Shown here: positions 1 through 64,000 of the stretch, one piece after another | Numbering within the stretch: position 1 is the stretch's first letter | Layout: the number at the start of each line of letters is the position of its first letter | From: Subtercola boreus | GTDB taxonomy: Bacteria; Actinomycetota; Actinomycetes; Actinomycetales; Microbacteriaceae | Length of the DNA stretch: 64,000 nucleotides | Assembly: GCF_003399625.1 (NCBI RefSeq) | Contig: NZ_NBXA01000023.1 | Coordinates: 62,001 to 126,000 of the forward strand | Direction: 5' to 3' | The notes under the pieces: generated by a model | Seen by the model: only the letters and a program-made list of their open reading frames with translations | Databases searched by the model: none | What the model was told of the DNA's origin: nothing | Translations under genes and position numbers: made by a program

Positions 1-749
1 GCGCTGGCGTAGAACTTGATCGTCAGGCCACCGTTCTGAGCCTTGCGTCCGCCGGTGTAGTCGGGGTTCGCGACGAGGTCGATCTTGACATTGTGCTGCC
101 AGGCACCCGTCGAAGCCAGCTTGTACGGGCCGTTTCCGATCGGGTTCTCACCGAAGGCGGCGAGGTCGGTGAACGCCACTGAGGGCAGCGGCATGAAGGC
201 CGTGTAGCCGAGGCGCAGCGGGAAGTCCGACTGCGGAGACGTGAGCTTGACCGTGAACGTCTGGTCGTCGACCTTGGTGAGGCCGGTGAGCACCGAGTCG
301 GACTCGGCGTTGTACCCCTCGATGTCCGCGAAGAAGTAGCTGTTGAGCTGGGTGTGGCTGAAGAGCGCACCGTACTGCCAGGCGTTGATGAACGAGTCGG
401 AGGTGACCGCTTCGCCGTTCGTGAACTTCTCGTTCGGCTTGATCTTGATCGTGAACGTGGTCGAGTCGGTCGTCGTGATCGAGTCGGCCACGTCGTTCTG
501 AGGCGCACCCTTCTCGTCGTAGTAGACGAGCCCGGCGAAGATGTTGTCCGTGATCTTTCCGCCACCGGTTTCGTTGGTGTTGGTCGGGATCAGCGGGTTC
601 TGCGGCTCGGAGCCGTTGGTGCTGATGATCGCGGTCGTGTTCGCGCTCGTGGTCGATGTGCTGGCACCGCCACCCGAGCAACCCGTGAGCACGAGTGCAC
701 TGGCGACAGCCAGAGCCGCGAAGCCCACTCCGTAACGTTTGATTCTCAA
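1..749 (-). CDS. Family 5 (OppA/DppA-type) extracellular solute-binding lipoprotein, 3' part missing
   Basis: N-terminal 249 codons of a solute-binding protein of an ABC importer for peptides or similar solutes; the rest lies beyond the left edge. The start is TTG, chosen because AGGAGG lies 4 nt upstream and the reading gives a lipoprotein signal: basic MRIKRY, a hydrophobic core, and lipobox LTGC with the lipidated cysteine at residue 24. The mature protein has a Ser/Thr/Ala linker, then family-5 sequence such as FMPLPSVAFTDL and GENPIGNGPYKL. It would sit on the outer face of the membrane and hand substrate to permeases that are not in this window. The peptide preference is inferred from the family only. 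Confidence 0.88.
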   Translation of the reverse strand, partial: MRIKRYGVGFAALAVASALVLTGCSGGGASTSTTSANTTAIISTNGSEPQNPLIPTNTNETGGGKITDNIFAGLVYYDEKGAPQNDVADSITTTDSTTFTIKIKPNEKFTNGEAVTSDSFINAWQYGALFSHTQLNSYFFADIEGYNAESDSVLTGLTKVDDQTFTVKLTSPQSDFPLRLGYTAFMPLPSVAFTDLAAFGENPIGNGPYKLASTGAWQHNVKIDLVANPDYTGGRKAQNGGLTIKFYAS

Positions 750-955
750 TGTTCCTCCTGTGCAACTTGGGCAAGTCGAGGCCGCGCTCGAGCCGGAACT
801 CGTGCGCGATGACTACCGAGTACCCTAAAAGGGGGCGCGCACATAACCAAATGCGTGTGAAAAAAGTTACATACTAGAAACTAAAATCACCGTTTTGTTG
901 TGCTCTTCGCACATTCTTGGTGTATTCATACGCTTCGACGCAAGAAAGCCGCGAG

Positions 956-1726
956 ATGACGTCTCCTCAGTTTGGCCCTCGCCGTCGCCGGATGCTCGGC
1001 CTCGAGGTGCTCATCGTGCTGGGCCTGTCGCTGGGAGATTCGGCGGTGTATTCCGTCGTCAGGCTCATCGCGAACCTGACCCTCACGACCCCTCTCGGCT
1101 CCCAGACAGCGACGATCAACGGCAGTCTGAGCGACCGGCCGACGTTCGACCTGATCTACCAGCTGCTGGCGATCTTCTTCGCACTGCTGCCGGTGGTGCT
1201 GGCGTTCTACCTGCTCGCTCAGTCGGGGGTGAACCCGTTCCGGCGGTTGGGGTTCGACGCTCGGCGCCCGGTGTTCGACGTGTCGCGGGGGCTCTTCCTC
1301 GTGCTGGTCATCGGCGTTCCGGGCATCGCCCTGTACTTCGTCGGCCGGGCGCTCGGCATCACGGTGAATGTCGTGCCGGCCCCGCTCGACTCGTACTGGT
1401 GGACGGTGCCGGTGCTGATCCTGTCGGCCCTCCGCGCTGCGCTCACCGAGGAACTGATCGTCGTGGGTTACCTCTACGAGCGGCTGGCCCGGTTCGGCTG
1501 GCACAGATGGACGATCATCCTGAGCACAGCGATCCTGAGGGGCAGCTATCACCTCTACCAGGGAATCGGGCCGTTCATCGGCAACGTCGTGATGGGCGTG
1601 GTCTTCGGTTGGCTCTACCTCCGCTGGGGCCGGGTGGTGCCGCTGGTGATCGCGCACTGGATCATCGACATCGCGTCTTTCGTCGGCTACGCCTGGGCGC
1701 TGGCGACGTTCCCGCAGTTCTTCTAG
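956..1726 (+). CDS. CPBP-family intramembrane metalloprotease
   Basis: Polytopic membrane protein of the CPBP (CAAX protease / bacteriocin-processing, Abi) family, 256 aa from ATG 956. A TTG at 917 would add 13 residues. The three family motifs are visible: EELIVVGYLYER (Glu165-Glu166), the RGSYHLYQG motif (His199), and the C-terminal AHWIID motif (His234). Together these would form the membrane-embedded metal site. About seven hydrophobic segments flank them. Known roles in the family are prenyl-protein or peptide processing and self-immunity; no substrate can be read from the context. It diverges from the solute-binding lipoprotein across an AT-rich 200-bp spacer. Confidence 0.82.
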   Translation: MTSPQFGPRRRRMLGLEVLIVLGLSLGDSAVYSVVRLIANLTLTTPLGSQTATINGSLSDRPTFDLIYQLLAIFFALLPVVLAFYLLAQSGVNPFRRLGFDARRPVFDVSRGLFLVLVIGVPGIALYFVGRALGITVNVVPAPLDSYWWTVPVLILSALRAALTEELIVVGYLYERLARFGWHRWTIILSTAILRGSYHLYQGIGPFIGNVVMGVVFGWLYLRWGRVVPLVIAHWIIDIASFVGYAWALATFPQFF

Positions 1727-1748
1727 GCGCTGGCTACTCCTCCAGGTG

Positions 1749-2534
1749 CTAGCTTCGCCCGCGCGGCCTTCGGGAGCCGAGGGCTCCGCGGACGACCAGG
1801 GCCACGATGCCGAGCAGCAGTACCCCGCCGCCACCGAAGAGGAGGATGTTCATTGTGCCCGCCGGCAGGCCCTGCGACGCGGCTCCCGAGGGCGCCCGGG
1901 CCGCAGGCGTCTCCGTGAATACAGGCACCGGCGGCGCCGTCGCGGTGGTCGCGGGTGTCGTCACGTTGATCTTGACGAGGGCCGTGGCTGTCTCGTTCGG
2001 GCGCGACGACGCGAACGAGCACACCACGCCCGACTGCCCGAGGGGGAACACCGCCCCGGACTCGACCGCCTCACCGGCGATCGTGCAACCGGTCATCGTG
2101 AGGCCTGTGGGCAGGGTGGGCGTGAGGGTGACGGCACCGCCGGTGGCCGAGTCCGCGGTGACGTCCAGGGTCGCCGGCAGGATGCCCGCCCCCGTGAAGT
2201 CCGCGCTCACGATGCGGGTGGCGCTGAAGTTCGTGCCCGTGAGGTTCGCGCCCTGGAAGTTCGAGTCCTGCACGTCGGCGCGCGCAAGTGTGGCCCCCGA
2301 CAGGTCGGCACCCTGGAACGCCGACTGGGCGAGCTTCGCCCCGCTGAGGTCGGCCCCCGCGCACTTGCTCCCGCCGGACACCGGCCCGTCGACCGCGCGG
2401 TTGATGTCGCAGCCGTCGGAGGAGTACGCAGGGTCGGCAAGAGCCGGGGCGGCACCGGCCCCGACGAGCACCCCCGCCAGCACGAGGGTCGCCATCATCC
2501 GTGGGAGCAAACGTTTCTCAGACACCGTCACCAT
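1749..2534 (-). CDS. Exported pentapeptide-repeat protein with C-terminal membrane anchor
   Basis: About 261 aa. An N-terminal signal peptide ends near ALADPAYSS. A block of pentapeptide repeats (A-D/N-L-x-x; for example GADLSGAKL, GANLTGTNF) covers roughly residues 50-108, followed by a beta-rich stretch, a Thr/Pro/Ala-rich linker, a transmembrane helix (ILLFGGGGVLLLGIVALVV) and a basic tail. This is the layout of a surface protein tethered by one C-terminal helix. The start is uncertain: GTG 2558 overlaps the gcvP stop codon and ATG 2534 is internal; no clear ribosome site is seen for either. It lies directly downstream of gcvP and may be co-transcribed with it. Function unknown. Confidence 0.75.
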   Translation of the reverse strand: MVTVSEKRLLPRMMATLVLAGVLVGAGAAPALADPAYSSDGCDINRAVDGPVSGGSKCAGADLSGAKLAQSAFQGADLSGATLARADVQDSNFQGANLTGTNFSATRIVSADFTGAGILPATLDVTADSATGGAVTLTPTLPTGLTMTGCTIAGEAVESGAVFPLGQSGVVCSFASSRPNETATALVKINVTTPATTATAPPVPVFTETPAARAPSGAASQGLPAGTMNILLFGGGGVLLLGIVALVVRGALGSRRPRGRS

Positions 2535-2554
2535 GATACGCCGCTGAGAAAGGC

Positions 2555-5469
<2,915 letters not shown>

Positions 5470-5470
<1 letters not shown>

Positions 5471-5874
5471 CAGTGGGAGGCCTCCTCGTCGCTGAGCAGC
5501 GCCTGGTATTCGGGGTAGCTGAGCAGATCGGGCAGTTCGGTGAAGGCGACGCGGATGAGCCATCCCTCGCCGTAGGGGTCGCTGTTCACGAGCTCGGGGG
5601 AATCCTCGACGGCCGAGTTCTTGGCGAGGATCGTGCCGTTCACGGGAGCGAAGAGCTCGCCGACCGACTTGGTCGACTCGATCTCGCCGACCACCGAACC
5701 GTCGGCGATCTCCACGCCCTCGTCGGGCAGGTCGACGTACACGACGTCACCCAGTTTGTCGGCCGCGTAGGCCGTGATGCCGATGGTGGCGCTCGGTGCG
5801 GCACCGTCTGCGGCGGGCTCGAGGCGAACCCATTCGTGCTCGGCGGTGAAATGCAGCTGGTCGAAGTCGGTCAC
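5470..5874 (-). CDS. gcvH: Glycine cleavage system H protein
   Basis: Lipoyl carrier of the glycine cleavage system, 134 aa. It begins with the usual TAEHEWV region and carries the lipoylation motif [10 protein letters not shown] with Lys69 as the modified residue. It shuttles the aminomethyl group between GcvP and GcvT and electrons to the lipoamide dehydrogenase, which is not encoded here. The GTG start follows the gcvT stop by 3 nt, and the stop overlaps the gcvP start, so the three genes form one translationally coupled unit. Confidence 0.96.
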
Positions 5875-5877
5875 GTC

Positions 5878-7200
5878 TCAGTCTCTCTTTCGGCGGTAGA
5901 ACGGCAGGGTGGTGACGCGGAAGGCGAAGCGCTTTCCGCGGATGTCGATGGTGAGCTCGGTGCCGGGCTCCGCGAAGGCGGGGTCGACGTAGGCCATGGC
6001 GATGGGGAAGCCGAGGGTGGGCGAGAGCACGCCGCTGGTGACGGCGCCGATGGGGGCGGCGCCCGCGGCGGCGGCGTCGGCTGCGGGGGCTCCGGATGTC
6101 GCGGGGCCGAAGATCTCGTAGTCGGCACGGGCGGCGCGCTTGCCCTCCCCCACGAGGCCGACGAGCACCCGGGCGGTATCGGCCGCGGATCCCGGCCGGG
6201 CTTCGGACTCCAGAACCGCACGCCCGACGAAGTCGCCCTTGGCGAGATTCGGCACGCGGCCGAGTCCGGCCTGGGCCGGCTTCGTGTCGAGGCCCAGTTC
6301 GTGCCCGTAGAGCGGCATGCCGGCCTCGAGGCGCAGGGTGTCGCGCGAGGCGAGGCCGGCCGGCACGAGGCCGAACGGTTCGCCGGCCTCGACCAGATCG
6401 TTCCAGAGCGACACCGCGAGGGCGACCGGAACGTAGAGCTCGAAACCGTCTTCGCCGGTGTAACCGGTGCGGGCGACGAAGAGGTCGCGCCCGCGGTACT
6501 CGGCGTCGACCGACCAGTAGTACTTGAGCGTGTCGAGGGGGTGGGTCGCGGCATCCGGAGCAGCGTGGGTGGCGGCATCCGGAACCGCAGCCGCAGCGCC
6601 CTGGAACCGGATGCCCTCGACCGCCTTCACGATCGCGCGGGCGTTCGGGCCCTGAACCGCGATCAGCGCCGTGTCGTCGCTCTCGTCAGTGACCGTCACC
6701 GTGAATCCGCCCGTGCGCGCCCGGAGCGCGTCGAGTGCCTCGGCGTGGTTGCCCGCGTTCGCGACCACCAGGAAGTCGGTCTCACCGCGGCGGTACACCA
6801 CGAGATCGTCGACGATGCCGGCCTCTGCGGTGAGCAGCAGGCTGTACTTCGCCTGGCCGATCGCGATGGCCGAGAGCTTTCCGGCGAGGGCGAAGTCGAG
6901 GAACGCCGCCGCCTCGGGGCCCTCGACCCGCAGCTCGGCCATGTGGGAGAGGTCGAAGATGCCTGCCGCCGTGCGGATGGCATGGTGCTCGGCGAGGTCG
7001 CTGGAGTACCGCACCGGCATCTGCCAGCCAGCGAAGTCGGTGAACCCGGCGCCTGCGGAGACGTGCACCTCGTGCAATGGCGAGAAGACCAGGCCTGCGG
7101 GCATCGCCGTCGCGTCGAGCAGGGTGGCATCGGGCGAGGAGAGGGTGGGCGGCAGGTCGCCGTGCGAGCCCGGGCCCTGCGGATCAGAACTGTCGGTCAT
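5878..7200 (-). CDS. gcvT: Aminomethyltransferase, T-protein of the glycine cleavage system
   Basis: Tetrahydrofolate-dependent T-protein that releases ammonia from GcvH-bound aminomethyl groups and makes 5,10-methylene-THF. At 440 aa it is longer than typical family members of roughly 370 aa. There is an N-terminal extension of about 40 residues before SPLHEVHVSAGAGFTDFAGW, and an internal Ala/Pro/Asp/His insertion near residues 210-225 containing a short duplication (PDAATH twice). The family core (FDLSHMAELRVEG; GYTGEDGFELYVP; LEAGMPLYGHEL) is intact. The ATG start has AGAGAG just upstream. It is first in gcvTHP and directly follows the glycine riboswitch. Confidence 0.95.
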   Translation of the reverse strand: MTDSSDPQGPGSHGDLPPTLSSPDATLLDATAMPAGLVFSPLHEVHVSAGAGFTDFAGWQMPVRYSSDLAEHHAIRTAAGIFDLSHMAELRVEGPEAAAFLDFALAGKLSAIAIGQAKYSLLLTAEAGIVDDLVVYRRGETDFLVVANAGNHAEALDALRARTGGFTVTVTDESDDTALIAVQGPNARAIVKAVEGIRFQGAAAAVPDAATHAAPDAATHPLDTLKYYWSVDAEYRGRDLFVARTGYTGEDGFELYVPVALAVSLWNDLVEAGEPFGLVPAGLASRDTLRLEAGMPLYGHELGLDTKPAQAGLGRVPNLAKGDFVGRAVLESEARPGSAADTARVLVGLVGEGKRAARADYEIFGPATSGAPAADAAAAGAAPIGAVTSGVLSPTLGFPIAMAYVDPAFAEPGTELTIDIRGKRFAFRVTTLPFYRRKRD

Positions 7201-7292
7201 GAGTTCTCTCTGGTCAGGCGGGCTCCGGCTCTTTCGCGGATGCGAGACGGCCGAAGCGTGCTGATGTCGACGGGAACCGATCGGCTCCCGAG

Positions 7293-7486
7293 AACTCTCC
7301 CTCTGTCATCGTGCCTGAGAGTTTCACCGCAGCGTCGGAGCGCTGGCGACTTTCACCGTGGGCGAGCCCTCCGGACATCCGGGGAGCTACTTTTCAGAGT
7401 GGCCAGTTCGACGCGGTACACGTACCTGAGAGATTGGTGGAGAGACTTGCTCCTTCGGTGCCCCGGCGTGCCTGGGGCTCTCCCGC
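7293..7486 (-). promoter_or_regulatory. Tandem glycine riboswitch upstream of gcvTHP
   Basis: Read on the minus strand, two aptamers appear in series. The first contains GGGAGAG, the conserved CACCGAAGGAGCAAG core and AATCTCTCAGGTAC. The second contains CACTCTGAAAAGTA, a GGTGAAA core and AACTCTCAGGCACGATGACA. These are the hallmarks of the cooperative glycine riboswitch. It ends about 90 nt before the gcvT start. In the known family, glycine binding turns on gcv expression. This element occupies most of the 368-bp gap between gcvT and the CopC-like gene. Confidence 0.88.
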
Positions 7487-7568
7487 ATCGACCTGTCGGC
7501 CGGCAGTGTTCAGTTGTGGGTCGTGGGTAGAACGACCCCCAGCTTAGCGGGCTGCGGGTGGCTGCCGG

Positions 7569-8276
7569 TCACGACCGGCGGAGCCGCCTCATGATGATGA
7601 CGACGACGGCCGCGAGCGCGGCGACGATGGCGATCATCACCGCGATGAGCAGCGGAACGGAGAGCATCGACTGGTCGGTCTGGCCGACGGGCGAGCTGTT
7701 CAGGATGGTCATCGTGGGCTCGGGAAGCGCGTTCTGCGGCAGCGTGCCGGGTTCGACAGCGGCCGAGGGCGTCGGCGTGTCGGAGGGTGTCGCCGACTGG
7801 GGCGAACCGGCCCAGGTGTCGCCGCAGGCCGGGGACGCCAGCAGCGCCGTGGTCGTCGCGGTCGGCATGGAGGGTTGCCAGTCGAAGGTGTAGGAGTCGC
7901 TCGTGGTGTGGCCATCGGACGAGACGACCCGCCAGGTGACGGTGTATTCGCCAGCCTCTCCGAGGGAGACATCGGTGGTGACGTCACCCCCATCGACCGT
8001 GACGCAACCCGACTCGTGATGGCCGCCGTCGATGTCGGTCACCGTGATCAGCTTCACAGCGCTGGCTGCGGTGAGGATGTCGTCGCTGAACGTCATCGAG
8101 ACGGCCTTGATCGGCTCGGTGACTGTCTCCCCCTGCTCAGGGCTCGACGACACGACCGTGTCGTGCGCCGACGCGGGCGAGGCCGCACCGGCACCCGCAC
8201 CGACCCCGGCGAGCACGAGACCCACAACGAGCGCGAGGGCGGCGCGTCGGCGCGATTCGGGGGTGAAGGTTGGCAC
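7569..8276 (-). CDS. Exported CopC-domain protein with C-terminal membrane anchor
   Basis: 235 aa. An N-terminal signal peptide ends at ASPASA, so the mature protein begins with His38 (HDTVVSSSPEQG), as in CopC/YobA proteins where the N-terminal histidine binds Cu(II). The second conserved site SSDGH-TSDSYTFDW is also present. A Thr/Pro-rich linker and one transmembrane helix followed by RRLRR place the copper-binding domain outside the cell. No CopD or YcnI partner is adjacent. The start is GTG with TATCGT six bases upstream, suggesting a leaderless transcript. Confidence 0.85.
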   Translation of the reverse strand: MPTFTPESRRRAALALVVGLVLAGVGAGAGAASPASAHDTVVSSSPEQGETVTEPIKAVSMTFSDDILTAASAVKLITVTDIDGGHHESGCVTVDGGDVTTDVSLGEAGEYTVTWRVVSSDGHTTSDSYTFDWQPSMPTATTTALLASPACGDTWAGSPQSATPSDTPTPSAAVEPGTLPQNALPEPTMTILNSSPVGQTDQSMLSVPLLIAVMIAIVAALAAVVVIIMRRLRRS

Positions 8277-8282
8277 TCGACA

Positions 8283-8288
8283 ACGATA
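8283..8288 (-). promoter_or_regulatory. -10 hexamer TATCGT, leaderless promoter of the CopC-like gene
   Basis: On the minus strand TATCGT is followed by exactly six bases and then the GTG start at 8276. Transcription starting 6-7 nt after the hexamer would put the start codon at the very 5' end of the mRNA. No -35 consensus is obvious. Confidence 0.55.
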
Positions 8289-8345
8289 ACCGTCCGCACC
8301 TTGGAGCTCCCTGCCGTTCGGCCGGATGCTCAGCCGACACTCGGG

Positions 8346-9029
8346 CTAGGAGACGTCGTCCCCCTCAGAACCGGGTGCGCTGTCAGAACCGGGTGCACTG
8401 TCGCCGGGGCCGTCGTCCGGCCAGAGCGCGCGGTACGTCTCTTCGACCTCGCGTGTCATCGAGATCACCGACGTGAGGAGGTTCTGGAGACTGTTCGAAC
8501 GCAGAAGGGCGATCTGGTCGAGCGGCCCGACGGGAGCGATGCCCGCGAGCTGCCAGGATGCGGCGCTCGGGTCCTCCGAGAGCTGGAGGTCGGCGGGCCA
8601 CTCCTGTTCCCCGTTCGCTGCGGCGAGCGCGAGCACCCGGCGAACCACGGTCTCCGCCTCCTCGCGGAGCGGCTCGAGCGCGTCATCCCACTCGAGGGGA
8701 GGCAGTAGAGAGGCGTGGGCCTCTGGGAAGGGGTTGTCGGGCATCCATTCGTCGACGACGAACCGCCTTGTGCCCACCGCCACCAGCACGACATGACCCT
8801 CGGGTGCTTCGAGTTGTGCGATCTGCGCCAGCGTGCCGACGGCGAACCGCTGCTCGCCCCCGCCCACCTCCTGGCCGCGTTCGATGAGCACCACGCCGAA
8901 CTCGGCCGGCTCGGATTCGAGCACTTTCGAGAGCATCACGAGGTAGCGCTCCTCGAACAGCCGCAGCTGCAGCGGCATGTAGGGGAACAGTACGGAGCCG
9001 AGGGGAAAGACGGGCAGTGTGTCGTCCAT
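8346..9029 (-). CDS. Lon substrate-binding (LON/PUA-like) domain protein
   Basis: 227 aa with the N-terminal substrate-recognition domain of Lon proteases but no AAA or peptidase domain. The sequence opens with LPVFPLGSVLFPYMPLQLRLFEERY, and FGVVLIERGQEVGGGEQRFAVGTLAQI is typical of stand-alone LON-domain proteins in actinobacteria. An acidic Gly/Ser tail follows. The ATG at 9029 is chosen because the family match starts four residues after it, although the frame stays open upstream. The role is not established; adaptor or protein-quality functions have been suggested for similar proteins. Confidence 0.85.
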   Translation of the reverse strand: MDDTLPVFPLGSVLFPYMPLQLRLFEERYLVMLSKVLESEPAEFGVVLIERGQEVGGGEQRFAVGTLAQIAQLEAPEGHVVLVAVGTRRFVVDEWMPDNPFPEAHASLLPPLEWDDALEPLREEAETVVRRVLALAAANGEQEWPADLQLSEDPSAASWQLAGIAPVGPLDQIALLRSNSLQNLLTSVISMTREVEETYRALWPDDGPGDSAPGSDSAPGSEGDDVS

Positions 9030-9055
9030 GGCCTCAGGCAACCACACCGCGCCCG

Positions 9056-10456
9056 CTAAGCCAAGGGGTAGCGGTGGAACACTCCGGTGGGGTCGAACCG
9101 CTCCGTCAGGCTCTGGATGCGCGCCCAGTCCTCCGGCCGGAACGACCCGGCCGCACGTTCGGGCGAGAAGCGCAGGTCGGCCTCGCTCAGGAAGTGACCG
9201 GAGCTGAGCGGTTCGAGGAGCGCCTTCACCTCGTTCAGCCACGCCCGGTTCGAAGCGTCATCCGCCTCGTCGCCCCAGATCGCGTAGGGCACGATCAGGC
9301 TCGTGTCGTGCATCCCGTACGCCGCCTCTCCCACCGGCAACAGCGTGCGGCCCCCACCGTGGCCCGGCATCGCCGACAGGAAGTACGTCTTGCCCGACGG
9401 AGCGCGCCGCAGCAGGTCGGCGAGTCAGGGCAGCAGGTCGCCGAGGTCGCGGGGGCTCCAGAAGGTGTCGGCGAGGTACCGGTGACCGTCGGGGTAGGTC
9501 GCATCCACGCCGACGTGCAGCTCGTCGAAGGCCACTCTGACGCGGTCGGTGTGCTCCCACGACCGGATGCCCGTGCCGGGGCCCTCGTCGAGAGCGGCGA
9601 ATGCCTCGCGGGCTTCGGCCTCGGTGTCTGTGTAGCTGATCGCGACGACGCCCACGACGTGGGTTGGGGCATCCGTGTCGCCGCCCGCCGTCGCTGGGCC
9701 GTCCGGGCGCTCGGGGCCCTGCAGCACCACGGAGACCTCGACGCTCGCCGGCAGTGCGCGCACCGCCCGGCTCACCCACTCAGCGACGGCTTCGACCTGG
9801 GCGAGGTCGAACACCCACGAACTGAGGCGGATGTCGCGGGGCAACGGCCGGAGGTCGAGTTCGAACTCGGTGACGATGCCCGGGAACCCCGGGCCGGAGC
9901 CGCGCGCCAGCCAGAACAGGTCGGGGTTCTGGGTCGCCGAGGCGGTGACGACCTCGCCCGAGGCCAGCACTACTCTCATGCTGCGGATGGAGAAGCACGA
10001 CGGCAGCCACTGCCCCCAGTTCAGGCCGAGGCCGCCGCCGAGCAGGAATCCGCCGATACCCGGGCGACCGCAGTGCCCCACCGGGAACGCGAGATCGACA
10101 GCGACCAGCGCCTGGCCGAGCTCCCCGCCCCGCACCGCCGGCCCCACCGCGGCGGTTCGTGCGGTGGTGTCGATGACGACCTGGTCGAAGGCCTGGAGGT
10201 CGACGAGCAGCCCGTCCTCTCGAACGGAGGCCGCCACCCAACTGTGTCCGCCCGACCGGAGAGCGAGCTTCTCGCCGCTGTCGCGGGCGGCGCTGACGAG
10301 TGCCACGAGGTCGGCCTCGCTCTGCGGGTAGGCCACCGCGTCGGGTGTGCCACCTGGCACCAGCCGGTTGAACAACGGATCGCGCACCGCTGTGTCATAC
10401 GCGTCGTCGCCGCGGGCCACGCGCCTCACGCGCGCCGTCCCGACGGAATCGGACAT
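9056..10456 (-). pseudogene. BBE-type FAD-linked oxidoreductase interrupted by an in-frame TGA
   Basis: A berberine-bridge-enzyme/glucooligosaccharide-oxidase-like flavoprotein. The N-terminal 343 codons carry the FAD-binding core: LRSGGHSWVAA, with His71 as the likely 8-alpha attachment residue, and GHCGRPGIGGFLLGGGLG, with Cys129 at the 6-S-cysteinyl position of bicovalent members. A TGA at 9425-9427 then stops translation. The same frame continues without any shift through the family C-terminus, including the final FDPTGVFHRYPLA. A single base change (for example from TGG or CGA) would explain this. It may be a recent pseudogene, a sequencing error or a read-through case. The start is ATG 10456; a TTG lies upstream at 10525. 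Confidence 0.82.
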
Positions 10457-10540
10457 GTGACGGGCGGAGCTTCCGGGGCTTTGGATCACGATCGCAGCGT
10501 ATTGGCCGCCACCGCGCCGCGTCAACGCGCTCGCGCAGGC

Positions 10541-11041
10541 TCAACGCGCTCGCGCGGGCTGGCGAACGGGCGGCGGGCGAACGGGCGACTGGTTGCGGAG
10601 CGACCGGCCGGGCGGCGGCACCGGCCGGGGATCGCGTGGCCGCGCCTCGGCAGGCGCCTCGCTTCCGGAATCGACACTCGGTCGCACGGCGCGCGCAGCC
10701 GCACGGTACGCGAGCAGCAGGTCATGCGCGGGAGGCTTCGACGGCGCGCCACCGGGCCGCTCGTGCATCCGGGTGGCCGCCTGCGCGTGCTGCCACGACG
10801 ACATCGCACGGAAGTAGTCCCACGCCGCCTCACACGCGGCCTCGAGGCTGAGGCACCAGCCCACCAGCTCGCGGTCCGCCGACTTCTGCGACCAGGTCAC
10901 CACCCGGTACCAGGCGTCGACCGTGCCCTTCTGAGCCGGAAACCGGATCAGCCGGATGACGGCGAACGGTCTCGGCGACACCGGGTGCTGCAGCATCCAT
11001 TCGACGGGCTGCGCGAGGCGCGAGGGATGCCAGTCGACCAC
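10541..11041 (-). CDS. Conserved hypothetical protein
   Basis: 166 aa. It starts at a GTG preceded by GGGGAG. The first 110 residues look like a compact alpha/beta domain rich in Trp and Ala (VEWMLQHPVSPRPFAVIRLIRF; DAWYRVVTWSQKSADRELVGWCLS). The last 45 are a Pro/Arg-rich, probably disordered tail. There is no signal peptide, membrane segment or recognisable motif. It has no obvious operon partner: the interrupted flavoprotein follows and an ABC-F gene precedes. I do not recognise the family. Confidence 0.6.
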   Translation of the reverse strand: MVDWHPSRLAQPVEWMLQHPVSPRPFAVIRLIRFPAQKGTVDAWYRVVTWSQKSADRELVGWCLSLEAACEAAWDYFRAMSSWQHAQAATRMHERPGGAPSKPPAHDLLLAYRAAARAVRPSVDSGSEAPAEARPRDPRPVPPPGRSLRNQSPVRPPPVRQPARAR

Positions 11042-11125
11042 ACGCTCTCCCCTCGACGAGCGCCCCTGGCCGGCGCGAGGTTCACGCTAGACGGGGCCCC
11101 CGACAGCGGGCATCCGTAGCGCCCG

Positions 11126-12757
11126 CTACGCCGCGCTGACAGCCAGCTCGGCGACACCCGCGCCGGACGCACCGAACTCCACGTACCGCGTCGCGATCTT
11201 GTCGGTGAAGAACCGGTCGTGGCTGACCACGACAACCGCACCCGGGAAGTGAAGCAGCGCCCGCTCCATCACCTGCGTGCTCGACAGGTCGAGGTGGTTC
11301 GTCGGCTCGTCGAGCAGCAGAACGGATGCGCCCGACAGCAGGCACTGGGCCATCGCGACGCGGGCCCGCTGGCCGCCCGAGAGGGTTCCGATACGCTGCT
11401 TCAGCTCGGCCTCCGAGAACTGGAACATCGCCAGGAACCGCCCCACCGACTTGCGGGTCGCCGTCAGGGCGAGGCTGTCGGGGAGGGCGTTCACCGCGTG
11501 CGTGATCGTGTCGTCGTCATCGAGCTCGGCGAGCATCCTGTTGTAGGAGACGACGCCGACGCCCTTCGGCCAGTCGACGCTGCCCGCATCGGGTCGCTCC
11601 TCCCCCATCAGCACGCGGAGGAGCGTGCTCTTGCCGCTGCCGTTCGCCCCGAGAACAGCGATCCGGTTGCCGCGCCGGATCTCGAGGGTCAGCCCCTCGA
11701 ACAGGCGCTTCTCGCCGTAGCCCTTGCCGAGCTGGTCGACCCGGCAGAGCACGTCCTTGATGTGGAGGCCGCCGTAGATCTCGGTGATGATCTGGTCGAC
11801 GGGGCGCGGGGCGCGCTGCTTCTTGATGCCCGCGAGCTGCTTTCCGAGGATCTTGCCGGTGCCGCTGTTCGACTGCTTCGACGCCTTCAGCGCCTCGCGC
11901 CGGTCGGAGATGCCCTCGGCCTCGAAGGCGAGCAACTCCGACTCGTGAACGAACTGCTGCTCGAGCGTCTTCAGCCGGAACTGCTTTTGAATCACATATT
12001 CGTCGAAATTGCCGGGATATTCGTGCAGATGGAAGTTCTCGACCTCCACGATGCGCGTGACGACGGCGTCGAGGAAGGTCCGGTCGTGCGACACGATGAT
12101 CGCGGCGCCCCGAAACTCGCGGAACCACGCCTCCAACCACTCGACACCTGCCACGTCGAGGAAGTTCGTGGGCTCATCCAGCAGCAGCACATCAGGTGCC
12201 TCGAGCACGATCTTCGCGAGCGCCGCGCGGTTCCGCCAACCGCCCGAGAGGTCGTCGATCGGGCTGGTGCGGTGTGCCTCGTCGAAGCCGAGCGTCGTCA
12301 GGGCTCGGTCGATGCTCCGCTGGTAGTCCCAGCCTCCTTTGTGCTCCATCAGTTCGAACAGCTCGGCCTGGCGCGTGATCAGGCGGTCGAGCTCTTTCGC
12401 GTCGTCATCGCTGGTACCCACCGCGGCGATCGCGACGGCGGCATCGATACTCGCCAGCTCGTCTTCGATCTCGTGGATGTCGCCGAAGAGGCCCTCGAGC
12501 ACCTCGGTGATCGTGGCCGAGCCGTCCAGCTCGGAGAACTGCGAGAAGTACCCGAGCTTCAGCCCGTCGTCGAGGGTGACGGTGCCGGCATCCGGTGCCA
12601 CCTGCTCGAGGGCGAGCTTCAGCATCGTGGACTTGCCCGAGCCGTTCCGCCCGATGAGGCCGACCCGGTCGCGCGTCTCGAGGCGGAAGAAAACCTCACG
12701 GAGCACCTGTCGCCCGTCGAAGCTCACGGTGACGTCGTTCATGCGGATGAGGCTCAA
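11126..12757 (-). CDS. ABC-F family ATPase
   Basis: 543 aa, soluble, with two ABC domains in tandem and no transmembrane segment, as expected for ABC-F proteins that act on the ribosome rather than in transport. The first Walker A is GRNGSGKST (residues 36-44) with signature LSGGWRNRAALA and Walker B VLLLDEPTNFLD. The second is GANGSGKST (about 369-377) with LSGGQRARVAMA and VLLLDEPTNHLD. A charged linker (about 260-330) matches the P-site tRNA-interaction motif region. The start is TTG. Whether it is a housekeeping factor or confers antibiotic resistance cannot be decided from the sequence. Confidence 0.93.
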   Translation of the reverse strand: MSLIRMNDVTVSFDGRQVLREVFFRLETRDRVGLIGRNGSGKSTMLKLALEQVAPDAGTVTLDDGLKLGYFSQFSELDGSATITEVLEGLFGDIHEIEDELASIDAAVAIAAVGTSDDDAKELDRLITRQAELFELMEHKGGWDYQRSIDRALTTLGFDEAHRTSPIDDLSGGWRNRAALAKIVLEAPDVLLLDEPTNFLDVAGVEWLEAWFREFRGAAIIVSHDRTFLDAVVTRIVEVENFHLHEYPGNFDEYVIQKQFRLKTLEQQFVHESELLAFEAEGISDRREALKASKQSNSGTGKILGKQLAGIKKQRAPRPVDQIITEIYGGLHIKDVLCRVDQLGKGYGEKRLFEGLTLEIRRGNRIAVLGANGSGKSTLLRVLMGEERPDAGSVDWPKGVGVVSYNRMLAELDDDDTITHAVNALPDSLALTATRKSVGRFLAMFQFSEAELKQRIGTLSGGQRARVAMAQCLLSGASVLLLDEPTNHLDLSSTQVMERALLHFPGAVVVVSHDRFFTDKIATRYVEFGASGAGVAELAVSAA

Positions 12758-12888
12758 TCGGGGCCGTTTCTGTGAGATGGTTCCGGATGCTCGCGCGGGG
12801 GGCCGCGCACTTCTGGGAGTTTACGGGTTAGCCGTTGCGGGCGGCGGCGCGCGTCTCCCCCCGGTGAACCGATTCGCGGCAACCGTCG

Positions 12889-14136
12889 TCACAGCTCCCA
12901 GAGCGCCGAGACCGGCAGACCGTAGAGCCCGGGCGCGAACTGATAGCCACCCTCGGAGGTGTTGAGGACGATGCCGCCCCTGAATCGATCGCCGGCTTTC
13001 TCGGCCAGCTTCTTCAGGCCCGCAAAATGCTCTGGACGGAACGACTGTGAAGCCTTCACCTCCAAACCGAGGATGGAACCGTCGGCGAACTCGATGACGA
13101 TGTCGACTTCGAGCCCGTTCCGATCTCTGAAGTGGAAGAGCTCGAACTCTTCGGAACTCCAGCCCCGCTGCTTGAAGAGTTCCTCGACAACGAACCCCTC
13201 GAGCATCCCGCCGAGATGATCGCTTCCCGAGACAGACAACAGCTGTTGTTCGGCGAGCCGGCTGAGCCGCAGAGCCAGTGATGGGTCTGCCACGATCGCC
13301 TTGGCTCGGCCCACTTCCCGGCGGGTGAGATTCGGAGTCCACGGCGGCAGCGTGGCGGTGAGGAAGAGCGTCTCCAGAACGTCCAGGTAGCCCGTCATCG
13401 AGGTGGCGGGGATGCCCGCCTGGTCAGCTATCCGGGCTTTGACAAGTTCGCCGGCCTGATTCGCAGCGATGAGCCGCATCACAGCCTGCAGACGAGCGGG
13501 TTGAGTGTTGCGACGAAGTTCTGCCGCATCTCGCTCGAGGATCCGCGACAGGTAGCTGTCCAGCCACGTGTTGCGCAGGCGCCCTGAGAGCTGCCGAGCT
13601 TCGGGATAGCCGCCGCGCACAAGCGTCGATACATAGCCTGATCGATTCCATGACGTGACGAATTCCGGATAGTCGATTCCCGCCCGTGCCGCAGCGGCGA
13701 AATCCCCCTGCCTACCAGCGAGTTCATCCTGACTGAGACCGCGAAGTCCGACCGTGACGGCCCGGCCGGCCAGACTGTCGGAGTCACGAGCGACCCGCAT
13801 CAGATTAGACGAGCCCGTGAGCACGAATCGCCCGGGTCGACGGTCGCGGTCGACGGCGGCCTTTATTGCGAGAATCAGCCGGGGATACCTCTGGACCTCG
13901 TCGATCACGACGGTCGAGGTGCTCGCTTGCTCCACGAATGCGCGAGGGTTCTCTCGAGCGGCTGCGAGAGTCTGCTCGTCGTCGAGGGTGAAGACCAGAG
14001 CATCTCGATGCTCGACGAGCAGTTGCGCAAACGTGCTCTTACCGACTTGCCGCGCGCCCTGCACGACGAGCACCGGAAAGGTGTCCAGGACTTCGGTTGC
14101 AAAGGGCAGCAGATTGCGCCGAATGAGTTCGACCAT
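12889..14136 (-). CDS. AAA-14/DUF4143 ATPase with C-terminal nuclease-like domain
   Basis: 415 aa, full length for the family. Walker A is GARQVGKST (27-35), Walker B is TVVIDEVQ, and a sensor follows at FVLTGSSNL. The C-terminal DUF4143 region ends with a PD-(D/E)xK-like pattern: NGLEVDIVIEFADGSILGLEVKAS. Such proteins are common in accessory regions of bacteria and archaea and their role is unknown; DNA processing or defence is speculation. No partner gene is adjacent. Immediately upstream, in the divergent spacer to the SDR gene, lie four 22-bp tandem repeats that could be its control sites. Confidence 0.87.
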   Translation of the reverse strand: MVELIRRNLLPFATEVLDTFPVLVVQGARQVGKSTFAQLLVEHRDALVFTLDDEQTLAAARENPRAFVEQASTSTVVIDEVQRYPRLILAIKAAVDRDRRPGRFVLTGSSNLMRVARDSDSLAGRAVTVGLRGLSQDELAGRQGDFAAAARAGIDYPEFVTSWNRSGYVSTLVRGGYPEARQLSGRLRNTWLDSYLSRILERDAAELRRNTQPARLQAVMRLIAANQAGELVKARIADQAGIPATSMTGYLDVLETLFLTATLPPWTPNLTRREVGRAKAIVADPSLALRLSRLAEQQLLSVSGSDHLGGMLEGFVVEELFKQRGWSSEEFELFHFRDRNGLEVDIVIEFADGSILGLEVKASQSFRPEHFAGLKKLAEKAGDRFRGGIVLNTSEGGYQFAPGLYGLPVSALWEL

Positions 14137-14166
14137 ACGGCGATCATATCGCTCATGAGGATTTAT

Positions 14167-14247
14167 CTCGTAGAAACGCTGACCTCAACTCGTAGAAACG
14201 CTGACCTCAACTCGTAGAAACGCTGACCTCGACTCGTAGAAACGCTG
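14167..14247. repeat. Three and two-thirds tandem copies of a 22-bp repeat
   Basis: The unit begins CTCGTAGAAACGCTGACCTC and is 22 bp. Copies run 14167-14188, 14189-14210, 14211-14232 (one base changed near the end) and 14233-14247 (truncated). The array lies 30 bp upstream of the DUF4143 ATPase start and 34 bp from the SDR operator. The 22-bp period is close to two helical turns, so a protein could bind each copy on the same face. It is not a CRISPR: there are no spacers. Confidence 0.9.
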
Positions 14248-14280
14248 GACCCGATGGGAGGCCGCGCCTGGCCGATTGTC

Positions 14281-14309
14281 TGCTACCATACAATAATTGA
14301 TAGGTAGCA
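14281..14309 (+). promoter_or_regulatory. 29-bp imperfect palindrome, candidate MarR operator
   Basis: The arms are TGCTACC...CAAT and ATTG...GGTAGCA around a central A, with only the three bases between each pair unmatched. It lies 34-62 bp upstream of the SDR start and contains a -10-like TACAAT, so a bound repressor would block transcription. The MarR-family protein encoded just after the SDR is the natural ligand. This is inference from position and symmetry. Confidence 0.7.
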
Positions 14310-14342
14310 AACGATCGATCACCACCAGCAGGGAGACCAGCC

Positions 14343-15098
14343 ATGTCCACAGAACGCATCGCACTCGTCACCGGAGCCAACCAGGGCGTCGGCAAGCAGG
14401 TCGCCCGGGAGCTCGTCGCCAGCGGCGTGACCGTGCTCCTCGGGTCGCGCGACCTCGCCCGCGGCGAAGCGGCAGCCGCCGAGATCGGTGCGGGGGCCAC
14501 CGCGATCCAGCTCGATGTCACCGACGCCGCATCCATCGCCGCCGCAGCCGCGAGCATCGCAGAGCAGTACGGCCGACTCGACCTCCTCGTCAACAATGCC
14601 GGCATCTCGAACACCGGCGGTTCCGGCCTCACCCCCGAGCAGAACGCTGCACGATCGAAGGCCAGCACGGCATCCATCGATGAGATCCGCGCCGTGTGGG
14701 ACGTCAACGTCTTCGGCGTACTCACTGTCTACCAGGCGATGTTGCCGCTCCTCCGCGAGTCGACGGATGCCCGGATCGTGAACGTCTCGAGCGGAGTCGG
14801 CTCGCTGAGTTCCAACGCCGATCCGAGCTTCCCGTACCGCGGCATCTACGGCCCCGTCTATCCGGCGTCCAAGGCGGCCGAGAACGCGATGGTCCTCGCG
14901 ATGATGATCGAACTCGAAGACACCGGCATCAAAGTCAATCTGGTCTCGCCGGGGTTCACGAGCACGGCCCTCAACAACTTCGCCGGCACCGAATCGGTCG
15001 AAGACGGATCCCGCGAGGTCGTACGCGTGGCGCTCCTCGGCCCCGACGGCCCCACGAACACGTTCACGGGCTGGGAGAACCAGACGATTCCGTGGTAG
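14343..15098 (+). CDS. Short-chain dehydrogenase/reductase, classical SDR
   Basis: NAD(P)-dependent oxidoreductase of 251 aa. The Rossmann motif is TGANQGVG (residues 10-17), the NNAG motif is at 84-87, a catalytic serine lies in IVNVSS, and the catalytic pair is Tyr173/Lys177 in YPASK. Substrate unknown. A GGGAGA ribosome site precedes the ATG. It is followed after 9 bp by a MarR regulator on the same strand and preceded by a palindromic operator. This is the usual arrangement for a stress- or xenobiotic-inducible reductase controlled by its own MarR repressor. Confidence 0.92.
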   Translation: MSTERIALVTGANQGVGKQVARELVASGVTVLLGSRDLARGEAAAAEIGAGATAIQLDVTDAASIAAAAASIAEQYGRLDLLVNNAGISNTGGSGLTPEQNAARSKASTASIDEIRAVWDVNVFGVLTVYQAMLPLLRESTDARIVNVSSGVGSLSSNADPSFPYRGIYGPVYPASKAAENAMVLAMMIELEDTGIKVNLVSPGFTSTALNNFAGTESVEDGSREVVRVALLGPDGPTNTFTGWENQTIPW

Positions 15099-15107
15099 TC
15101 ATGTCAG

Positions 15108-15572
15108 GTGCCTGACGAATCGCAGCCCCAGCACGACTCGGTCGGAGCGTGGGCGAAGCAGTACTATTTCGCCTCCCGCGCCCTGATCGAGGCGACGCTC
15201 CGCGAGCACGGCATCGGACCCACCCAGTGGTACGTGCTGCACCAGCTCGTGAACGAGGGCCCGACGACGCAGCGCGAACTCGCGCTGGCGCTGAAGATCG
15301 AACGGGCGACGATGAGCGGCGTCGTCTCGACCTTGGTTCGCAAGGGGCTGGTCGCTCAGATTCCGGATGCTGCAGACCAGCGGCAGCGCATCCTGAGCAT
15401 CACCGCGGTCGGCCGTGAGCTGTGGGCGGGGCTGCCCGATCCGGTTGCCCGGGCGACCGCACTGTCATTCGACGGCGCCGACCCGGCGGAGCTCGCCGTG
15501 GCACGACACGTGCTCAAGGAGGCAACGGAACGCCTGCTCGCGCACATGGCGGCCGAGGAGGCCGCCGGGTAG
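15108..15572 (+). CDS. MarR-family transcriptional regulator
   Basis: 154 aa winged-helix regulator. The DNA-binding core reads PTTQRELALALKIERATMSGVVSTLVRKGLVAQIPDAADQRQRILSI, with the helix-turn-helix followed by the basic wing (D-x-R-x-R). The N- and C-terminal helices form the usual dimer interface. The GTG start comes 9 bp after the SDR stop, so the two genes are an operon. It probably represses both from the palindrome at 14281-14309, with release by a small aromatic ligand as in other MarR proteins; the ligand is unknown. Confidence 0.9.
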   Translation: MPDESQPQHDSVGAWAKQYYFASRALIEATLREHGIGPTQWYVLHQLVNEGPTTQRELALALKIERATMSGVVSTLVRKGLVAQIPDAADQRQRILSITAVGRELWAGLPDPVARATALSFDGADPAELAVARHVLKEATERLLAHMAAEEAAG

Positions 15573-15597
15573 GAGTCCCGGCACGCGCGGGCTCGCG

Positions 15598-16062
15598 TCA
15601 GTGCTCGCCCTTGATCACGAAGTACGAGCCGCGGATCGTGCCGGCCAGCTTCGACTTCTGGCGGGCGAACTTGAAGCGGCCTTCGAGCTCCTCCGGCACG
15701 TCCATGCCGTCTGAGAGCTTGAAGCCGACTGCGCGCTTTCCGCCGTCCTCAATCGCGTACATGACGTTGATCGAGAGCCCGGACTCATAGAACACGTACG
15801 CCATGTGCAGGCCGCCGACGACGAAGTCGCTGACTTCGAGAGCCGGAGACGTGATCACGAGGTCGCGTTCGGATTTCAGGATGCCCGTGATCCACTCCAG
15901 CACCTCGGGAGCCTCAGCGACCGAACTGACGGTGAACACGTGGTCGTACTTATTCCTGAAGTACCGTGCTTCGTTGGCGCGGAGGCCGGCGAGCGCGTCG
16001 GCGACCGGCGACGACGCGAGACCGGTGGTCGAGACGGTGTTGAAGTCGACTTCGTACGGCAT
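15598..16062 (-). CDS. Hypothetical protein
   Basis: 154 aa, soluble, with no signal peptide or membrane helix. It begins MPYEVDFNTVSTTGLAS after a clear AGGAGC ribosome site. The composition is that of a folded alpha/beta protein with alternating hydrophobic strands (DLVITSPALEVSDFVVGGLHMAYVFYESG). It lies 17 bp downstream of the next membrane protein gene and is probably co-transcribed with it, and it converges on the marR gene. I do not recognise the family. Confidence 0.7.
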   Translation of the reverse strand: MPYEVDFNTVSTTGLASSPVADALAGLRANEARYFRNKYDHVFTVSSVAEAPEVLEWITGILKSERDLVITSPALEVSDFVVGGLHMAYVFYESGLSINVMYAIEDGGKRAVGFKLSDGMDVPEELEGRFKFARQKSKLAGTIRGSYFVIKGEH

Positions 16063-16079
16063 GTGGTGGGCTCCTGTCG

Positions 16080-16541
16080 CTACTTGCCGGCCCGGCGCAG
16101 CTGCGATCCGGCGACGATGAGGAATCCGCCGAGTCCGACGGCGAAGGCGCTGACGCCGTAGGCGAGCACGGAGGTCATCAGCGAGGTGCGGAGCGATGCG
16201 CCCGTCGCGAGCGCCGCGCTCTGGTTGCGGAGCTCCTTCGCCTCGTCACTCGACGCGTCGACACCGCGGAGGGCATTGCTGATGTCGGCGAACGTGCGCC
16301 CACCCGCACCGCGTTCGGCATTGCCCTTGATGACCATCGCCTCGACGTAGGCCGTCGCCGGGCCCTGCACGGGCTTGCCCGCGAATCTCGGCGCGTTGCC
16401 GGGCACGGTGATCTTCTCGGCCTGCAACTGCTTGGTGACGGTCATCCAGGCACCGGCTCCGGCAGCTGCGAAGAGCGAGCCGGCCGCGAGGGAGAGCCCT
16501 CCGACACGGCGAAGGGCGGAGGCTGTGGGCAGAGATGGCAT
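16080..16541 (-). CDS. Two-helix membrane protein of unknown function
   Basis: 153 aa. The first hydrophobic helix (LSLAAGSLFAAAGAGAWMTV) is followed by an extracytoplasmic segment of about 80 residues with TKQLQAEKITVPGNAPRFAGKPVQGPATAYVEA, then a second helix (VLAYGVSAFAVGLGGFLIVAG) and a short basic tail. This hairpin layout is common in actinobacterial membrane proteins of unknown role. The start has AAAGGA upstream. Probably in an operon with the 154-aa protein just downstream. Confidence 0.75.
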   Translation of the reverse strand: MPSLPTASALRRVGGLSLAAGSLFAAAGAGAWMTVTKQLQAEKITVPGNAPRFAGKPVQGPATAYVEAMVIKGNAERGAGGRTFADISNALRGVDASSDEAKELRNQSAALATGASLRTSLMTSVLAYGVSAFAVGLGGFLIVAGSQLRRAGK

Positions 16542-16571
16542 CGATCATCCTTTCGTTCAGCGGAACACCCG

Positions 16572-16625
16572 GGCCCCGGATGTCGCGCACTCCGACTCTA
16601 GGGGGAACCCGCGACATCCGGGGCC
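16572..16625. terminator. 16-bp perfect inverted repeat, terminator-like hairpin
   Basis: The arms GGCCCCGGATGTCGCG (16572-16587) and its exact complement (16610-16625) flank a 22-bp loop. It lies after the stop of the broken SDR and before the 153-aa membrane protein, both on the minus strand, so it probably ends SDR transcription or insulates the two units. There is no clear T-run. Confidence 0.6.
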
Positions 16626-16633
16626 GCCGTGCC

Positions 16634-16691
16634 CTGCCGCTCCGCGCTGCCGCTCCGCGCTGCCGCTACTCCCTGCCGCTACTCCCTGCCG
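16634..16691. repeat. 13-bp tandem repeat over the end of the broken SDR gene
   Basis: Four units of 13 bp plus a partial one. Two read CTGCCGCTCCGCG and two read CTGCCGCTACTCC. The second type supplies the stop codon of the SDR remnant, so repeat slippage may have reset the 3' end of that gene. Confidence 0.8.
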
Positions 16692-17354
16692 TCCTCCAAC
16701 GGGATCAGCATGGTGCGGAACTCCCCCGCGTTCGCGTGAAGTCCCCAGATGCGATCGGCGACGTCGTCTATGCCGTTCGGGAGTTCGAGCTTCGGGATGC
16801 CACCCGGGATCACCAGCTGGCTGACCCGGACGCCCTCCCCCTCGAGCGCGTCGTGGAGCATCTCGCCGTAGGCGCTCTCCGAAGGGAACGCCACGGAGGT
16901 TCCCGCAAAGCCGGCGCGAGCCTTCACCGAGGTTCCGCCATTGATGAGGATGATGCTGCCCTCCCCCCGCTTCGCGCATCGCCGGCAGAACCGCCCGCAC
17001 CGCGTGGATGAGGCCGAGCGCCGAGAACTGCAGGGCCTCGAGCGCGAGCTGCGGGGTCAGGTCGAGCACCGGCTTCAGGTAGTCGCGCGACGGGAGCGGG
17101 CTGTACTGCAGAGCCGTGATCGGCCCGAGTTCGGCCGCCGCGCGCGCCAAGGCATCTTCGAGTTGGGCGGGCATCCGCACGTCGGCGGCGAACCCGCGTG
17201 CCGTGGCCCCGGCCGCTTCGAGCTCAGCGGCCAGAATGTCGACTTTCGACTGGTCGCGTGAGATGAGGGCTATCGCGAAACCCTCGCGGGCGAACCTGCG
17301 GGCGACGGCTGCGCCGAGCCCCGGCCCGGCTCCGACAATGGCGAGTGTGGGCAT
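16679..17354 (-). pseudogene. Short-chain dehydrogenase with a frameshift in a G6 run
   Basis: The first part begins MPTLAIVGAGPGLGAAVARRFAREGF after an AAAGG ribosome site and reads as an SDR up to AVLPAMREAG. At 16963-16968 there are six C on the plus strand (six G in the gene). Removing one base restores the frame into SIILINGGTSVKARAGFAGTSVAFPSESAYGEMLHDAL and on to the stop at 16679. The usual Tyr-x-x-x-Lys site is not obvious in either part, as in some divergent atypical SDRs. Either a real inactivating slippage mutation or a homopolymer sequencing error. Confidence 0.82.
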
Positions 17355-17407
17355 AGTGCGCCTTTCGTTGGGGATAACGTGGGTGATGCGGGCGGACGCT
17401 GGGTCCC

Positions 17408-17686
17408 TCACAGAGACGCTTTCTCGACCAGGGCCCTCGCGGCTCGCTCGGCACGAACAAGACTGGCCTCGTTCACGGGATCGTGACCGTAACCTGCTCG
17501 GGTCTTCATTCCCAAAAGGAGAGCGAGGTGATTCGAGGCCTGCCTGTCGACCGATGCCAAGAGGGCCACAGAGTCCTGGTGATCCTGACCCTTTGCGTGC
17601 TGCCGAGCCTTAGCCAGCCGACCACGCTGGACTTCTTTGTCTGCTGCCACGGTCCTGACTGTGCTGCTTTTCGGGTCACGCCTCAC
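17408..17686 (-). pseudogene. HEPN-domain partner of the nucleotidyltransferase, apparently internally deleted
   Basis: 92 aa. The C-terminal two thirds (GQDHQDSVALLASVD...LLLGMKTRAGYGHDPVNEASLVRAERAARALVEKA) match, from memory, the C-terminal part of actinobacterial HEPN proteins. The N-terminal part QRGRLAKARQ matches their start. The central helices that normally lie between these blocks are missing: residue 29 joins directly to HAKGQDH. The gene overlaps the nucleotidyltransferase gene by 11 bp, as in MNT-HEPN toxin-antitoxin modules. It is classed as a probable pseudogene because of the missing core, although the frame is intact. An RX4H string (RQASNH) occurs but may be coincidence. Confidence 0.55.
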
Positions 17687-18308
17687 CCCGATCCTTTCGA
17701 ATCTGCCTTCTCAGCCACGACGGATCTCCATAGACGTCGATGCCCTCCCGGACAATCGACTCGAAGATGTCAGCGGATCGCACTTCGGACGAACGGTAGA
17801 GCAACGGGCGCACGTCGTTTCCTGTCCATCGAGTCATCTGAGCCGTGAGTTCACGCACAAGCGTCTCCCCGGCGTCACCCACATCGGTGTCGGGCATAAC
17901 GACCAGGAGGTCGATGTCACTGTCCGTGCGCATCTCGTCACGAGCTGCCAAACCGAAGACCTTCACCGTGATCGGCTGAATATGCCAGATGGAGATGGCT
18001 GCGGCCATGCGTGCCAGCAGCGCGCGTTTCGCGTTGGCTATCTGTCGGATGGCATCCACAAGCAGATGATCCGGATTGAGCGCATAGGCGAAGCTCCGCC
18101 CCGTGACGCGCTCGAGAATGGTTCCCTGTTCTTTAAGACGCGCCACCGATTTTCGAACACCTTGCGAAGAACCGCCTTCCGGCAGGAGCGCACAGATCTG
18201 CCGAACAGTCAGGTACTGCTCACTTCTCGTGACGACCGCGAGAATCTGCGAGTCCAGTCCAGTGGTATCGATGACGGCAAACGGATTCTGTAGTCGCACA
18301 TTCCTCAT
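17676..18308 (-). CDS. MNT-type nucleotidyltransferase with N-terminal winged helix
   Basis: 210 aa. Residues about 18-75 form a winged-helix DNA-binding domain (LTVRQICALLPEGGSSQGVRKSVARLKEQGTI). The minimal nucleotidyltransferase domain follows with VKVFGLAARDEMRTDSDIDLLVV; Asp131 and Asp133 are the metal ligands. The usual Gly-Ser of the GS motif is Gly119-Leu120 here, a departure that could weaken activity. In MNT-HEPN modules the MNT protein modifies and neutralises the HEPN RNase. The winged helix suggests self-repression through the palindrome array at 18344-18388. The ATG start lies about 20 nt after a TATATT -10. Confidence 0.8.
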   Translation of the reverse strand: MRNVRLQNPFAVIDTTGLDSQILAVVTRSEQYLTVRQICALLPEGGSSQGVRKSVARLKEQGTILERVTGRSFAYALNPDHLLVDAIRQIANAKRALLARMAAAISIWHIQPITVKVFGLAARDEMRTDSDIDLLVVMPDTDVGDAGETLVRELTAQMTRWTGNDVRPLLYRSSEVRSADIFESIVREGIDVYGDPSWLRRQIRKDRGEA

Positions 18309-18329
18309 TTCGACCGCGTGCTGCTCGGA

Positions 18330-18388
18330 AATATACCACGCAAGTAGATGAGTCTCTACAGAAGTAGACGGAAATCTACGAAAGTAGA
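18330..18388 (-). promoter_or_regulatory. Promoter and TCTAC-N4-GTAGA operator array of the MNT-HEPN unit
   Basis: On the minus strand the -10 is TATATT (18330-18335). Upstream lie two perfect copies of TCTAC-N4-GTAGA at 18355-18368 and 18375-18388, whose centres are exactly 20 bp apart, plus a further GTAGA half-site at 18344-18348. The spacing of about two helical turns suggests two dimers binding on one face across the -35 region. The winged helix of the adjacent nucleotidyltransferase is the likely ligand (inference). Confidence 0.7.
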
Positions 18389-18391
18389 CGA

Positions 18392-21001
18392 CTACAACGT
18401 TACGGGCCTGGTGGGCAGTGAGGTGCGCGAAGCTCGCACATAACCCGACTTCGTGCCCGACACGTTCAGCGTGATCCGGGCTCCGAGATCCTGTGCCACC
18501 GGCTTGTAGTACGTGCCGGTCGCCCCAGGGATGGCCACACCGTTACGGATCCACTGGAAGGTCAGGCCCACGGGCGCCGGCTGCCAGCCCGGCGTGACGG
18601 CGAACATCGTCGACCCGACCTTCGCGGCTCCCATGATCTGCGGGATGGGCGCAGACGTGAGGATCCCGAGCACCGTGGATGTCGCCGCAGACGTCGCCGT
18701 GATCGTGCGATAGCCGGGCTGCTGAGCTGCAACCACCACTGTGATCGCCTTGCCGGCGTCAGCCGCCGCCAGGATGTACTGCACCTTCGTCGCACCCGGG
18801 ATCGCCGCCCCATCCCGCTGCCACACGTAGGCAACCGTGGTGGGTTCCGGAATCCAGCTCCCGGCGGAAGCGCTCAGTGCGGATCCGACCGCAGTGCGGC
18901 CCGTGATGATCGGACGCTCGAGAGACCGGAACGGCCTCAGCACAGGGTTCGACTGCCCACTGGTCTTCTGCACGGTGAGATAACCGTCTGTGGCTCCCGT
19001 GACAATGACGCTCAGGCGCTTTCCGGCATCCGTGTCGACTGGGACATACGACGCCTTGGTGGCGTTCGGGATGGCAATGCCGTTGTGAAGCCACTGATAG
19101 CCGAAGGCCGGCGCGGGAACCCACGTGCCGGTGACGACGGAGACGGCTTCCCCGACAGTGGAGCTGCCTGTCAGATAGGGCGATCCCGTCCGGTCGAAGA
19201 CCCGCAGAACCGTGCTGGTCGCGAGGGAGGTGCCTGTGACGCTCAGGTAGTTCACCTTGGAGGCTGTCACCGTGACCGTGAGCCGTGTGCCGGCGTCGGC
19301 GCTCGCCAGGGTGTACGTCGGGAGCTGCTGGTTGGGGATCAGCACGCCGTCTCGGAACCATGAGTATGACACTCTGCTGGGCTGGGGACTCCACGCGATC
19401 GGCTGCACAGAGAGAGTCGATCCGACGAGGTTGCTCCCCAGGATGGCAGGCCGGGAACCGCCCGAGAAGGAGGACTTCGTTGTCAGCCGGATATCGATGG
19501 CGTCGAGGCGGCCCGGACGCTCCACCTCCACTGTCGTGGCGCTCTCCCTGTCGGCGATATTTCCGTACCAGAGGGTCGCGAGATTCGGATCGTCCGGGGC
19601 AGCATGCACGAGGTATTCCCCCGCGGCGATCGACGAGAACGTGTATCCCCCGGACGCATCGGTGTTCGTCCGCCGCACAGCGACCCCGCGGGGCGAATAG
19701 AGTGCAACCGTCGCGGCAACCGGCACCAGGGTATTCCCCGACGACCGCGTGATGGTCCCCGAGACCGTTGCCATCTCGGAGGAGATGAATGCGTCGATCC
19801 CAGTCACATTCTTCCCTGCCGCGACGACGATCTGCCGCGCATCGTAGGAGGTCTTGCCGCCGTACCACACGGTCTGGAACCGGGTATGGAAGGAAGCGAC
19901 ATACGTACCGGGCGGGAGGGCACGGAACGTGTACTTCCCGTCTGCATCTGTGCTGATGTTCGCCCCGCAGGAGACACTGCTGCACAGAGAGACGGTCGCG
20001 TCCGCTGGCTGGCCGGACGTCGGATCGGTGAGCGTTCCCGACACCGTGGCGCCGACGCTCAGCTGCGCGTTCAGGATGATCGAGGAACCCTCGCCGACAT
20101 CGAACGGACCCGACGTGAAGCTCTGGTACTTGTCTTCCGGATCGTCGAAGTCGACGCGCAGAGCCGTCTGCGGAGTGTCCGACCTGAGACGGTAGTTCCC
20201 CTGTGAATCAGTGACAACGCTTGAGGCCCGGTTGGCCGACACATGGATTCCCGGCAGCCCGACAGACGGCGAAGCTGCTGAGGTGACCTTTCCCGACACC
20301 TGCCAGACACGGAACATCCGCACCTCAAAGCCGGCGGCTGTCTCGCCGAAGTCCAGCCGAGCGGTGAAGCGGCCGACCGGACCCTCGTAGAGTCCGTCCA
20401 GGGTCTTTGCGGTGATCCTGTACGCACCCTTGTCCAGACCTCTGATCACGAATGTGCCCGTAGCGTCACTCGTCACCGACGGATAGTCGATCTCGTCTTC
20501 GTCCTCCTGTTGTAACCGAGAGGCTGTGATCACGACGTTGGCGACCGGAACGCCAGCTGCCGTCCTGGCCGTGCCGGTGATCCGCGCCTCCGGAGGAAGC
20601 AGCAGGTCGGTCTTGACGGTCGCCCCAGCAGCGAGGAGCGCGGGAGACGTGGTGTAACTCCTGTACGCACCATCGAGCGACGGTTCGGCCGTGACCACCA
20701 ACGCGTGCGGAGGAACCGGGATGTCGGTGAAGGTGAATCTGCCTGTGGAATCAGACGTCGTCGAGAACCTGTAGGAGGGATCGTCAGGGTCGAGGTCCTG
20801 AGTGATCGTGACCTTCACGCCGGCGAGCTTCGGCCCTTGCGGGGTGCCGCCGAACACCGTCCCCGTGACGGTTCCCGTTCCCGGCGCCGCTGCGGCCCGG
20901 GCTGGCTGGGCCATCCCGCCACCCGACACCATCAGCACCAGGGCCAGCAGTGCGACACCCCGTCGGCTCTGGATGAACCTGCTCGCAACCCTGCGGATCA
21001 T
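18392..21001 (-). CDS. Large secreted protein with carboxypeptidase-regulatory-like and Ig-like repeats
   Basis: 869 aa. Signal peptide 1-37 (ends near QPARAAAA). Roughly residues 42-520 contain about five prealbumin-like/CarboxypepD-regulatory domains, recognised by repeats of the type G-x-V-x-G-T-V ... T-D-x-x-G-x-Y-x-F-x-x-L-P-x-G-x-Y. From about 540 to the end there are four repeats of roughly 85 residues with the pattern W-x-P-x-P-x-x-x-Y-x-W-x-x-(D/N)-G-x-x-I-P-x-A-T ... D-A-G-x-x-(I/L)-x-V-x-V. No LPxTG or C-terminal anchor is seen, so it is probably secreted or loosely wall-bound, perhaps adhesive. No enzymatic domain was recognised. Confidence 0.88.
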   Translation of the reverse strand: MIRRVASRFIQSRRGVALLALVLMVSGGGMAQPARAAAAPGTGTVTGTVFGGTPQGPKLAGVKVTITQDLDPDDPSYRFSTTSDSTGRFTFTDIPVPPHALVVTAEPSLDGAYRSYTTSPALLAAGATVKTDLLLPPEARITGTARTAAGVPVANVVITASRLQQEDEDEIDYPSVTSDATGTFVIRGLDKGAYRITAKTLDGLYEGPVGRFTARLDFGETAAGFEVRMFRVWQVSGKVTSAASPSVGLPGIHVSANRASSVVTDSQGNYRLRSDTPQTALRVDFDDPEDKYQSFTSGPFDVGEGSSIILNAQLSVGATVSGTLTDPTSGQPADATVSLCSSVSCGANISTDADGKYTFRALPPGTYVASFHTRFQTVWYGGKTSYDARQIVVAAGKNVTGIDAFISSEMATVSGTITRSSGNTLVPVAATVALYSPRGVAVRRTNTDASGGYTFSSIAAGEYLVHAAPDDPNLATLWYGNIADRESATTVEVERPGRLDAIDIRLTTKSSFSGGSRPAILGSNLVGSTLSVQPIAWSPQPSRVSYSWFRDGVLIPNQQLPTYTLASADAGTRLTVTVTASKVNYLSVTGTSLATSTVLRVFDRTGSPYLTGSSTVGEAVSVVTGTWVPAPAFGYQWLHNGIAIPNATKASYVPVDTDAGKRLSVIVTGATDGYLTVQKTSGQSNPVLRPFRSLERPIITGRTAVGSALSASAGSWIPEPTTVAYVWQRDGAAIPGATKVQYILAAADAGKAITVVVAAQQPGYRTITATSAATSTVLGILTSAPIPQIMGAAKVGSTMFAVTPGWQPAPVGLTFQWIRNGVAIPGATGTYYKPVAQDLGARITLNVSGTKSGYVRASRTSLPTRPVTL

Positions 21002-21144
21002 CGGTCCCCCCGGATCGTGTCGTGAGGAAACCTTATCTCGTTTCAGGAGCGCGAGGACAGGCCCCGAGGGGGGATGTTCCAGCCGTGCCGCGCCTGCGCG
21101 GGCGCGACGAGCGCCGCCAGGGCCCTCGTGGCCAAAACGTTGTG

Positions 21145-21164
21145 GCCCTGAGCGCGCTCAGGGC
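21145..21164. terminator. 20-bp perfect palindrome, terminator of the toxin-antitoxin unit
   Basis: The sequence is GCCCTGAGCGCGCTCAGGGC, perfectly self-complementary. It overlaps the stop codon of the MazF-like gene, so it would end minus-strand transcription of the mazEF pair before the large secreted-protein gene. There is no T-run. Confidence 0.6.
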
Positions 21165-21505
21165 AGGGCGAGGAAGTCGCGGAGCCACACATCGACCTCT
21201 TGCATCGTCGCGGCGTCGACCGTACCCGCGATATCGAAGAGGCGTTCGCGAGTGACCGCGCGAGGTTGTTCAGTCATGGCAAACGTCTGCTGCGGGAGTG
21301 TCAGGCTGGCACCCCTCAGTGCAACGTGATTCGGCCACCCACGATCCGTCGTTGTAGCCGGAACAATGATCGCGAGCGTATCGGCTTGCTGGAGATAGAG
21401 ATCGCTGGCGATGATGAGAGCGGGTCTTCGCCCGGCCTGCTCACGACCTCTCACCGGATCGAGCTCGGCCCAGACGACCATTCCACGCCGAAGATCAGCC
21501 GCCAT
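21158..21505 (-). CDS. MazF/PemK-type endoribonuclease toxin
   Basis: 115 aa. The fold markers are RRGMVVWAELDPVRGREQAGRRPALIIASD at the N-terminus, with the conserved Gly-Arg-Glu-Gln-x-G-x-R-P loop, and the strand IIVPATTTDRG. It would cleave mRNA at short motifs when freed from its antitoxin. The ATG shares a base with the antitoxin stop (TGATG), so the two genes are translationally coupled. All catalytic-loop residues usually seen in PemK proteins appear present, so it is probably functional. Confidence 0.88.
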   Translation of the reverse strand: MAADLRRGMVVWAELDPVRGREQAGRRPALIIASDLYLQQADTLAIIVPATTTDRGWPNHVALRGASLTLPQQTFAMTEQPRAVTRERLFDIAGTVDAATMQEVDVWLRDFLALP

Positions 21506-21720
21506 CAGGAGTCGCTGAGTGCGACATCCCACTCCCGGAATTCATCCCAGTAGTTCTCGTCTGCACCGCGGAACGCCCGACCGAATGACTCCATCCGTGC
21601 GCGCCGTTCGTATCCGTCGAGCAGCTTCTCGATGAAGCCCGAGGCTGATACGCCCCGCTCCTGGGCATCTCGATTGATTCGATCGCGCAGGTCCTCGGAA
21701 ACCTTGATAGTCGTCGCCAT
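21505..21720 (-). CDS. Ribbon-helix-helix antitoxin of the MazEF-type pair
   Basis: 71 aa from ATG 21720. The first 45 residues form a ribbon-helix-helix (TTIKVSEDLRDRINRDAQERGVSASGFIEKLLDGY); the acidic, aromatic tail (GADENYWDEFREWDVALSDS) would wrap the toxin. An in-frame ATG at 21735 is rejected because it lies upstream of the expected transcription start. It probably represses its own promoter through the GTATAC pair at 21728-21745. Confidence 0.85.
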   Translation of the reverse strand: MATTIKVSEDLRDRINRDAQERGVSASGFIEKLLDGYERRARMESFGRAFRGADENYWDEFREWDVALSDS

Positions 21721-21726
21721 GCGGAG

Positions 21727-21745
21727 AGTATACATTGGGGTATAC
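21727..21745 (-). promoter_or_regulatory. Leaderless promoter and GTATAC operator pair of the toxin-antitoxin genes
   Basis: On the minus strand a near-consensus -10 TATACT (21727-21732) lies exactly 6 nt before the antitoxin ATG, so the mRNA would begin at the start codon. Two palindromic hexamers GTATAC (21728-21733 and 21740-21745) are spaced 12 bp centre to centre, and one overlaps the -10. This is typical of a ribbon-helix-helix operator. Confidence 0.7.
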
Positions 21746-21787
21746 CGTCATGACTACCGCGCCGTCCGCTCGCGCGCACGTTTCCGA

Positions 21788-22864
21788 TCAGACGTTAAAA
21801 CGGAACTCCACCACGTCGCCGTCGTGCATCACGTATTCCTTGCCCTCGATGCGCACCTTGCCGCGGGCTTTGGCCTCGGCCATCGAGCCGGCCTCGATAA
21901 GGTCGTCGAACGAGACGATCTCGGCCTTGATGAAGCCCTTCTGGAAGTCGGTGTGGATGACACCGGCCGCCTGCGGGGCGGTCCAGCCCTTGCCGATGGT
22001 CCAGGCGCGCGACTCTTTGGGGCCGGCGGTGAGGTAGGTCTGAAGGCCCAGGGTGTCGAAGCCGATGCGGGCGAGCTGGTCAAGGCCCGACTCCTCCTGG
22101 CCGGTGGAGGCGAGGAGTTCGGCGGCATCCTCAGGGTCGAGGTCGATGAGTTCGGATTCGAGCTTCGCGTCGAGGAAGATCGCCTGCGCGGGCGCGACAA
22201 GGGCGGCGAGAGCCGCGAGGGCCGCAGAGTCACCGAGTACGCCCTCATCCACGTTGAAGACGTAGATGAAGGGCTTGGCGGTCAGCAGACCGAGCTCGCG
22301 GATCGGTTCGATGTCGAACTTCGGCGCACTCGACAGGGGCGAGCCGGAGTCGAGGATCTTCTGCGCTTCGAGAGCGGTCGCCAGCACGGCGGGCTCGATC
22401 CGCTTGGTCTTGACCTCCTTCTCGTAGCGGGCGACTGCCTTCTCGAGGGTCTGCAGGTCGGCGAGGATGAGTTCGGTGTTGATCGTCTCGAGGTCGCTCG
22501 CGGCATCCACCTTGCCGTCGACGTGCACGACGTCGGGGTCACTGAATCCGCGCACGACCTGCGCGATGGCGTCGGCTTCGCGGATGTTCGCCAGGAACTT
22601 GTTGCCGAGGCCCTCGCCCACACTGGCACCCTTGACGATGCCGGCGATGTCCACGAACGACACGGGAGCCGGCAGCAGCTTCTCGCTGCCGTGGATGCCA
22701 GCGAGCGCCGCCAGGCGCGGGTCAGGCAGGTTCACGACGCCGACGTTCGGCTCGATGGTGGCGAACGGGTAGTTCGCCGCCAGAACCTGGTTCTTGGTGA
22801 GGGCGTTGAAGAGGGTGGACTTGCCGACATTCGGCAGCCCGACGATTGCGATAGTTAGAGCCAC
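21788..22864 (-). CDS. ychF: Redox-regulated ATPase YchF (Obg-like)
   Basis: 358 aa, the usual length. It starts MALTIAIVGLPNVGKSTLFNALT (G1 at residues 8-15), then NYPFATIEPNVG, FVDIAGIVKGASVGEGLGNKFL and the YchF-specific C-terminal TGS domain ending EGKEYVMHDGDVVEFRFNV. It is an Obg-family P-loop protein that prefers ATP and associates with ribosomes, with links to oxidative stress response in other bacteria. Start GTG, with TACGAT 8 nt upstream. It follows mmsA on the same strand, separated by a hairpin terminator. Confidence 0.97.
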   Translation of the reverse strand: MALTIAIVGLPNVGKSTLFNALTKNQVLAANYPFATIEPNVGVVNLPDPRLAALAGIHGSEKLLPAPVSFVDIAGIVKGASVGEGLGNKFLANIREADAIAQVVRGFSDPDVVHVDGKVDAASDLETINTELILADLQTLEKAVARYEKEVKTKRIEPAVLATALEAQKILDSGSPLSSAPKFDIEPIRELGLLTAKPFIYVFNVDEGVLGDSAALAALAALVAPAQAIFLDAKLESELIDLDPEDAAELLASTGQEESGLDQLARIGFDTLGLQTYLTAGPKESRAWTIGKGWTAPQAAGVIHTDFQKGFIKAEIVSFDDLIEAGSMAEAKARGKVRIEGKEYVMHDGDVVEFRFNV

Positions 22865-22890
22865 GGAGGTCTATCGTACCCGGGCGCCCC

Positions 22891-22935
22891 CGGGCATCCG
22901 GAACCTGCTGTGCAGGAGGGGGCTCCGGATGCCCG
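22891..22935. terminator. Hairpin terminator after mmsA
   Basis: Perfect 12-bp arms CGGGCATCCGGA (22891-22902) and its complement (22924-22935), with an inner CCTGC/GCAGG stem. It lies between the mmsA stop and the ychF start, both on the minus strand, and would end mmsA transcription. Confidence 0.65.
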
Positions 22936-22940
22936 CGGGG

Positions 22941-24449
22941 TCAGTTCTGCGGGAAACCGAGGTTGATGCCGCCGTGGCTGGGATCGAGCCAGCGGGAGGT
23001 GATCGCCTTCTGGCGCGTGTAGAACTGGAAGCCGTCGATGCCGTAGGCCTTCGAGTCTCCGAAGATCGAGTCCTTGAACCCGCCGAAGGAGTAGTAGGAG
23101 ACCGGTACGGGGATCGGCACGTTGATGCCGATCATGCCGACCTCGACCTCGTTCTGGAACCGGCGGGCCGCTCCCCCGTCATTGGTGAAGATCGCGGTGC
23201 CGTTGCCGTAGGGCGAGGCGTTGATGAGGTCGACACCCTCTTCATAGGAGGCGACCCGCACGATCGACAGCACCGGGCCGAAGATCTCGTCGGTGTAGAC
23301 CTTCGACGAGGTCGAGACCTTGTCGATCAGGGTCGGCCCGAGCCAGAATCCGTCGGGGGCACCGTCGACCTCGACGTCGCGACCGTCGATGACGACCGAT
23401 GACCCGTCTGCGACAGCGATGTCGATGTAGGAGGCGACCTTGTCACGGTGCACCTCGGTGACGAGGGGGCCCATGTCGCAGGCGCGGCGGCCGTCGCCGA
23501 CGACCAGTCCGGCGACGCGCGACTGGATCTTCGCGATCAGCTCGTCGGCGACGGGCTCGACGGCAACGACCACCGAGATGGCCATGCAGCGTTCGCCGGC
23601 CGATCCGAAGCCCGCGTTGACGGCGGCGTCGGCCACGAGGTCGAGGTCGGCATCCGGGAGCACCAGCATGTGGTTCTTGGCGCCACCGAGGGCCTGCACG
23701 CGCTTGCCGTTGCGGGTCGCCGTCTCGTAGACGTAGCGCGCGATGGGGGTGGAACCGACGAACGAGATGGCCTTGACGTCGGGGCTGTTGAGGAGGCCAT
23801 CCACGGCCACCTTGTCGCCGTGCAGCACGTTCAGCACGCCGTCGGGGAGTCCCGCCTCGGTGAAGAGCGCGGCGAGCCAGTTCGCGGCCGACGGGTCTTT
23901 TTCGCTGGGCTTCAGAACGACGGTGTTGCCGGCCGCGATGGCCACGGGGAAGAACCACAGCGGCACCATGGCGGGGAAGTTGAAGGGGCTGATCATGCCG
24001 ACCACGCCGAGCGGGCCACGCGTGGAGTACACGTCGATGCCGGTCGACACGTTCTCGGAGTAGTCGCCCTTGATGAGGTGCGGGAAGCCGCAGACGAACT
24101 CCACGACCTCGAGGCCGCGGGTGATCTCACCTGCCGCGTCGGAGAGCACCTTGCCGTGCTCGGCGGTGAGGATCTCGGCCAGCTCACCACGGCGTGCGGC
24201 CAGCAGCTCGCGGAAGGCGAACATGACCTGCTGCCGGCGAGTCAGCGAGGTGTCGCGCCAGGCCGGGAAGGCGGCCTTCGCGGCGGCAATGGCTGCAGCG
24301 ATCTCGGCCTCGTCGGCCAGGGCGACCTGCTTGGTCTCGACGCCGAGGGCCGGGTCGTACACGGGAGCCGTGCGACCGCTGGTGCTCTCGACCAGCGCTC
24401 CGTTGATGTAGTGGGTGACGACAGCAGTGTCGGTGAGAACGTCGGTCAT
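22941..24449 (-). CDS. mmsA: CoA-acylating methylmalonate-semialdehyde dehydrogenase
   Basis: 502 aa aldehyde dehydrogenase of the MmsA/IolA type, which converts methylmalonate or malonate semialdehyde to propionyl-CoA or acetyl-CoA in valine or inositol breakdown. Family hallmarks are ISPFNFPAMVPLWFFPVAIA, PSEKDPSA, GGAKNHMLVLPDAD and the catalytic cysteine in GERCMAIS (Cys288). The end SRWLDPSHGGINLGFPQN is typical. No other valine or inositol genes are adjacent, so its pathway here is not fixed. It diverges from rmuC. Confidence 0.94.
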   Translation of the reverse strand: MTDVLTDTAVVTHYINGALVESTSGRTAPVYDPALGVETKQVALADEAEIAAAIAAAKAAFPAWRDTSLTRRQQVMFAFRELLAARRGELAEILTAEHGKVLSDAAGEITRGLEVVEFVCGFPHLIKGDYSENVSTGIDVYSTRGPLGVVGMISPFNFPAMVPLWFFPVAIAAGNTVVLKPSEKDPSAANWLAALFTEAGLPDGVLNVLHGDKVAVDGLLNSPDVKAISFVGSTPIARYVYETATRNGKRVQALGGAKNHMLVLPDADLDLVADAAVNAGFGSAGERCMAISVVVAVEPVADELIAKIQSRVAGLVVGDGRRACDMGPLVTEVHRDKVASYIDIAVADGSSVVIDGRDVEVDGAPDGFWLGPTLIDKVSTSSKVYTDEIFGPVLSIVRVASYEEGVDLINASPYGNGTAIFTNDGGAARRFQNEVEVGMIGINVPIPVPVSYYSFGGFKDSIFGDSKAYGIDGFQFYTRQKAITSRWLDPSHGGINLGFPQN

Positions 24450-24555
24450 TTCGGGTCACTTTCGGTTGCGTGTTCTGAGGTTAGAGCATGCCCGGTTGCG
24501 GGGCCACCCGGGGCGCCGCCGCGCCGGTGTCGGCGGCCGGTGCAACACTTCTGCC

Positions 24556-25890
24556 ATGGAATCACTTGGAGTCTTTCTGGTCTGCCTGGCCCTCGCGCTG
24601 GTGGTCGGCGCGCTCGGCGGGTGGATGCTGCGGGGCCACCGCTCCGCGGCGAGTCACTCGGCCGATGCTGCCGCGCGCTCCCGTGAGCTCGCTCCCCTGC
24701 TCGAGCTGCAGAGCCGGAGTGCCGGCGCGGAGGCGACGGCCGTCGCACTCCGCCAGCAGCTCCGCGCGCAGGATGCCCAGTACCGGGAGCAGATCGCGCA
24801 GCAGGAGGGGCGCCTGGCCGAGTTCCAGGAGCGGCTCGCCGACACGCAGCGGGCCGACGCGTCACGGGCCGCGACCGACGGGCGGGTGCTCGTCGCGCTG
24901 AGCCCGGTGCAGGAGAGCCTCCGGCTCGTGCAGGCCAAGGTCACCGAGCTCGAGGAGCAGCGCCGCCAGCAGCACGGCGAACTCAGCGAGCAGTTGCGGT
25001 CGGCGACGGAGTCCGAGGAGCGGCTCCGCACGACCGCGGAGTCTCTGGCATCGGCGTTGCGGTCGAACAGCACCCGTGGGGTGTGGGGCGAGACACAGCT
25101 CCGCAACGTGGTGGAGGCGGCGGGCCTGATCGACAGGGTCGACTTCGAGGTTCAGTCGAGCATCCGGAGCGACCGCGGCGCCGGGCGACCCGACATGGTG
25201 GTGCACCTGCCGGGCGGCAAGAACATCGCGGTCGACGCGAAGGTGCCGTTCACGGCCTACCTCGAAGCGTCGGCAATCGCCGTGACGGCCACCGGCGCCG
25301 AGGGCGCCCGACGCGAAGAGCTGCTGCGGGCGCACGTCAAGGCGGTGCGCGAACACATCACGACGCTGGGGTCGAAGGGCTACTGGGCCGGGCTCGAAGC
25401 GTCGCCCGAACTGGTGGTGGCGTTCATCCCGAGCGAGTCGCTCATCTCCACGGCGATGGAGGCGGATCCGGGCATCATGGACTTCGCCTTCTCGAAGAAG
25501 GTCGCCTTGGTGTCACCCGTCACTCTGTGGTCGCTGCTGAAGACGGTCGCATTCAGCTGGCAGCAGGATGTGCTGACGCACGAGGCGAAGACCCTCTTCG
25601 ATCTCGGCAAGGAGCTCTATTCGCGCCTCGCCACGACGTCGACGCACATCGACAAGCTGGGCCGCACGATCGAACGGAGCGTCAAGGACTACAACGCGTT
25701 CGTGGGCTCGTTCGAGCGCCAGGTGTTCCCGACGGCGCGCAAGCTGAACGCGCTCGACGAGTCGGTGGTACTGAAGACGCTGGAGCCGGTCGAGGAGACC
25801 ACGCGCCAGGTCACGGCCTTCGAACTGGTCGCCGAGCTCGACCTGGCCCGCGACCTCGAAAGCATCGACGACCCCAACAAACTCATCTGA
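24556..25890 (+). CDS. rmuC: RmuC-family DNA recombination protein
   Basis: 444 aa. An N-terminal transmembrane helix (VFLVCLALALVVGALGGWML) is followed by a long Gln/Arg/Glu-rich coiled coil (about 45-165) and then the RmuC nuclease-like core with RGVWGETQLRNVVEAAGL, PDMVVHLPGGKNIAVDAKVPF and KGYWAGLEASPELVVAFIPSE. In Escherichia coli RmuC limits inversions at short inverted repeats. The ATG at 24556 is chosen because the membrane helix starts there. A strong hairpin plus T-run follows the gene. Confidence 0.93.
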   Translation: MESLGVFLVCLALALVVGALGGWMLRGHRSAASHSADAAARSRELAPLLELQSRSAGAEATAVALRQQLRAQDAQYREQIAQQEGRLAEFQERLADTQRADASRAATDGRVLVALSPVQESLRLVQAKVTELEEQRRQQHGELSEQLRSATESEERLRTTAESLASALRSNSTRGVWGETQLRNVVEAAGLIDRVDFEVQSSIRSDRGAGRPDMVVHLPGGKNIAVDAKVPFTAYLEASAIAVTATGAEGARREELLRAHVKAVREHITTLGSKGYWAGLEASPELVVAFIPSESLISTAMEADPGIMDFAFSKKVALVSPVTLWSLLKTVAFSWQQDVLTHEAKTLFDLGKELYSRLATTSTHIDKLGRTIERSVKDYNAFVGSFERQVFPTARKLNALDESVVLKTLEPVEETTRQVTAFELVAELDLARDLESIDDPNKLI

Positions 25891-25919
25891 CGCGCTACTG
25901 GCATTGCGCCGCGCTAAAA

Positions 25920-25963
25920 GCAGACGGCCCGTTCAGGGCCGCCTGCCGCGCTCGCCCATTTTT
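25920..25963 (+). terminator. Intrinsic terminator of rmuC
   Basis: The stem GCAGACGGCCC / GGGCCGCCTGC (25920-25946, one G-T-type mismatch) around a GTTCA loop, with TTTTT at 25959-25963. It lies 30 bp after the rmuC stop, in the convergent gap to glpX. Confidence 0.75.
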
Positions 25964-25969
25964 CCGTAG

Positions 25970-26005
25970 GCGGAGCGAAATGGCTCGTCAGAGCCATTTC
26001 TCCGC
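25970..26005. terminator. Hairpin overlapping the glpX 3' end
   Basis: The arms GCGGAG..AAATGGCTC and GAGCCATTT..CTCCGC around a GTCA loop that contains the glpX stop codon. One arm is glpX coding sequence and the other lies just beyond it, so the terminator has formed as an inverted copy of the gene end. Minus-strand transcription of glpX would stop here. Confidence 0.7.
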
Positions 26006-26974
26006 TAGGTGGTCCGCCACGATGCGGCGGATGGTGCCGGAGTGGGAGCGCAGCACGATGCTCTCGGTGCGGATGACCGGGCCCTTGCGGCGGACGCCAT
26101 TGACCAGCCCGCCATCCGTCACGCCGGTCGCCACGAAGAACGTGTTGTCGGAAGCGACCAGGTCGTCGGCCTCGTATACGTGGTCCATCAGGAGACCCGC
26201 GTCGATGCCGCGCTGGCGCTCCTCGTCGTTGCCCGGGCGGAGGATGCCCTGGATGAAGCCGCCGAGCGCTTTGATCGCGCACGCCGTGACGATACCCTCC
26301 GGGCTGCCGCCGATCCCCACGCACATGTCGGTGCGGGTTTCGTAGCGGGCCGCGTTGATGCCGCCGGCAACGTCGCCGTCGAGCATGAGCCGGGTGCCGG
26401 CTCCCGCCGCGCGGATCTCCTCGATCAGCTGCGCGTGCCGAGGGCGGTCGAGCACCGCGATCTTCATCTCCGAGACATCCTTGCCCTTCGCCTTGGCGAG
26501 TGCGCGGATGTTCTCACCGATGGGCTTCCGGATGTCGACGACACCGATGCCCTCGGGGCCGGTGACGAGCTTGTCCATGTAGAAGACCGAGGAGGCATCG
26601 AGCATGGTGCCGCGGTCGGAGACGGCCATGACCGAGATCGCGTTGGGGCGGCCCGCGGCCGTCAGCGAGGTGCCGTCGATCGGGTCGACAGCGATGTCGC
26701 AGGCCGGACCGTTTCCGTTGCCGACGTGCTCACCGTTGAACAGCATCGGGGCCTTGTCCTTCTCACCCTCGCCGATGACGACGACACCATCGAAGTCGAC
26801 CGTTCCGAGCAGGGCCCGCATGGCATCCACAGCCGCACCGTCGGCGGCGAGCTTGTCGCCCTTGCCGATCCACGGCCAGGCCCGGATGGCGGCGGCTTCG
26901 GTCGCCCTAACGAGTTCGAGCGCGAGGTTCCGGTCGGGGTGCTGCAGGGAGGCGGGAGAATCGGTGATGGTCAA
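25988..26974 (-). CDS. glpX: Class II fructose-1,6-bisphosphatase
   Basis: 328 aa GlpX-type phosphatase, the gluconeogenic FBPase of actinobacteria. The lithium-sensitive phosphatase motif is CDIAVDPIDGTSL (first motif Asp at 97), with GEGEKDKAPMLFNGE upstream and the family region MCVGIGGSPEGIVTACAIKALGG. The TTG start is selected because AAAAGGA lies 6 nt upstream and the N-terminus fits the family; the frame stays open further upstream. It is divergent from fbaA, placing two enzymes acting on fructose-1,6-bisphosphate back to back. Confidence 0.95.
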   Translation of the reverse strand: MTITDSPASLQHPDRNLALELVRATEAAAIRAWPWIGKGDKLAADGAAVDAMRALLGTVDFDGVVVIGEGEKDKAPMLFNGEHVGNGNGPACDIAVDPIDGTSLTAAGRPNAISVMAVSDRGTMLDASSVFYMDKLVTGPEGIGVVDIRKPIGENIRALAKAKGKDVSEMKIAVLDRPRHAQLIEEIRAAGAGTRLMLDGDVAGGINAARYETRTDMCVGIGGSPEGIVTACAIKALGGFIQGILRPGNDEERQRGIDAGLLMDHVYEADDLVASDNTFFVATGVTDGGLVNGVRRKGPVIRTESIVLRSHSGTIRRIVADHLAEKWL

Positions 26975-27147
26975 GGCGGTTCCTTTTCGGGGCTCGTGAC
27001 GGGTGCTGGGCCTGGCGGCCGAGGGAGATCCGCCGCACATGGTGGCGGCGGCACGCCCACCTGCTATCAGAGTAGCGCTGGCAGGGCTCTCCGCCCGGGC
27101 GAACGCTCTCTCGCTATGCTGGAACCGCACATCATCAAAGGAGAGTC

Positions 27148-28200
<1,053 letters not shown>

Positions 28201-28249
28201 CTCGCTCCCCCACCGTCGTCCGTCTCGCGGTCCTTCCCAGAACCCTCCG

Positions 28250-28307
28250 TCGACTTTCCCCGTTGCGCAGCGAACCGCTCGTTCAGCTGCGCCTCGGGGA
28301 AACTCGA
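28250..28307. terminator. TCGA-edged hairpin after fbaA
   Basis: A 22-bp inverted repeat with three mismatches: left arm from 28250 (TCGACTTTCCCCG...) and right arm ending 28307 (...GGGGAAACTCGA), with a loop of about 14 bp. It lies 50 bp after the fbaA stop and ends directly at the -10 of the next gene. The TCGA edges recall the convergent-gap hairpins at 28999, 45045 and 49141. Confidence 0.6.
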
Positions 28308-28313
28308 TAGGGT
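28308..28313 (+). promoter_or_regulatory. -10 TAGGGT, leaderless promoter
   Basis: TAGGGT is followed by six bases and the ATG at 28320, so the mRNA would begin at the start codon. No ribosome site fits the start. Confidence 0.6.
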
Positions 28314-28319
28314 CGAGGA

Positions 28320-28940
28320 ATGGTAGACGACAGGCCGAAGCCCAAATACGGCGAACTCGCCCCTGAGGGCTGGGAGTGGAAGCCGCCCGCGCCGCCCGCC
28401 AGTGCTGACGTGCCCGTGCCGGCCGCCGGAAGCGCGGCGCCCTCCCCGTATGGTGGCTCGTCACTGCCGCCCGCGGGCCAGCTAGGCCCCTACAGCCCGC
28501 CGAACGGGCAGGATGCGGCCCCGAAGTACGGCGCAACGGCTTCCGGTTCGCCCCGGAGGCTCAACACTGCCGATGTCGTGGCCACCGGAGTGCTGCTGTT
28601 CTTCGGCATCCTGCTGTCGGCCAGCATGGTGCCCGCCCTGTTCGACTTCAACACCGTTCTCGGGCAGGCCGCGGCCATGCAGGGCTACGGTTCGTTCACC
28701 GCATCGTCGGCCGCCCAGACCGTGGGCACTGCGGCCGGCGTGGTCACGGTCATCCTGAACCTCGCCTCGATCATCCTGTCGGTGAGGCGAGTGCAGCGGC
28801 GCCGGATCGCGTTCTTCATCCCGCTCGTCTTCGGCGCGGTAACCTTCGCTGTGTGGATCGGCGCCATCACGTTCGCGTTCTTCAGCGACCCTTCGTTCCT
28901 GAACCAGATCACCGCGGTCACGGGCACCACGGCCCCGTAG
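28320..28940 (+). CDS. Membrane protein resembling DUF6264
   Basis: 206 aa. The N-terminal about 75 residues are Pro/Ala/Gly-rich and begin with a RPKPKYGELAPEGWEW motif reminiscent of the Microbacteriaceae-specific DUF6264 family. The rest holds three transmembrane helices (VVATGVLLFFGILLSASMV; GTAAGVVTVILNLASIILSV; IAFFIPLVFGAVTFAVWIGAI). The disordered tail would be cytoplasmic. Function unknown. Confidence 0.8.
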   Translation: MVDDRPKPKYGELAPEGWEWKPPAPPASADVPVPAAGSAAPSPYGGSSLPPAGQLGPYSPPNGQDAAPKYGATASGSPRRLNTADVVATGVLLFFGILLSASMVPALFDFNTVLGQAAAMQGYGSFTASSAAQTVGTAAGVVTVILNLASIILSVRRVQRRRIAFFIPLVFGAVTFAVWIGAITFAFFSDPSFLNQITAVTGTTAP

Positions 28941-28998
28941 CCCGGCCCGGCCCCGCCGGTCGCCGCCTCCCGCCCGCGCGATTCGCCGCCTCCCGCGC

Positions 28999-29061
28999 CA
29001 TCGGCTCGGGAGTTTCGGTCGCTCTGAGGCGGCCGATGCGACCGAAACTCCCCAGTCGATG
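28999..29061. terminator. TCGA-type hairpin between convergent genes
   Basis: 24-bp arms (28999-29022 and 29038-29061) with two mismatches and a 15-bp loop. Read from the outside, the right arm is CATCGACTGGGGAGTTTCGG. It lies between the DUF6264-like gene and the ABC permease gene, which converge, so it can serve both strands. Confidence 0.7.
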
Positions 29062-29121
29062 TCGCCGGGGGGTGAGGAGGGGCGGGGAGCCGGGTGAGGC
29101 GGGGGCGGGCGGCGGGTGCCG

Positions 29122-30699
29122 CTACGCTCCGCGGAGCGTCTTCAGACGGCTGAGCAGCTGCGGGCCTGAGCGGTCGAGTTGACGGCCGCCGATGCGGATG
29201 CCCGCGATGGCGATCACTGTTCCGAGAACCAGCCCCACGACCAACCCGATCCACCCGACCAGCAGGGAGCCGGTGACGTAGCCGACCACCGTGAGCACGA
29301 TCTCGGGCAGCACCAGCAAGATCAGGATGCCCCAGGTCGCGAACGAACTGAGCGCCGTCGTGAACCCGGCCCCGGGCGCCGACTTGAATGGGTTGTCACC
29401 TGCGGCCGGCACGGGGATGATGATGCGCGCCGACGACACACTGGTAAGGCCGAAGCCCGACAGCAGCGCGCCGAAAGCCAGCCCGAGGATGAGCGGGAGC
29501 TCGTGCCACGCCCCCGCGATCGCCACGGTGATGAGGGTGAGCGCCAGCACGACGGGAACCGCGATCACGGCCAGAGCGGCGACGCGGCCGAGCCGGTCAT
29601 CCCTCCCCCGCACGCCGTCGGCGAGGTGGGCGGCGAACGCGGTGCCGTCGTAGGAGATGTCGGCGAGCGTCGCGAGCGACAGGAGGAACGCGACGAGAGG
29701 GCCCGCGAGCGTCAGGAGGGTGAACGAGTGCATGTTGTTCGAGTAGAACGCGAGCAGCACAGGGATGAGCGGAACGACGATGAGCTGGCGCGCATACCGG
29801 GGGTCGCGTCGCCAGTAGGTGAGGCAGCGCGCGGCGACGGCGCCGGCCGGAGTGGCCGGGAAGACCCCGAACAGGCCGATCTTGCCGCGGGCGACCCGCT
29901 TGGACGCCGCCGCGTGCGGTGAGACGAGCGCCGCTGCGAGACTGCGGCGCCAGAGGAAGACGAGCAACGCCAGCGTCGCCAGAGCGATGATGAACTTGAG
30001 CGCGGCCGCGCCGACATCTCCGGCAGCGAGGTCGGCAGGCACGCTCCAGGCGGCGCCGAGCGGAGTCCAACCGAGCGCCCGCGCCACCTGCGGCAGGGCG
30101 TCGGCCGAATTCCGCACGCTCTGGCTCACGCCGATGATGATCGGGCCGAGCAGGATGAGCGGGATGAAGATCAGGATGCTGCTGATCTCGCGGAACCTCC
30201 GCTGCGACTGCAGGCTCACGCTGAGGGCGGCCACCATGCGGGATCCGACCACGCAGGTGAGCACGGCGAGGGCCGCGCAGACGACCGCGGCGGCCGCAGC
30301 GACCGGGTAGCGGATCCAAGACCCCACGGTGGCGAGCGAGGCGATCGACGTGATGACGCCGGGCACCCCGAGAACCCCGGCGAGCGTCAGCCCCACGAGG
30401 AGCTTCGGCATCGGCAGCGGGAACTGCGCGAGCCGCGCGGGATCGAGCGTCTGGTCGACGCCTGCTGCGATGAGGGGCACCACGATCCACCCGAGCACGA
30501 CAGCGGAGCCGGCGAGCACGATGACCGTCGCGGCGAGTTCCTGCGGGGCGAACGACAGCGCGACGAGGCCGATCACCGCCACACCGACCACGCCCAGCCC
30601 GTAGACCGCGCCGATGATGACGGCGACCAGCTGCCAGGTGCTCCGCTTCAACGAGTTGCGGAGGACGAGGAAGCGTAGCCTCAGGAGTGTCGCAACCAT
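29122..30699 (-). CDS. ABC-2-type exporter permease
   Basis: 525 aa polytopic protein with about twelve hydrophobic helices; it begins MVATLLRLRFLVLRNSLKRSTWQLV. It pairs with the ATPase gene just upstream, whose 3' end overlaps its start by 19 bp. The large duplicated-type permease with internal loops (QSVRNSADALPQVARALGWTPLGAAW) resembles actinobacterial ABC exporters of unknown substrate. The start is ATG 30699; the frame is open upstream within the ATPase gene, but that part reads as antisense-like Arg-rich sequence. Confidence 0.88.
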   Translation of the reverse strand: MVATLLRLRFLVLRNSLKRSTWQLVAVIIGAVYGLGVVGVAVIGLVALSFAPQELAATVIVLAGSAVVLGWIVVPLIAAGVDQTLDPARLAQFPLPMPKLLVGLTLAGVLGVPGVITSIASLATVGSWIRYPVAAAAAVVCAALAVLTCVVGSRMVAALSVSLQSQRRFREISSILIFIPLILLGPIIIGVSQSVRNSADALPQVARALGWTPLGAAWSVPADLAAGDVGAAALKFIIALATLALLVFLWRRSLAAALVSPHAAASKRVARGKIGLFGVFPATPAGAVAARCLTYWRRDPRYARQLIVVPLIPVLLAFYSNNMHSFTLLTLAGPLVAFLLSLATLADISYDGTAFAAHLADGVRGRDDRLGRVAALAVIAVPVVLALTLITVAIAGAWHELPLILGLAFGALLSGFGLTSVSSARIIIPVPAAGDNPFKSAPGAGFTTALSSFATWGILILLVLPEIVLTVVGYVTGSLLVGWIGLVVGLVLGTVIAIAGIRIGGRQLDRSGPQLLSRLKTLRGA

Positions 30700-31451
30700 G
30701 AGGGCCCCTCCGTGTGGTGTCGCCCACCCACGAGCTCCACGAAGCGGTCTTCGAGCGACGCCTCGCCGCGCACCTCGTCGACGGTGCCGGCGGCGAGCAC
30801 ACGGCCCGCCGAGACGACCGCGACGTGGTCGCACATGCGCTGAACCAGGTCCATCACGTGGCTCGAGACGATGACCGTTCCCCCGCCGCGCACGTAGTCG
30901 GTCAGCATGTCGCGGATGTTCGCGGCCGAAACCGGATCCACCGACTCGAACGGCTCATCGAGCACGAGGAGTTTCGGCGCATGCACCAGGGCGCAGGCGA
31001 GGGCGATCTTCTTGGTCATGCCGGCCGAGTAGTCGACGACGAGGGTTCCGGCGGCGCTCTCGAGGTCGAGCAGCTTCAGCAGGTCGGCGACCCGCTCGGC
31101 GACCGTGTCGCGGCTCATTCCGAACAGCAGGCCGTTGTAGGTGACGAGCTGCTCACCGGTGAGCCTGTCGAACAGTTTGACGCCGTCGGAGAGATTTCCC
31201 ACGAGCTGTTTGGCTTCGAGCGGATGCTGCCACATGTCGACGCCGTGGATGATCGACTGCCCCGCATCCGGCTGCAGCAGGCCCGTGGCCATCGAGAGCG
31301 TCGTCGTCTTTCCGGCGCCGTTCGGGCCGACGAGGCCGTAGAACGATCCCGTCGGAACGGTGAGGCTCAGATTCTCGACGGCGACCTTGTCACCGAACCG
31401 TTTGCTGAGACCGCGGAGTTCCAGTGCTGCGACTGGGAGGCCTGACGTCAT
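30681..31451 (-). CDS. ABC transporter ATP-binding protein
   Basis: 256 aa. Walker A GPNGAGKTTT, Q-loop region NLSDGVKLFDRLTGEQLV, Walker B KLLVLDEPFESVD and H-loop SSHVMD are intact. The signature is YSAGMTKKIALA rather than LSGGQ, as in several ABC-2 exporter ATPases. ATG 31451 has GGGGAATC upstream. It would power the permease encoded directly downstream. Substrate unknown. Confidence 0.93.
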   Translation of the reverse strand: MTSGLPVAALELRGLSKRFGDKVAVENLSLTVPTGSFYGLVGPNGAGKTTTLSMATGLLQPDAGQSIIHGVDMWQHPLEAKQLVGNLSDGVKLFDRLTGEQLVTYNGLLFGMSRDTVAERVADLLKLLDLESAAGTLVVDYSAGMTKKIALACALVHAPKLLVLDEPFESVDPVSAANIRDMLTDYVRGGGTVIVSSHVMDLVQRMCDHVAVVSAGRVLAAGTVDEVRGEASLEDRFVELVGGRHHTEGPSWLRHS

Positions 31452-31503
31452 GGAGATTCCCCTTCTCGTTGACCCCAAGCCTACAAGTCGGCTGCCTCAC
31501 ACC

Positions 31504-32562
31504 TCAGCTGCGACGGCCGCCGAGTGCCCGCGCATCCTGAGCACCCGACGAGCTCTGGCGGAGCTCTTTCGGCAGTGAGAAGATCAGGTCTTCCTCAGCC
31601 GTCTGCACGGTCTCGATGTCGCCGTACCCCGCACCTGCCAGGTCGTCGAGCAGTTCCTGCACGAGAACTTCGGGAACGGATGCCCCGGACGTGACACCGA
31701 CCGTGTTGACGCCGTCGAGCCACTCCTGCTTGACCTCGTGCGCGTAGTCCACGCGGTACGCCGCCTTGGCACCGTATTCGAGAGCGACCTCGACGAGGCG
31801 CACCGAGTTCGACGAGTTCGCGGAACCCACGACGATCACGAGGTCGCTGCCCGCGGCGACCTTCTTGATGGCAACCTGCCGGTTTTGGGTGGCATAGCAG
31901 ATGTCGTCGCTCGGCGGATCCTGGAGGTTCGGGAACCGGGCCCGCAGGCGCCGCACGGTCTCCATGGTCTCGTCGACGCTGAGGGTCGTCTGCGAGAGCC
32001 ACACGACGCGGTCGGGGTCGCGGACGACGATGGTGTCTGCCTCGTCGGGGCTGCCGACGAGCGTGGTGTGCTCGGGCGCCTCCCCCGCGGTGCCTTCGAC
32101 CTCTTCGTGGCCCTCGTGGCCGATCAGCAGGATCTCGAAGTCGTCCCGGGCGAAACGCACGGCTTCGCGGTGGACTTTCGTGACGAGCGGGCAGGTCGCG
32201 TCGATGGCCTGGAGGCCCCGGTCGGCCGCACCCTGCACGACGGCCGGCGACACGCCGTGGGCGCTGAAGACGACGTGCGAGCCGGTGGGGACCTCATCCA
32301 CCTCTTCGACGAAGATCGCGCCCTGCTTCTCAAGGGTCGAGACGACATGCACGTTGTGCACGATCTGCTTGCGCACGTAGACCGGCGCGCCGTAGCGCTC
32401 GAGGGCCTTCTCGACGGCGACGACGGCCCGGTCGACCCCGGCGCAGTAGCCCCGGGGAGCAGCGAGCAGCACCCTCTTGGCGCCGATGACGGGGGTATCC
32501 TTTAGCCTGTTGCGTACGCCGGGAATTCTCGGCATCGGCAGACTGACGGTTGCGTTGCTCAC
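31504..32562 (-). CDS. ispH: 4-hydroxy-3-methylbut-2-enyl diphosphate reductase
   Basis: 352 aa last enzyme of the MEP isoprenoid pathway, making IPP and DMAPP. The three cysteines of the 4Fe-4S cluster lie in [21 protein letters not shown] and [11 protein letters not shown], and the active-site region [14 protein letters not shown] is present. Start GTG with TAGAAT 6 nt upstream, so probably leaderless. It is divergent from xseA with only 30 bp between start codons; the promoter of each lies within or next to the other's first codons. Confidence 0.97.
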
Positions 32563-32568
32563 CTGATG

Positions 32569-32574
32569 ATTCTA
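32569..32574 (-). promoter_or_regulatory. -10 TAGAAT, leaderless promoter of ispH
   Basis: On the minus strand TAGAAT stands 6 nt before the GTG start of ispH. It lies in the 30-bp divergent gap with xseA, so the two transcription units must share this space. Confidence 0.6.
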
Positions 32575-32592
32575 CGTGCAGGAGGTGTGGGC

Positions 32593-33837
32593 TTGGCCGT
32601 TGCGTTCGATCCGAGCGGTCCCCCGACCCTCGAGAGCCCGTGGCCGGTCTCGGTGTTCTCCGGCAAGATCAAGTCCTACCTCGACCGTCTCGGCACGGCG
32701 TGGGTGGAGGGCGAGATCACCCAGTGGGGCGTGAGCGGCGGCAATGTCTACGGCAAGCTGAGAGATCTCACCGAAGATGTCACGATCGGCTTCACGATCT
32801 GGTCGTCGGTGAAGGCGAAGCTGCCGGACGATCTCAAACAGGGCGACCGCGTCATCGCCCTGTTCAAACCGAACTACTGGCTGAAGGCCGGAACGCTCTC
32901 GATGCAGGTCTTCGAGATGCGGCACGTGGGCCTCGGCGACATGCTGGAGCGCCTGGAGCGCCTCCGCCACCAACTCGCCTCGGAGGGGCTCTTCGACGCG
33001 TCGCGCAAGAAGGCACTGCCGTTCCTGCCCCGCACGATCGGGCTCATCACGGGCAAAGACAGCGACGCAGAGAAGGATGTGCTGCGGAACGCGCAGCTGC
33101 GCTGGCCCTCCGTGTCGTTCCGGGTCGTTCACACGGCGGTGCAGGGCGACCGCGTGCCCCGGGAGGTCGTGGCGGCTCTCGCCACGCTCGACGCCGATCC
33201 TGAGGTCGACGTGATCATCGTGGCGCGCGGCGGCGGCGACTTTCAGAACCTCCTCGGCTTCAGCGACGAGAGCGTGCTGCGCGCTGTGGCGGCGTGCGCG
33301 ACACCCGTGGTGAGTGCGATCGGGCACGAGGCCGACCGGCCGCTGCTCGACGAGGTGGCAGACCTCCGGGCTTCCACGCCGACCGACGCCGCGAAACGGG
33401 TGGTGCCGGATGTCTCGGAGGAGCTCGACCGTGTCGACCAGGCCCGCGCCCGGCTCTCGCTCCGGGTGAGCGCGTTCGTGCGGCACGAGATCGACCGTGT
33501 CGAGCAGCTGCGATCGAGGCCGGTCCTGGCCGAATCGTCCTGGATCGTGGATTCGCGGGCAGAAGACCTCACCCGCTACGTGGCTCGCGGGGTGGAGCTG
33601 CTGAACCGGGTGCTCGAACGGGCCGGCAACACCACCGGCGAACTGGGAGCGCGACTCCGGGCGCTCTCCCCGCAGAGCACCCTCGACCGCGGGTACGCGA
33701 TCGTGCAGGGCCCAGGCGGTGGTATCGTGCGGCGGCCATCGGATGCCCTCACCGACTCCTCGCTCACAATCACCCTTGCCGAGGGAACTTTCACAGCCCG
33801 CTCCGAGGGCGAGGCCCCGGCCCCCGGTCGCGGATAG
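32593..33837 (+). CDS. xseA: Exodeoxyribonuclease VII large subunit
   Basis: 414 aa from TTG 32593, chosen because AGGAGG ends 7 nt before it; an ATG at 32566 would add nine residues but lacks such a site. The OB-fold domain is near the start ([32 protein letters not shown]), the catalytic core contains [15 protein letters not shown] and [17 protein letters not shown] with [17 protein letters not shown], and the coiled coil and C-terminal tail follow ([15 protein letters not shown]). With XseB it degrades single-stranded DNA. Confidence 0.96.
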
Positions 33838-33840
33838 GAT
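33835..33840 (+). promoter_or_regulatory. -10 TAGGAT before xseB
   Basis: TAGGAT overlaps the xseA stop codon and stands 7 nt before the xseB ATG. It may give a separate leaderless transcript of xseB, allowing extra small subunit. Confidence 0.4.
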
Positions 33841-33847
33841 TGGAGCC

Positions 33848-34087
33848 ATGCCGACTCCCTCCGTTGATTCACGCGACGCTGGTACGAGCGCGCTCAGCTA
33901 TGAAGAGGCGCGCGACGAACTGGTTCGGGTCGTGAACGAACTCGAGCGCGGAGCATCCACTCTCGAACAGTCGCTGGCACTCTGGGAACGGGGCGAGGCA
34001 CTTGCGGCCCGCTGCGAGGAATGGCTGATCGGGGCGAAGACCCGGCTCGATGCGGCTCGCGCCACCGCTTCGACGAGGGCCGAGTAG
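33848..34087 (+). CDS. xseB: Exodeoxyribonuclease VII small subunit
   Basis: 79 aa. The conserved helical hairpin [44 protein letters not shown] matches XseB. It binds several copies per XseA. The ATG is 10 bp after the xseA stop, in the same operon. The N-terminal 15 residues are a short unstructured extension. Confidence 0.95.
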
Positions 34088-34090
34088 CCC

Positions 34091-34765
34091 GTGGCCCAGA
34101 AACCTCCGCGCGTCGTCGCCGAACTCGGTAGGCCCGAGACATTCGAGGAGACGACCGCTCGAAAGGCCGAGCAGTCGCGCAAATACCGCGCCAACAAGAC
34201 GATCAACAACCTGTGGCTCTCGCTCATCGTCTGCGTCGCTGTGGTCATCGTGATCGTGCTGCTCGTGCCGCGCGACGACACCTCCCAGCGACAGACGATC
34301 GACTACCGTTCGGTGGCGACGAGCGCGCAGGCCGCACTGCCGGTGCCGGTCGCCTCGCCGGAACTGCCGGCGGGCTGGTCGTCGAATGCCGCCGAGATCC
34401 GCCGGGGCAACGACGGCGTCGCCTACTGGTACGTCGGGCTGTTGACGCCATCCAACACCTTCGTGGCACTCGCGCAGGGCGTCGATGCGAACGACAGCTG
34501 GCTCTCCGACCAGGTGCACGACACGGCTGCTTCGTCGACGATCACGGTCGACGGCATCCAGTGGACCGTGTACGACAACCGCACGACCTCGCAGAACGTG
34601 GGGAACGCCGAGTACGCCCTCACCGCCACGGCCGGGCGGAGCACCTACGTGCTCTACGGAACGGCGGACGATGCCGACTTCGAACTCGTCGCCGCCGCAC
34701 TCTCATCCAACCTCGCAGCCCAGCCGACCGCTGGTGCCGCACCGACGACAGGAGCCGGTTCGTGA
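34091..34765 (+). CDS. DUF4245-family membrane-anchored protein
   Basis: 224 aa with one N-terminal transmembrane helix (LWLSLIVCVAVVIVIVLLVP) after a basic cytoplasmic part, then an extracytoplasmic domain (LPAGWSSNAAEIRRGNDGVAYWYVGLLTP; STYVLYGTADDADFELVAAAL) typical of DUF4245. Orthologues lie next to glpX or fum genes across actinobacteria, including Rv1100 in M. tuberculosis. Function unknown. GTG start 3 bp after xseB; its stop overlaps the carbonic anhydrase start (GTGA). Confidence 0.87.
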   Translation: MAQKPPRVVAELGRPETFEETTARKAEQSRKYRANKTINNLWLSLIVCVAVVIVIVLLVPRDDTSQRQTIDYRSVATSAQAALPVPVASPELPAGWSSNAAEIRRGNDGVAYWYVGLLTPSNTFVALAQGVDANDSWLSDQVHDTAASSTITVDGIQWTVYDNRTTSQNVGNAEYALTATAGRSTYVLYGTADDADFELVAAALSSNLAAQPTAGAAPTTGAGS

Positions 34766-35415
34766 GCACGATCGAAGATGCCACCACTCCCGCCGAGACC
34801 TGGGGGGAGATGCTCGCCGGCAACGAGCGCTTCATCACGGGCACGCCGCAGCACCCGCGGCAGGATGTCGATCGCCGCAACAGCCTCGCCGCCCAGCAGA
34901 CCCCGCGCGCGGCGCTCTTCGGCTGCAGCGACTCGAGGCTCGCCGCGGAGATCATCTTCGACCAGGGCCTCGGTGACCTCTTCGTCGTGCGGAACGCCGG
35001 GCAGGTCATCTCCGAGTCGGTCGTCGGCAGCCTCGAATACGCGGTGGGTGTGCTGGGCGTACAGCTCATCGTGGTGCTCGGGCATGACGAGTGCGGCGCA
35101 GTGAAGGCGGCGATCGACTCGCTGGCTCCGGATGCCGTTCCCCTGCCGATCCACATCGCGAACCTGATCAGCCCGATCATCCCGGCGGTCAGGCGGGTCG
35201 CCGGCGAGGCTGCGGCCTCCGGTGCGCCCGAAGGGGTCCCGGTCGACGCGCACGCCGTGGGCAAGTACCACCTCGAGGACACCATCGCCGAGCTGCTCGA
35301 GAGCTCGGAGATGATCTCCGAGGCGATCGCCGACGGGCGGCTCGCCATCGTCGGCGCGAACTACCGTCTCTCGGAGGGGCGCGCCGAGCCCGACGTGGTC
35401 ATCGGCGAGATCTGA
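34762..35415 (+). CDS. Beta-class carbonic anhydrase
   Basis: 217 aa. The zinc ligands are Cys55 in FGCSDSR (with the Asp-Arg dyad), His108 and Cys111 in GHDECGAV. It interconverts CO2 and bicarbonate in the cytoplasm. The GTG start overlaps the DUF4245 stop by four bases, and fumC follows after 94 bp, so it belongs to the xseA-xseB-DUF4245 unit. The later segment [23 protein letters not shown] is typical of actinobacterial members. Confidence 0.95.
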
Positions 35416-35509
35416 CCTCTCACTCGCTTCGCTGAGTGATTCGAAAGCTTCCATAACGAAAACCCGCGCGTCCCGATCGGGCCGCGCACCTACCGAAAGG
35501 AACCACGAA

Positions 35510-36928
35510 GTGGTGGAGAACGCAGCCGGCACCGAGTATCGCATCGAGCACGACACGATGGGCGAGGTGCGGGTTCCGGCCAGCGCCCTGTACGGCGCCC
35601 AGACGCAGCGCGCGGTCGAGAACTTCCCGGTCTCCGGTGACGTGCTCGAGCCGGCCCAGATCGCGGCCCTCGCCCTCATCAAGAAGGCCGCCGCCCTGGC
35701 CAACGCCGAGCTCGGGGTGCTGGAGCGCGGCATCGCCGACGCCATCGCCTCGGCCGCCGACGAGGTCGCCGCAGGCGAGCACGGCGACCAGTTCCCGATC
35801 GACATCTACCAGACCGGCAGTGGCACCTCCACGAACATGAACATGAACGAGGTGCTGGCGAGCCTCGCCTCGGAACGCCTCGGATCGAAGGTGCACCCGA
35901 ACGACCACGTCAACGCCTCGCAGTCGTCGAACGACGTCTTCCCGACCTCTGTTCACGTCGCTGTCACCGCTGCCCTCATCAACGATCTCGTTCCCTCCCT
36001 CGCCCACCTCGCCGAAGCCCTCGAGGAGAAGTCGGTGCTGTGGGCGACCGCCGTCAAGTCGGGCCGCACCCACCTGATGGACGCGACGCCGGTCACCCTC
36101 GGCCAGGAGTTCGGCGGCTACGCCTCTCAGGTACGCCTCGGAATCGAGCGCGTCGAGGGCACCCTGAAGCACGTCGCCGAGGTTCCGCTCGGCGGCACAG
36201 CGGTCGGCACGGGCATCAACACTCCGGCCGGATTCCCCCAGCTGGTCATCCGGCTGCTCGCGTCGGAGACCGGCCTGCCGATCACCGAGGCCCGCGACCA
36301 CTTCGAGGCGCAGGGCGCCCGCGACTCGCTGGTCGAGGCATCCGGTGCCCTGCGGGTGCTGGCCGTCAGCCTCACCAAGATCTGCAACGACCTGCGCTGG
36401 ATGGGCTCCGGCCCCAACACCGGCCTCGGTGAGCTGCACATCCCCGATCTCCAGCCCGGATCCTCGATCATGCCCGGAAAAGTCAACCCGGTCATCCCGG
36501 AGGCCGTGCTGCAGGTGTGCTCGCGGGTCATCGGCAACGACGCGTCGATCGCCTGGTCGGGTGCGTCGGGCTCGTTCGAGCTGAACGTCGCGATCCCGGT
36601 GATGGGCACGGCCCTGCTGGAGTCGATCCGCCTGCTGTCGACGTCGTCGGTGCTTCTGGCCGACAAGACCGTCGCGGGGCTCGAGGCGAACCTCGAGCGC
36701 GCCCGGGCTCTGGCCGAATCGTCGCCGTCGATCGTCACGCCGCTGAACCGCATCATCGGGTACGAAGCGGCAGCGAAGATCGCCAAGCACTCCGTGGCGA
36801 AGGGCCTCACCGTGCGCGAGGCCGTCATCGATCTCGGCTTCGTCGAGCGCGGCGAGGTCACGCTGGAGCAGCTCGACACAGCGCTCGACGTGCTGTCGAT
36901 GACGCGTCCGCCCCAGGTCACGGCCTGA
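35510..36928 (+). CDS. fumC: Class II fumarate hydratase
   Basis: 472 aa, iron-independent fumarase of the TCA cycle. The superfamily signature is [15 protein letters not shown] (catalytic loop serines at about 318-319), with [19 protein letters not shown] and [15 protein letters not shown] 35510 has AAAGGA 8 nt upstream; a second GTG follows at once. It lies after the carbonic anhydrase and is followed after 22 bp by a flavin oxidase. Confidence 0.97.
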
Positions 36929-36950
36929 ACCGGGAACGGGCCAACTGCCG

Positions 36951-38273
36951 GTGAGCGAGAAGAACTGGGCGGGCAACGTCTCCTACGGAGAGAGGAAGCT
37001 CCGCCGGCCCCGCACGCTCGGTGAGCTGCAGGAGCACGTCGCAGACGCTGCTGTGGTGCGCCCGCTCGGCTCGCGGCACTCCTTCAACACGATCGCGGCC
37101 ACGCCGGGCATCCTGGTCTCGTTCGACCGGTTCACCCCCGTGATGGAGATCGACATGAAGTCGATGACCGTGCGAGTGACGGCGGGAGTCACCTACGGCG
37201 TTCTCGGGCAGTACCTGCAGCGACACGGTTTTGCGCTCGCCAACCTGGCGTCGCTGCCGCACATCTCCGTGAGCGGGGCGACGGCGACGGCGACGCACGG
37301 CTCCGGCGACCGGAACGGCAACCTCGCGACATCCATCGCCTCGCTGCAGCTGGTGCAGGCGAACGGCTCACTGGTCGATGTCAGCCGGGGCGACGACGAT
37401 TTCGGCGGATATGCGGTCGGCCTCGGTGCCCTCGGCGTGATCAGCGAGCTGACCCTCGACATCGAACCGACCTTCGACGTGGCCGTCTCCGTGTTCGAGA
37501 ACCTGGCCTGGAACGATCTCGCTCTTCACCTCGACGAGATCACGTCGGCCGCGTACAGCGTGAGCCTCTTCACGAACTGGGCCAACGACACGGTCGACCA
37601 GGTGTGGCTGAAGCAGCGCCGGGGGCGACACGCGTTGCACCGCGGCGCCCAGGGTGGTGCCGGCGAGGGCGCCGAGGGTGACGACAACGACGACAGCGGT
37701 GCGGCCGGCCTCGGCGAGCGGTTCTTCGGAACCCGCTCGGCCACCGAGCGTCGCCATCCGCTGCCGGATGTCGCGGCGGAGGCCTGCACGGAGCAGCTCG
37801 GTCTTCCGGGTGCGTGGATCGACCGCCTGCCGCACTTCCGGCTCGACTTCACCCCCTCGAAGGGCGACGAGCTGCAGTCGGAGTACCTCATTCCCCGCGA
37901 GCACGCGATCGCAGCGTTCGAAGCGCTTCGGGGGCTCGCCCACCGGATCACCCCGCTGCTCTTCATCAGCGAGATCCGCACCGTGGCCGCCGACAACTTC
38001 TGGCTCAGCACGGCCTCGGGCCGCGACTCGGTCGCGCTGCACTTCACGTGGAAACCGCTCGGAGCGGAGGTCGAAGCCCTGCTGCCCGACCTCGAAGCTG
38101 CCCTCGCCCCGTTCGGCGCGCGCCCGCACTGGGGCAAGGTCTTTACGGCAGGAGTCGCCGAGATCGCACCGCTGTACGACCGTCTGCCCGACTTCACCAG
38201 GCTCGCCCAACAGGTCGACCCGGGACAGAAGTTCCACAACGACTTTCTGCGCGCGAAGGTCTTCGGCGCCTGA
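36951..38273 (+). CDS. Alditol/xylitol oxidase-like FAD oxidase
   Basis: 440 aa of the VAO/PCMH flavoprotein family. The start SEKNWAGNVSYGERKLRRP and the FAD motif PLGSRHSFN (His43 as the likely covalent FAD attachment) match actinobacterial alditol oxidases, which oxidise sugar alcohols at C1 and make H2O2. The end EIRTVAADNFWLSTASGRD, HFTWKP and HWGKVFTAG fits the same family. A Gly/Asp-rich insertion of about 25 residues (about 228-255) is unusual. It may be co-transcribed with fumC. Confidence 0.88.
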   Translation: MSEKNWAGNVSYGERKLRRPRTLGELQEHVADAAVVRPLGSRHSFNTIAATPGILVSFDRFTPVMEIDMKSMTVRVTAGVTYGVLGQYLQRHGFALANLASLPHISVSGATATATHGSGDRNGNLATSIASLQLVQANGSLVDVSRGDDDFGGYAVGLGALGVISELTLDIEPTFDVAVSVFENLAWNDLALHLDEITSAAYSVSLFTNWANDTVDQVWLKQRRGRHALHRGAQGGAGEGAEGDDNDDSGAAGLGERFFGTRSATERRHPLPDVAAEACTEQLGLPGAWIDRLPHFRLDFTPSKGDELQSEYLIPREHAIAAFEALRGLAHRITPLLFISEIRTVAADNFWLSTASGRDSVALHFTWKPLGAEVEALLPDLEAALAPFGARPHWGKVFTAGVAEIAPLYDRLPDFTRLAQQVDPGQKFHNDFLRAKVFGA

Positions 38274-38283
38274 ACCGGGCGAG

Positions 38284-38868
38284 TCACCCCCAGGGATGCA
38301 CGATCGCGGCCGTCAGCGCCACCCAGAAGCCGAGGAGCAGGAACGGGCCGAGAGGGATGTCGGGAGCGGGGTGGGCGGTGCGGGGGCCCGCGCGGCGTCG
38401 TGCGCGGGCGAGCAGCAGCAACGAGGCCAGGCCGGCCGTCAGGGCCGTGATGCTGCCGGCGAGGGCGTAGAGAGCGAGGCTGGCTCCCGCGACGGGGGCG
38501 AGTGCCGCCGCGAGGAGTACCGCGAGCTTCACATCGCCCGACGCGATGGCGCCCGCCGCGCGGAACACCACGAAGACGGTCAGGGTCACGCCCGCGACCA
38601 GGGCGGTGACTCCCGGATCGAGACCCGCCCAGAGCGCCGTCGCGGTCGCGGAGGCAGCGACCACCGCGAGGCCGGGCAGCACGATGACGTTCGGCAGGCG
38701 GCGGTGGCGCACGTCGAACACCACGAGGAAGGGAGTGGCGGAGGCCACATACAGCACGGGCAGGAGCGCAATGAGCGCAGGCCATGCCAGCGCAGAGGGC
38801 AGCAGAGCGTGAAGAGCGTGAAGAGCGTTCAGGGTGAGAGACGGGGCGAGAAGGAGATCGACGGGCAT
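38284..38868 (-). CDS. A24-type prepilin peptidase
   Basis: 194 aa, mostly transmembrane helices. The catalytic aspartates are in FDVRHRRLPNVIVLPG and ASGDVKLAVLL, matching the D-x-R and G-D-x-K sites of the A24 family. It lacks the N-terminal methylase domain, so it resembles TadV/CpaA or short PilD forms. No pilin, Tad or type II secretion gene is in the window. It converges on the alditol oxidase gene with 10 bp between stops. Confidence 0.87.
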   Translation of the reverse strand: MPVDLLLAPSLTLNALHALHALLPSALAWPALIALLPVLYVASATPFLVVFDVRHRRLPNVIVLPGLAVVAASATATALWAGLDPGVTALVAGVTLTVFVVFRAAGAIASGDVKLAVLLAAALAPVAGASLALYALAGSITALTAGLASLLLLARARRRAGPRTAHPAPDIPLGPFLLLGFWVALTAAIVHPWG

Positions 38869-38874
38869 CCGCAG

Positions 38875-38880
38875 ACCGTA
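38875..38880 (-). promoter_or_regulatory. -10 TACGGT, leaderless promoter of the prepilin peptidase
   Basis: On the minus strand TACGGT stands 6 nt before the ATG at 38868; the mRNA would start at the initiation codon. Confidence 0.55.
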
Positions 38881-38907
38881 GACGAAAGGGCCGGATGCCC
38901 GCAGAAG

Positions 38908-38916
38908 TTATCCACA
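38908..38916 (+). promoter_or_regulatory. Perfect DnaA box
   Basis: TTATCCACA, the consensus DnaA box, stands alone 40 bp upstream of the prepilin peptidase start. No cluster or AT-rich unwinding region is near, so this is not an origin. It may be a regulatory or chance site. Confidence 0.45.
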
Positions 38917-39020
38917 GGCCACCCGGCCCCCGCTACAGGCTCAGCTCATCCAGGCCGCCGCGCACCGCCCGCAGCCCGCCAGCCGCCAGCCGCCAGCCAG
39001 ACCACGCCCGCGCGCTCCCA

Positions 39021-40358
39021 CTACAGCTCGTTCGACTCCAGCATCTGCGTCACCAGCGCCGCGATCGCCGAGCGCTCCGAACGCGTCAGAGTGATGTGGC
39101 CGAAGAGCGGGTGACCCTTCAATGTCTCGATCACTGACGCGACTCCGTCGTGCCGGCCGACGCGCAGGTTGTCGCGCTGCGCGACATCGTGTGTCAGCAC
39201 CACGCGGGAGTTCTGGCCGATCCGGGAGAGCACGGTCAACAGAACATTGCGTTCGAGCGACTGCGCCTCATCCACGATCACGAACGCATCGTGGAGCGAA
39301 CGACCCCGGATGTGCGTCAGCGGCAGCACCTCGAGGATGCCGCGCTCCACCACCTCGTCGAGAACATTCTGCGACACCAGCGAACCCAGCGTGTCGAAGA
39401 CCGCCTGCGCCCACGGGTTCATCTTCTCGCTGGCGTCGCCCGGCAGGAAGCCGAGCTCCTGACCGCCCACCGCATAGAGCGGCCGGAACACCATGATCTT
39501 CTTGTGCTGCTGCTTCTCGAGCACCGCTTCGAGCCCGGCGCAGAGGGCCAGAGCGGACTTCCCCGTACCGGCTCGACCCCCCAGCGAGATGATGCCGACC
39601 TCGGGGTCGAGCAGCATGTCGATCGCCACGCGCTGCTCGGCCGAGCGCCCGTGCAGCCCGAACACATCGCGGTCACCGCGCACCAGCTGGAACGAGTGCT
39701 TGCCGTTCACACGGCCCAGAGCCGATCCACGGTCCGAATGGATGACCAGCCCGGTGTTGATCGGCATGTCGGACACCAGCGGGGTGTCCATGCCGTCCTG
39801 GTCCCAGAGCTTCGACATGTCGGCGGCGCTCAGCGTGATCGAGTCGATGCCCGTCCAGCCGGAATCGACGGCGAGCTCGGCACGATACTCCTCGGCGGCC
39901 AGCCCGATCGACGCGGCCTTGACCCGGAGCGGCAGGTCCTTCGACACGACGGTCACGTCGAGCCCGTCGTTCGACAGGTTCAGCGCGACGGCGAGGATGC
40001 GCGAGTCGTTGTCCTGCAGTTGCAGGCCCGACGGCAGCACCGACGTGTTCGAGTGGTTCAGTTCGACGCGGAGACTCCCGCCCGCATCCCCGACAGCGAT
40101 CGGGAAGTCGAGCCGTTCGTGCAGCACGCGGAGCTCATCGAGGTTTCGAAGGGCCTGGCGTGCGAAGTAACCGATCTCCGGGTCGTTCCGTTTGGATTCG
40201 AGCTCGGAGATGACCACAACCGGAAGCACCACAGGGTGCTCGGCGAACCGGAAGATCGCCTTCGGGTCGCTCAGCAGTACAGACGTGTCGAGCACATAGG
40301 TGCGCTCCGCCGTCTTCTGGCTGGTGGTCTCGGACTTCTTGAGTTTCTGATCGGGCAC
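39021..40358 (-). CDS. phoH2: PhoH2: PIN domain fused to PhoH ATPase
   Basis: 445 aa. The N-terminal PIN RNase domain starts [18 protein letters not shown] with acidic residues in [11 protein letters not shown] and [11 protein letters not shown]. The C-terminal PhoH helicase-like ATPase has Walker [15 protein letters not shown], Walker [13 protein letters not shown] and [11 protein letters not shown]. In mycobacteria PhoH2 is an ATP-dependent RNA-unwinding RNase partnered by a small upstream antitoxin PhoAT. No PhoAT-sized gene overlaps the start here; instead there is a long structured leader. Start GTG. Confidence 0.95.
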
Positions 40359-40549
40359 AAGTACTCCAACCCCGGGCGGCGTTGCTCACCCGGATCTCTT
40401 TCCGGCGAAGCGGCCGCCAAGCCTCTCTCAAGACCGTGGCTGGTATCGAAACGTACTTATGTGGCCGCCTCGATCAGGTGCCATACCTGATGCGATCAAC
40501 CTATGCCGAAGGGGTGCGCCGAAACGAATCGACACACCCCAGCAGACAT
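40359..40549 (-). promoter_or_regulatory. Long, structured 5' leader of phoH2
   Basis: A TAATGT -10 candidate (40546-40551) predicts an mRNA start near 40539, about 180 nt before the phoH2 GTG. The leader can form a GGGGTG/CACCCC hairpin (40511-40540, inner loop partly paired) and contains a perfect 19-bp palindrome ATCAGGT-N5-ACCTGAT (40473-40491). Two very short open frames (17 and 18 codons) are possible. No known riboswitch class was recognised. This fills most of the gap between phoH2 and the YtxH-like gene. Confidence 0.45.
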
Positions 40550-40583
40550 TAACGTTGTGTTACGGGAGAGGAACCGGACGATG

Positions 40584-40901
40584 TCAGGAGGTCTTCTTCG
40601 CGAGATCGCCAGCCGCATCCTGGGCCTTGTCGGCCACGTCGTCGGCTGCGCCCCGCACCTTGGCCGCCGCATCCTTGATCACACCGGGCGCCGCCTTGGC
40701 TGCGTCGGTGAGCTTCTCCTGCACGAGCGGCGCCTTGTCGGCGACGAACTGCTCGGCGTTGTGCACGGCCTTCTGCACCTGCGGCTGATTCCATGCCGCC
40801 TCGGCCTTCGACTTGATCTGCTCGTAGCGCCTGCGGCCAGCCGCTGAACCCGCGACGTATCCGGCCCCGAAGCCGATCACCAGCAAGATTTTGCCCTTCA
40901 T
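40584..40901 (-). CDS. YtxH-like small membrane protein
   Basis: 105 aa. It begins MKGKILLVIGFGAGYVAGSAAGRRRYEQ, a short Gly-rich hydrophobic helix with the YtxH-like G-x-x-x-G-Y-x-x-G pattern, followed by a long Ala/Lys/Asp-rich amphipathic region (KAAPGVIKDAAAKVRGAADDVADKAQ) like LEA or apolipoprotein repeats. Such proteins are linked to envelope stress in other bacteria; no direct evidence here. Stand-alone gene. Confidence 0.8.
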   Translation of the reverse strand: MKGKILLVIGFGAGYVAGSAAGRRRYEQIKSKAEAAWNQPQVQKAVHNAEQFVADKAPLVQEKLTDAAKAAPGVIKDAAAKVRGAADDVADKAQDAAGDLAKKTS

Positions 40902-41013
40902 CCGATTTCACCGTTTCTCTTGTCGTGCGCGAATGTGTACACGATCGATGTTCCGGATGTTCGGGCCACGCTTCAAGGGCTTGACCTCTCCCCGCGTCAT
41001 CCGGTCGACGCGG

Positions 41014-41799
41014 TCAGCTGCCGAAACGGCGGTTGCGCCGTGAGAAGTCCCGGAGCGCCCGCAGAAAGTCGACCTGCCGGATGTCAGGGCCGAGCGCCTC
41101 CATGAAGTAGAACTCACTGTGTGCGCTCTGCCAGAGCATGAAGTCGCTGAGACGCTGTTCGCCAGATGTTCTGATCACGAGATCCGGATCCGGTTGCCCG
41201 CCGGTGTACAGGTGCGCACTGATGAGCTCTTCGTCGAGGTTCGCCGCGAGCTCGGCGAGCGAGTGGCCGGCATCCTGGTGCGCCCGGATGATGCTCTGCA
41301 CGGCATCCGCGATCTCGCTTCGTCCCCCGTACCCGACGGCGAGATTGACGTGGAGTCCCGGATGCCCGGCAGTGCGGTGCTCCGCGTCGGTCAGGGCATC
41401 CACCAGCCGGTCGGGGAGGCCCTCGTTGCTGCCGACGTGCTTGATTCGCCAGTCACGGTAGTTCGAGAGTTCTTCTGCCAGTTGGGCGATGATCTCGATC
41501 AATTCGGTGAGTTCGGCTTCGCTCCGGCTCGAGAGGTTGTCGGTCGAGAGAAGGTAGAGAGTGACGATGGAGATGCCGAGGTCGTCGCACCACTCGAGGA
41601 ACTCGCGCACCTTCACGGCCCCCGCCCGGTGGCCGTGCGCGGCCGTCTCGAGCAGGTTCTGCTTGGCCCAGCGTCGATTGCCGTCGATGATCATCGCGAC
41701 GTGGTGCGGGAGGTTGCCGTCATCCAGCTCCCGGCGGAGCCTCTTCTGGTAGAGCCCGTAGAGCAGGCCTCTCCCCGGGGTGTCCTGCCTGTTTCGCAC
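41014..41799 (-). CDS. Z-isoprenyl diphosphate synthase (UppS family)
   Basis: 261 aa cis-prenyltransferase. The substrate motif MIIDGNRRWAKQN is close to the start; GHRAGAVKVREFLEWC, TLYLLSTDNLSSR and the C-terminal DPDLVIRTSGEQRLSDFMLWQSAHSEFYF are typical. By gene neighbourhood (next to hlyIII and mca) it corresponds to M. tuberculosis Rv1086, which makes a short-chain Z product; the chain length here cannot be read off. Start GTG with TAGCGT 6 nt upstream. Confidence 0.93.
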   Translation of the reverse strand: MRNRQDTPGRGLLYGLYQKRLRRELDDGNLPHHVAMIIDGNRRWAKQNLLETAAHGHRAGAVKVREFLEWCDDLGISIVTLYLLSTDNLSSRSEAELTELIEIIAQLAEELSNYRDWRIKHVGSNEGLPDRLVDALTDAEHRTAGHPGLHVNLAVGYGGRSEIADAVQSIIRAHQDAGHSLAELAANLDEELISAHLYTGGQPDPDLVIRTSGEQRLSDFMLWQSAHSEFYFMEALGPDIRQVDFLRALRDFSRRNRRFGS

Positions 41800-41805
41800 G
41801 AGGTA

Positions 41806-41811
41806 ACGCTA
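41806..41811 (-). promoter_or_regulatory. -10 TAGCGT, leaderless promoter of the isoprenyl transferase
   Basis: On the minus strand TAGCGT lies 6 nt before the GTG at 41799. It is in the 70-bp divergent gap with hlyIII, whose own -10 is at 41858. Confidence 0.6.
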
Positions 41812-41857
41812 CCCTCCGCGCGCCCAAACTCCCAGCGGGTGCCGGGCGCGCCCCGAC

Positions 41858-41863
41858 TAGGGT
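41858..41863 (+). promoter_or_regulatory. -10 TAGGGT, leaderless promoter of hlyIII
   Basis: TAGGGT is followed by six bases and the ATG at 41870. No ribosome-binding site is present. Confidence 0.6.
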
Positions 41864-41869
41864 GGAATC

Positions 41870-42646
41870 ATGCCCGCACAGCCCGATTCGTCGTTGACCG
41901 ACGACGGTACTCCCCTGCCCCATCTGCCGCTTCTCGACGACGCGGAGGCTCAGGAGGCCGGTGCGGAGGCCGAATCGGTCGCCTCTGCTGCCGCGCCGCC
42001 CGCCGAGGTGAAACCCACCTGGCGGGGCTGGATTCACGCCGGAACCTTCCCGGTCGCGATCGCCGCCGGGATCGTGCTGATCGTGCTGGCCGACGGCGCA
42101 GCCGCGAAGACGTCCAGCGCCGTGTTCGCCCTCACCTCGCTGCTGCTGTTCGGCAACTCTGCGCTCTACCACCGTTTCAACTGGAAGCCGAAGATCAAGC
42201 GGCTGCTCAAACGCATCGACCACGCGAACATCTTCCTGCTGATCGCGGGCACCTACACTCCCCTTGCCGTGCTCGCCCTGCCCCCGGGCAAAGGCACATT
42301 CGTGCTGATCGCCGTCTGGGTGGCTGCCGTGCTCGGAATCGGCTTTCGCGTGTTCTGGATCGACGCCCCGCGGTGGCTGTACACCCCGCTCTATGTGCTG
42401 ATGGGCGGGGCCGCGCTGCTGTTCATCGTCGACATCTTCACAGCCAACGCCGCAACGATGACGCTGGTGCTGGTCGGCGGCCTGGCGTACGTGCTCGGAG
42501 CGCTCGCCTACGGGCTCAAGCGGCCGAACCCCGTGCCCGGCGTGTTCGGGTTCCACGAGGTCTTCCACGCTCTCACCCTGGTGGCGTTCGCATGCCACTG
42601 GACGGGCATCCTGCTGATCGCGGTCAATCCCCCGTTCAACGGCTGA
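41870..42646 (+). CDS. Hemolysin III / PAQR-family membrane protein
   Basis: 258 aa with seven transmembrane helices after a 55-residue acidic, disordered N-terminus. The family motifs are SALYHRFNW, RIDHANIFLLIAGTYTPL and GFHEVFHALTLVAFACHW, whose His and Asp residues form the zinc site of the PAQR fold. The name comes from Bacillus hemolysin III; a role in pores is doubtful. Synteny with mca and greA is shared with mycobacteria (Rv1085c). Confidence 0.92.
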   Translation: MPAQPDSSLTDDGTPLPHLPLLDDAEAQEAGAEAESVASAAAPPAEVKPTWRGWIHAGTFPVAIAAGIVLIVLADGAAAKTSSAVFALTSLLLFGNSALYHRFNWKPKIKRLLKRIDHANIFLLIAGTYTPLAVLALPPGKGTFVLIAVWVAAVLGIGFRVFWIDAPRWLYTPLYVLMGGAALLFIVDIFTANAATMTLVLVGGLAYVLGALAYGLKRPNPVPGVFGFHEVFHALTLVAFACHWTGILLIAVNPPFNG

Positions 42647-42651
42647 GCCAC

Positions 42652-42984
42652 CTACTTCTTGGCGTCGAGCCCCTTGGCACCCGGACCGCGATCGGCGGCG
42701 GCGCGCGCGGCCTCTTCGGCATCCAGCTTCTCGGCCACCTGGGCACGCATGTTCACGCGGCGAACCCGCCTCGTCATGTCGATGATCAGCAGCACGGCCA
42801 GCACCATGACGCCCAGGGTCACGATGAAACCGATCGTTCCGGGGGTCACCGTGTCGGGGTTGAACGCCGGAGCGGTGGTCGGCGTCGGTTCGGGCGTGAC
42901 TTCGGCCAGCCAGCCGAGAGCGGTCCCGATGGCGGTGTGGATGCCCGCTGAAGCGGACACGACGAGACTCACTTCACCGACCAT
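42652..42984 (-). CDS. Small membrane protein next to mca (Rv1083-like position)
   Basis: 110 aa with one clear transmembrane helix (GTIGFIVTLGVMVLAVLLIIDM) followed by RRVRRVNMRAQVAEKLDAEEAARAA, a basic then acidic cytoplasmic helix. The N-terminal 40 residues are Thr/Pro-rich and outside. Its start overlaps the mca stop by 16 bp. A small membrane protein at this place is conserved near mca in actinobacteria. Function unknown. Confidence 0.75.
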   Translation of the reverse strand: MVGEVSLVVSASAGIHTAIGTALGWLAEVTPEPTPTTAPAFNPDTVTPGTIGFIVTLGVMVLAVLLIIDMTRRVRRVNMRAQVAEKLDAEEAARAAADRGPGAKGLDAKK

Positions 42985-43871
42985 CCGTCGTCGTCGATGC
43001 CTGCGAAGAGGTCGCTCTCGAACTCTCCCTCGCCGGCCTCGAAGAGCGGTACCTTCGAGTCGATGAGCTGGTAGTCCTCGAACGGCCAGGCCTGCTGCTG
43101 CAGTTCGTTGGGCCAGAAGAAGAAGGCGCTGTCGGGTGCGACCTGCGAGGCGTGGGCGCGAAGCGCGTTGTCACGGGCGCCGAAGAAGGCTCCCGCGGGA
43201 ACCTGTGTGGTCGCGAGGTAGGGCGTCTCGTCCATCCACCGCTTCATCTCGGTGAATGAGGCGATCAGCGGGTTCTCGGGGTCGGTCTCGACGAGCAGGT
43301 CCCTGATGGCCCGCATGCGCTGCGAGCTGAAGATGCGGTCGTAGTAGAGCTTCGAAACCTGCCAGGCCGGGCCGAGCTCGGGCGCGTACGACGGATCTGC
43401 GGCGAGCTCGTAGGCGAGCACCGAGATGTCGTGGCACCGGATGTGGTCGGGGTGCGGGTAGCCACCCTTCTCGTCGTAGGTCAGCAGCACCTGCGGCCTC
43501 TGCTCGCGGATGAGGTGCACCAGCGGACGCACGCTGAGCGTGGGATCGATCGCGGCGAACGCGTTCGCGGGCAGAGGCTCGCCGTTCTCGGGGAGCCCGG
43601 AATCGGCGTACCCCAGCCAGCGGTGCTCGAACCCGACCGCGGCCTGGGCAGCAGCCATCTCGACGCGGCGGAGACCCGGCATGTCGCGGTCGCCCCACGC
43701 ACGAAGCTCAAGCCCGTCGTTCAGGATGTCGCCACGCTCGCCGCCCGTGCAACTGACGACCATCACCGCGTCTCCGCGGTCCACGTAGTAGGCATAGGTG
43801 GCGGCACCCTTGCTCGATTCGTCGTCGGGATGGGCGTGCACGGCCATGAGACGAAGTACCAGCTGTCTCAA
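42969..43871 (-). CDS. mca: Mycothiol S-conjugate amidase
   Basis: About 300 aa zinc amidase that cleaves mycothiol-drug conjugates to mercapturic acids and glucosaminyl-inositol. Metal motif AVHAHPDDES near the start; VVSCTGGERGDILN, TYDEKGGYPHPDHIRCHD and PDSAFFFWPNELQQQAWPFEDYQL are family hallmarks. The exact start is uncertain: TTG 43871 is given because the family needs the strand LRLMAVHAH, but CTG 43862 has a better-spaced GAGGAG site and ATG 43847 would remove part of the strand. Divergent from the DUF4307 gene. Confidence 0.93.
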   Translation of the reverse strand: MRQLVLRLMAVHAHPDDESSKGAATYAYYVDRGDAVMVVSCTGGERGDILNDGLELRAWGDRDMPGLRRVEMAAAQAAVGFEHRWLGYADSGLPENGEPLPANAFAAIDPTLSVRPLVHLIREQRPQVLLTYDEKGGYPHPDHIRCHDISVLAYELAADPSYAPELGPAWQVSKLYYDRIFSSQRMRAIRDLLVETDPENPLIASFTEMKRWMDETPYLATTQVPAGAFFGARDNALRAHASQVAPDSAFFFWPNELQQQAWPFEDYQLIDSKVPLFEAGEGEFESDLFAGIDDDGWSVK

Positions 43872-43950
43872 CTCCTCAGCTAAGCGAACTACCCTGTAGT
43901 CAGGGTCGAAGATTATGCCGGAGAATTCCGACTCGACCAGACTAATCGTT

Positions 43951-43978
43951 CGGCCCGGGCCTTCATTCCCTCGGGCCG
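43951..43978 (+). promoter_or_regulatory. Hairpin in the leader of the DUF4307 gene
   Basis: The inverted arms CGGCCCG and CGGGCCG, 14 bp apart, lie 26-53 bp before the GTG start of the DUF4307 gene and just upstream of its AAGGAGAG ribosome site. It may shape the leader RNA or act as an operator; nothing more can be said. Confidence 0.35.
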
Positions 43979-44003
43979 GGTACCCACCAAGGAGAGCTGG
44001 CAC

Positions 44004-44480
44004 GTGAGCGAAGACGAGCGGAGCGAAGACGGACCGTTCGCGGCCGCCTCGGAGGCACTGGCTCCCTCCTCGACACGGCCACCAGCATCCACCGTCCGCG
44101 GGGAACGCTACGGGGACACGGCGAAATCCCGGGGCCGCGGTCGTCTGATCGCGCTCGCCTTCGGGGCTGCCGTCGTCGTCGTGATCGGCTCGTGGGTCGT
44201 CTGGGCGGGGCTCGACAGCTCGCGATCCACAGTCAATGCTCAGGACAAGGGCCATGTCATCGTCAGCAACACCCGCGTCGATGTGACGTTCGACGTGTCG
44301 GTCGACCGCGGTATCGCGACCGCCTGCGCCGTGCAGGCCCAGAACGAGCAACATGCCGTCGTCGGCTGGAAAGTCGTCGACATCCCGGCCTCGACAGAGC
44401 GCGACCAGGAGGTCACGACCACGGTGCTGACGACCGAGCCCGCCGTCACGGGTTTGATCTACAGCTGCTGGCTCACGTAA
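44004..44480 (+). CDS. DUF4307-family membrane protein
   Basis: 158 aa. A disordered N-terminus ends with GERYGDTAKSRGRGR, then one transmembrane helix (LIALAFGAAVVVVIGSWVVWAGL) and an extracytoplasmic beta-rich domain with two cysteines (TACAVQAQNEQHAVVGWKVVDIP; GLIYSCWLT). The pattern matches DUF4307 (Rv1081c), always found beside greA and mca. Function unknown. Ribosome site AAGGAGAG before GTG 44004. Confidence 0.88.
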   Translation: MSEDERSEDGPFAAASEALAPSSTRPPASTVRGERYGDTAKSRGRGRLIALAFGAAVVVVIGSWVVWAGLDSSRSTVNAQDKGHVIVSNTRVDVTFDVSVDRGIATACAVQAQNEQHAVVGWKVVDIPASTERDQEVTTTVLTTEPAVTGLIYSCWLT

Positions 44481-44508
44481 AATCATCGCTTTGAGCTAAG
44501 GAGTTCGC

Positions 44509-44997
44509 ATGGCGGAGAACGCAGAAGTCAGCTGGCTGACCCAGGAGGCGTACGACCGTCTGGCAAACGAACTCGAATACGCCAGCACGACCGGGCGGCA
44601 GGAGATCACCGACAAGATCCAGTCTGCCCGTGAAGAGGGCGATCTCAAGGAGAACAGCGGGTACCACGCCGCCAAAGACGAACAGGGCAAGATCGAGGCG
44701 CGCATCCGGTTCCTCACCAACCTGCTGAAGACGGCGCAGGTCAGTGCGGCACCCGAGAGCCACGGCGTCGTGGTTCCCGGAACGGTCATCACGGCGGTCA
44801 TCGCGGGTGACGAGAGCGTGTTCCTGCTCGGCAGCCGCGAGATCGCGGGCGAGAGCGACCTCGACGTGTACTCCGAGAAGAGCCCGCTCGGCACGGCGAT
44901 CCTCGGCCTCGCGGTCGGCGACACCACCACCTACGAGGCGCCCAACGGCCGTGCCATCACGGTGAAGGTGACGGCCGTGGAGAACTACACGGGCTGA
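44509..44997 (+). CDS. greA: Transcription elongation factor GreA
   Basis: 162 aa. An N-terminal coiled coil has the acidic tip SAREEGDLKENSGYHAAKDEQG, whose acidic residues promote transcript cleavage by backtracked RNA polymerase; a C-terminal FKBP-like domain follows (SPLGTAILGLAVGDTTTYEAPNGR). AAGGAG lies 8 nt before the ATG. 28 bp after DUF4307; the two probably form an operon ended by the hairpin at 45045-45102. Confidence 0.97.
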   Translation: MAENAEVSWLTQEAYDRLANELEYASTTGRQEITDKIQSAREEGDLKENSGYHAAKDEQGKIEARIRFLTNLLKTAQVSAAPESHGVVVPGTVITAVIAGDESVFLLGSREIAGESDLDVYSEKSPLGTAILGLAVGDTTTYEAPNGRAITVKVTAVENYTG

Positions 44998-45044
44998 CCC
45001 CTCCGCCCCGGCCCCGCCCGCCCCGGAGGCCCTTCGTCATCTCA

Positions 45045-45102
45045 TCGAGTGGGCACTTCCGGCCCCATGTTTCGTGTTTGAGGGCCGGAACTGCCCACTC
45101 GA
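45045..45102. terminator. TCGA-type hairpin between convergent greA and ilvA
   Basis: 21-bp arms (45045-45065 and 45082-45102) with one mismatch and a 16-bp loop. Read inward, the left arm is TCGAGTGGGCACTTCCGG. It lies between the greA and ilvA stops and so can end both transcripts. The arm sequence is nearly the same as that of the hairpin at 49141-49202. Confidence 0.75.
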
Positions 45103-45176
45103 ATGTGGCGGCGTGGGTGCCGACAGAGCGGAGCGGAACGGGAGCGGGAGCGGGAGCGGGGCGGGAGCGGGGCGGG

Positions 45177-46439
45177 TCAGTCGAGTACGAGGCGGGCGTC
45201 GTAGCCGGCGTCGCGGAGCTTGGCCACCACCTCGGCACGGTGCTCGGGGCCGCGGGTCTCGATGCTCAGCTCGAGCTCGACCTCGCTGAGCTGCAGGCCC
45301 CGCCCGTGCCGCGTGTGCAGCACCTCGATCACGTTGGCGTTCGCCTCCGCCACGATCTCGGCGGTGCGGGCGAGCTGGCCCGGGCGGTCGGGCAGCATGA
45401 TCTTGAGCTTGAGGTACCGGTCGCTGGCGGCGAGCCCGTGGCTGATCACACGCTGCATGAGCAGGGGGTCGATGTTGCCGCCCGAGAGGATGACGACGGT
45501 CGTTCCCGGATCCTCCCCCACCTGGTCGGAGAGGATCGCCGCCACGCCGACCGCGCCGGCCGGCTCGACCACGAGCTTCGCCCGCTCGAGCAGCACGAGG
45601 ATGGCCCGGGCGATGTCGGCCTCGCTCACCGTCACGATCTCGTCGACGAGCTCGCGGATGATCTCGAAGTTCAGGGCACCGGGCTTCGCCACCGAGATAC
45701 CGTCGGCGATCGTCGCCGACGTGCGGATCAGCGTGGGCTCCCCCATGGCGAGAGAGGGCGGGTAGGCCGCAGCGTTCGCAGCCTGCACTCCGATGATGCG
45801 GATGCTCCGCCCCTCGGCCGCGGCGCGCTGCTTGAGTGCGCTCGCCACCCCCGAGATCAGGCCGCCGCCGCCGATCGGAACGATGACCGTGCGCGCATCC
45901 GGAGCCTGCTCGAAGATCTCGAGCCCGAGCGTGCCCTGGCCGACAATGACGTCGGGATGATCGAAGGGAGGGATGAGCACGGCACCGGTCGTCGCGGCGA
46001 ACTCCGCCGCCGCGGCCAGGGGTTCCTCGACGGTGTGGCCGCGCAGCAGCACATCGGCGCCATAGTCTCTCGTCGCCTGCAGTTTCGGGAGGGCGACGCC
46101 GAGCGGCATGAAGATCGTCGCCTTGATGCCGAGTTCTCGGGCCGCGAAAGCGACCCCCTGCGCGTGATTTCCGGCCGAGGCCGCCACGACACCGCGCGCC
46201 TTCTCTTCGGGGGTCAGCCGCGACATCCGGTAGTACGCACCACGGATCTTGTAGGAGCCGGTGCGCTGGAGGTTCTCGAGCTTCAGCAGCACCTCGGAGC
46301 CCAGCACCTCAGCGAGGTACCGCGAGGTCTCCATCGGGGTGCTCTGGGCGACCTTCGAGACGACGGCCCGCGCGGCCTGGATGTCGGCGAGCAGCGGGAC
46401 GGCGGAAAGGGTCTGCGAAGGCGCGGGGGTCTCAAGCAT
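45177..46439 (-). CDS. ilvA: Threonine ammonia-lyase with ACT domain
   Basis: 420 aa. The PLP lysine is Lys64 in RTGSYKIRGAYYR; the phosphate loop is PIGGGGLISG and ASAGNHAQGVAFAA binds the substrate. A C-terminal ACT domain of about 80 residues (KLKIMLPDRPGQLARTAEIVAEANANVIEVLH) marks the single-ACT type, so it may be the catabolic or the biosynthetic enzyme making 2-oxobutanoate. The ATG at 46439 lies inside the last codons of the upstream permease gene, so the two are coupled. The length is typical. Confidence 0.94.
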   Translation of the reverse strand: MLETPAPSQTLSAVPLLADIQAARAVVSKVAQSTPMETSRYLAEVLGSEVLLKLENLQRTGSYKIRGAYYRMSRLTPEEKARGVVAASAGNHAQGVAFAARELGIKATIFMPLGVALPKLQATRDYGADVLLRGHTVEEPLAAAAEFAATTGAVLIPPFDHPDVIVGQGTLGLEIFEQAPDARTVIVPIGGGGLISGVASALKQRAAAEGRSIRIIGVQAANAAAYPPSLAMGEPTLIRTSATIADGISVAKPGALNFEIIRELVDEIVTVSEADIARAILVLLERAKLVVEPAGAVGVAAILSDQVGEDPGTTVVILSGGNIDPLLMQRVISHGLAASDRYLKLKIMLPDRPGQLARTAEIVAEANANVIEVLHTRHGRGLQLSEVELELSIETRGPEHRAEVVAKLRDAGYDARLVLD

Positions 46440-47655
46440 CGGGTGTCGGTTCTTTCGGGTCGGGTTTCGCATGCCAGGTTCCGCTCGCTATGTACTTCAC
46501 CATCACGTTCAGGGTGGCGATGAGTGGCACAGCGAAAAAGGCGCCCGGGATACCTGCGATGATACTTCCCCCCGCTACAGCCAACACGACTGCCAGCGGA
46601 TGCACCTTGACCGCCGTTCCCATGACAAGCGGTTGCAACACATGGCCTTCGATCTGCTGGACGAGCAGAACGACGCCGAGCATCACGAGGGCGATGACCC
46701 AACCGTTGTAGACGAGCGCGATGAAGATGGCGACAGCGCCCGTGAGCACGGCGCCGACGACAGGGATGAACGAGCCCAGGAAGACCAGCACCGCCACCGG
46801 CACGGCGAGCGGGACCCCGAGCAGGAAGGCCCCGAGCCCGATTCCGACGGCATCGACGAACGCGACCAGGATCTGCACCTTCACGAAGCTCTGCAGGGTC
46901 TGCCACCCGGCCTTGCCCGCCCCGTCGACGCCCGCGCGTGCGCGCTTCGGGAAGACGCGGACCAGCCAGTTCCAGATGCCCTTTCCGTCGATCAGGATGA
47001 ACAGCGTCGAGAAGAGCACCAGCAGCACGCCGGTCAGCACGTGGGTCAGGGTGGACCCGACGCTCAGCGCCCCGCTGACGAGAGCCGAGCTGTCGTTCTG
47101 GATGGCCTGGAACGCCTGCCCGATGTATCCGCTGATCTGGTCGTCACTCAGCTGAAGCGGGCCGGTCTTCAACCAGTCGCGCAGCTCGTTGTAGGAATTT
47201 GTGCTCTGCGTCTTCAGATCGGCGTAGCCCGACGAGATCTGCGTGGTGACGAGGAAACCGAGCGCGCCGATCACGATGAAGACGCTGAGGATCGACACGA
47301 CGATCGCCAGCCACTTCGGCCAGTGGTGGCGTATCAGGAAGTTCTTGAACGGGACCAGGAGCGCACTCAGCACGACGGCGATGAGGAGCGGGATGATCAC
47401 CAGGGAGAACTGCGACAGCACGAACAGGAGCGCCGCCAGTGCGCCCGCGATGACCAGGAGCCGCCACGCCCACGCGCCGGCGATCTGCATGCCCGGGGGC
47501 ACCGACCCGGAAGCCGCAGCAGCGGTCGCGGTGGCCTCGGTGACGCTCGCCGCGGACTCTGCGACCTCGTACCGCGCATCGAGCGCGGCGCGGCGCCTCG
47601 CGATGAAGCCGACGCGGCGGTGGGGGCGACCGGGGGAAGGGGCTGTGCCTGACAT
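46432..47655 (-). CDS. AI-2E family permease
   Basis: 407 aa with about eight transmembrane helices. The family motifs are AVLVFLGSFIPVVGAVLTGAVAIFIAL and VVLLVQQIEGHVLQPLVMG. The 55-residue N-terminus is cytoplasmic, basic then Ala-rich. Family members include putative autoinducer-2 exporters and Na+/H+ antiporters; the substrate here is not known. It overlaps ilvA by 8 bp. Start ATG with TAGAAT 6 nt upstream. Confidence 0.9.
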   Translation of the reverse strand: MSGTAPSPGRPHRRVGFIARRRAALDARYEVAESAASVTEATATAAAASGSVPPGMQIAGAWAWRLLVIAGALAALLFVLSQFSLVIIPLLIAVVLSALLVPFKNFLIRHHWPKWLAIVVSILSVFIVIGALGFLVTTQISSGYADLKTQSTNSYNELRDWLKTGPLQLSDDQISGYIGQAFQAIQNDSSALVSGALSVGSTLTHVLTGVLLVLFSTLFILIDGKGIWNWLVRVFPKRARAGVDGAGKAGWQTLQSFVKVQILVAFVDAVGIGLGAFLLGVPLAVPVAVLVFLGSFIPVVGAVLTGAVAIFIALVYNGWVIALVMLGVVLLVQQIEGHVLQPLVMGTAVKVHPLAVVLAVAGGSIIAGIPGAFFAVPLIATLNVMVKYIASGTWHAKPDPKEPTPDA

Positions 47656-47661
47656 TTCCCC

Positions 47662-47667
47662 ATTCTA
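47662..47667 (-). promoter_or_regulatory. -10 TAGAAT, leaderless promoter of the AI-2E permease-ilvA unit
   Basis: On the minus strand TAGAAT lies 6 nt before the ATG at 47655. Confidence 0.6.
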
Positions 47668-47782
47668 GGAGTCCGGCGCGGGAGCGGTATCCGTCGGGAC
47701 ACAGGTTGTGGATGGATGTCGCGGGCTTGCTCCCTGGGGACGAGAAGTGGTATCCGTCCACTCCGGTGTCGGAGGTCGGCGC

Positions 47783-47788
47783 TAGGGT
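47783..47788 (+). promoter_or_regulatory. -10 TAGGGT, leaderless promoter of the YcaQ-like gene
   Basis: TAGGGT stands 6 nt before the GTG at 47795. The same 10-base word GGTATCCGTC occurs twice upstream (47686-47695 and 47749-47758) in this divergent region and may be a binding site. Confidence 0.5.
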
Positions 47789-47794
47789 CGGAGG

Positions 47795-49027
47795 GTGGTT
47801 GATTCGATGTCTGCAGCGCTCGCCCGGCGCGTCGCCCTCGCCGCTCAGGGGTTCGGGGCTCTGCGCCCGGTCGGCGCCGCGACGCCGGGCCTCCGACAGC
47901 TCACACCGCTGGTGTCGAAGCTCGCGCTGCTGCAGATCGACTCCGTGAACGTGTTCGAACGGAGCCACTACCTGCCCGTCTTCGCCCGCACCGGCGCCTA
48001 CGACAAGGCGCAGCTCGACCGGCTCACCTACGGCCCGCGGATGGTCGAGTACTGGGCGCACGTGGCTTCGTTCATCCCGGTCACGACACTCCCCCTCCTC
48101 CAGTGGCGCATGGACGACTACCGTTCACGCGCAAGCACCGGTGCAGACACCTGGGCGGCCGCCAACCCGCAGATGATCGACTGGCTGCAGGGCGAGCTGG
48201 CCGAGAAGGGGCCGATGACGGCCAGCGCCTTCGAGCACGAGAGCAACAGGCGGAACGGCCCGTGGTGGGGCTGGTCGGATGTGAAGATCGGCCTCGAGAC
48301 GCTGTTCCGCTGGGGTGACGTGGTCTCCGCGGGGCGCACCCGCTTCGAGCGCCTCTACGCCCTGCCGGCGCAGGCGTTGCCGGCGGCGGTGGTCTCAGCG
48401 ATGCAGGAGGCCCCGCTACGCCGGTCGGAGGCGGCGCGTGAACTCGTGTCCCAGTCGGCCCGCGCGCTGGGGGTGTCGACGCTCGGTGACATCGCCGACT
48501 ACTTCCGGCTGAAGACCGTGGATGCGCTGCCCGCCGTGCGCGCTCTCGAGGAGTCAGGCGAACTGCTGCCCGTCGCCGTGGACGGTTGGAACCGTGCCGC
48601 CTGGCTGCACCGCGATGCCCGGCTGCCCCGCCGGATGGATGCAGCGGCCATCCTGTCGCCGTTCGACCCCGTCGTCTGGCGCCGCGAACGGGCTGAGCGG
48701 CTGTTCGACTTCCACTACCGCATCGAGATCTACACGCCGCAGCCCAAGCGCATCTTCGGCTACTACGTGCTGCCCGTGCTGATCGACGACCGGATCGTCG
48801 GCCGCGTCGACCTGAAGAGCGACCGGCAGGCCGGCCTCCTCCGTGTGCAGTCCGCGTGGATCGAGCCGTGGGTCTCGCCGGCGGTGTTCCCGACGATCGC
48901 GGCACGCCTCGCCGCCGTGCTCCGCACCACCGCCGCGTGGCAGGGCCTCAGCGAGGTCACCGTCATGCCCACCGGCACCTTCGCCGCCCCCCTCGCGGCG
49001 GAACTCGCCCTCCCGCCGGCCCCCTGA
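47795..49027 (+). CDS. YcaQ/AlkX-like winged-helix DNA glycosylase
   Basis: 410 aa of the HTH_42 (AlkZ/YcaQ) superfamily. The catalytic region reads LLQIDSVNVFERSHYLPVFAR; the Q-x-D form matches YcaQ-type enzymes that unhook interstrand crosslinks, rather than the Q-x-Q of AlkZ. Three winged helices follow (for example DYFRLKTVDALPAVRALEESGEL), and ILSPFDPVVWRRERAERLFDFHYRIEIYTPQPKRIFGYYVLPVL is highly typical. Probably a repair enzyme for alkylated or crosslinked DNA. Confidence 0.9.
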   Translation: MVDSMSAALARRVALAAQGFGALRPVGAATPGLRQLTPLVSKLALLQIDSVNVFERSHYLPVFARTGAYDKAQLDRLTYGPRMVEYWAHVASFIPVTTLPLLQWRMDDYRSRASTGADTWAAANPQMIDWLQGELAEKGPMTASAFEHESNRRNGPWWGWSDVKIGLETLFRWGDVVSAGRTRFERLYALPAQALPAAVVSAMQEAPLRRSEAARELVSQSARALGVSTLGDIADYFRLKTVDALPAVRALEESGELLPVAVDGWNRAAWLHRDARLPRRMDAAAILSPFDPVVWRRERAERLFDFHYRIEIYTPQPKRIFGYYVLPVLIDDRIVGRVDLKSDRQAGLLRVQSAWIEPWVSPAVFPTIAARLAAVLRTTAAWQGLSEVTVMPTGTFAAPLAAELALPPAP

Positions 49028-49140
49028 CGCCCGCGCCCTCGCCGCCCCTGACGGCCGCGCCCTGCCGCCCCCGCCCCCGCGCCCTCCCGCCGGCCCCGGA
49101 CGTCCGGACGCCCGCCGGCGCCCGGACGCCCGCCGGGCCG

Positions 49141-49202
49141 AATCGAGTGGGCAGTTCGGGCCCCCTGCTGGCGATCATGGGGCCCGAACTGCCCACTCGA
49201 TT
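49141..49202. terminator. 24-bp perfect TCGA-type hairpin between convergent genes
   Basis: Perfect 24-bp arms (49141-49164 and 49179-49202) with a 14-bp loop; the left arm begins AATCGAGTGGGCAGTTCGGG. It lies in the 339-bp gap between the YcaQ-like gene and the HtpX-like gene, which converge, so it probably ends both transcripts. The rest of the gap is very GC-rich, low-complexity sequence with no gene seen. Confidence 0.8.
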
Positions 49203-49281
49203 GAGAGTCAGGGTGCGAGCGCGGGAACGGGGCGGGCACCGCGGCGCGCGGGGGCGGGCAACGCCACGCGCGCCGACCACC

Positions 49282-49350
49282 CCCCGAGCTCCTACGGTGC
49301 CGCCCGCGAGAACGCGGAGCCACACCCCGAGCTCCTACGGTGCCGCCCGC
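49282..49350. repeat. Direct repeat, two 26-bp copies 43 bp apart
   Basis: Both copies (49282-49307 and 49325-49350) contain CCCCGAGCTCCTACGGTGCC and are identical over 26 bp. They sit between the terminator hairpin and the HtpX-like gene. Purpose unknown. Confidence 0.85.
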
Positions 49351-49366
49351 AGGGCGGACCATAAAC

Positions 49367-50242
49367 TCAGAAGCTGCCGCCCATCTTCTCGAGGCGCGCA
49401 ACGCGCTCGGGGATCGGCGGGTGGGTCGCGAAGAGCTTGTTCATGAGACCGGGCTTCAGGGGGTCCGCGATCCACATGTGCGCCATCGAGGTGGACTGCC
49501 GCGCCATCGGCCGGCCGTAGTTCTCGAGCTTCACGAGCGCGCTGGCGAGGGCATCGGGGTGGCGGGTCGTCATCGCACTCGTCGCGTCGGCCAGGTATTC
49601 GCGCTGGCGGGAGACCGCGAGCTGCACGACAGTCGCGACGAGCGGCGCGATCACGGCGGCGACGAGCCCGAGGATCAGCAGCACCGGGTTCGAGTTGTTG
49701 CTGTTGCCACGGCCGAAGAAGGCCATGCGGAGGAAGAAGTCGGCGATGATGCCCACTGCCACGACCAGCCCGTAGACGATCAGCGACACCCGGATGTCGT
49801 AGTTCTTCACATGCCCGAGCTCGTGCGCCATGACACCCTCGAGCTCGGCGTCGGTCATGATGTCGAGCAGCCCCGTGGTCACCGCGACCACCGCGTGGGC
49901 GGGATCCCGGCCGGTCGCGAAGGCGTTGGGGGCGGAGTCGTTGACGATGTAGACCCGGGGCATGGCCATGCCGGTCGTGATCGACAGGTTCTCGACGATG
50001 CGCCAGAGCCGGGGGTTGTCGGCCTTCTGGATCTCGACCGCCCCGCTCGAGATGACGGCCTGCGAGGCCGCGAAGAAGTACTGCACGATCGCGAACCCGA
50101 CGGCGAAGACCAGGATGACGATCGTCAGCGACAGGTTGTTGTAGAGGAAGCCGGCCAGGTAGCCGAGGCCGCCGATGATGAGGATGAACAGAACGAGGAT
50201 GATGACCGTGTTGCGCTTGTTCTGCGCGATCGCCTTGTACAA
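49367..50242 (-). CDS. HtpX-like M48 membrane metalloprotease
   Basis: 291 aa. The zinc motif is VMAHELGHVKN (His140, Glu141, His144), with the third ligand in the REYLADATSAMTTRHPDALASAL segment. Two N-terminal helices and two further ones flank the cytoplasmic catalytic domain; SAPNAFATGRDPAHAVVAVTTGLL is family-specific. TTG start. It follows lemA by 22 bp; HtpX-LemA pairs are frequent and suggest membrane protein quality control. Confidence 0.92.
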   Translation of the reverse strand: MYKAIAQNKRNTVIILVLFILIIGGLGYLAGFLYNNLSLTIVILVFAVGFAIVQYFFAASQAVISSGAVEIQKADNPRLWRIVENLSITTGMAMPRVYIVNDSAPNAFATGRDPAHAVVAVTTGLLDIMTDAELEGVMAHELGHVKNYDIRVSLIVYGLVVAVGIIADFFLRMAFFGRGNSNNSNPVLLILGLVAAVIAPLVATVVQLAVSRQREYLADATSAMTTRHPDALASALVKLENYGRPMARQSTSMAHMWIADPLKPGLMNKLFATHPPIPERVARLEKMGGSF

Positions 50243-50264
50243 AGAAACCCGGGGGGAGGAGGGG

Positions 50265-50831
50265 TTAGAACTGCACGCGCGGCGGCTCGGCGATCGCCGC
50301 GAGGTCGGACACCTCGAAGAAGTCGCGCGAGCCGAAACCGAGTCGTTTGGCGAACACGTTGTTCGGGAAGACCTTCACCTTGGTGTTGAGCTCGCGCACA
50401 CCACCGTTGTAGAAGCGGCGGGACGCCTGCACCTTGTCTTCGGTGTCGACCAGTTCGGCCTGCAACTGCAGGAAGTTCTGCGACGCCTGGAGCTGCGGGT
50501 AAGCCTCGGCCACCGCGAAGATGCTCTTCAGCGCGGTCTGCATGTGGTTCTCGGCAGCGGATGCCTCGGCAGGCCCCTGTGCGCTGAGCGTCTCGGCGCG
50601 GGCCTGGGTGACGGCCTCGAAGACGCCCTTCTCGTGCGCCGCATAGCCCTTCACCGATTCGATGAGGTTCGGCAGCAGGTCGGCCCGCCTCTTCAGCTGC
50701 ACCGTGATGTCGCTCCACGCTTCGTCGACGCGCACGTTCAGCGTGACGAGCGAGTTGTAGGTCGCCCACAGGTAGATGCCGACGATGACGACGAGCACGA
50801 CAACGATGATCAGGGGGATGAGCCATTCCAT
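50265..50831 (-). CDS. lemA: LemA family protein
   Basis: 188 aa. One N-terminal helix (LIPLIIVVVLVVIVGIYLWA) with the rest as a long alpha-helical bundle: NSLVTLNVRVDEAWSDITVQLKRRADLLPNLIESVKGYAAHE and the end FPNNVFAKRLGFGSRDFFEVSD are LemA hallmarks. Function unclear; almost always beside a membrane peptidase, as here. ATG 50831 is preceded by TATAGT at 7 nt. Confidence 0.92.
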   Translation of the reverse strand: MEWLIPLIIVVVLVVIVGIYLWATYNSLVTLNVRVDEAWSDITVQLKRRADLLPNLIESVKGYAAHEKGVFEAVTQARAETLSAQGPAEASAAENHMQTALKSIFAVAEAYPQLQASQNFLQLQAELVDTEDKVQASRRFYNGGVRELNTKVKVFPNNVFAKRLGFGSRDFFEVSDLAAIAEPPRVQF

Positions 50832-50838
50832 GACCCCC

Positions 50839-50844
50839 ACTATA
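50839..50844 (-). promoter_or_regulatory. -10 TATAGT, leaderless promoter of lemA-htpX
   Basis: On the minus strand TATAGT lies 7 nt before the ATG at 50831. This near-consensus -10 suggests a strong leaderless promoter for the pair. Confidence 0.6.
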
Positions 50845-50859
50845 ACGACTGAGGGCTTC

Positions 50860-50931
50860 TCATACAGCGAGCGCGAGGCAAGCTCCCAGCGACAGTGCGA
50901 TCAGAAAGAAGAGGCGGATCGAGCGCCTCAC
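50860..50931 (-). CDS. Possible 23-aa membrane microprotein at the end of the GH1 operon
   Basis: The GTG overlaps the GH1 stop (GTGA), the same coupling used throughout the operon. It encodes a basic start (VRRSIR) followed by one hydrophobic helix (LFFLIALSLGACLALAV), so a single-pass membrane peptide would result. No homology can be judged at this length, and it may be chance. The gene ends 16 bp before the lemA -10. Confidence 0.3.
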   Translation of the reverse strand: MRRSIRLFFLIALSLGACLALAV

Positions 50932-52493
50932 GAACGCGCCTCGAGCACCCGCTGCAACCACCCGTACGATTCCTTCGGGGTGCGATCCCGCGTGTTCGCA
51001 TCGACATGCACGAGCCCGTACCGCTGGCTGTAGCCGGCCGTCCACTCGAACCCGTCGAGCAGCGAACGGATGTGGAACCCGGCCAGCGTCACCCCCGGTG
51101 CGACCCCGGATGCCCCCACCGCATCGAGCGCAGCGACGACCTGGGCCGTGAAGTGGTCGATCCGTCGGGCATCGTGGATGCGGGCGTCGCCGGTGGCGGC
51201 ATCCAGAACGACCCTGTCGGGAGCCCCGAACCCACCCCCGCTGACGTGCACGGGCGGCAGCGCATCGCCGTACTCGGCACCGAGTTCGGCGAGCGCCACC
51301 CCGAGGAACTCCGGCGCGTCGGGCAGGCCCGACGGGGTGCGCTCGAACTCCGGCCACGGCGCGAAGCGGAACGGCAGCGACGAGAGCGCCGACGCCTCCC
51401 CGTCGGCGGCAGCCACGCCGAGGCCGCCCGCGGCGACACGGGTCGGGGCGCTGTAACTGATGCCGTAGAAGTCGAGAGGCTGCCGGATGATCGCCAGATC
51501 GCTTTCCGACGCTTCGACCATTGGCCGCAGCAGCCGGCTGAACTCATCGGCCACCGACGGGTACCTTCCGAGCAGCACCGCGTCGCCGAACATCCGGTTC
51601 TGCACCGTGTTCCAGAGCGCGGTGAACTGCGCATCGTCGTCGGAACCCGTCTGCGGCGACGTCGGCGAGTAGGCGTTCACGATGCCGATCCCACCCGTCA
51701 CGGGCGCCGCACGGAGCGCCTCGACGGCGATACCGTGCCCCAGAAGCAGGTGGTGTCCGACGGGCAGCGCGTCGAAGAGCAGAGTGGATCCCGGTGCATG
51801 CCGCCCGAACGCGTACCCCTCGAGCATCACCGTGGCCGGCTCGTGCAGGGTCACCCAGCGGTCGACACGATCGCCGAACTGCTCCCCCACCGCGTAGGCG
51901 TAGTCGCCGAAACGGTGCGCGGTGTCGCGCTTCAGCCAGCCGCCGCTGAGCGCCGAGGGGGTGTCCCAGTGAAAGAGCGTCGCCGTCGGGCGGATGCCTG
52001 CGGCCAGCAGCTCGTCGAGCAGGCGGTCGTAGAACGCCACACCGTCACGGTTCAGCGCGCCGGAACCCTGCGGCTGCAGGCGCGGCCAGGCGAACGAGAA
52101 CGAGTACGACTCCGCCCCGAGCGTCGCCAGCAGCTCGACGTCTTCGGACACCCGGTGGTAGTGGTCGGCAGCGATGTCGGCTGTGGCCCCGCCCTCGATG
52201 CGGCCGCGCTGGTGACTGAAGTCGTCCCAGACGGAGGGCTCCCTGCCGCCGTCGTGAGCGCCGCCCTCGACCTGGAACGCACTGGAGGCGACCCCCAGCA
52301 CGAAACCCGCCGGGAGCCTGGTGGCGAAGGCCTCCGCCTCGCCCTGGGCGGTGTCCCGGGCATCCACCCGACGCCTGCCCGCCGCGGTTGCACGCCCGGC
52401 CGAGCCGCTTCCGGAGGGCCCGGCACTGGATGACCGGGGGCCACTCGAACCGATCGCGCCGCTTCCGCCACCCGACCCGCCGCCGCGCCTCAT
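50928..52493 (-). CDS. GH1-family protein lacking the canonical nucleophile motif
   Basis: 521 aa with the complete GH1 barrel order: FVLGVASSAFQVEGG, SFSFAWPRLQPQG, FHWDTPSAL, the acid/base motif WVTLHEPATV (Glu218, with His217 in place of the usual Asn), DFYGISYSAPTRV and SLLDGFEWTAGYSQRYGLVHVD. In place of the strand with the nucleophile (I-T-E-N-G) it has VHVSGGGFG at 416-423, so the catalytic Glu is Gly419. The flanks stay in frame. It may be a non-hydrolytic binding protein, a phosphorylase-like or exo-nucleophile enzyme, or inactive. The first 45 residues are Gly/Ser-rich. Its ATG overlaps the upstream stop (ATGA). Confidence 0.85.
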   Translation of the reverse strand: MRRGGGSGGGSGAIGSSGPRSSSAGPSGSGSAGRATAAGRRRVDARDTAQGEAEAFATRLPAGFVLGVASSAFQVEGGAHDGGREPSVWDDFSHQRGRIEGGATADIAADHYHRVSEDVELLATLGAESYSFSFAWPRLQPQGSGALNRDGVAFYDRLLDELLAAGIRPTATLFHWDTPSALSGGWLKRDTAHRFGDYAYAVGEQFGDRVDRWVTLHEPATVMLEGYAFGRHAPGSTLLFDALPVGHHLLLGHGIAVEALRAAPVTGGIGIVNAYSPTSPQTGSDDDAQFTALWNTVQNRMFGDAVLLGRYPSVADEFSRLLRPMVEASESDLAIIRQPLDFYGISYSAPTRVAAGGLGVAAADGEASALSSLPFRFAPWPEFERTPSGLPDAPEFLGVALAELGAEYGDALPPVHVSGGGFGAPDRVVLDAATGDARIHDARRIDHFTAQVVAALDAVGASGVAPGVTLAGFHIRSLLDGFEWTAGYSQRYGLVHVDANTRDRTPKESYGWLQRVLEARS

Positions 52494-53956
52494 GCGCCGA
52501 GCACGCGGTCGAGGTAGGCGTTCGTGAACAGCCGCGCCGGGTCGAGCCTGTCGCGGAGCGCCACAAAGTCGTCGAAGCGCGGATACAGCTCCCGCAGGTG
52601 CTCGGCACCCCGAGTGTGCAGCTTGCCCCAGTGCGGTCGGCCGGCGTGTGCCGTCATGATCTCCTCGACCGCTTCGAAGTACTTCTCGTGACGTTCACGG
52701 AAGAAGCGGTGCACTGCAATGTATCCCGTCGCGCGTCCGCTCGCGGTCGACAGCCACAGGTTGTCGGCTGCGGCGAAACGCACCTCGACCGGGAACGAGA
52801 CGCGCCAGCCCCGGCGCTCTATCAGCGCGTCGATCTCGCGGAGCACCGCGGGCACCGCTGCGGCCGGCAGCGCGTACTCCATCTCGCGGAACCGCACCGT
52901 GCGCCTCGAGGCGAACACCCGCGGCGAGTGATCCGCGAACTCGCGGGTGCCGGTGAGTCTTTCGGCGACCCTGTTGATGTGCGGGATGACCGGGGGCACG
53001 ATCCGCCCGAGCGAACAGGTGAGTCGGAAGAGCTGGTTCGACACGAGCCAGTCGTCCACGAGGCGCCGCGCGGGTGTGAGCGGGGCGCGCGGTGCTGTGC
53101 CGGGCAGGCGGGTGTTCGTCTTCGTGAGGGCCGTCTGCGTGTGCGGGAACCAGTAGAACTCGAAGTGGTCGGATGTCGCCACCCGGGCCTCGAGCGTCTC
53201 CAGCACCTCCCGCAGCGGTTCCGCACGCTCCACGGCATGCAGAACGAATGCCGGCACGCACTGCAGCGTCACGGAGACGAGGATGCCGAGGGCGCCGAGC
53301 CCGAGCGCGACGGCGGGGAGCAGCTCGGCGTTCTCCGTGCCGTTCCCGGCGTCGCTCGAGATACCACCTACCGTGTCGCCGACCCGCAGGAGCTCGCCCG
53401 TGCCCGTCACGAGCTCGGCTCCGACGACCTGGGCAGCGATGCCGCCGAAGCGGGCCCCTGTGCCGTGGGTGCCGGTGGAGATCGCTCCGCTGATGCTCTG
53501 CCGGTCGATGTCGCCCATGTTCGCCAGGGCGAGGCCGTAGGGCCGGAGCATCCGGGGCAGGTCGAAGAGACGCGTGCCGGCGCCGAGCGTGACACGGCCG
53601 CGCGCTTCGTCGACGGCCAGCACGCCACTGAGGGCGGAGAGGTCGAGCTGCACCCCTGTTGCGACGGCGATGCCCGTGAAACTGTGGCCGGCGCCGACGG
53701 CCTTGATCCGGATGCCCGCCCGGGCGGCCGCGGCGACGGCCCGTTGCACGGCTTGGGCGGTCGCGGGCCGTTCGACGCGTGCCGGACGCACGGCCTCCGT
53801 ACGGCCCCAGTTCTGCCAGACGGCACCGGTGACGGCGGCGCCGCCGTCGGCTCCGAGGCCCACGCCGACCCCGACTCGCGGCCGCCTGGCGCGGCGTGGG
53901 CCGGCAGCCCGCGGGGCGCTGGTGGCCGCGGGCACGTTCGGATCGATCTCGCTCAC
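52490..53956 (-). CDS. FAD-dependent sugar-1,4-lactone oxidase-like protein
   Basis: 488 aa of the VAO family with the ALO (D-arabinono-1,4-lactone oxidase) C-terminal domain. FAD motif AVGAGHSFTGIAV (His91, possible covalent link), SISGAISTGTHGTGARFGG, and the ALO end AGRPHWGKLHTRGAEHLRELYPRFDDFVALRDRLDP. Substrates in the family are aldonolactones (ascorbate-type chemistry) or related sugar derivatives, with O2 or another acceptor. The first 45 residues are a disordered Pro/Arg/Gly extension. Overlaps both neighbours by four bases. Confidence 0.9.
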   Translation of the reverse strand: MSEIDPNVPAATSAPRAAGPRRARRPRVGVGVGLGADGGAAVTGAVWQNWGRTEAVRPARVERPATAQAVQRAVAAAARAGIRIKAVGAGHSFTGIAVATGVQLDLSALSGVLAVDEARGRVTLGAGTRLFDLPRMLRPYGLALANMGDIDRQSISGAISTGTHGTGARFGGIAAQVVGAELVTGTGELLRVGDTVGGISSDAGNGTENAELLPAVALGLGALGILVSVTLQCVPAFVLHAVERAEPLREVLETLEARVATSDHFEFYWFPHTQTALTKTNTRLPGTAPRAPLTPARRLVDDWLVSNQLFRLTCSLGRIVPPVIPHINRVAERLTGTREFADHSPRVFASRRTVRFREMEYALPAAAVPAVLREIDALIERRGWRVSFPVEVRFAAADNLWLSTASGRATGYIAVHRFFRERHEKYFEAVEEIMTAHAGRPHWGKLHTRGAEHLRELYPRFDDFVALRDRLDPARLFTNAYLDRVLGA

Positions 53957-55203
53957 AGGAACGCCTTACCCTCGCCGCGGTAGGTCGGCACAGCCGCCAC
54001 CACCTCATCGCCCGACACCACATGGAACTCGTTCACGTGCTCCGACAGCTCCCCCGACTTCGTGTGCCGGAGCCACACCCTGTCCCCCGCCGCGAGCGCA
54101 GCCGCAGCCCGGCCCGACAGCGGTGTCTGCACCTCACCCGCCATCTCGCGCGGCTGCATCGACAGAGCCTCCGGCCAGACGATCTCGGGGAGACGGTCGG
54201 ATTGCGCGGGGCCGGAGGCGATCCAGCCACCGCCCAGCAGCGTCGCCATCTGCGGCGTGGGCTTTCGCACGACCGAGAGCGCGAACGCGGCCGCCGGCGC
54301 CGGGCGGAAGCGCGAATACGTGTCGAAGAGATGCCCACCGAACAGCCCGCTGCCCGCCGCGACCTCGGTGACGGATGCATCGGCCGAAGTCGATTCGAGC
54401 GAACCGGTGCCGCCGCCGTTCACGAATTCGAGGTCGGCCACCTCACGCACGGCCTCGACGACCGCGCCGCGGCGGTCGGCGATCTCGGCGATGGAACGGT
54501 GCTGCATCCAGTCGAGCACGCGTGCGCGAGCCGGATTGCCACGCGGGCGATTGCCGACGCCCGCGATCTGCGCCTCGTAGCCCATCAACCCGACGAGGTC
54601 GAAGCCGGGCCGCGCGGCGATGTGCTGCGCGAGCACGCGCGCCTGGCCGGCCGTGAAGACCGGCGAGCGCCATACCCCCACGTGCCCGAGGGCGCGGGTG
54701 ACGAACGACGAGTCGAGTTCGATCGAGAGTCGGATGCTCGCCCTCCCCCGCGGCGGAACAACAGCGTCGATCAGGTCGAGGTGCTCCACGGAGTCGACCA
54801 TCAGCGTGACGCGGGAAGCGAGCCGCTCGTCGGCGGCGAGCTGCCGGATCGCCGCACGATCGGCGGTCGGGTACCCCACCACCACGTCGTCGATGGTCTC
54901 GGCGAGCCAGAGCGCCTCGGGCAGCGTGTACCCCAGCACCCCCGCATAGCCCGGGAGCGCGAGCACAGCATCGAGCACGGCACGCACCCGCACGGATTTG
55001 CTGGCGACGCGGATCGGCTTGCCCGCCGCCCGGTCGATCATCGCGAAAGCGTTGTGCGCGAGTGCACCGAGGTCGAGCGCGGCGAGCGGCGGGTCGAGGT
55101 GCGCGGTGGCCCGGGTCAGGCGCGGCCAGTGTTCGGCGGGATCGTGCCACAACGGGGCTCCCGCCGGGGGCCTGGCGAGACTGAACAGGGGCCGGTCATC
55201 CAT
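53953..55203 (-). CDS. PLP fold-type III amino acid deaminase/aldolase
   Basis: 416 aa of the alanine racemase-like N-terminal (TIM barrel) family that includes D-threonine aldolase and D-serine dehydratase. The PLP lysine is Lys69 in RVASKSVRVRAVL; the glycine-rich loop is EFVNGGGTGSLEST; the C-terminal beta domain has VSGDEVVAAVPTYRGEGKAFL. The ATG shares a base with the MFS stop (TGATG), while its own stop overlaps the FAD oxidase start. The true substrate (D-amino acid or hydroxy-amino acid) is unknown. Confidence 0.86.
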   Translation of the reverse strand: MDDRPLFSLARPPAGAPLWHDPAEHWPRLTRATAHLDPPLAALDLGALAHNAFAMIDRAAGKPIRVASKSVRVRAVLDAVLALPGYAGVLGYTLPEALWLAETIDDVVVGYPTADRAAIRQLAADERLASRVTLMVDSVEHLDLIDAVVPPRGRASIRLSIELDSSFVTRALGHVGVWRSPVFTAGQARVLAQHIAARPGFDLVGLMGYEAQIAGVGNRPRGNPARARVLDWMQHRSIAEIADRRGAVVEAVREVADLEFVNGGGTGSLESTSADASVTEVAAGSGLFGGHLFDTYSRFRPAPAAAFALSVVRKPTPQMATLLGGGWIASGPAQSDRLPEIVWPEALSMQPREMAGEVQTPLSGRAAAALAAGDRVWLRHTKSGELSEHVNEFHVVSGDEVVAAVPTYRGEGKAFL

Positions 55204-56546
55204 CAACGGACGCTCCTCACTCGGGCGACGGCCACGGATCCGGCAGCCGCGAACAGGGCGGCCAGCACGAAGAGCGCCATGAATCCGCCGGTCATCGCCA
55301 CGACGAGCGCTCCGAGCAGCGGCGCCATCGCCTGCGGAACCGCGGTCGCGATGTTCATGATGCCGAGGTCCTTGCCCCGCGCGGCCGGATCCGGCAGCAC
55401 CTGGGTGGCGAGTGCCTGGTCGACAGAGAGGAAGCAGCCGTAGCCGAGGCCGAGGAGCCCTGCCGCGACCATGGCCGCTGGGAGGTTCGGCACGAACGCC
55501 AGCAGCAGGGCGGCGAGCGCCTGCAGCACCGAGGCTGTGAAGACGAAGGCCCGCCGGCGCTCCAGGCGGTCGGAGAGCGCCCCGGCCCCGAGGGAGGCGA
55601 GGATGACGAACACCATGTAGATGAGCGTCAGAACGATCAGATCGGTCTCCGCCGACTCGTCGTGCAGACCGTAGGTGAGAAAGTACAGCAGCAGCGCCGT
55701 TCCGAGGGCGTTGCCGGTGTTCACCAGCACCCGGCCGAGGAGCGTGAACCCGAAGTCGGGGTGACGCGTGGGGCTGATCCAGAAGCCGTTGAAGAAGCTG
55801 CGCACGCCGAAGGGCGCTCGGGCGGAACGCGCGAGCACCGCATCCGGAGCCCACAGGCAGAACGGCAGCACGAGCAGCACCAACAGCACGGCAACGGCCA
55901 GGTAGCCGGCGAACTGCGCCGTGAAGAGGGTCGTCACCAGAATGAGGCCGAGGATCGTTCCGATCGCCTGCGGGGCGGCCAGCCAGCCCGACACCACTCC
56001 GCGCTGGGACGTCGGCACCCGGTCGGAGATGGTGGCCGTGAGCGCGGCGGTGAGCACGCAGAAACCGGTGATGGCGAGAACCCAGAAGATGCCGACCCCG
56101 ACAAGCGTGCTCTGGGCCCCGAGCAGTGCCAGCGACGACCCGAAGACCAGGGTTCCGACGACCATCCAGGGGCGGCGGCGACCGAAGCGCGAGGTGGTGC
56201 GATCGGAGAGGGCGCCGGTGAGCGGGAACGCGATGAGCGCTGCGACACCCGCAAGGCCCGAGATGACGCCGAACGCGAGCACGCTGGCGATCCAGTCCGT
56301 GGAGGCGGCCGCGGCTGAGGCAGAGCCGCTCTGCAGGCTCTCGATCTGCAGGGGCAACAGCAGTTGGATCGGGGTGAGCTGGGCCATCCAGATGCCGAGC
56401 CAGGCGGCGGCGAACAGTGCGATCCAGCCGCCGCCGACCCGGATCCGGGGCTCTGCGAAGGCTTCGGGGGTACCCGCAGGCACCGCGGGGGCGTCGCGCG
56501 CGTCATGCGGCCGAGGGGTCTCACGCGACATCCGGCTACCGTCCAT
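55203..56546 (-). CDS. MFS transporter, first gene of the four-gene operon
   Basis: 447 aa with about twelve transmembrane helices and a 45-residue Pro/Arg-rich cytoplasmic N-terminus. The loop motif LSDRTTSRFGRRRPWMVVGT is the A-motif seen in GPH-like sugar:cation symporters and related MFS proteins; ALSDRLERRRAFVF is its second-half echo. This suggests uptake of a sugar or glycoside. ATG 56546 is given; ATG 56531 is possible. It diverges from the Ig-like membrane protein gene over about 70 bp. Confidence 0.88.
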   Translation of the reverse strand: MDGSRMSRETPRPHDARDAPAVPAGTPEAFAEPRIRVGGGWIALFAAAWLGIWMAQLTPIQLLLPLQIESLQSGSASAAAASTDWIASVLAFGVISGLAGVAALIAFPLTGALSDRTTSRFGRRRPWMVVGTLVFGSSLALLGAQSTLVGVGIFWVLAITGFCVLTAALTATISDRVPTSQRGVVSGWLAAPQAIGTILGLILVTTLFTAQFAGYLAVAVLLVLLVLPFCLWAPDAVLARSARAPFGVRSFFNGFWISPTRHPDFGFTLLGRVLVNTGNALGTALLLYFLTYGLHDESAETDLIVLTLIYMVFVILASLGAGALSDRLERRRAFVFTASVLQALAALLLAFVPNLPAAMVAAGLLGLGYGCFLSVDQALATQVLPDPAARGKDLGIMNIATAVPQAMAPLLGALVVAMTGGFMALFVLAALFAAAGSVAVARVRSVR

Positions 56547-56580
56547 CCCGTTGTTTTCTTACATACAACCGCATGGGGCT

Positions 56581-56609
56581 TTGACTTTGGGAGAGATTCC
56601 TTGCTGAAT
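56581..56609 (+). promoter_or_regulatory. Promoter of the Ig-like membrane protein gene
   Basis: TTGACT (56581-56586), a 17-bp spacer and CTGAAT (56604-56609). Transcription would start at about 56616-56618, exactly at the GTG start, so the mRNA would be leaderless. Confidence 0.55.
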
Positions 56610-56617
56610 GGAAGAAC

Positions 56618-59020
56618 GTGTCAGTTCTGAAATGGGGAAAGTCCGGGGGCAGGCCGGCGGGGTCGGCTGCTCTGCGTCCGCGATCCCGGGTGCTGATAGC
56701 GCTCTCACTGGTGGGTCTGCTGCTGCCTGCGGCGCTCACGCTCGCGACGGGTTCGGAGCGGGCGACAGCCGCGGTGACGGCCTCCGCTACAACGACAACT
56801 GAACCGACACCTGCACCGAGCGTCGCGCCGGGTGTGCCCGCACCCACCTCGACTCCAGCGCCCACACCCCCGCCGACACCTCCCCCGTCCGACCCGGATC
56901 CGATCAGCAGGCCGGAGATCACCTCCCCGGGCTCGGGTGAGCTCCTCGGCGGCGGTTTCACCATCACCGGAACCGCCGAGCCGGGCAGCTCGGTGCAGAT
57001 CTCGGCCAGCACGCGCTCCGATCCGCTCTGCGTGAGCACGGTGGGCACCGACGGCACGTTCAGCTGCAGCACGGGGGCTCTGCCGAATGCCCCAGGGGTG
57101 CAGCTGCGGGTCGTGCAGCTCGTCTCCGGGCACGCCAACTCCAGCGACACGGTCACGGTCGACGTTCTCAACGCCCCGACGGCAGAGTCCGGCTCGTCGT
57201 CGGGAGTCAGCACCGGCTACGGAACGGTGCGGGGCTCGGCGGCAGGCGGGGCCACCGTTCGCGCGAGCGCTGCCGGTGACGCCGGCTCGTTCGACTGCCT
57301 CGCCGTCGCCGACGGGTCGGGCGGCTGGGCGTGCAACCTCGGGGCGGGCATCCCGAGCGGTATCCTCCGGGTGCAGGCGACGCAGTCCACCACGTGGAGC
57401 GGGGGCGAGTCGCCGGCCAGTGCGTCGTTCACCCTGCGCATCGACTCGGACACACCGGCACCCCCCGTCGTGACGAGCCCGGCCCGGGGAACGACGGTGC
57501 GGGCATCCGGTGCCGTCTTCGCCGGTACCGGCGAGCCCCAGGCGCTCGTCACCGTCTTCGCCGGATCGTTCGCAGCCTGCACGGCAACGGTGCAGAACGG
57601 AGCGTGGAGCTGCACGGCCGGTGACCTCGCCGCCACCCGGGCACCCGTCTCGGCCATCCAGCAGGACGCTGCGGGGAATGTCAGCAACGAGAGCACGGCG
57701 TTCGACGTGGTGTTCGTCGCGGGCACGCCCACACCTGGCCCGTCGGCGAGCGCACCCGCCGCGCCGGGCGCGGCTTCCGGCGGCACGGAGGCGCCCGGTG
57801 CTGGCGGCGCCGCCGGGGCGGGCGGCACCGGCGGCGCGGCTTCCGGCGACGGCAGCGGTGCCGGTGCCGGTGCCGGTGGAGCCGACGGCACGGGTGGCGC
57901 TGGCGGCGCGACCGGCCAGGGCGACGGCGGTGCCTCCGGGGGCTCGGGAGCCGGATCCGGCGGCGCACCGGGATCCCCCGGCCCAGGCGGCAGCACGCCG
58001 CACACCGAGGCGCACGGCGCCGACGGATCGTGGGCCGGCTCGACCCGCTTCTCGGTGTCGCTCGCACCCGTCTTCGGCCAGGCATCGGGACTCAACTGGC
58101 TCCTGGCACTCGGGGTCGCCGTGGCCGCCCTCCTCCTCGTTGCTGCACCCGCACGGCTGATGGCCGGAGCTCTCTCGGTCTCCTTCCGGGCGCGGATCAG
58201 GCGAACGGGAACCCTGCTGACCGGGCGGAACCGCCCCCGCAACGAGTTCGACCGTGCGCCCGAACTGGCCCTCAACCCCTGGGTGCTCGCCTCGGTCAGC
58301 ATTGTCGCGGCCGCCGCCATCGGCATGCTCTCGGGGCCGGTCGAGAACCAGCCGGCCTACCTCCGCCTCCTTGCGGCGATCTGCATCGCCTTCGCTGTTC
58401 TGAACGCGGTCTCCGTGCTGGTTCCGCGGCTCCTCGGGCTCCGGATGCTCGGCATCCGGTCGACCGTGACGTTCGCGCCGCGCTACCTCGCCCTCGCGGT
58501 GGTCGCCACGATCGTCTCCCGCGTGTTCACGATCGAGCCTGCCCTGCTCTTCGGGCTGGTGCTCGCAGCCGGGTGCGCCGACGGGGCCTCACGCCGCATC
58601 CGCGGGCAGTTCGCGATGCTCCACCTCCTCACCCTGCTGGTGCTCGGCGGCGTCGCCTGGACAACGATCAGCCTGCTGCCCGCCCTCGGTACGCCGTTCG
58701 GGGCTTTCGCAACCGAGATCCTCAACACACTCGCACTCGGATCCTTCGGGGCTGCGGCCGTTCTGGTGCTCCCGTTCGGGAGATTCAGCGGGCGCGCACT
58801 GTTCGCGTGGTCCCGGGCAGCGTGGCTGGCCACGGCGCTCGGAGCCTTCACCCTGCTTGCCGCGGTGGTCGCTCCCGCCGTGACCCCCGGCGCCGGGATC
58901 GCCGCAGCGTCGGCACCGGTGCCGGCCCTCGCCGCGCTGCTGCTCGTCGGGGTCGGTTTCGCGGCGGTGAGCCTGTCGGTGTGGGCGTGGCTGCGGTTCG
59001 TCGCTCCGGCGCTGAAGTGA
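56618..59020 (+). CDS. Ig-like, Gly-rich, polytopic membrane protein
   Basis: 800 aa. N-terminal hydrophobic signal anchor (about 24-46), a Pro/Thr-rich stretch (60-95), three Ig-like bacterial domains of about 90 residues (about 98-370, each with G-T-A/G-E-P-G or S-x-x-x-V-x-x-S and a Cys pair such as DPLCVSTVGTDGTFSCSTG), a Gly/Ala-rich linker of about 95 residues, then from about 490 to the end about nine transmembrane helices (for example LNWLLALGVAVAALLLVAAP). The Ig part would stand outside the cell. GTG start; stop overlaps the GH76-like ATG (TGATG). Function unknown. Confidence 0.85.
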   Translation: MSVLKWGKSGGRPAGSAALRPRSRVLIALSLVGLLLPAALTLATGSERATAAVTASATTTTEPTPAPSVAPGVPAPTSTPAPTPPPTPPPSDPDPISRPEITSPGSGELLGGGFTITGTAEPGSSVQISASTRSDPLCVSTVGTDGTFSCSTGALPNAPGVQLRVVQLVSGHANSSDTVTVDVLNAPTAESGSSSGVSTGYGTVRGSAAGGATVRASAAGDAGSFDCLAVADGSGGWACNLGAGIPSGILRVQATQSTTWSGGESPASASFTLRIDSDTPAPPVVTSPARGTTVRASGAVFAGTGEPQALVTVFAGSFAACTATVQNGAWSCTAGDLAATRAPVSAIQQDAAGNVSNESTAFDVVFVAGTPTPGPSASAPAAPGAASGGTEAPGAGGAAGAGGTGGAASGDGSGAGAGAGGADGTGGAGGATGQGDGGASGGSGAGSGGAPGSPGPGGSTPHTEAHGADGSWAGSTRFSVSLAPVFGQASGLNWLLALGVAVAALLLVAAPARLMAGALSVSFRARIRRTGTLLTGRNRPRNEFDRAPELALNPWVLASVSIVAAAAIGMLSGPVENQPAYLRLLAAICIAFAVLNAVSVLVPRLLGLRMLGIRSTVTFAPRYLALAVVATIVSRVFTIEPALLFGLVLAAGCADGASRRIRGQFAMLHLLTLLVLGGVAWTTISLLPALGTPFGAFATEILNTLALGSFGAAAVLVLPFGRFSGRALFAWSRAAWLATALGAFTLLAAVVAPAVTPGAGIAAASAPVPALAALLLVGVGFAAVSLSVWAWLRFVAPALK

Positions 59021-60192
59021 TGCCGGCCGGAGCCGGCGGCGGTGCTGCCTCCTGGAACCGCCTCGCCGACCGGGCCCAGGAGGGCCTCACCCAGCACTTC
59101 CAGAGCAGGGTGTTCGGCGCCCGGTGGCTGCACAACTCCGCGCCGATCCGGCTCGCGCACCTCGTCACGTTCAACTACTGGTGGTTGGCGCACGCCGTGG
59201 AGGTGCGGGTCGACGGGGCAGAACGCCGGGGCGATGCGAAGAGCGCACACGGGGCCGACGCCCGGCGAGTGCAGCTCGCCGAGAACACCTACGCGGGCAT
59301 CCTGTGCCGCAACCGCGGCCTGTTCAACCACTACTTCGACGACATGGGCTGGCTGGCGATCGCCGCGCTCCGACTGTTCGACGTCACCCGATCGGCACGG
59401 TACCTCGCGGATGCCGAAGCGCTCTGGGAGCACATCCACAGCCGCGGAGGGAGCAGCGCCCGCCCCGGCGCGATCGCCTGGCGCGACTCGCAGCTCGACT
59501 ACCTGAACGCGCCGACGAACGGCGCCTTCGCGATCCTCTCCTCCCGGCTCGCCGCACGCACGGGTTCTGCCCGGTACGAGGCGGCGGCCGACGCGTCCCT
59601 TGCGTTCTTCACCGAGACCTTCGTGGGCGGACAGAACGCCGCACTCGCCGCTTCCCCCGCTCCCCCCGCCGGTGCTGCGGATCTCGTCGCGGACGGCATC
59701 AACCGCCTCGGCGACGGCGCCCTCGACTCGGGCTGGCTGTTCACGTACAACCAGGGCCTCTACGTGGGAGCCCTCGTCGAGGCGTTCGACCGATCAGCCG
59801 ACCCGCACCTGCTCGAACGGGCCACTCGAACCGCCGCTGCCACGATCGCCCGGCTCGCTCCGTCGGGCCGCTTCCTCGACGAACCCGCGCGGCTCGAGCA
59901 GAGGGGCGGCGGCGACGCGGGCCTCTTCAAGGGCATCTTCGTGAGATACCTCGAGCTGCTGCTGGAGCGTCTGGAACCCGACAGCTCCGGGCTCCGGATG
60001 CTCGAACCGTTCTTTCTCGCGAACACCGCCCTGCTCGCCGCCCCCGAGCCGCACGCCACGGAGGCCTGCCCCCGGGTCGCCGACGACTGGGCTGCCGCCC
60101 CCGGCCCGACCACCGCCCTCAGCACACAGCTGGCCGCCGTGATGGCCATCGAGGCGCGCGCCCGCTACGAGCGCCACGGCGCTGCCCGCTGA
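59020..60192 (+). CDS. GH76-like glycosidase without a signal peptide
   Basis: 390 aa (alpha/alpha)6-barrel protein resembling GH76 alpha-1,6-mannanases. The paired catalytic aspartates are Asp107-Asp108 in FNHYFDDMGWLAIAALRLFD. WLFTYNQGLYVGALVEAF and GLFKGIFVRYLELLL are the usual later motifs. No signal peptide is seen, so it should act in the cytoplasm, unlike secreted endo-mannanases. It is coupled to the Ig-like membrane protein by TGATG. Its 3' end overlaps the convergent hydrolase gene by 28 bp. Confidence 0.85.
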   Translation: MPAGAGGGAASWNRLADRAQEGLTQHFQSRVFGARWLHNSAPIRLAHLVTFNYWWLAHAVEVRVDGAERRGDAKSAHGADARRVQLAENTYAGILCRNRGLFNHYFDDMGWLAIAALRLFDVTRSARYLADAEALWEHIHSRGGSSARPGAIAWRDSQLDYLNAPTNGAFAILSSRLAARTGSARYEAAADASLAFFTETFVGGQNAALAASPAPPAGAADLVADGINRLGDGALDSGWLFTYNQGLYVGALVEAFDRSADPHLLERATRTAAATIARLAPSGRFLDEPARLEQRGGGDAGLFKGIFVRYLELLLERLEPDSSGLRMLEPFFLANTALLAAPEPHATEACPRVADDWAAAPGPTTALSTQLAAVMAIEARARYERHGAAR

Positions 60193-61031
60193 CCGCGCAT
60201 CCACCCGCCGCGCGCCTCTCTCCCCCCGTCGGGAAGATGCGGGGTCTGGAAGTGGGCGGGTGAGACGGGGCGAGGGGCGGCGAGTTCCTTGTCCAAGAAC
60301 TCGCCGAGGGCCCGGGATCCGATGATGCGGGAGTGGCCCGCCACGGGCAGCCGGATGTTGCGGGCCCCCGGAAGCACGCTGCCCGCCCGCACGTTCTGGT
60401 CGAAAGTGCCGTAGACGGAGGTGATGCGCGAGTTCACGGGCGAGGCGGCGCCGAGGAAGGTCACGGTGAGATCGTCGGCGGCGAACATCCGGACGCTCGA
60501 AACGCGGAGGTACCGCGCCCAGTGCGAACCCGAGAACGGAGTGTTCACGGCGACCAGGCGCTGCACGCGCCGGTCGGGGTCCAGGCGCAACATGACGTAC
60601 TTGCCGATCAGACCGCCTTTGCTGTGCGCCACCAGAACGACGTTGCGGAGGTCGTCCCTGGCGAGCCTGTCGGCGACGATTCGCGCCGACAGGGCGATCG
60701 GCAGGGTGTTCCGGCCGAGTTCCGGCACCAGGTGCACGCGATGGCCGCTCCGCGCGAGGCGCCGGGCGATCGGCCGCATGAAGTGCGCGCGTTCGAACAC
60801 GCCGGGCAGCAGCACCACCTGAAGCGGTTCGGCCGCGCTGCCTGCTGCCGCGCCGCCAGCCCCCGCGTTGGCCGCGGCGGCGCCGCGAGCCCCCACGCCA
60901 CCAGCTGCCGCGCCGCCAGTGTCCGAAAAAGCCGCGCCGTGACCACGCAGGCGCAGGACGCCCGCCGCCTCCGCCCTCACGGTATAGCCGTAGTCGAGCA
61001 TCCAGTAGCCCGCCATCGCCAGGCGGTTCAC
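60165..61031 (-). CDS. Alpha/beta hydrolase, lipase-like
   Basis: 288 aa. Strand and oxyanion region VVLLPGVFERAHFMRPIARRLA, nucleophile elbow LVAHSKGGLIG (Ser137), a later aspartate region and the candidate catalytic His in LPVAGHSRIIGSRAL. An Ala/Gly-rich insertion (about 38-68) separates an N-terminal helix from the core and looks disordered. The sequence resembles triacylglycerol lipase or esterase-type hydrolases. GTG start with GGGGAG upstream; 14 bp after the 161-aa gene. Confidence 0.83.
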   Translation of the reverse strand: MNRLAMAGYWMLDYGYTVRAEAAGVLRLRGHGAAFSDTGGAAAGGVGARGAAAANAGAGGAAAGSAAEPLQVVLLPGVFERAHFMRPIARRLARSGHRVHLVPELGRNTLPIALSARIVADRLARDDLRNVVLVAHSKGGLIGKYVMLRLDPDRRVQRLVAVNTPFSGSHWARYLRVSSVRMFAADDLTVTFLGAASPVNSRITSVYGTFDQNVRAGSVLPGARNIRLPVAGHSRIIGSRALGEFLDKELAAPRPVSPAHFQTPHLPDGGREARGGWMRGQRAAPWRS

Positions 61032-61045
61032 GCTCCCCGCGCCCC

Positions 61046-61531
61046 TCAGCCGAGGTCGGCTTCGAGGCCGCCGCCCGATGCGCCGATGAGTTCGAGCAGG
61101 GCGCCCGCGTAGGCATCGGCAGCATCGACCGCCACGAAGACCCGGGCCTGGCCGGAGACCACGATCTCGACCTCGTACGACTCCTCCACCAGCAGTCCGT
61201 CTTCGTCGAGAGCGCCGGAGCCACCACCGAAACCGCCGCTACCGGCATTCCGGAGCGAACGGAACGTCGCACCGAGCAGTGCGCGGAGCTGATGTTCCGC
61301 AGGCATCCAGAGTGCGTCGTCGAGGGCCACGGAGTCGAGCGCCCACTCGGTCGTGCCGTTGAAGCCCAGCACCGTTCCGGTGTCGTATTCGTGCGCTTCG
61401 ATGGTCATGTCGCTGACCGTGAAGACGTCGCCCTCGAACCCTTCCCGGGAGATCATGAAGAGATCGCCGGAGACCGGGCGCCAACGGAGGCCGGCCAGTC
61501 GGAGGGCCTGGGAGAGCTGAGGAGAGATCAT
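61046..61531 (-). CDS. Hypothetical protein
   Basis: 161 aa, acidic, soluble. The sequence MISPQLSQALRLAGLRWRPVSGDLFMISREGFEGDVFTVSDMTIEAH and a later GSGGFGGGSGALDEDGL loop suggest a small alpha/beta domain with a flexible central loop; similar proteins occur in other actinobacteria. First gene of a two-gene unit with the hydrolase. ATG 61531 is preceded by CATAAT at 6 nt. Not recognised. Confidence 0.75.
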   Translation of the reverse strand: MISPQLSQALRLAGLRWRPVSGDLFMISREGFEGDVFTVSDMTIEAHEYDTGTVLGFNGTTEWALDSVALDDALWMPAEHQLRALLGATFRSLRNAGSGGFGGGSGALDEDGLLVEESYEVEIVVSGQARVFVAVDAADAYAGALLELIGASGGGLEADLG

Positions 61532-61537
61532 CCAGCA

Positions 61538-61543
61538 ATTATG
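61538..61543 (-). promoter_or_regulatory. -10 CATAAT, leaderless promoter of the 161-aa gene
   Basis: On the minus strand CATAAT lies 6 nt before the ATG at 61531. It shares the short divergent region with the ROK gene. Confidence 0.5.
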
Positions 61544-61574
61544 CGTCGCTCCGGCTGGGCATTGACATGGGCTG

Positions 61575-61580
61575 TATGTT
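61575..61580 (+). promoter_or_regulatory. -10 TATGTT, leaderless promoter of the ROK gene
   Basis: TATGTT lies 6 nt before the GTG at 61587. Confidence 0.5.
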
Positions 61581-61586
61581 GTTCTG

Positions 61587-62789
61587 GTGGATGACCAACG
61601 GCGCACTCCCGGTTCTCAGACTTCACTTCGTGAAGCCAACCGTGCGCGCATCGTCGACGCCGTCAAGAAGCACGGTGGTCTGACACAGGTCGAACTCGCC
61701 GGAGCCACGGGGCTCTCCCCGGCCACCGTGTCGAACATCGTGAAAGAGCTCTCGGCCTCGGGGCTGCTTCATGTCGCGCCGAGCACGCGGAGCGGCCGGC
61801 GCGCCCAGCATGTGACCCTCGCGCACTCGCTCGGCCTGTTCGCCGGAGTGCACTTCTCGACCCGCCACATGCGCATCGCCCTGGCGGATGCCAGCCACCG
61901 GGTGGTGGCCGAGCACCACATGCCCCTCGCGAAGGACCACCGCGCCGACAACGAGCTCGACAAGACGACGCTGCTGCTGGCCGACATGCTGGAATCGGTC
62001 GACGCCACCATGCAGGAGGTGCTGGCGGTCGGGATCGCCGTACCCGCGCCGATGGACCGGGAGACCGGCACCACCGCGCGGAGCGGGATCATGCGCGGCT
62101 GGGACGGCGTGAAGGTGGCCGAGGTGATGGAACGCAGGCTCAAGCGCCCGGTCTTCGTGGACAACGCCGCGAACCTGGCCGCCCTCGCCGAGTACCGCCT
62201 CGGGGCCGCGCGGGGCAGAGCCAACTCGGTGACGATCGACGTCGGCGACGGCATCGGGGCCGGGCTGATCCTGAACGGAGCGATCTTTCGCGGCCACAAC
62301 GGTGTGGCCGGTGAGTTCGGCCACACGACCATCCTGGAGAACGGCCCGCTCTGCCGGTGCGGCAACCGGGGCTGCCTCGAGGCGATCGCGGGCGGGCCCG
62401 CCCTGCTGGAGAGCCTGCGGCACGAGCTCGGCACGATGAAACTCGGCGACATCGTGTTGCGGGCCATGGCGGGTGAGTCCCTACCGATGCGCACCGTCGC
62501 GGATGCCGGGCGGCACATCGGCGTCGCCGCTGCGAATCTCTGCAACCTGCTCGACCCCGAACGCATCGTGATCGCTGGAGAGCTCGCGCGGGCGGGCGAA
62601 CTGCTGCTCGGGCCCCTCCGGCACGCGGTCGAGCGTTCGATCATCGTCGGGCCGGAGCTCATGCCCGAGATCGTGCAGGGCCAGCTGGGAGCACGTGCAG
62701 CCACGCTCGGTGCCGCGGTCTACGCTGTCGACAGCGTGCACATCACGGCCGACGACAACACTGCTGCCAAGTTGTTATCTCCCGCTTGA
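61587..62789 (+). CDS. ROK-family transcriptional regulator
   Basis: 400 aa. N-terminal winged helix (VDAVKKHGGLTQVELAGATGLSPATVSNIVKEL) followed by a sugar-kinase-like fold with IDVGDGIGAGLILNGAIFRG and the ROK zinc motif CRCGNRGCLEA (Cys256, Cys258, Cys263). Such NagC/XylR-type proteins repress sugar operons until a sugar binds. It stands 82 bp before a sugar-binding lipoprotein gene, which it probably controls through the palindromes at 62785-62809. Confidence 0.93.
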   Translation: MDDQRRTPGSQTSLREANRARIVDAVKKHGGLTQVELAGATGLSPATVSNIVKELSASGLLHVAPSTRSGRRAQHVTLAHSLGLFAGVHFSTRHMRIALADASHRVVAEHHMPLAKDHRADNELDKTTLLLADMLESVDATMQEVLAVGIAVPAPMDRETGTTARSGIMRGWDGVKVAEVMERRLKRPVFVDNAANLAALAEYRLGAARGRANSVTIDVGDGIGAGLILNGAIFRGHNGVAGEFGHTTILENGPLCRCGNRGCLEAIAGGPALLESLRHELGTMKLGDIVLRAMAGESLPMRTVADAGRHIGVAAANLCNLLDPERIVIAGELARAGELLLGPLRHAVERSIIVGPELMPEIVQGQLGARAATLGAAVYAVDSVHITADDNTAAKLLSPA

Positions 62790-62809
62790 CTTCAAGTCTT
62801 GACGACAAG
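62785..62809. promoter_or_regulatory. Candidate ROK operator: two CTTG..CAAG palindromes
   Basis: CTTGACTTCAAG (62785-62796, perfect arms CTTGA/TCAAG) and CTTGACGACAAG (62798-62809) lie 13 bp apart at the end of the ROK gene and 63-87 bp before the lipoprotein start. Position and symmetry suggest the operator of the sugar operon. Confidence 0.6.
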
Positions 62810-62871
62810 CTTCAAAGATGCCAAGCTCGCTCACGTCGCCAATGAGGGCGGCAATAACGGGAGGTTTTTCA

Positions 62872-63978
62872 ATGAAGATCGCCACCACGAGAGCGGTCAT
62901 TGCGACGGCCGCACTCCTGCTCGCAGCCGGCTCGCTCACAGCATGTTCGAACGGCTCATCATCGGGTACCGCAGCAAACACCGCCAACGCCTCCACGGCG
63001 AAGATCGGCCTGCTGCTTCCCGACTCCGTCACCGCTCGCTATGAGAGCGCCGACAAGCCCCTCTTCGAAGCGAAGATCAAGTCGCTCTGCCCCGACTGCA
63101 CCGTGCTCTACTCCAACGCCGACGGCGATGCGGCCAAGCAGCAGCAGCAGGCCGAGTCGATGCTGACCCAGGGGGTCAACGTGCTCGTGCTCGACCCGTT
63201 CGACGGTGAGGCCGCAGCATCCATCGTCGGGGAGGCCAAGGCCAAGAACATCCCGGTGATCTCCTACGACCGCCTGATCAACAGCGCCGACCTGTCGTAC
63301 TACATCTCGTTCGACAACGAGAAGGTCGGCGAACTGCAGGGCCAGGCCCTGGTCGACAAGATGAAGGCGAGCGGCGCAGCCGCGGACGCGGGCATCCTGA
63401 TGGTCAACGGGTCGCCGACCGACAACAACGCGAGCCAGTTCAAGAAGGGCGCGCACTCCATCATCGACAAGTCGGGCTACAAGATCCTCGCCGAGTACGA
63501 CACACCCGGATGGGACCCGGCACAGGCTCAGACCTGGGTCGCCGGCCAGATCACCCAGTTCGGTCCGCAGATCGTCGGCCTGTACGCGGCCAACGACGGC
63601 ACGGCCGGTGGCGCGATCGCCGCACTCAAGGGTGCGAACGTCAGCCCGCTGCCTCCCGTCACGGGCCAGGACGCCGAGCTCGCCGGCATCCAGCGGATCC
63701 TCGCCGGAGACCAGTTCATGACCGTCTACAAGGCCTTCAAGCCCGAGGCCGAGCAGGCTGCGACCCTCGCCGTGTCGCTCGCTAAGGGTGAGAGCGTGTC
63801 GCCCACCTCGAACACCACCACCAAGGGCGGGGCTTCCATCCCCTCGTTCCTGCTGACGCCGGTCGCTGTGACCGTCGCCAACATCGAGTCGACCGTCGTC
63901 GCCGACGGCTTCTACAAGGCCTCGGACATCTGCACCGCAGACTACTCAGCCGCCTGCGCCACCGCCGGCATCAAGTAA
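62872..63978 (+). CDS. Sugar-binding lipoprotein of an ABC importer (XylF-type)
   Basis: 368 aa periplasmic-binding-protein-family 1/4 lipoprotein. Signal and lipobox LTAC with Cys25; mature part IGLLLPDSVTARYESADKPLFEAKIKS, VLVLDPFDGEAAASIV, NIPVISYDRLI and LYAANDGTAGGAIAALKG match xylose/multiple-sugar binding proteins (XylF/ChvE type). GGGAGG lies 7 nt before the ATG. The ATPase and permease should follow to the right of the window. The sugar is unknown; xylose is the first guess. Confidence 0.9.
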   Translation: MKIATTRAVIATAALLLAAGSLTACSNGSSSGTAANTANASTAKIGLLLPDSVTARYESADKPLFEAKIKSLCPDCTVLYSNADGDAAKQQQQAESMLTQGVNVLVLDPFDGEAAASIVGEAKAKNIPVISYDRLINSADLSYYISFDNEKVGELQGQALVDKMKASGAAADAGILMVNGSPTDNNASQFKKGAHSIIDKSGYKILAEYDTPGWDPAQAQTWVAGQITQFGPQIVGLYAANDGTAGGAIAALKGANVSPLPPVTGQDAELAGIQRILAGDQFMTVYKAFKPEAEQAATLAVSLAKGESVSPTSNTTTKGGASIPSFLLTPVAVTVANIESTVVADGFYKASDICTADYSAACATAGIK

Positions 63979-64000
63979 CACCCACGGATCGAACCCGGCC

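Follow-up and report, generated by a model that had tools for sequence, protein, structure and literature searches.

Repeated loss of catalytic residues from an operon beta-glucosidase of Microbacteriaceae and its probable retention as a GH1 pseudoenzyme

The stretch of DNA considered in the present study (the window) comprises 64,000 nucleotides of a Subtercola boreus contig (NZ_NBXA01000023.1) and carries on its minus strand a set of overlapping genes, MFS - PLP enzyme - FAD oxidase - GH1, the last of which (50928..52493; 521 aa, ATG start) encodes a predicted GH1-fold protein without the catalytic nucleophile, here called pseudo-GH1. The MFS transporter gene (55203..56546, minus strand) is the first of the operon and is followed by that of a PLP enzyme of the alanine racemase N-domain/D-threonine aldolase kind (AlaR; 53953..55203, minus strand, with the ATG at 55203 as the likely start), whose likeness to D-threonine aldolase is distant. 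The FAD-linked oxidase (ALO; 52490..53956, minus strand, TIGR01679), which belongs with the sugar-lactone/alditol oxidases and has galactonolactone dehydrogenase and xylitol oxidase as its nearest solved relatives, ends within the GH1 gene, its stop overlapping the GH1 start by 4 bp (52490-52493). TMpro (56618..59020, plus strand), a divergent gene whose product has a bacterial Ig-like domain, adjoins the locus in most of the fetched relatives, and downstream of GH1 lie a LemA-family gene (50265..50840, minus strand) and then an M48 peptidase gene (HtpX-like; 49367..50242, minus strand). The anti-phage models gave no matches to the four operon proteins. Elsewhere in the window, two tandem glycine riboswitch aptamers (RF00504) were found at 7299-7495 on the minus strand.

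Pseudo-GH1 is a single-domain protein, in which Pfam Glyco_hydro_1 (PF00232) covers residues 59-519, corresponding to positions 4-450 of the 453-position profile (378 bits, a full-length match), and the N-terminal ~50 residues beyond this match are low-complexity in appearance. In place of the (I/V)TE(N/G)G of retaining beta-glucosidases, its nucleophile strand reads P-P-V-H-V-S-G-G-G-F-G, with Gly419 (codon at 51237..51239, minus strand) at the site occupied by Glu in retaining GH1 enzymes and in every one of the 50 intact operon-type proteins used for comparison. The acid/base Glu of the NEP motif is retained as Glu218, though it is preceded by His217 (codons 217-218, 51840..51845, minus strand), where 50/50 intact proteins have Asn. 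These features, already described in the first-pass annotation, were confirmed by the sequence; absent from its list were the changes W476R (codon at 51066..51068, minus strand; Trp in 50/50 intact proteins), W390L (51324..51326, minus strand; Leu replacing the Trp that is conserved in TxxGWP), F388S, Y348S, N481G, and F492Y, all at positions invariant in the 50 intact operon-type proteins. The best NCBIfam match was TIGR03356, the bacterial GH1 beta-glucosidases (396 bits, residues 61-512), and this equivalog score was no longer used to judge loss because the intact S. vilae orthologue (470) likewise falls below the cut-off of 478.5, which makes the cut-off uninformative on loss; the G008 orthologue scored 425, and other altered proteins scored 388-427 (L037, L035, and L039) and 416 (L043). 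The accessible part of a study on a Streptomyces GH1 assigns Gln29, His123, Asn167, Tyr267, Gln363, and Trp364 to subsite -1 and Trp291 to subsite +1, with Glu168 and Glu318 as the candidate acid/base and nucleophile, respectively (PMC12369401). Mapped by motif, the subsite residues correspond to Q74, H175, N217, Y347, E483, W484, and, for the +1 Trp, W390; on this motif-based assignment of roles, from that part of PMC12369401, five of the six subsite -1 residues are kept in pseudo-GH1 (Q74, H175, Y347, E483, and W484), and the Asn is replaced by His. The same genome carries a second GH1, an intact and more distant paralogue.

An orthologue of pseudo-GH1 was present in 12/12 Subtercola genomes searched, the nucleophile being kept in eight and absent in four, namely G000 and G009 (S-G-G-G), G001 (A-G-L-G), and G011 (T-S-I-G). 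A sequencing error at codon 419 was rejected as unlikely because the last three genomes also have no Glu at this place. Only small residues (G, S) occur at the nucleophile site of these four proteins, three of which keep the acid/base Glu; in G011, this residue too has been replaced, by Ala. S-G-G-G was shared by G009, and a normal T-E-N/G-G in the same operon, named in the first-pass annotation as a refuting observation, was found in many relatives and in 8 of the 12 Subtercola genomes; the existence of these intact homologues means that the altered state is derived and is not an ancestral chemistry. The G008 orthologue has both catalytic Glu residues, yet it carries H217, R476, R390, S388, L348, and G481 where the 50 intact proteins (a comparison set that excludes G008 and two order-level rows) uniformly have N, W, W, F, Y, and N, and in the tree it is sister to the four nucleophile-less Subtercola proteins (support 100/99). 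Its sister position and altered surroundings, with both Glu still present, therefore indicate that the nucleophile was lost only after conserved residues in its surroundings had been replaced. Gene conversion between Subtercola and Cryobacterium, considered for the shared R..LLDGFEWTAGY..RYG, was rejected in a check of five Subtercola proteins against one Cryobacterium protein (L040), in which the segment identity to L040 was not raised in altered compared to intact Subtercola.

In the family as a whole, the AlaR gene was detected in 206/398 genomes (E<=1e-60) and a strong GH1 match in 97/398 (E<=1e-108), 96 of which were fetched (all except G300). The resulting set of 89 operon-type rows longer than 300 aa, mostly from the same family, also drew on relatives from other searches (G006, two order-level genomes, and three named Cryobacterium records among them) and contained 36 rows without one or both catalytic Glu residues, against 0/68 among the other GH1s. 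The latter comprise 48/48 GH1s outside the operon type and 20/20 loci of the order search (19 outside the family and 1 inside), all with both Glu residues, and some of the 19 out-of-family control loci are probably close to the operon-type clade. Many operon orthologues retain NEP and TE(N/G)G. Both residues were lost in 21 of the altered rows, the nucleophile only in 13, and the acid/base only in 2 (G078 and G202); by group, the altered rows are distributed as 4 in Subtercola, 1 each in G395 (g98) and G279 (g11), 12 in Cryobacterium, 5 in g105, 8 in g66, and 5 in g55. Every row was altered in Cryobacterium (12/12, >300 aa), g55 (5/5), and g66 (8/8) among the genomes with a match. The residue that replaces the nucleophile varies from one lineage to another (G, S, A, L, V, D). 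Note that “altered” is defined here by Glu, so that nine rows with Asp at the acid/base position (eight of Cryobacterium, and G312), one with Asp at the nucleophile position (G325), and one with a gap at this position (G179) are all counted as altered; some of these rows might accordingly keep weak activity. The open frames of the altered rows span 350-521 aa, the shortest being cut by a contig end, and in G312 a TAG lies within the longer match, outside the frame used.

Left out of the counts were the distant GH1s L045, L046, and L049, the 152-aa partial rows L047 and L048 (both without the nucleophile), and L044 of Cryobacterium breve with its broken matches in several genes. The L044 matches to AlaR, GH1, LemA, and an AlkZ-like (wHTH) gene are each broken into pieces, a pattern that suggests indels in the assembly more than pseudogenes. 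In the Nocardioides GH1 of L049 (7001-8278), both Glu residues are kept, the acid/base is preceded by Tyr, and Arg stands at the position of Trp476; with its LLDGFEWTAG, this protein from outside the family resembles an early step of the change described here. A tandem pair of GH1 genes, with the catalytic Glu intact in both, follows the oxidase gene in L141 (G069).

The number of independent losses was estimated from a carefully built tree that contained 90 rows (87 of the operon type and 3 of the outgroup; the partial rows L136 and L139 are among the 89 rows and outside this tree), from which the active-site columns had been removed. This tree requires six changes of catalytic state. Four losses, those of Subtercola, G279, G395, and g105, stand beside intact sisters with starred support; Cryobacterium and g55+g66 lie on an open backbone, g55 and g66 being long branches whose union was flagged by the program. 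Cryobacterium and g55+g66 may share one event, and at least five loss events are therefore counted. A single loss ancestry for all altered proteins was rejected, as placing the 35 altered tree rows in one clade lowered the log-likelihood by 425 (p-AU 6.8e-6).

The changes that accompany these losses fall in large part on the same conserved positions. In the 50 intact proteins, conservation reaches at least 95% at 142 positions. With a change scored wherever half or more of a group departs from the conserved residue, 67 of these positions were unchanged in all seven altered groups, and eight (L377, F388, W390, Y348, E419, N481, A485, and F492) were changed in all seven, against an expectation of 0.0008 if the groups are independent; in this count, E419 is among the residues that define the groups, two groups consist of one sequence each, and the possible sisters g55 and g66 are taken separately. 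Changes in at least six groups were found at 11 positions, compared to at most 2 in 20,000 permutations. Several of the eight positions are located in or adjoin active-site motifs. The mapped residues Q74, H175, E483, and W484 persist in most altered groups, although not in all, since g55 lost Q74, H175, and Y347, G279 lost E483, and G395 lost W484. The retention of subsite -1 residues is about that of other conserved positions and, given also the losses in g55, is by itself no argument for sugar binding.

Selection on the altered genes was estimated as pairwise dN/dS (NG86), a simple measure in GC-rich genes, with pairs of dS 0.05-1.2 in the group comparison, which covers six altered groups. 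The altered groups gave medians of 0.13-0.22 (three Cryobacterium groups, 0.18, 0.13, and 0.16, the last from a single pair; g66, 0.16; g55, 0.17; Subtercola, 0.22), resembling the 0.09-0.25 of the intact groups (Subtercola including G008, 0.18; g98, 0.09; g11, 0.25; g96, 0.22; g58, 0.23). There is no general relaxation of selection in these altered groups. Within close Subtercola pairs, the values were about twofold higher for altered proteins (0.15-0.24, all six pairs) than for intact ones (0.06-0.14, the four closest intact pairs). The loss of catalytic residues is thus combined with a frame under purifying selection, as expected of a pseudoenzyme. A pseudogene was rejected on the grounds of the occurrence in several genomes, the long open frames, and dN/dS, and the earlier opinion that decay is unlikely is supported.

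The altered gene also occurs where its operon does not. Twenty-six genomes were searched at E<=1e-40 for the oxidase and at E<=1e-5 for the PLP enzyme: 21 chosen as absent from the AlaR matches, in which neither gene was found at these thresholds, and 5 positive-control carriers, all of which were detected. All 21 genomes without the two genes carry an altered GH1. In the cross-table of the 89 rows, with two order-level rows unscored for the PLP gene, 51 intact rows (including G008) and 15 altered rows are accompanied by the PLP gene, and 21 altered rows and no intact row are found without it. GH1 is still located beside TMpro in 19 of the 21 genomes (7 of g66, 5 of g55, 4 of Cryobacterium, and 3 of g105); no TMpro was seen in the fetched stretch of G395, and the contig of G011 ends before the TMpro position. 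An independent-pairs test of inactivation against operon loss, underpowered with five pairs, was not significant (median p 0.25). The likely order of events is that catalysis was lost first and the operon second. AlaR and ALO remain in L091, L113, L043, and L127, with no MFS match between TMpro and AlaR, and the transporter may therefore have been the first operon gene lost; L124 (G266), with an intact GH1, likewise has no MFS match.

An exact 12-mer, GAGAGCGCTTCC, which we take to be LacI-operator-like, is kept at a distance of 72-142 bp before the beginning of the GH1 match in seven g66 loci without the operon core (L150-L156), and also occurs upstream of the active Subtercola paralogue (L002 and L175). 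The seven exact matches in G384, G078, and G000 comprised two g66 loci, one active Subtercola paralogue, and four others; no GAGAGCGCTTCC regulon is claimed because these remaining four lie at unrelated genes or at genes without a Pfam match.

Taken together, these sequence comparisons are best explained by repeated conversion of the operon beta-glucosidase into a retained GH1 pseudoenzyme, which would have a non-catalytic role, probably in binding or as a scaffold, and we regard this explanation as probable. It fits better than altered chemistry or decay because the same residues change repeatedly, the rest of the protein is constrained, and the gene outlasts its pathway. An altered catalysis would use Glu218 as acid/base together with an external nucleophile (phosphate or carboxylate), or proceed by elimination or by cleavage redox-coupled to the oxidase, as had been suggested in the first-pass annotation. 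In its favour, 34 proteins have no nucleophile Glu, and of these 13 still have the acid/base Glu and nine more have Asp in its place; the residues at the Subtercola nucleophile site are, in addition, exclusively small, such as are used at this position in engineered glycosynthases. Moreover, Gly/Ala mutants of glycosidases are rescued by azide or formate, according to the part of PMC12018205 available. However, N217, W476, W390, Y348, and N481 are changed as well, the nucleophile replacements vary, the acid/base Glu is gone in 21/34 of these proteins (the nine with Asp included), and no oxidase match was obtained in 21 genomes that carry such proteins. Nucleophile-free or oxidase-coupled chemistry was rejected as the main reading on the last two points, and altered catalysis of any of these kinds seems quite unlikely; the earlier proposal of glycoside binding is plausible.

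Slow decay, with catalysis useless and the gene drifting and persisting by chance or by its operon position, would account for the loss of catalytic residues and then of operon neighbours, and agrees with the at least 109 family genomes that have the PLP gene and no strong GH1 match (206 vs 97 of 398) and with the raised dN/dS of close altered Subtercola pairs. We consider it unlikely in view of the long frames and low median dN/dS of the altered groups, the alteration of every row in Cryobacterium, g55, and g66 among the genomes with a match, and the persistence of the gene after the PLP and oxidase genes were lost. A frame conserved for a reason other than its protein, such as an overlapping or antisense gene, a regulatory RNA, or polar effects on LemA-HtpX, could be imagined from the long antisense ORF that overlaps the GH1 gene (50895-52433, plus strand) and from the location of GH1 directly upstream of LemA in several lineages. 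Long antisense ORFs are, however, common in GC-rich DNA, no Rfam family reached the gathering score over the GH1 gene region, no LemA match was seen in the fetched stretch of 7/8 g66 loci, and the GH1 profile match persists even in a g55 protein (271 bits), all of which makes such a reason very improbable.

The sequences show that most orthologues in the operon MFS - PLP enzyme - FAD oxidase - GH1 are ordinary GH1 proteins. In one Subtercola lineage, N217H, W476R, and changes of W390, F388, Y348, and N481 arose around the site first, as in G008, and were followed by loss of the nucleophile and, in one genome (G011), of the acid/base as well. The groups measured have stayed under purifying selection, and several lineages have kept GH1 after losing the other operon genes. 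Under the preferred reading of a retained pseudoenzyme, the altered proteins would no longer perform the GH1 double displacement of glycosides, and their job would be a non-catalytic one, most likely the binding of a glycoside or glucose via Q74, H175, Y347, E483, and W484, or of a protein partner. More tentatively, and with somewhat less than an even chance, the operon beta-glucosidase of Microbacteriaceae could have had a second, non-catalytic function as a glycoside sensor or scaffold, and could have been converted in the same manner whenever catalysis became dispensable, outliving its pathway as a bacterial, repeatedly evolved counterpart of Klotho.

Work on pseudoenzymes has often dealt with one ancient event at a time or with the outcome of a duplication, and here the orthologous operon copy itself has changed several times in one bacterial family. 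A search of the open-licence literature, covering titles and abstract openings, found no bacterial GH1 pseudoenzyme among the matches listed. With G008 as an intermediate, several lineages as replicates, and intact sister species for control, the system makes it directly testable what selects a catalysis-free glycosidase fold and how the dismantling of an active site proceeds step by step. In addition, GH1 gene counts in Cryobacterium, Subtercola, and their relatives may overstate the beta-glucosidase capacity of these bacteria.

Among known systems, the TIGR03356 beta-glucosidases are the nearest by profile, and pseudo-GH1 differs from them by the lost nucleophile and several changed conserved residues. 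Nucleophile-to-Gly GH1 mutants and glycosynthases share with pseudo-GH1 the Gly at the nucleophile position; however, engineered glycosynthases change one residue, whereas several conserved residues are changed together in pseudo-GH1. In the part of PMC12369401 available, the E318G mutant of SGR_2426, the Streptomyces GH1 with Glu318 as candidate nucleophile, had drastically reduced activity, and its crystal contained sophorose, although a soak at 500 mM was required. This bound sugar and the binding role of the Klotho domains make a sugar or a partner protein the natural candidate for what pseudo-GH1 may bind. The GH28 pseudoenzymes of leaf beetles, described in the accessible text of PMC6549527 as inactive glycosidases that are kept, functionally important, and tied to gene duplication, share the retention of a glycosidase without activity, which for pseudo-GH1 is a presumed inactivity; they differ in belonging to another family and in their tie to duplication, since in the case of pseudo-GH1 it was the operon copy itself that changed. 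In domain terms, pseudo-GH1 resembles KL1/KL2 of Klotho, GH1-like domains without the full catalytic pair, which act by binding according to the portions seen of PMC7828330, PMC10628560, and PMC6770519. The view of the first-pass annotation that GH1 variants lose the acid/base and not the nucleophile does not agree with KL2, which has Ser at the nucleophile position (PMC6770519, same portion). As far as these portions describe it, Klotho differs in being an animal co-receptor with tandem GH1-like domains, whereas pseudo-GH1 is a single GH1 domain of a bacterial operon with several origins in one family.
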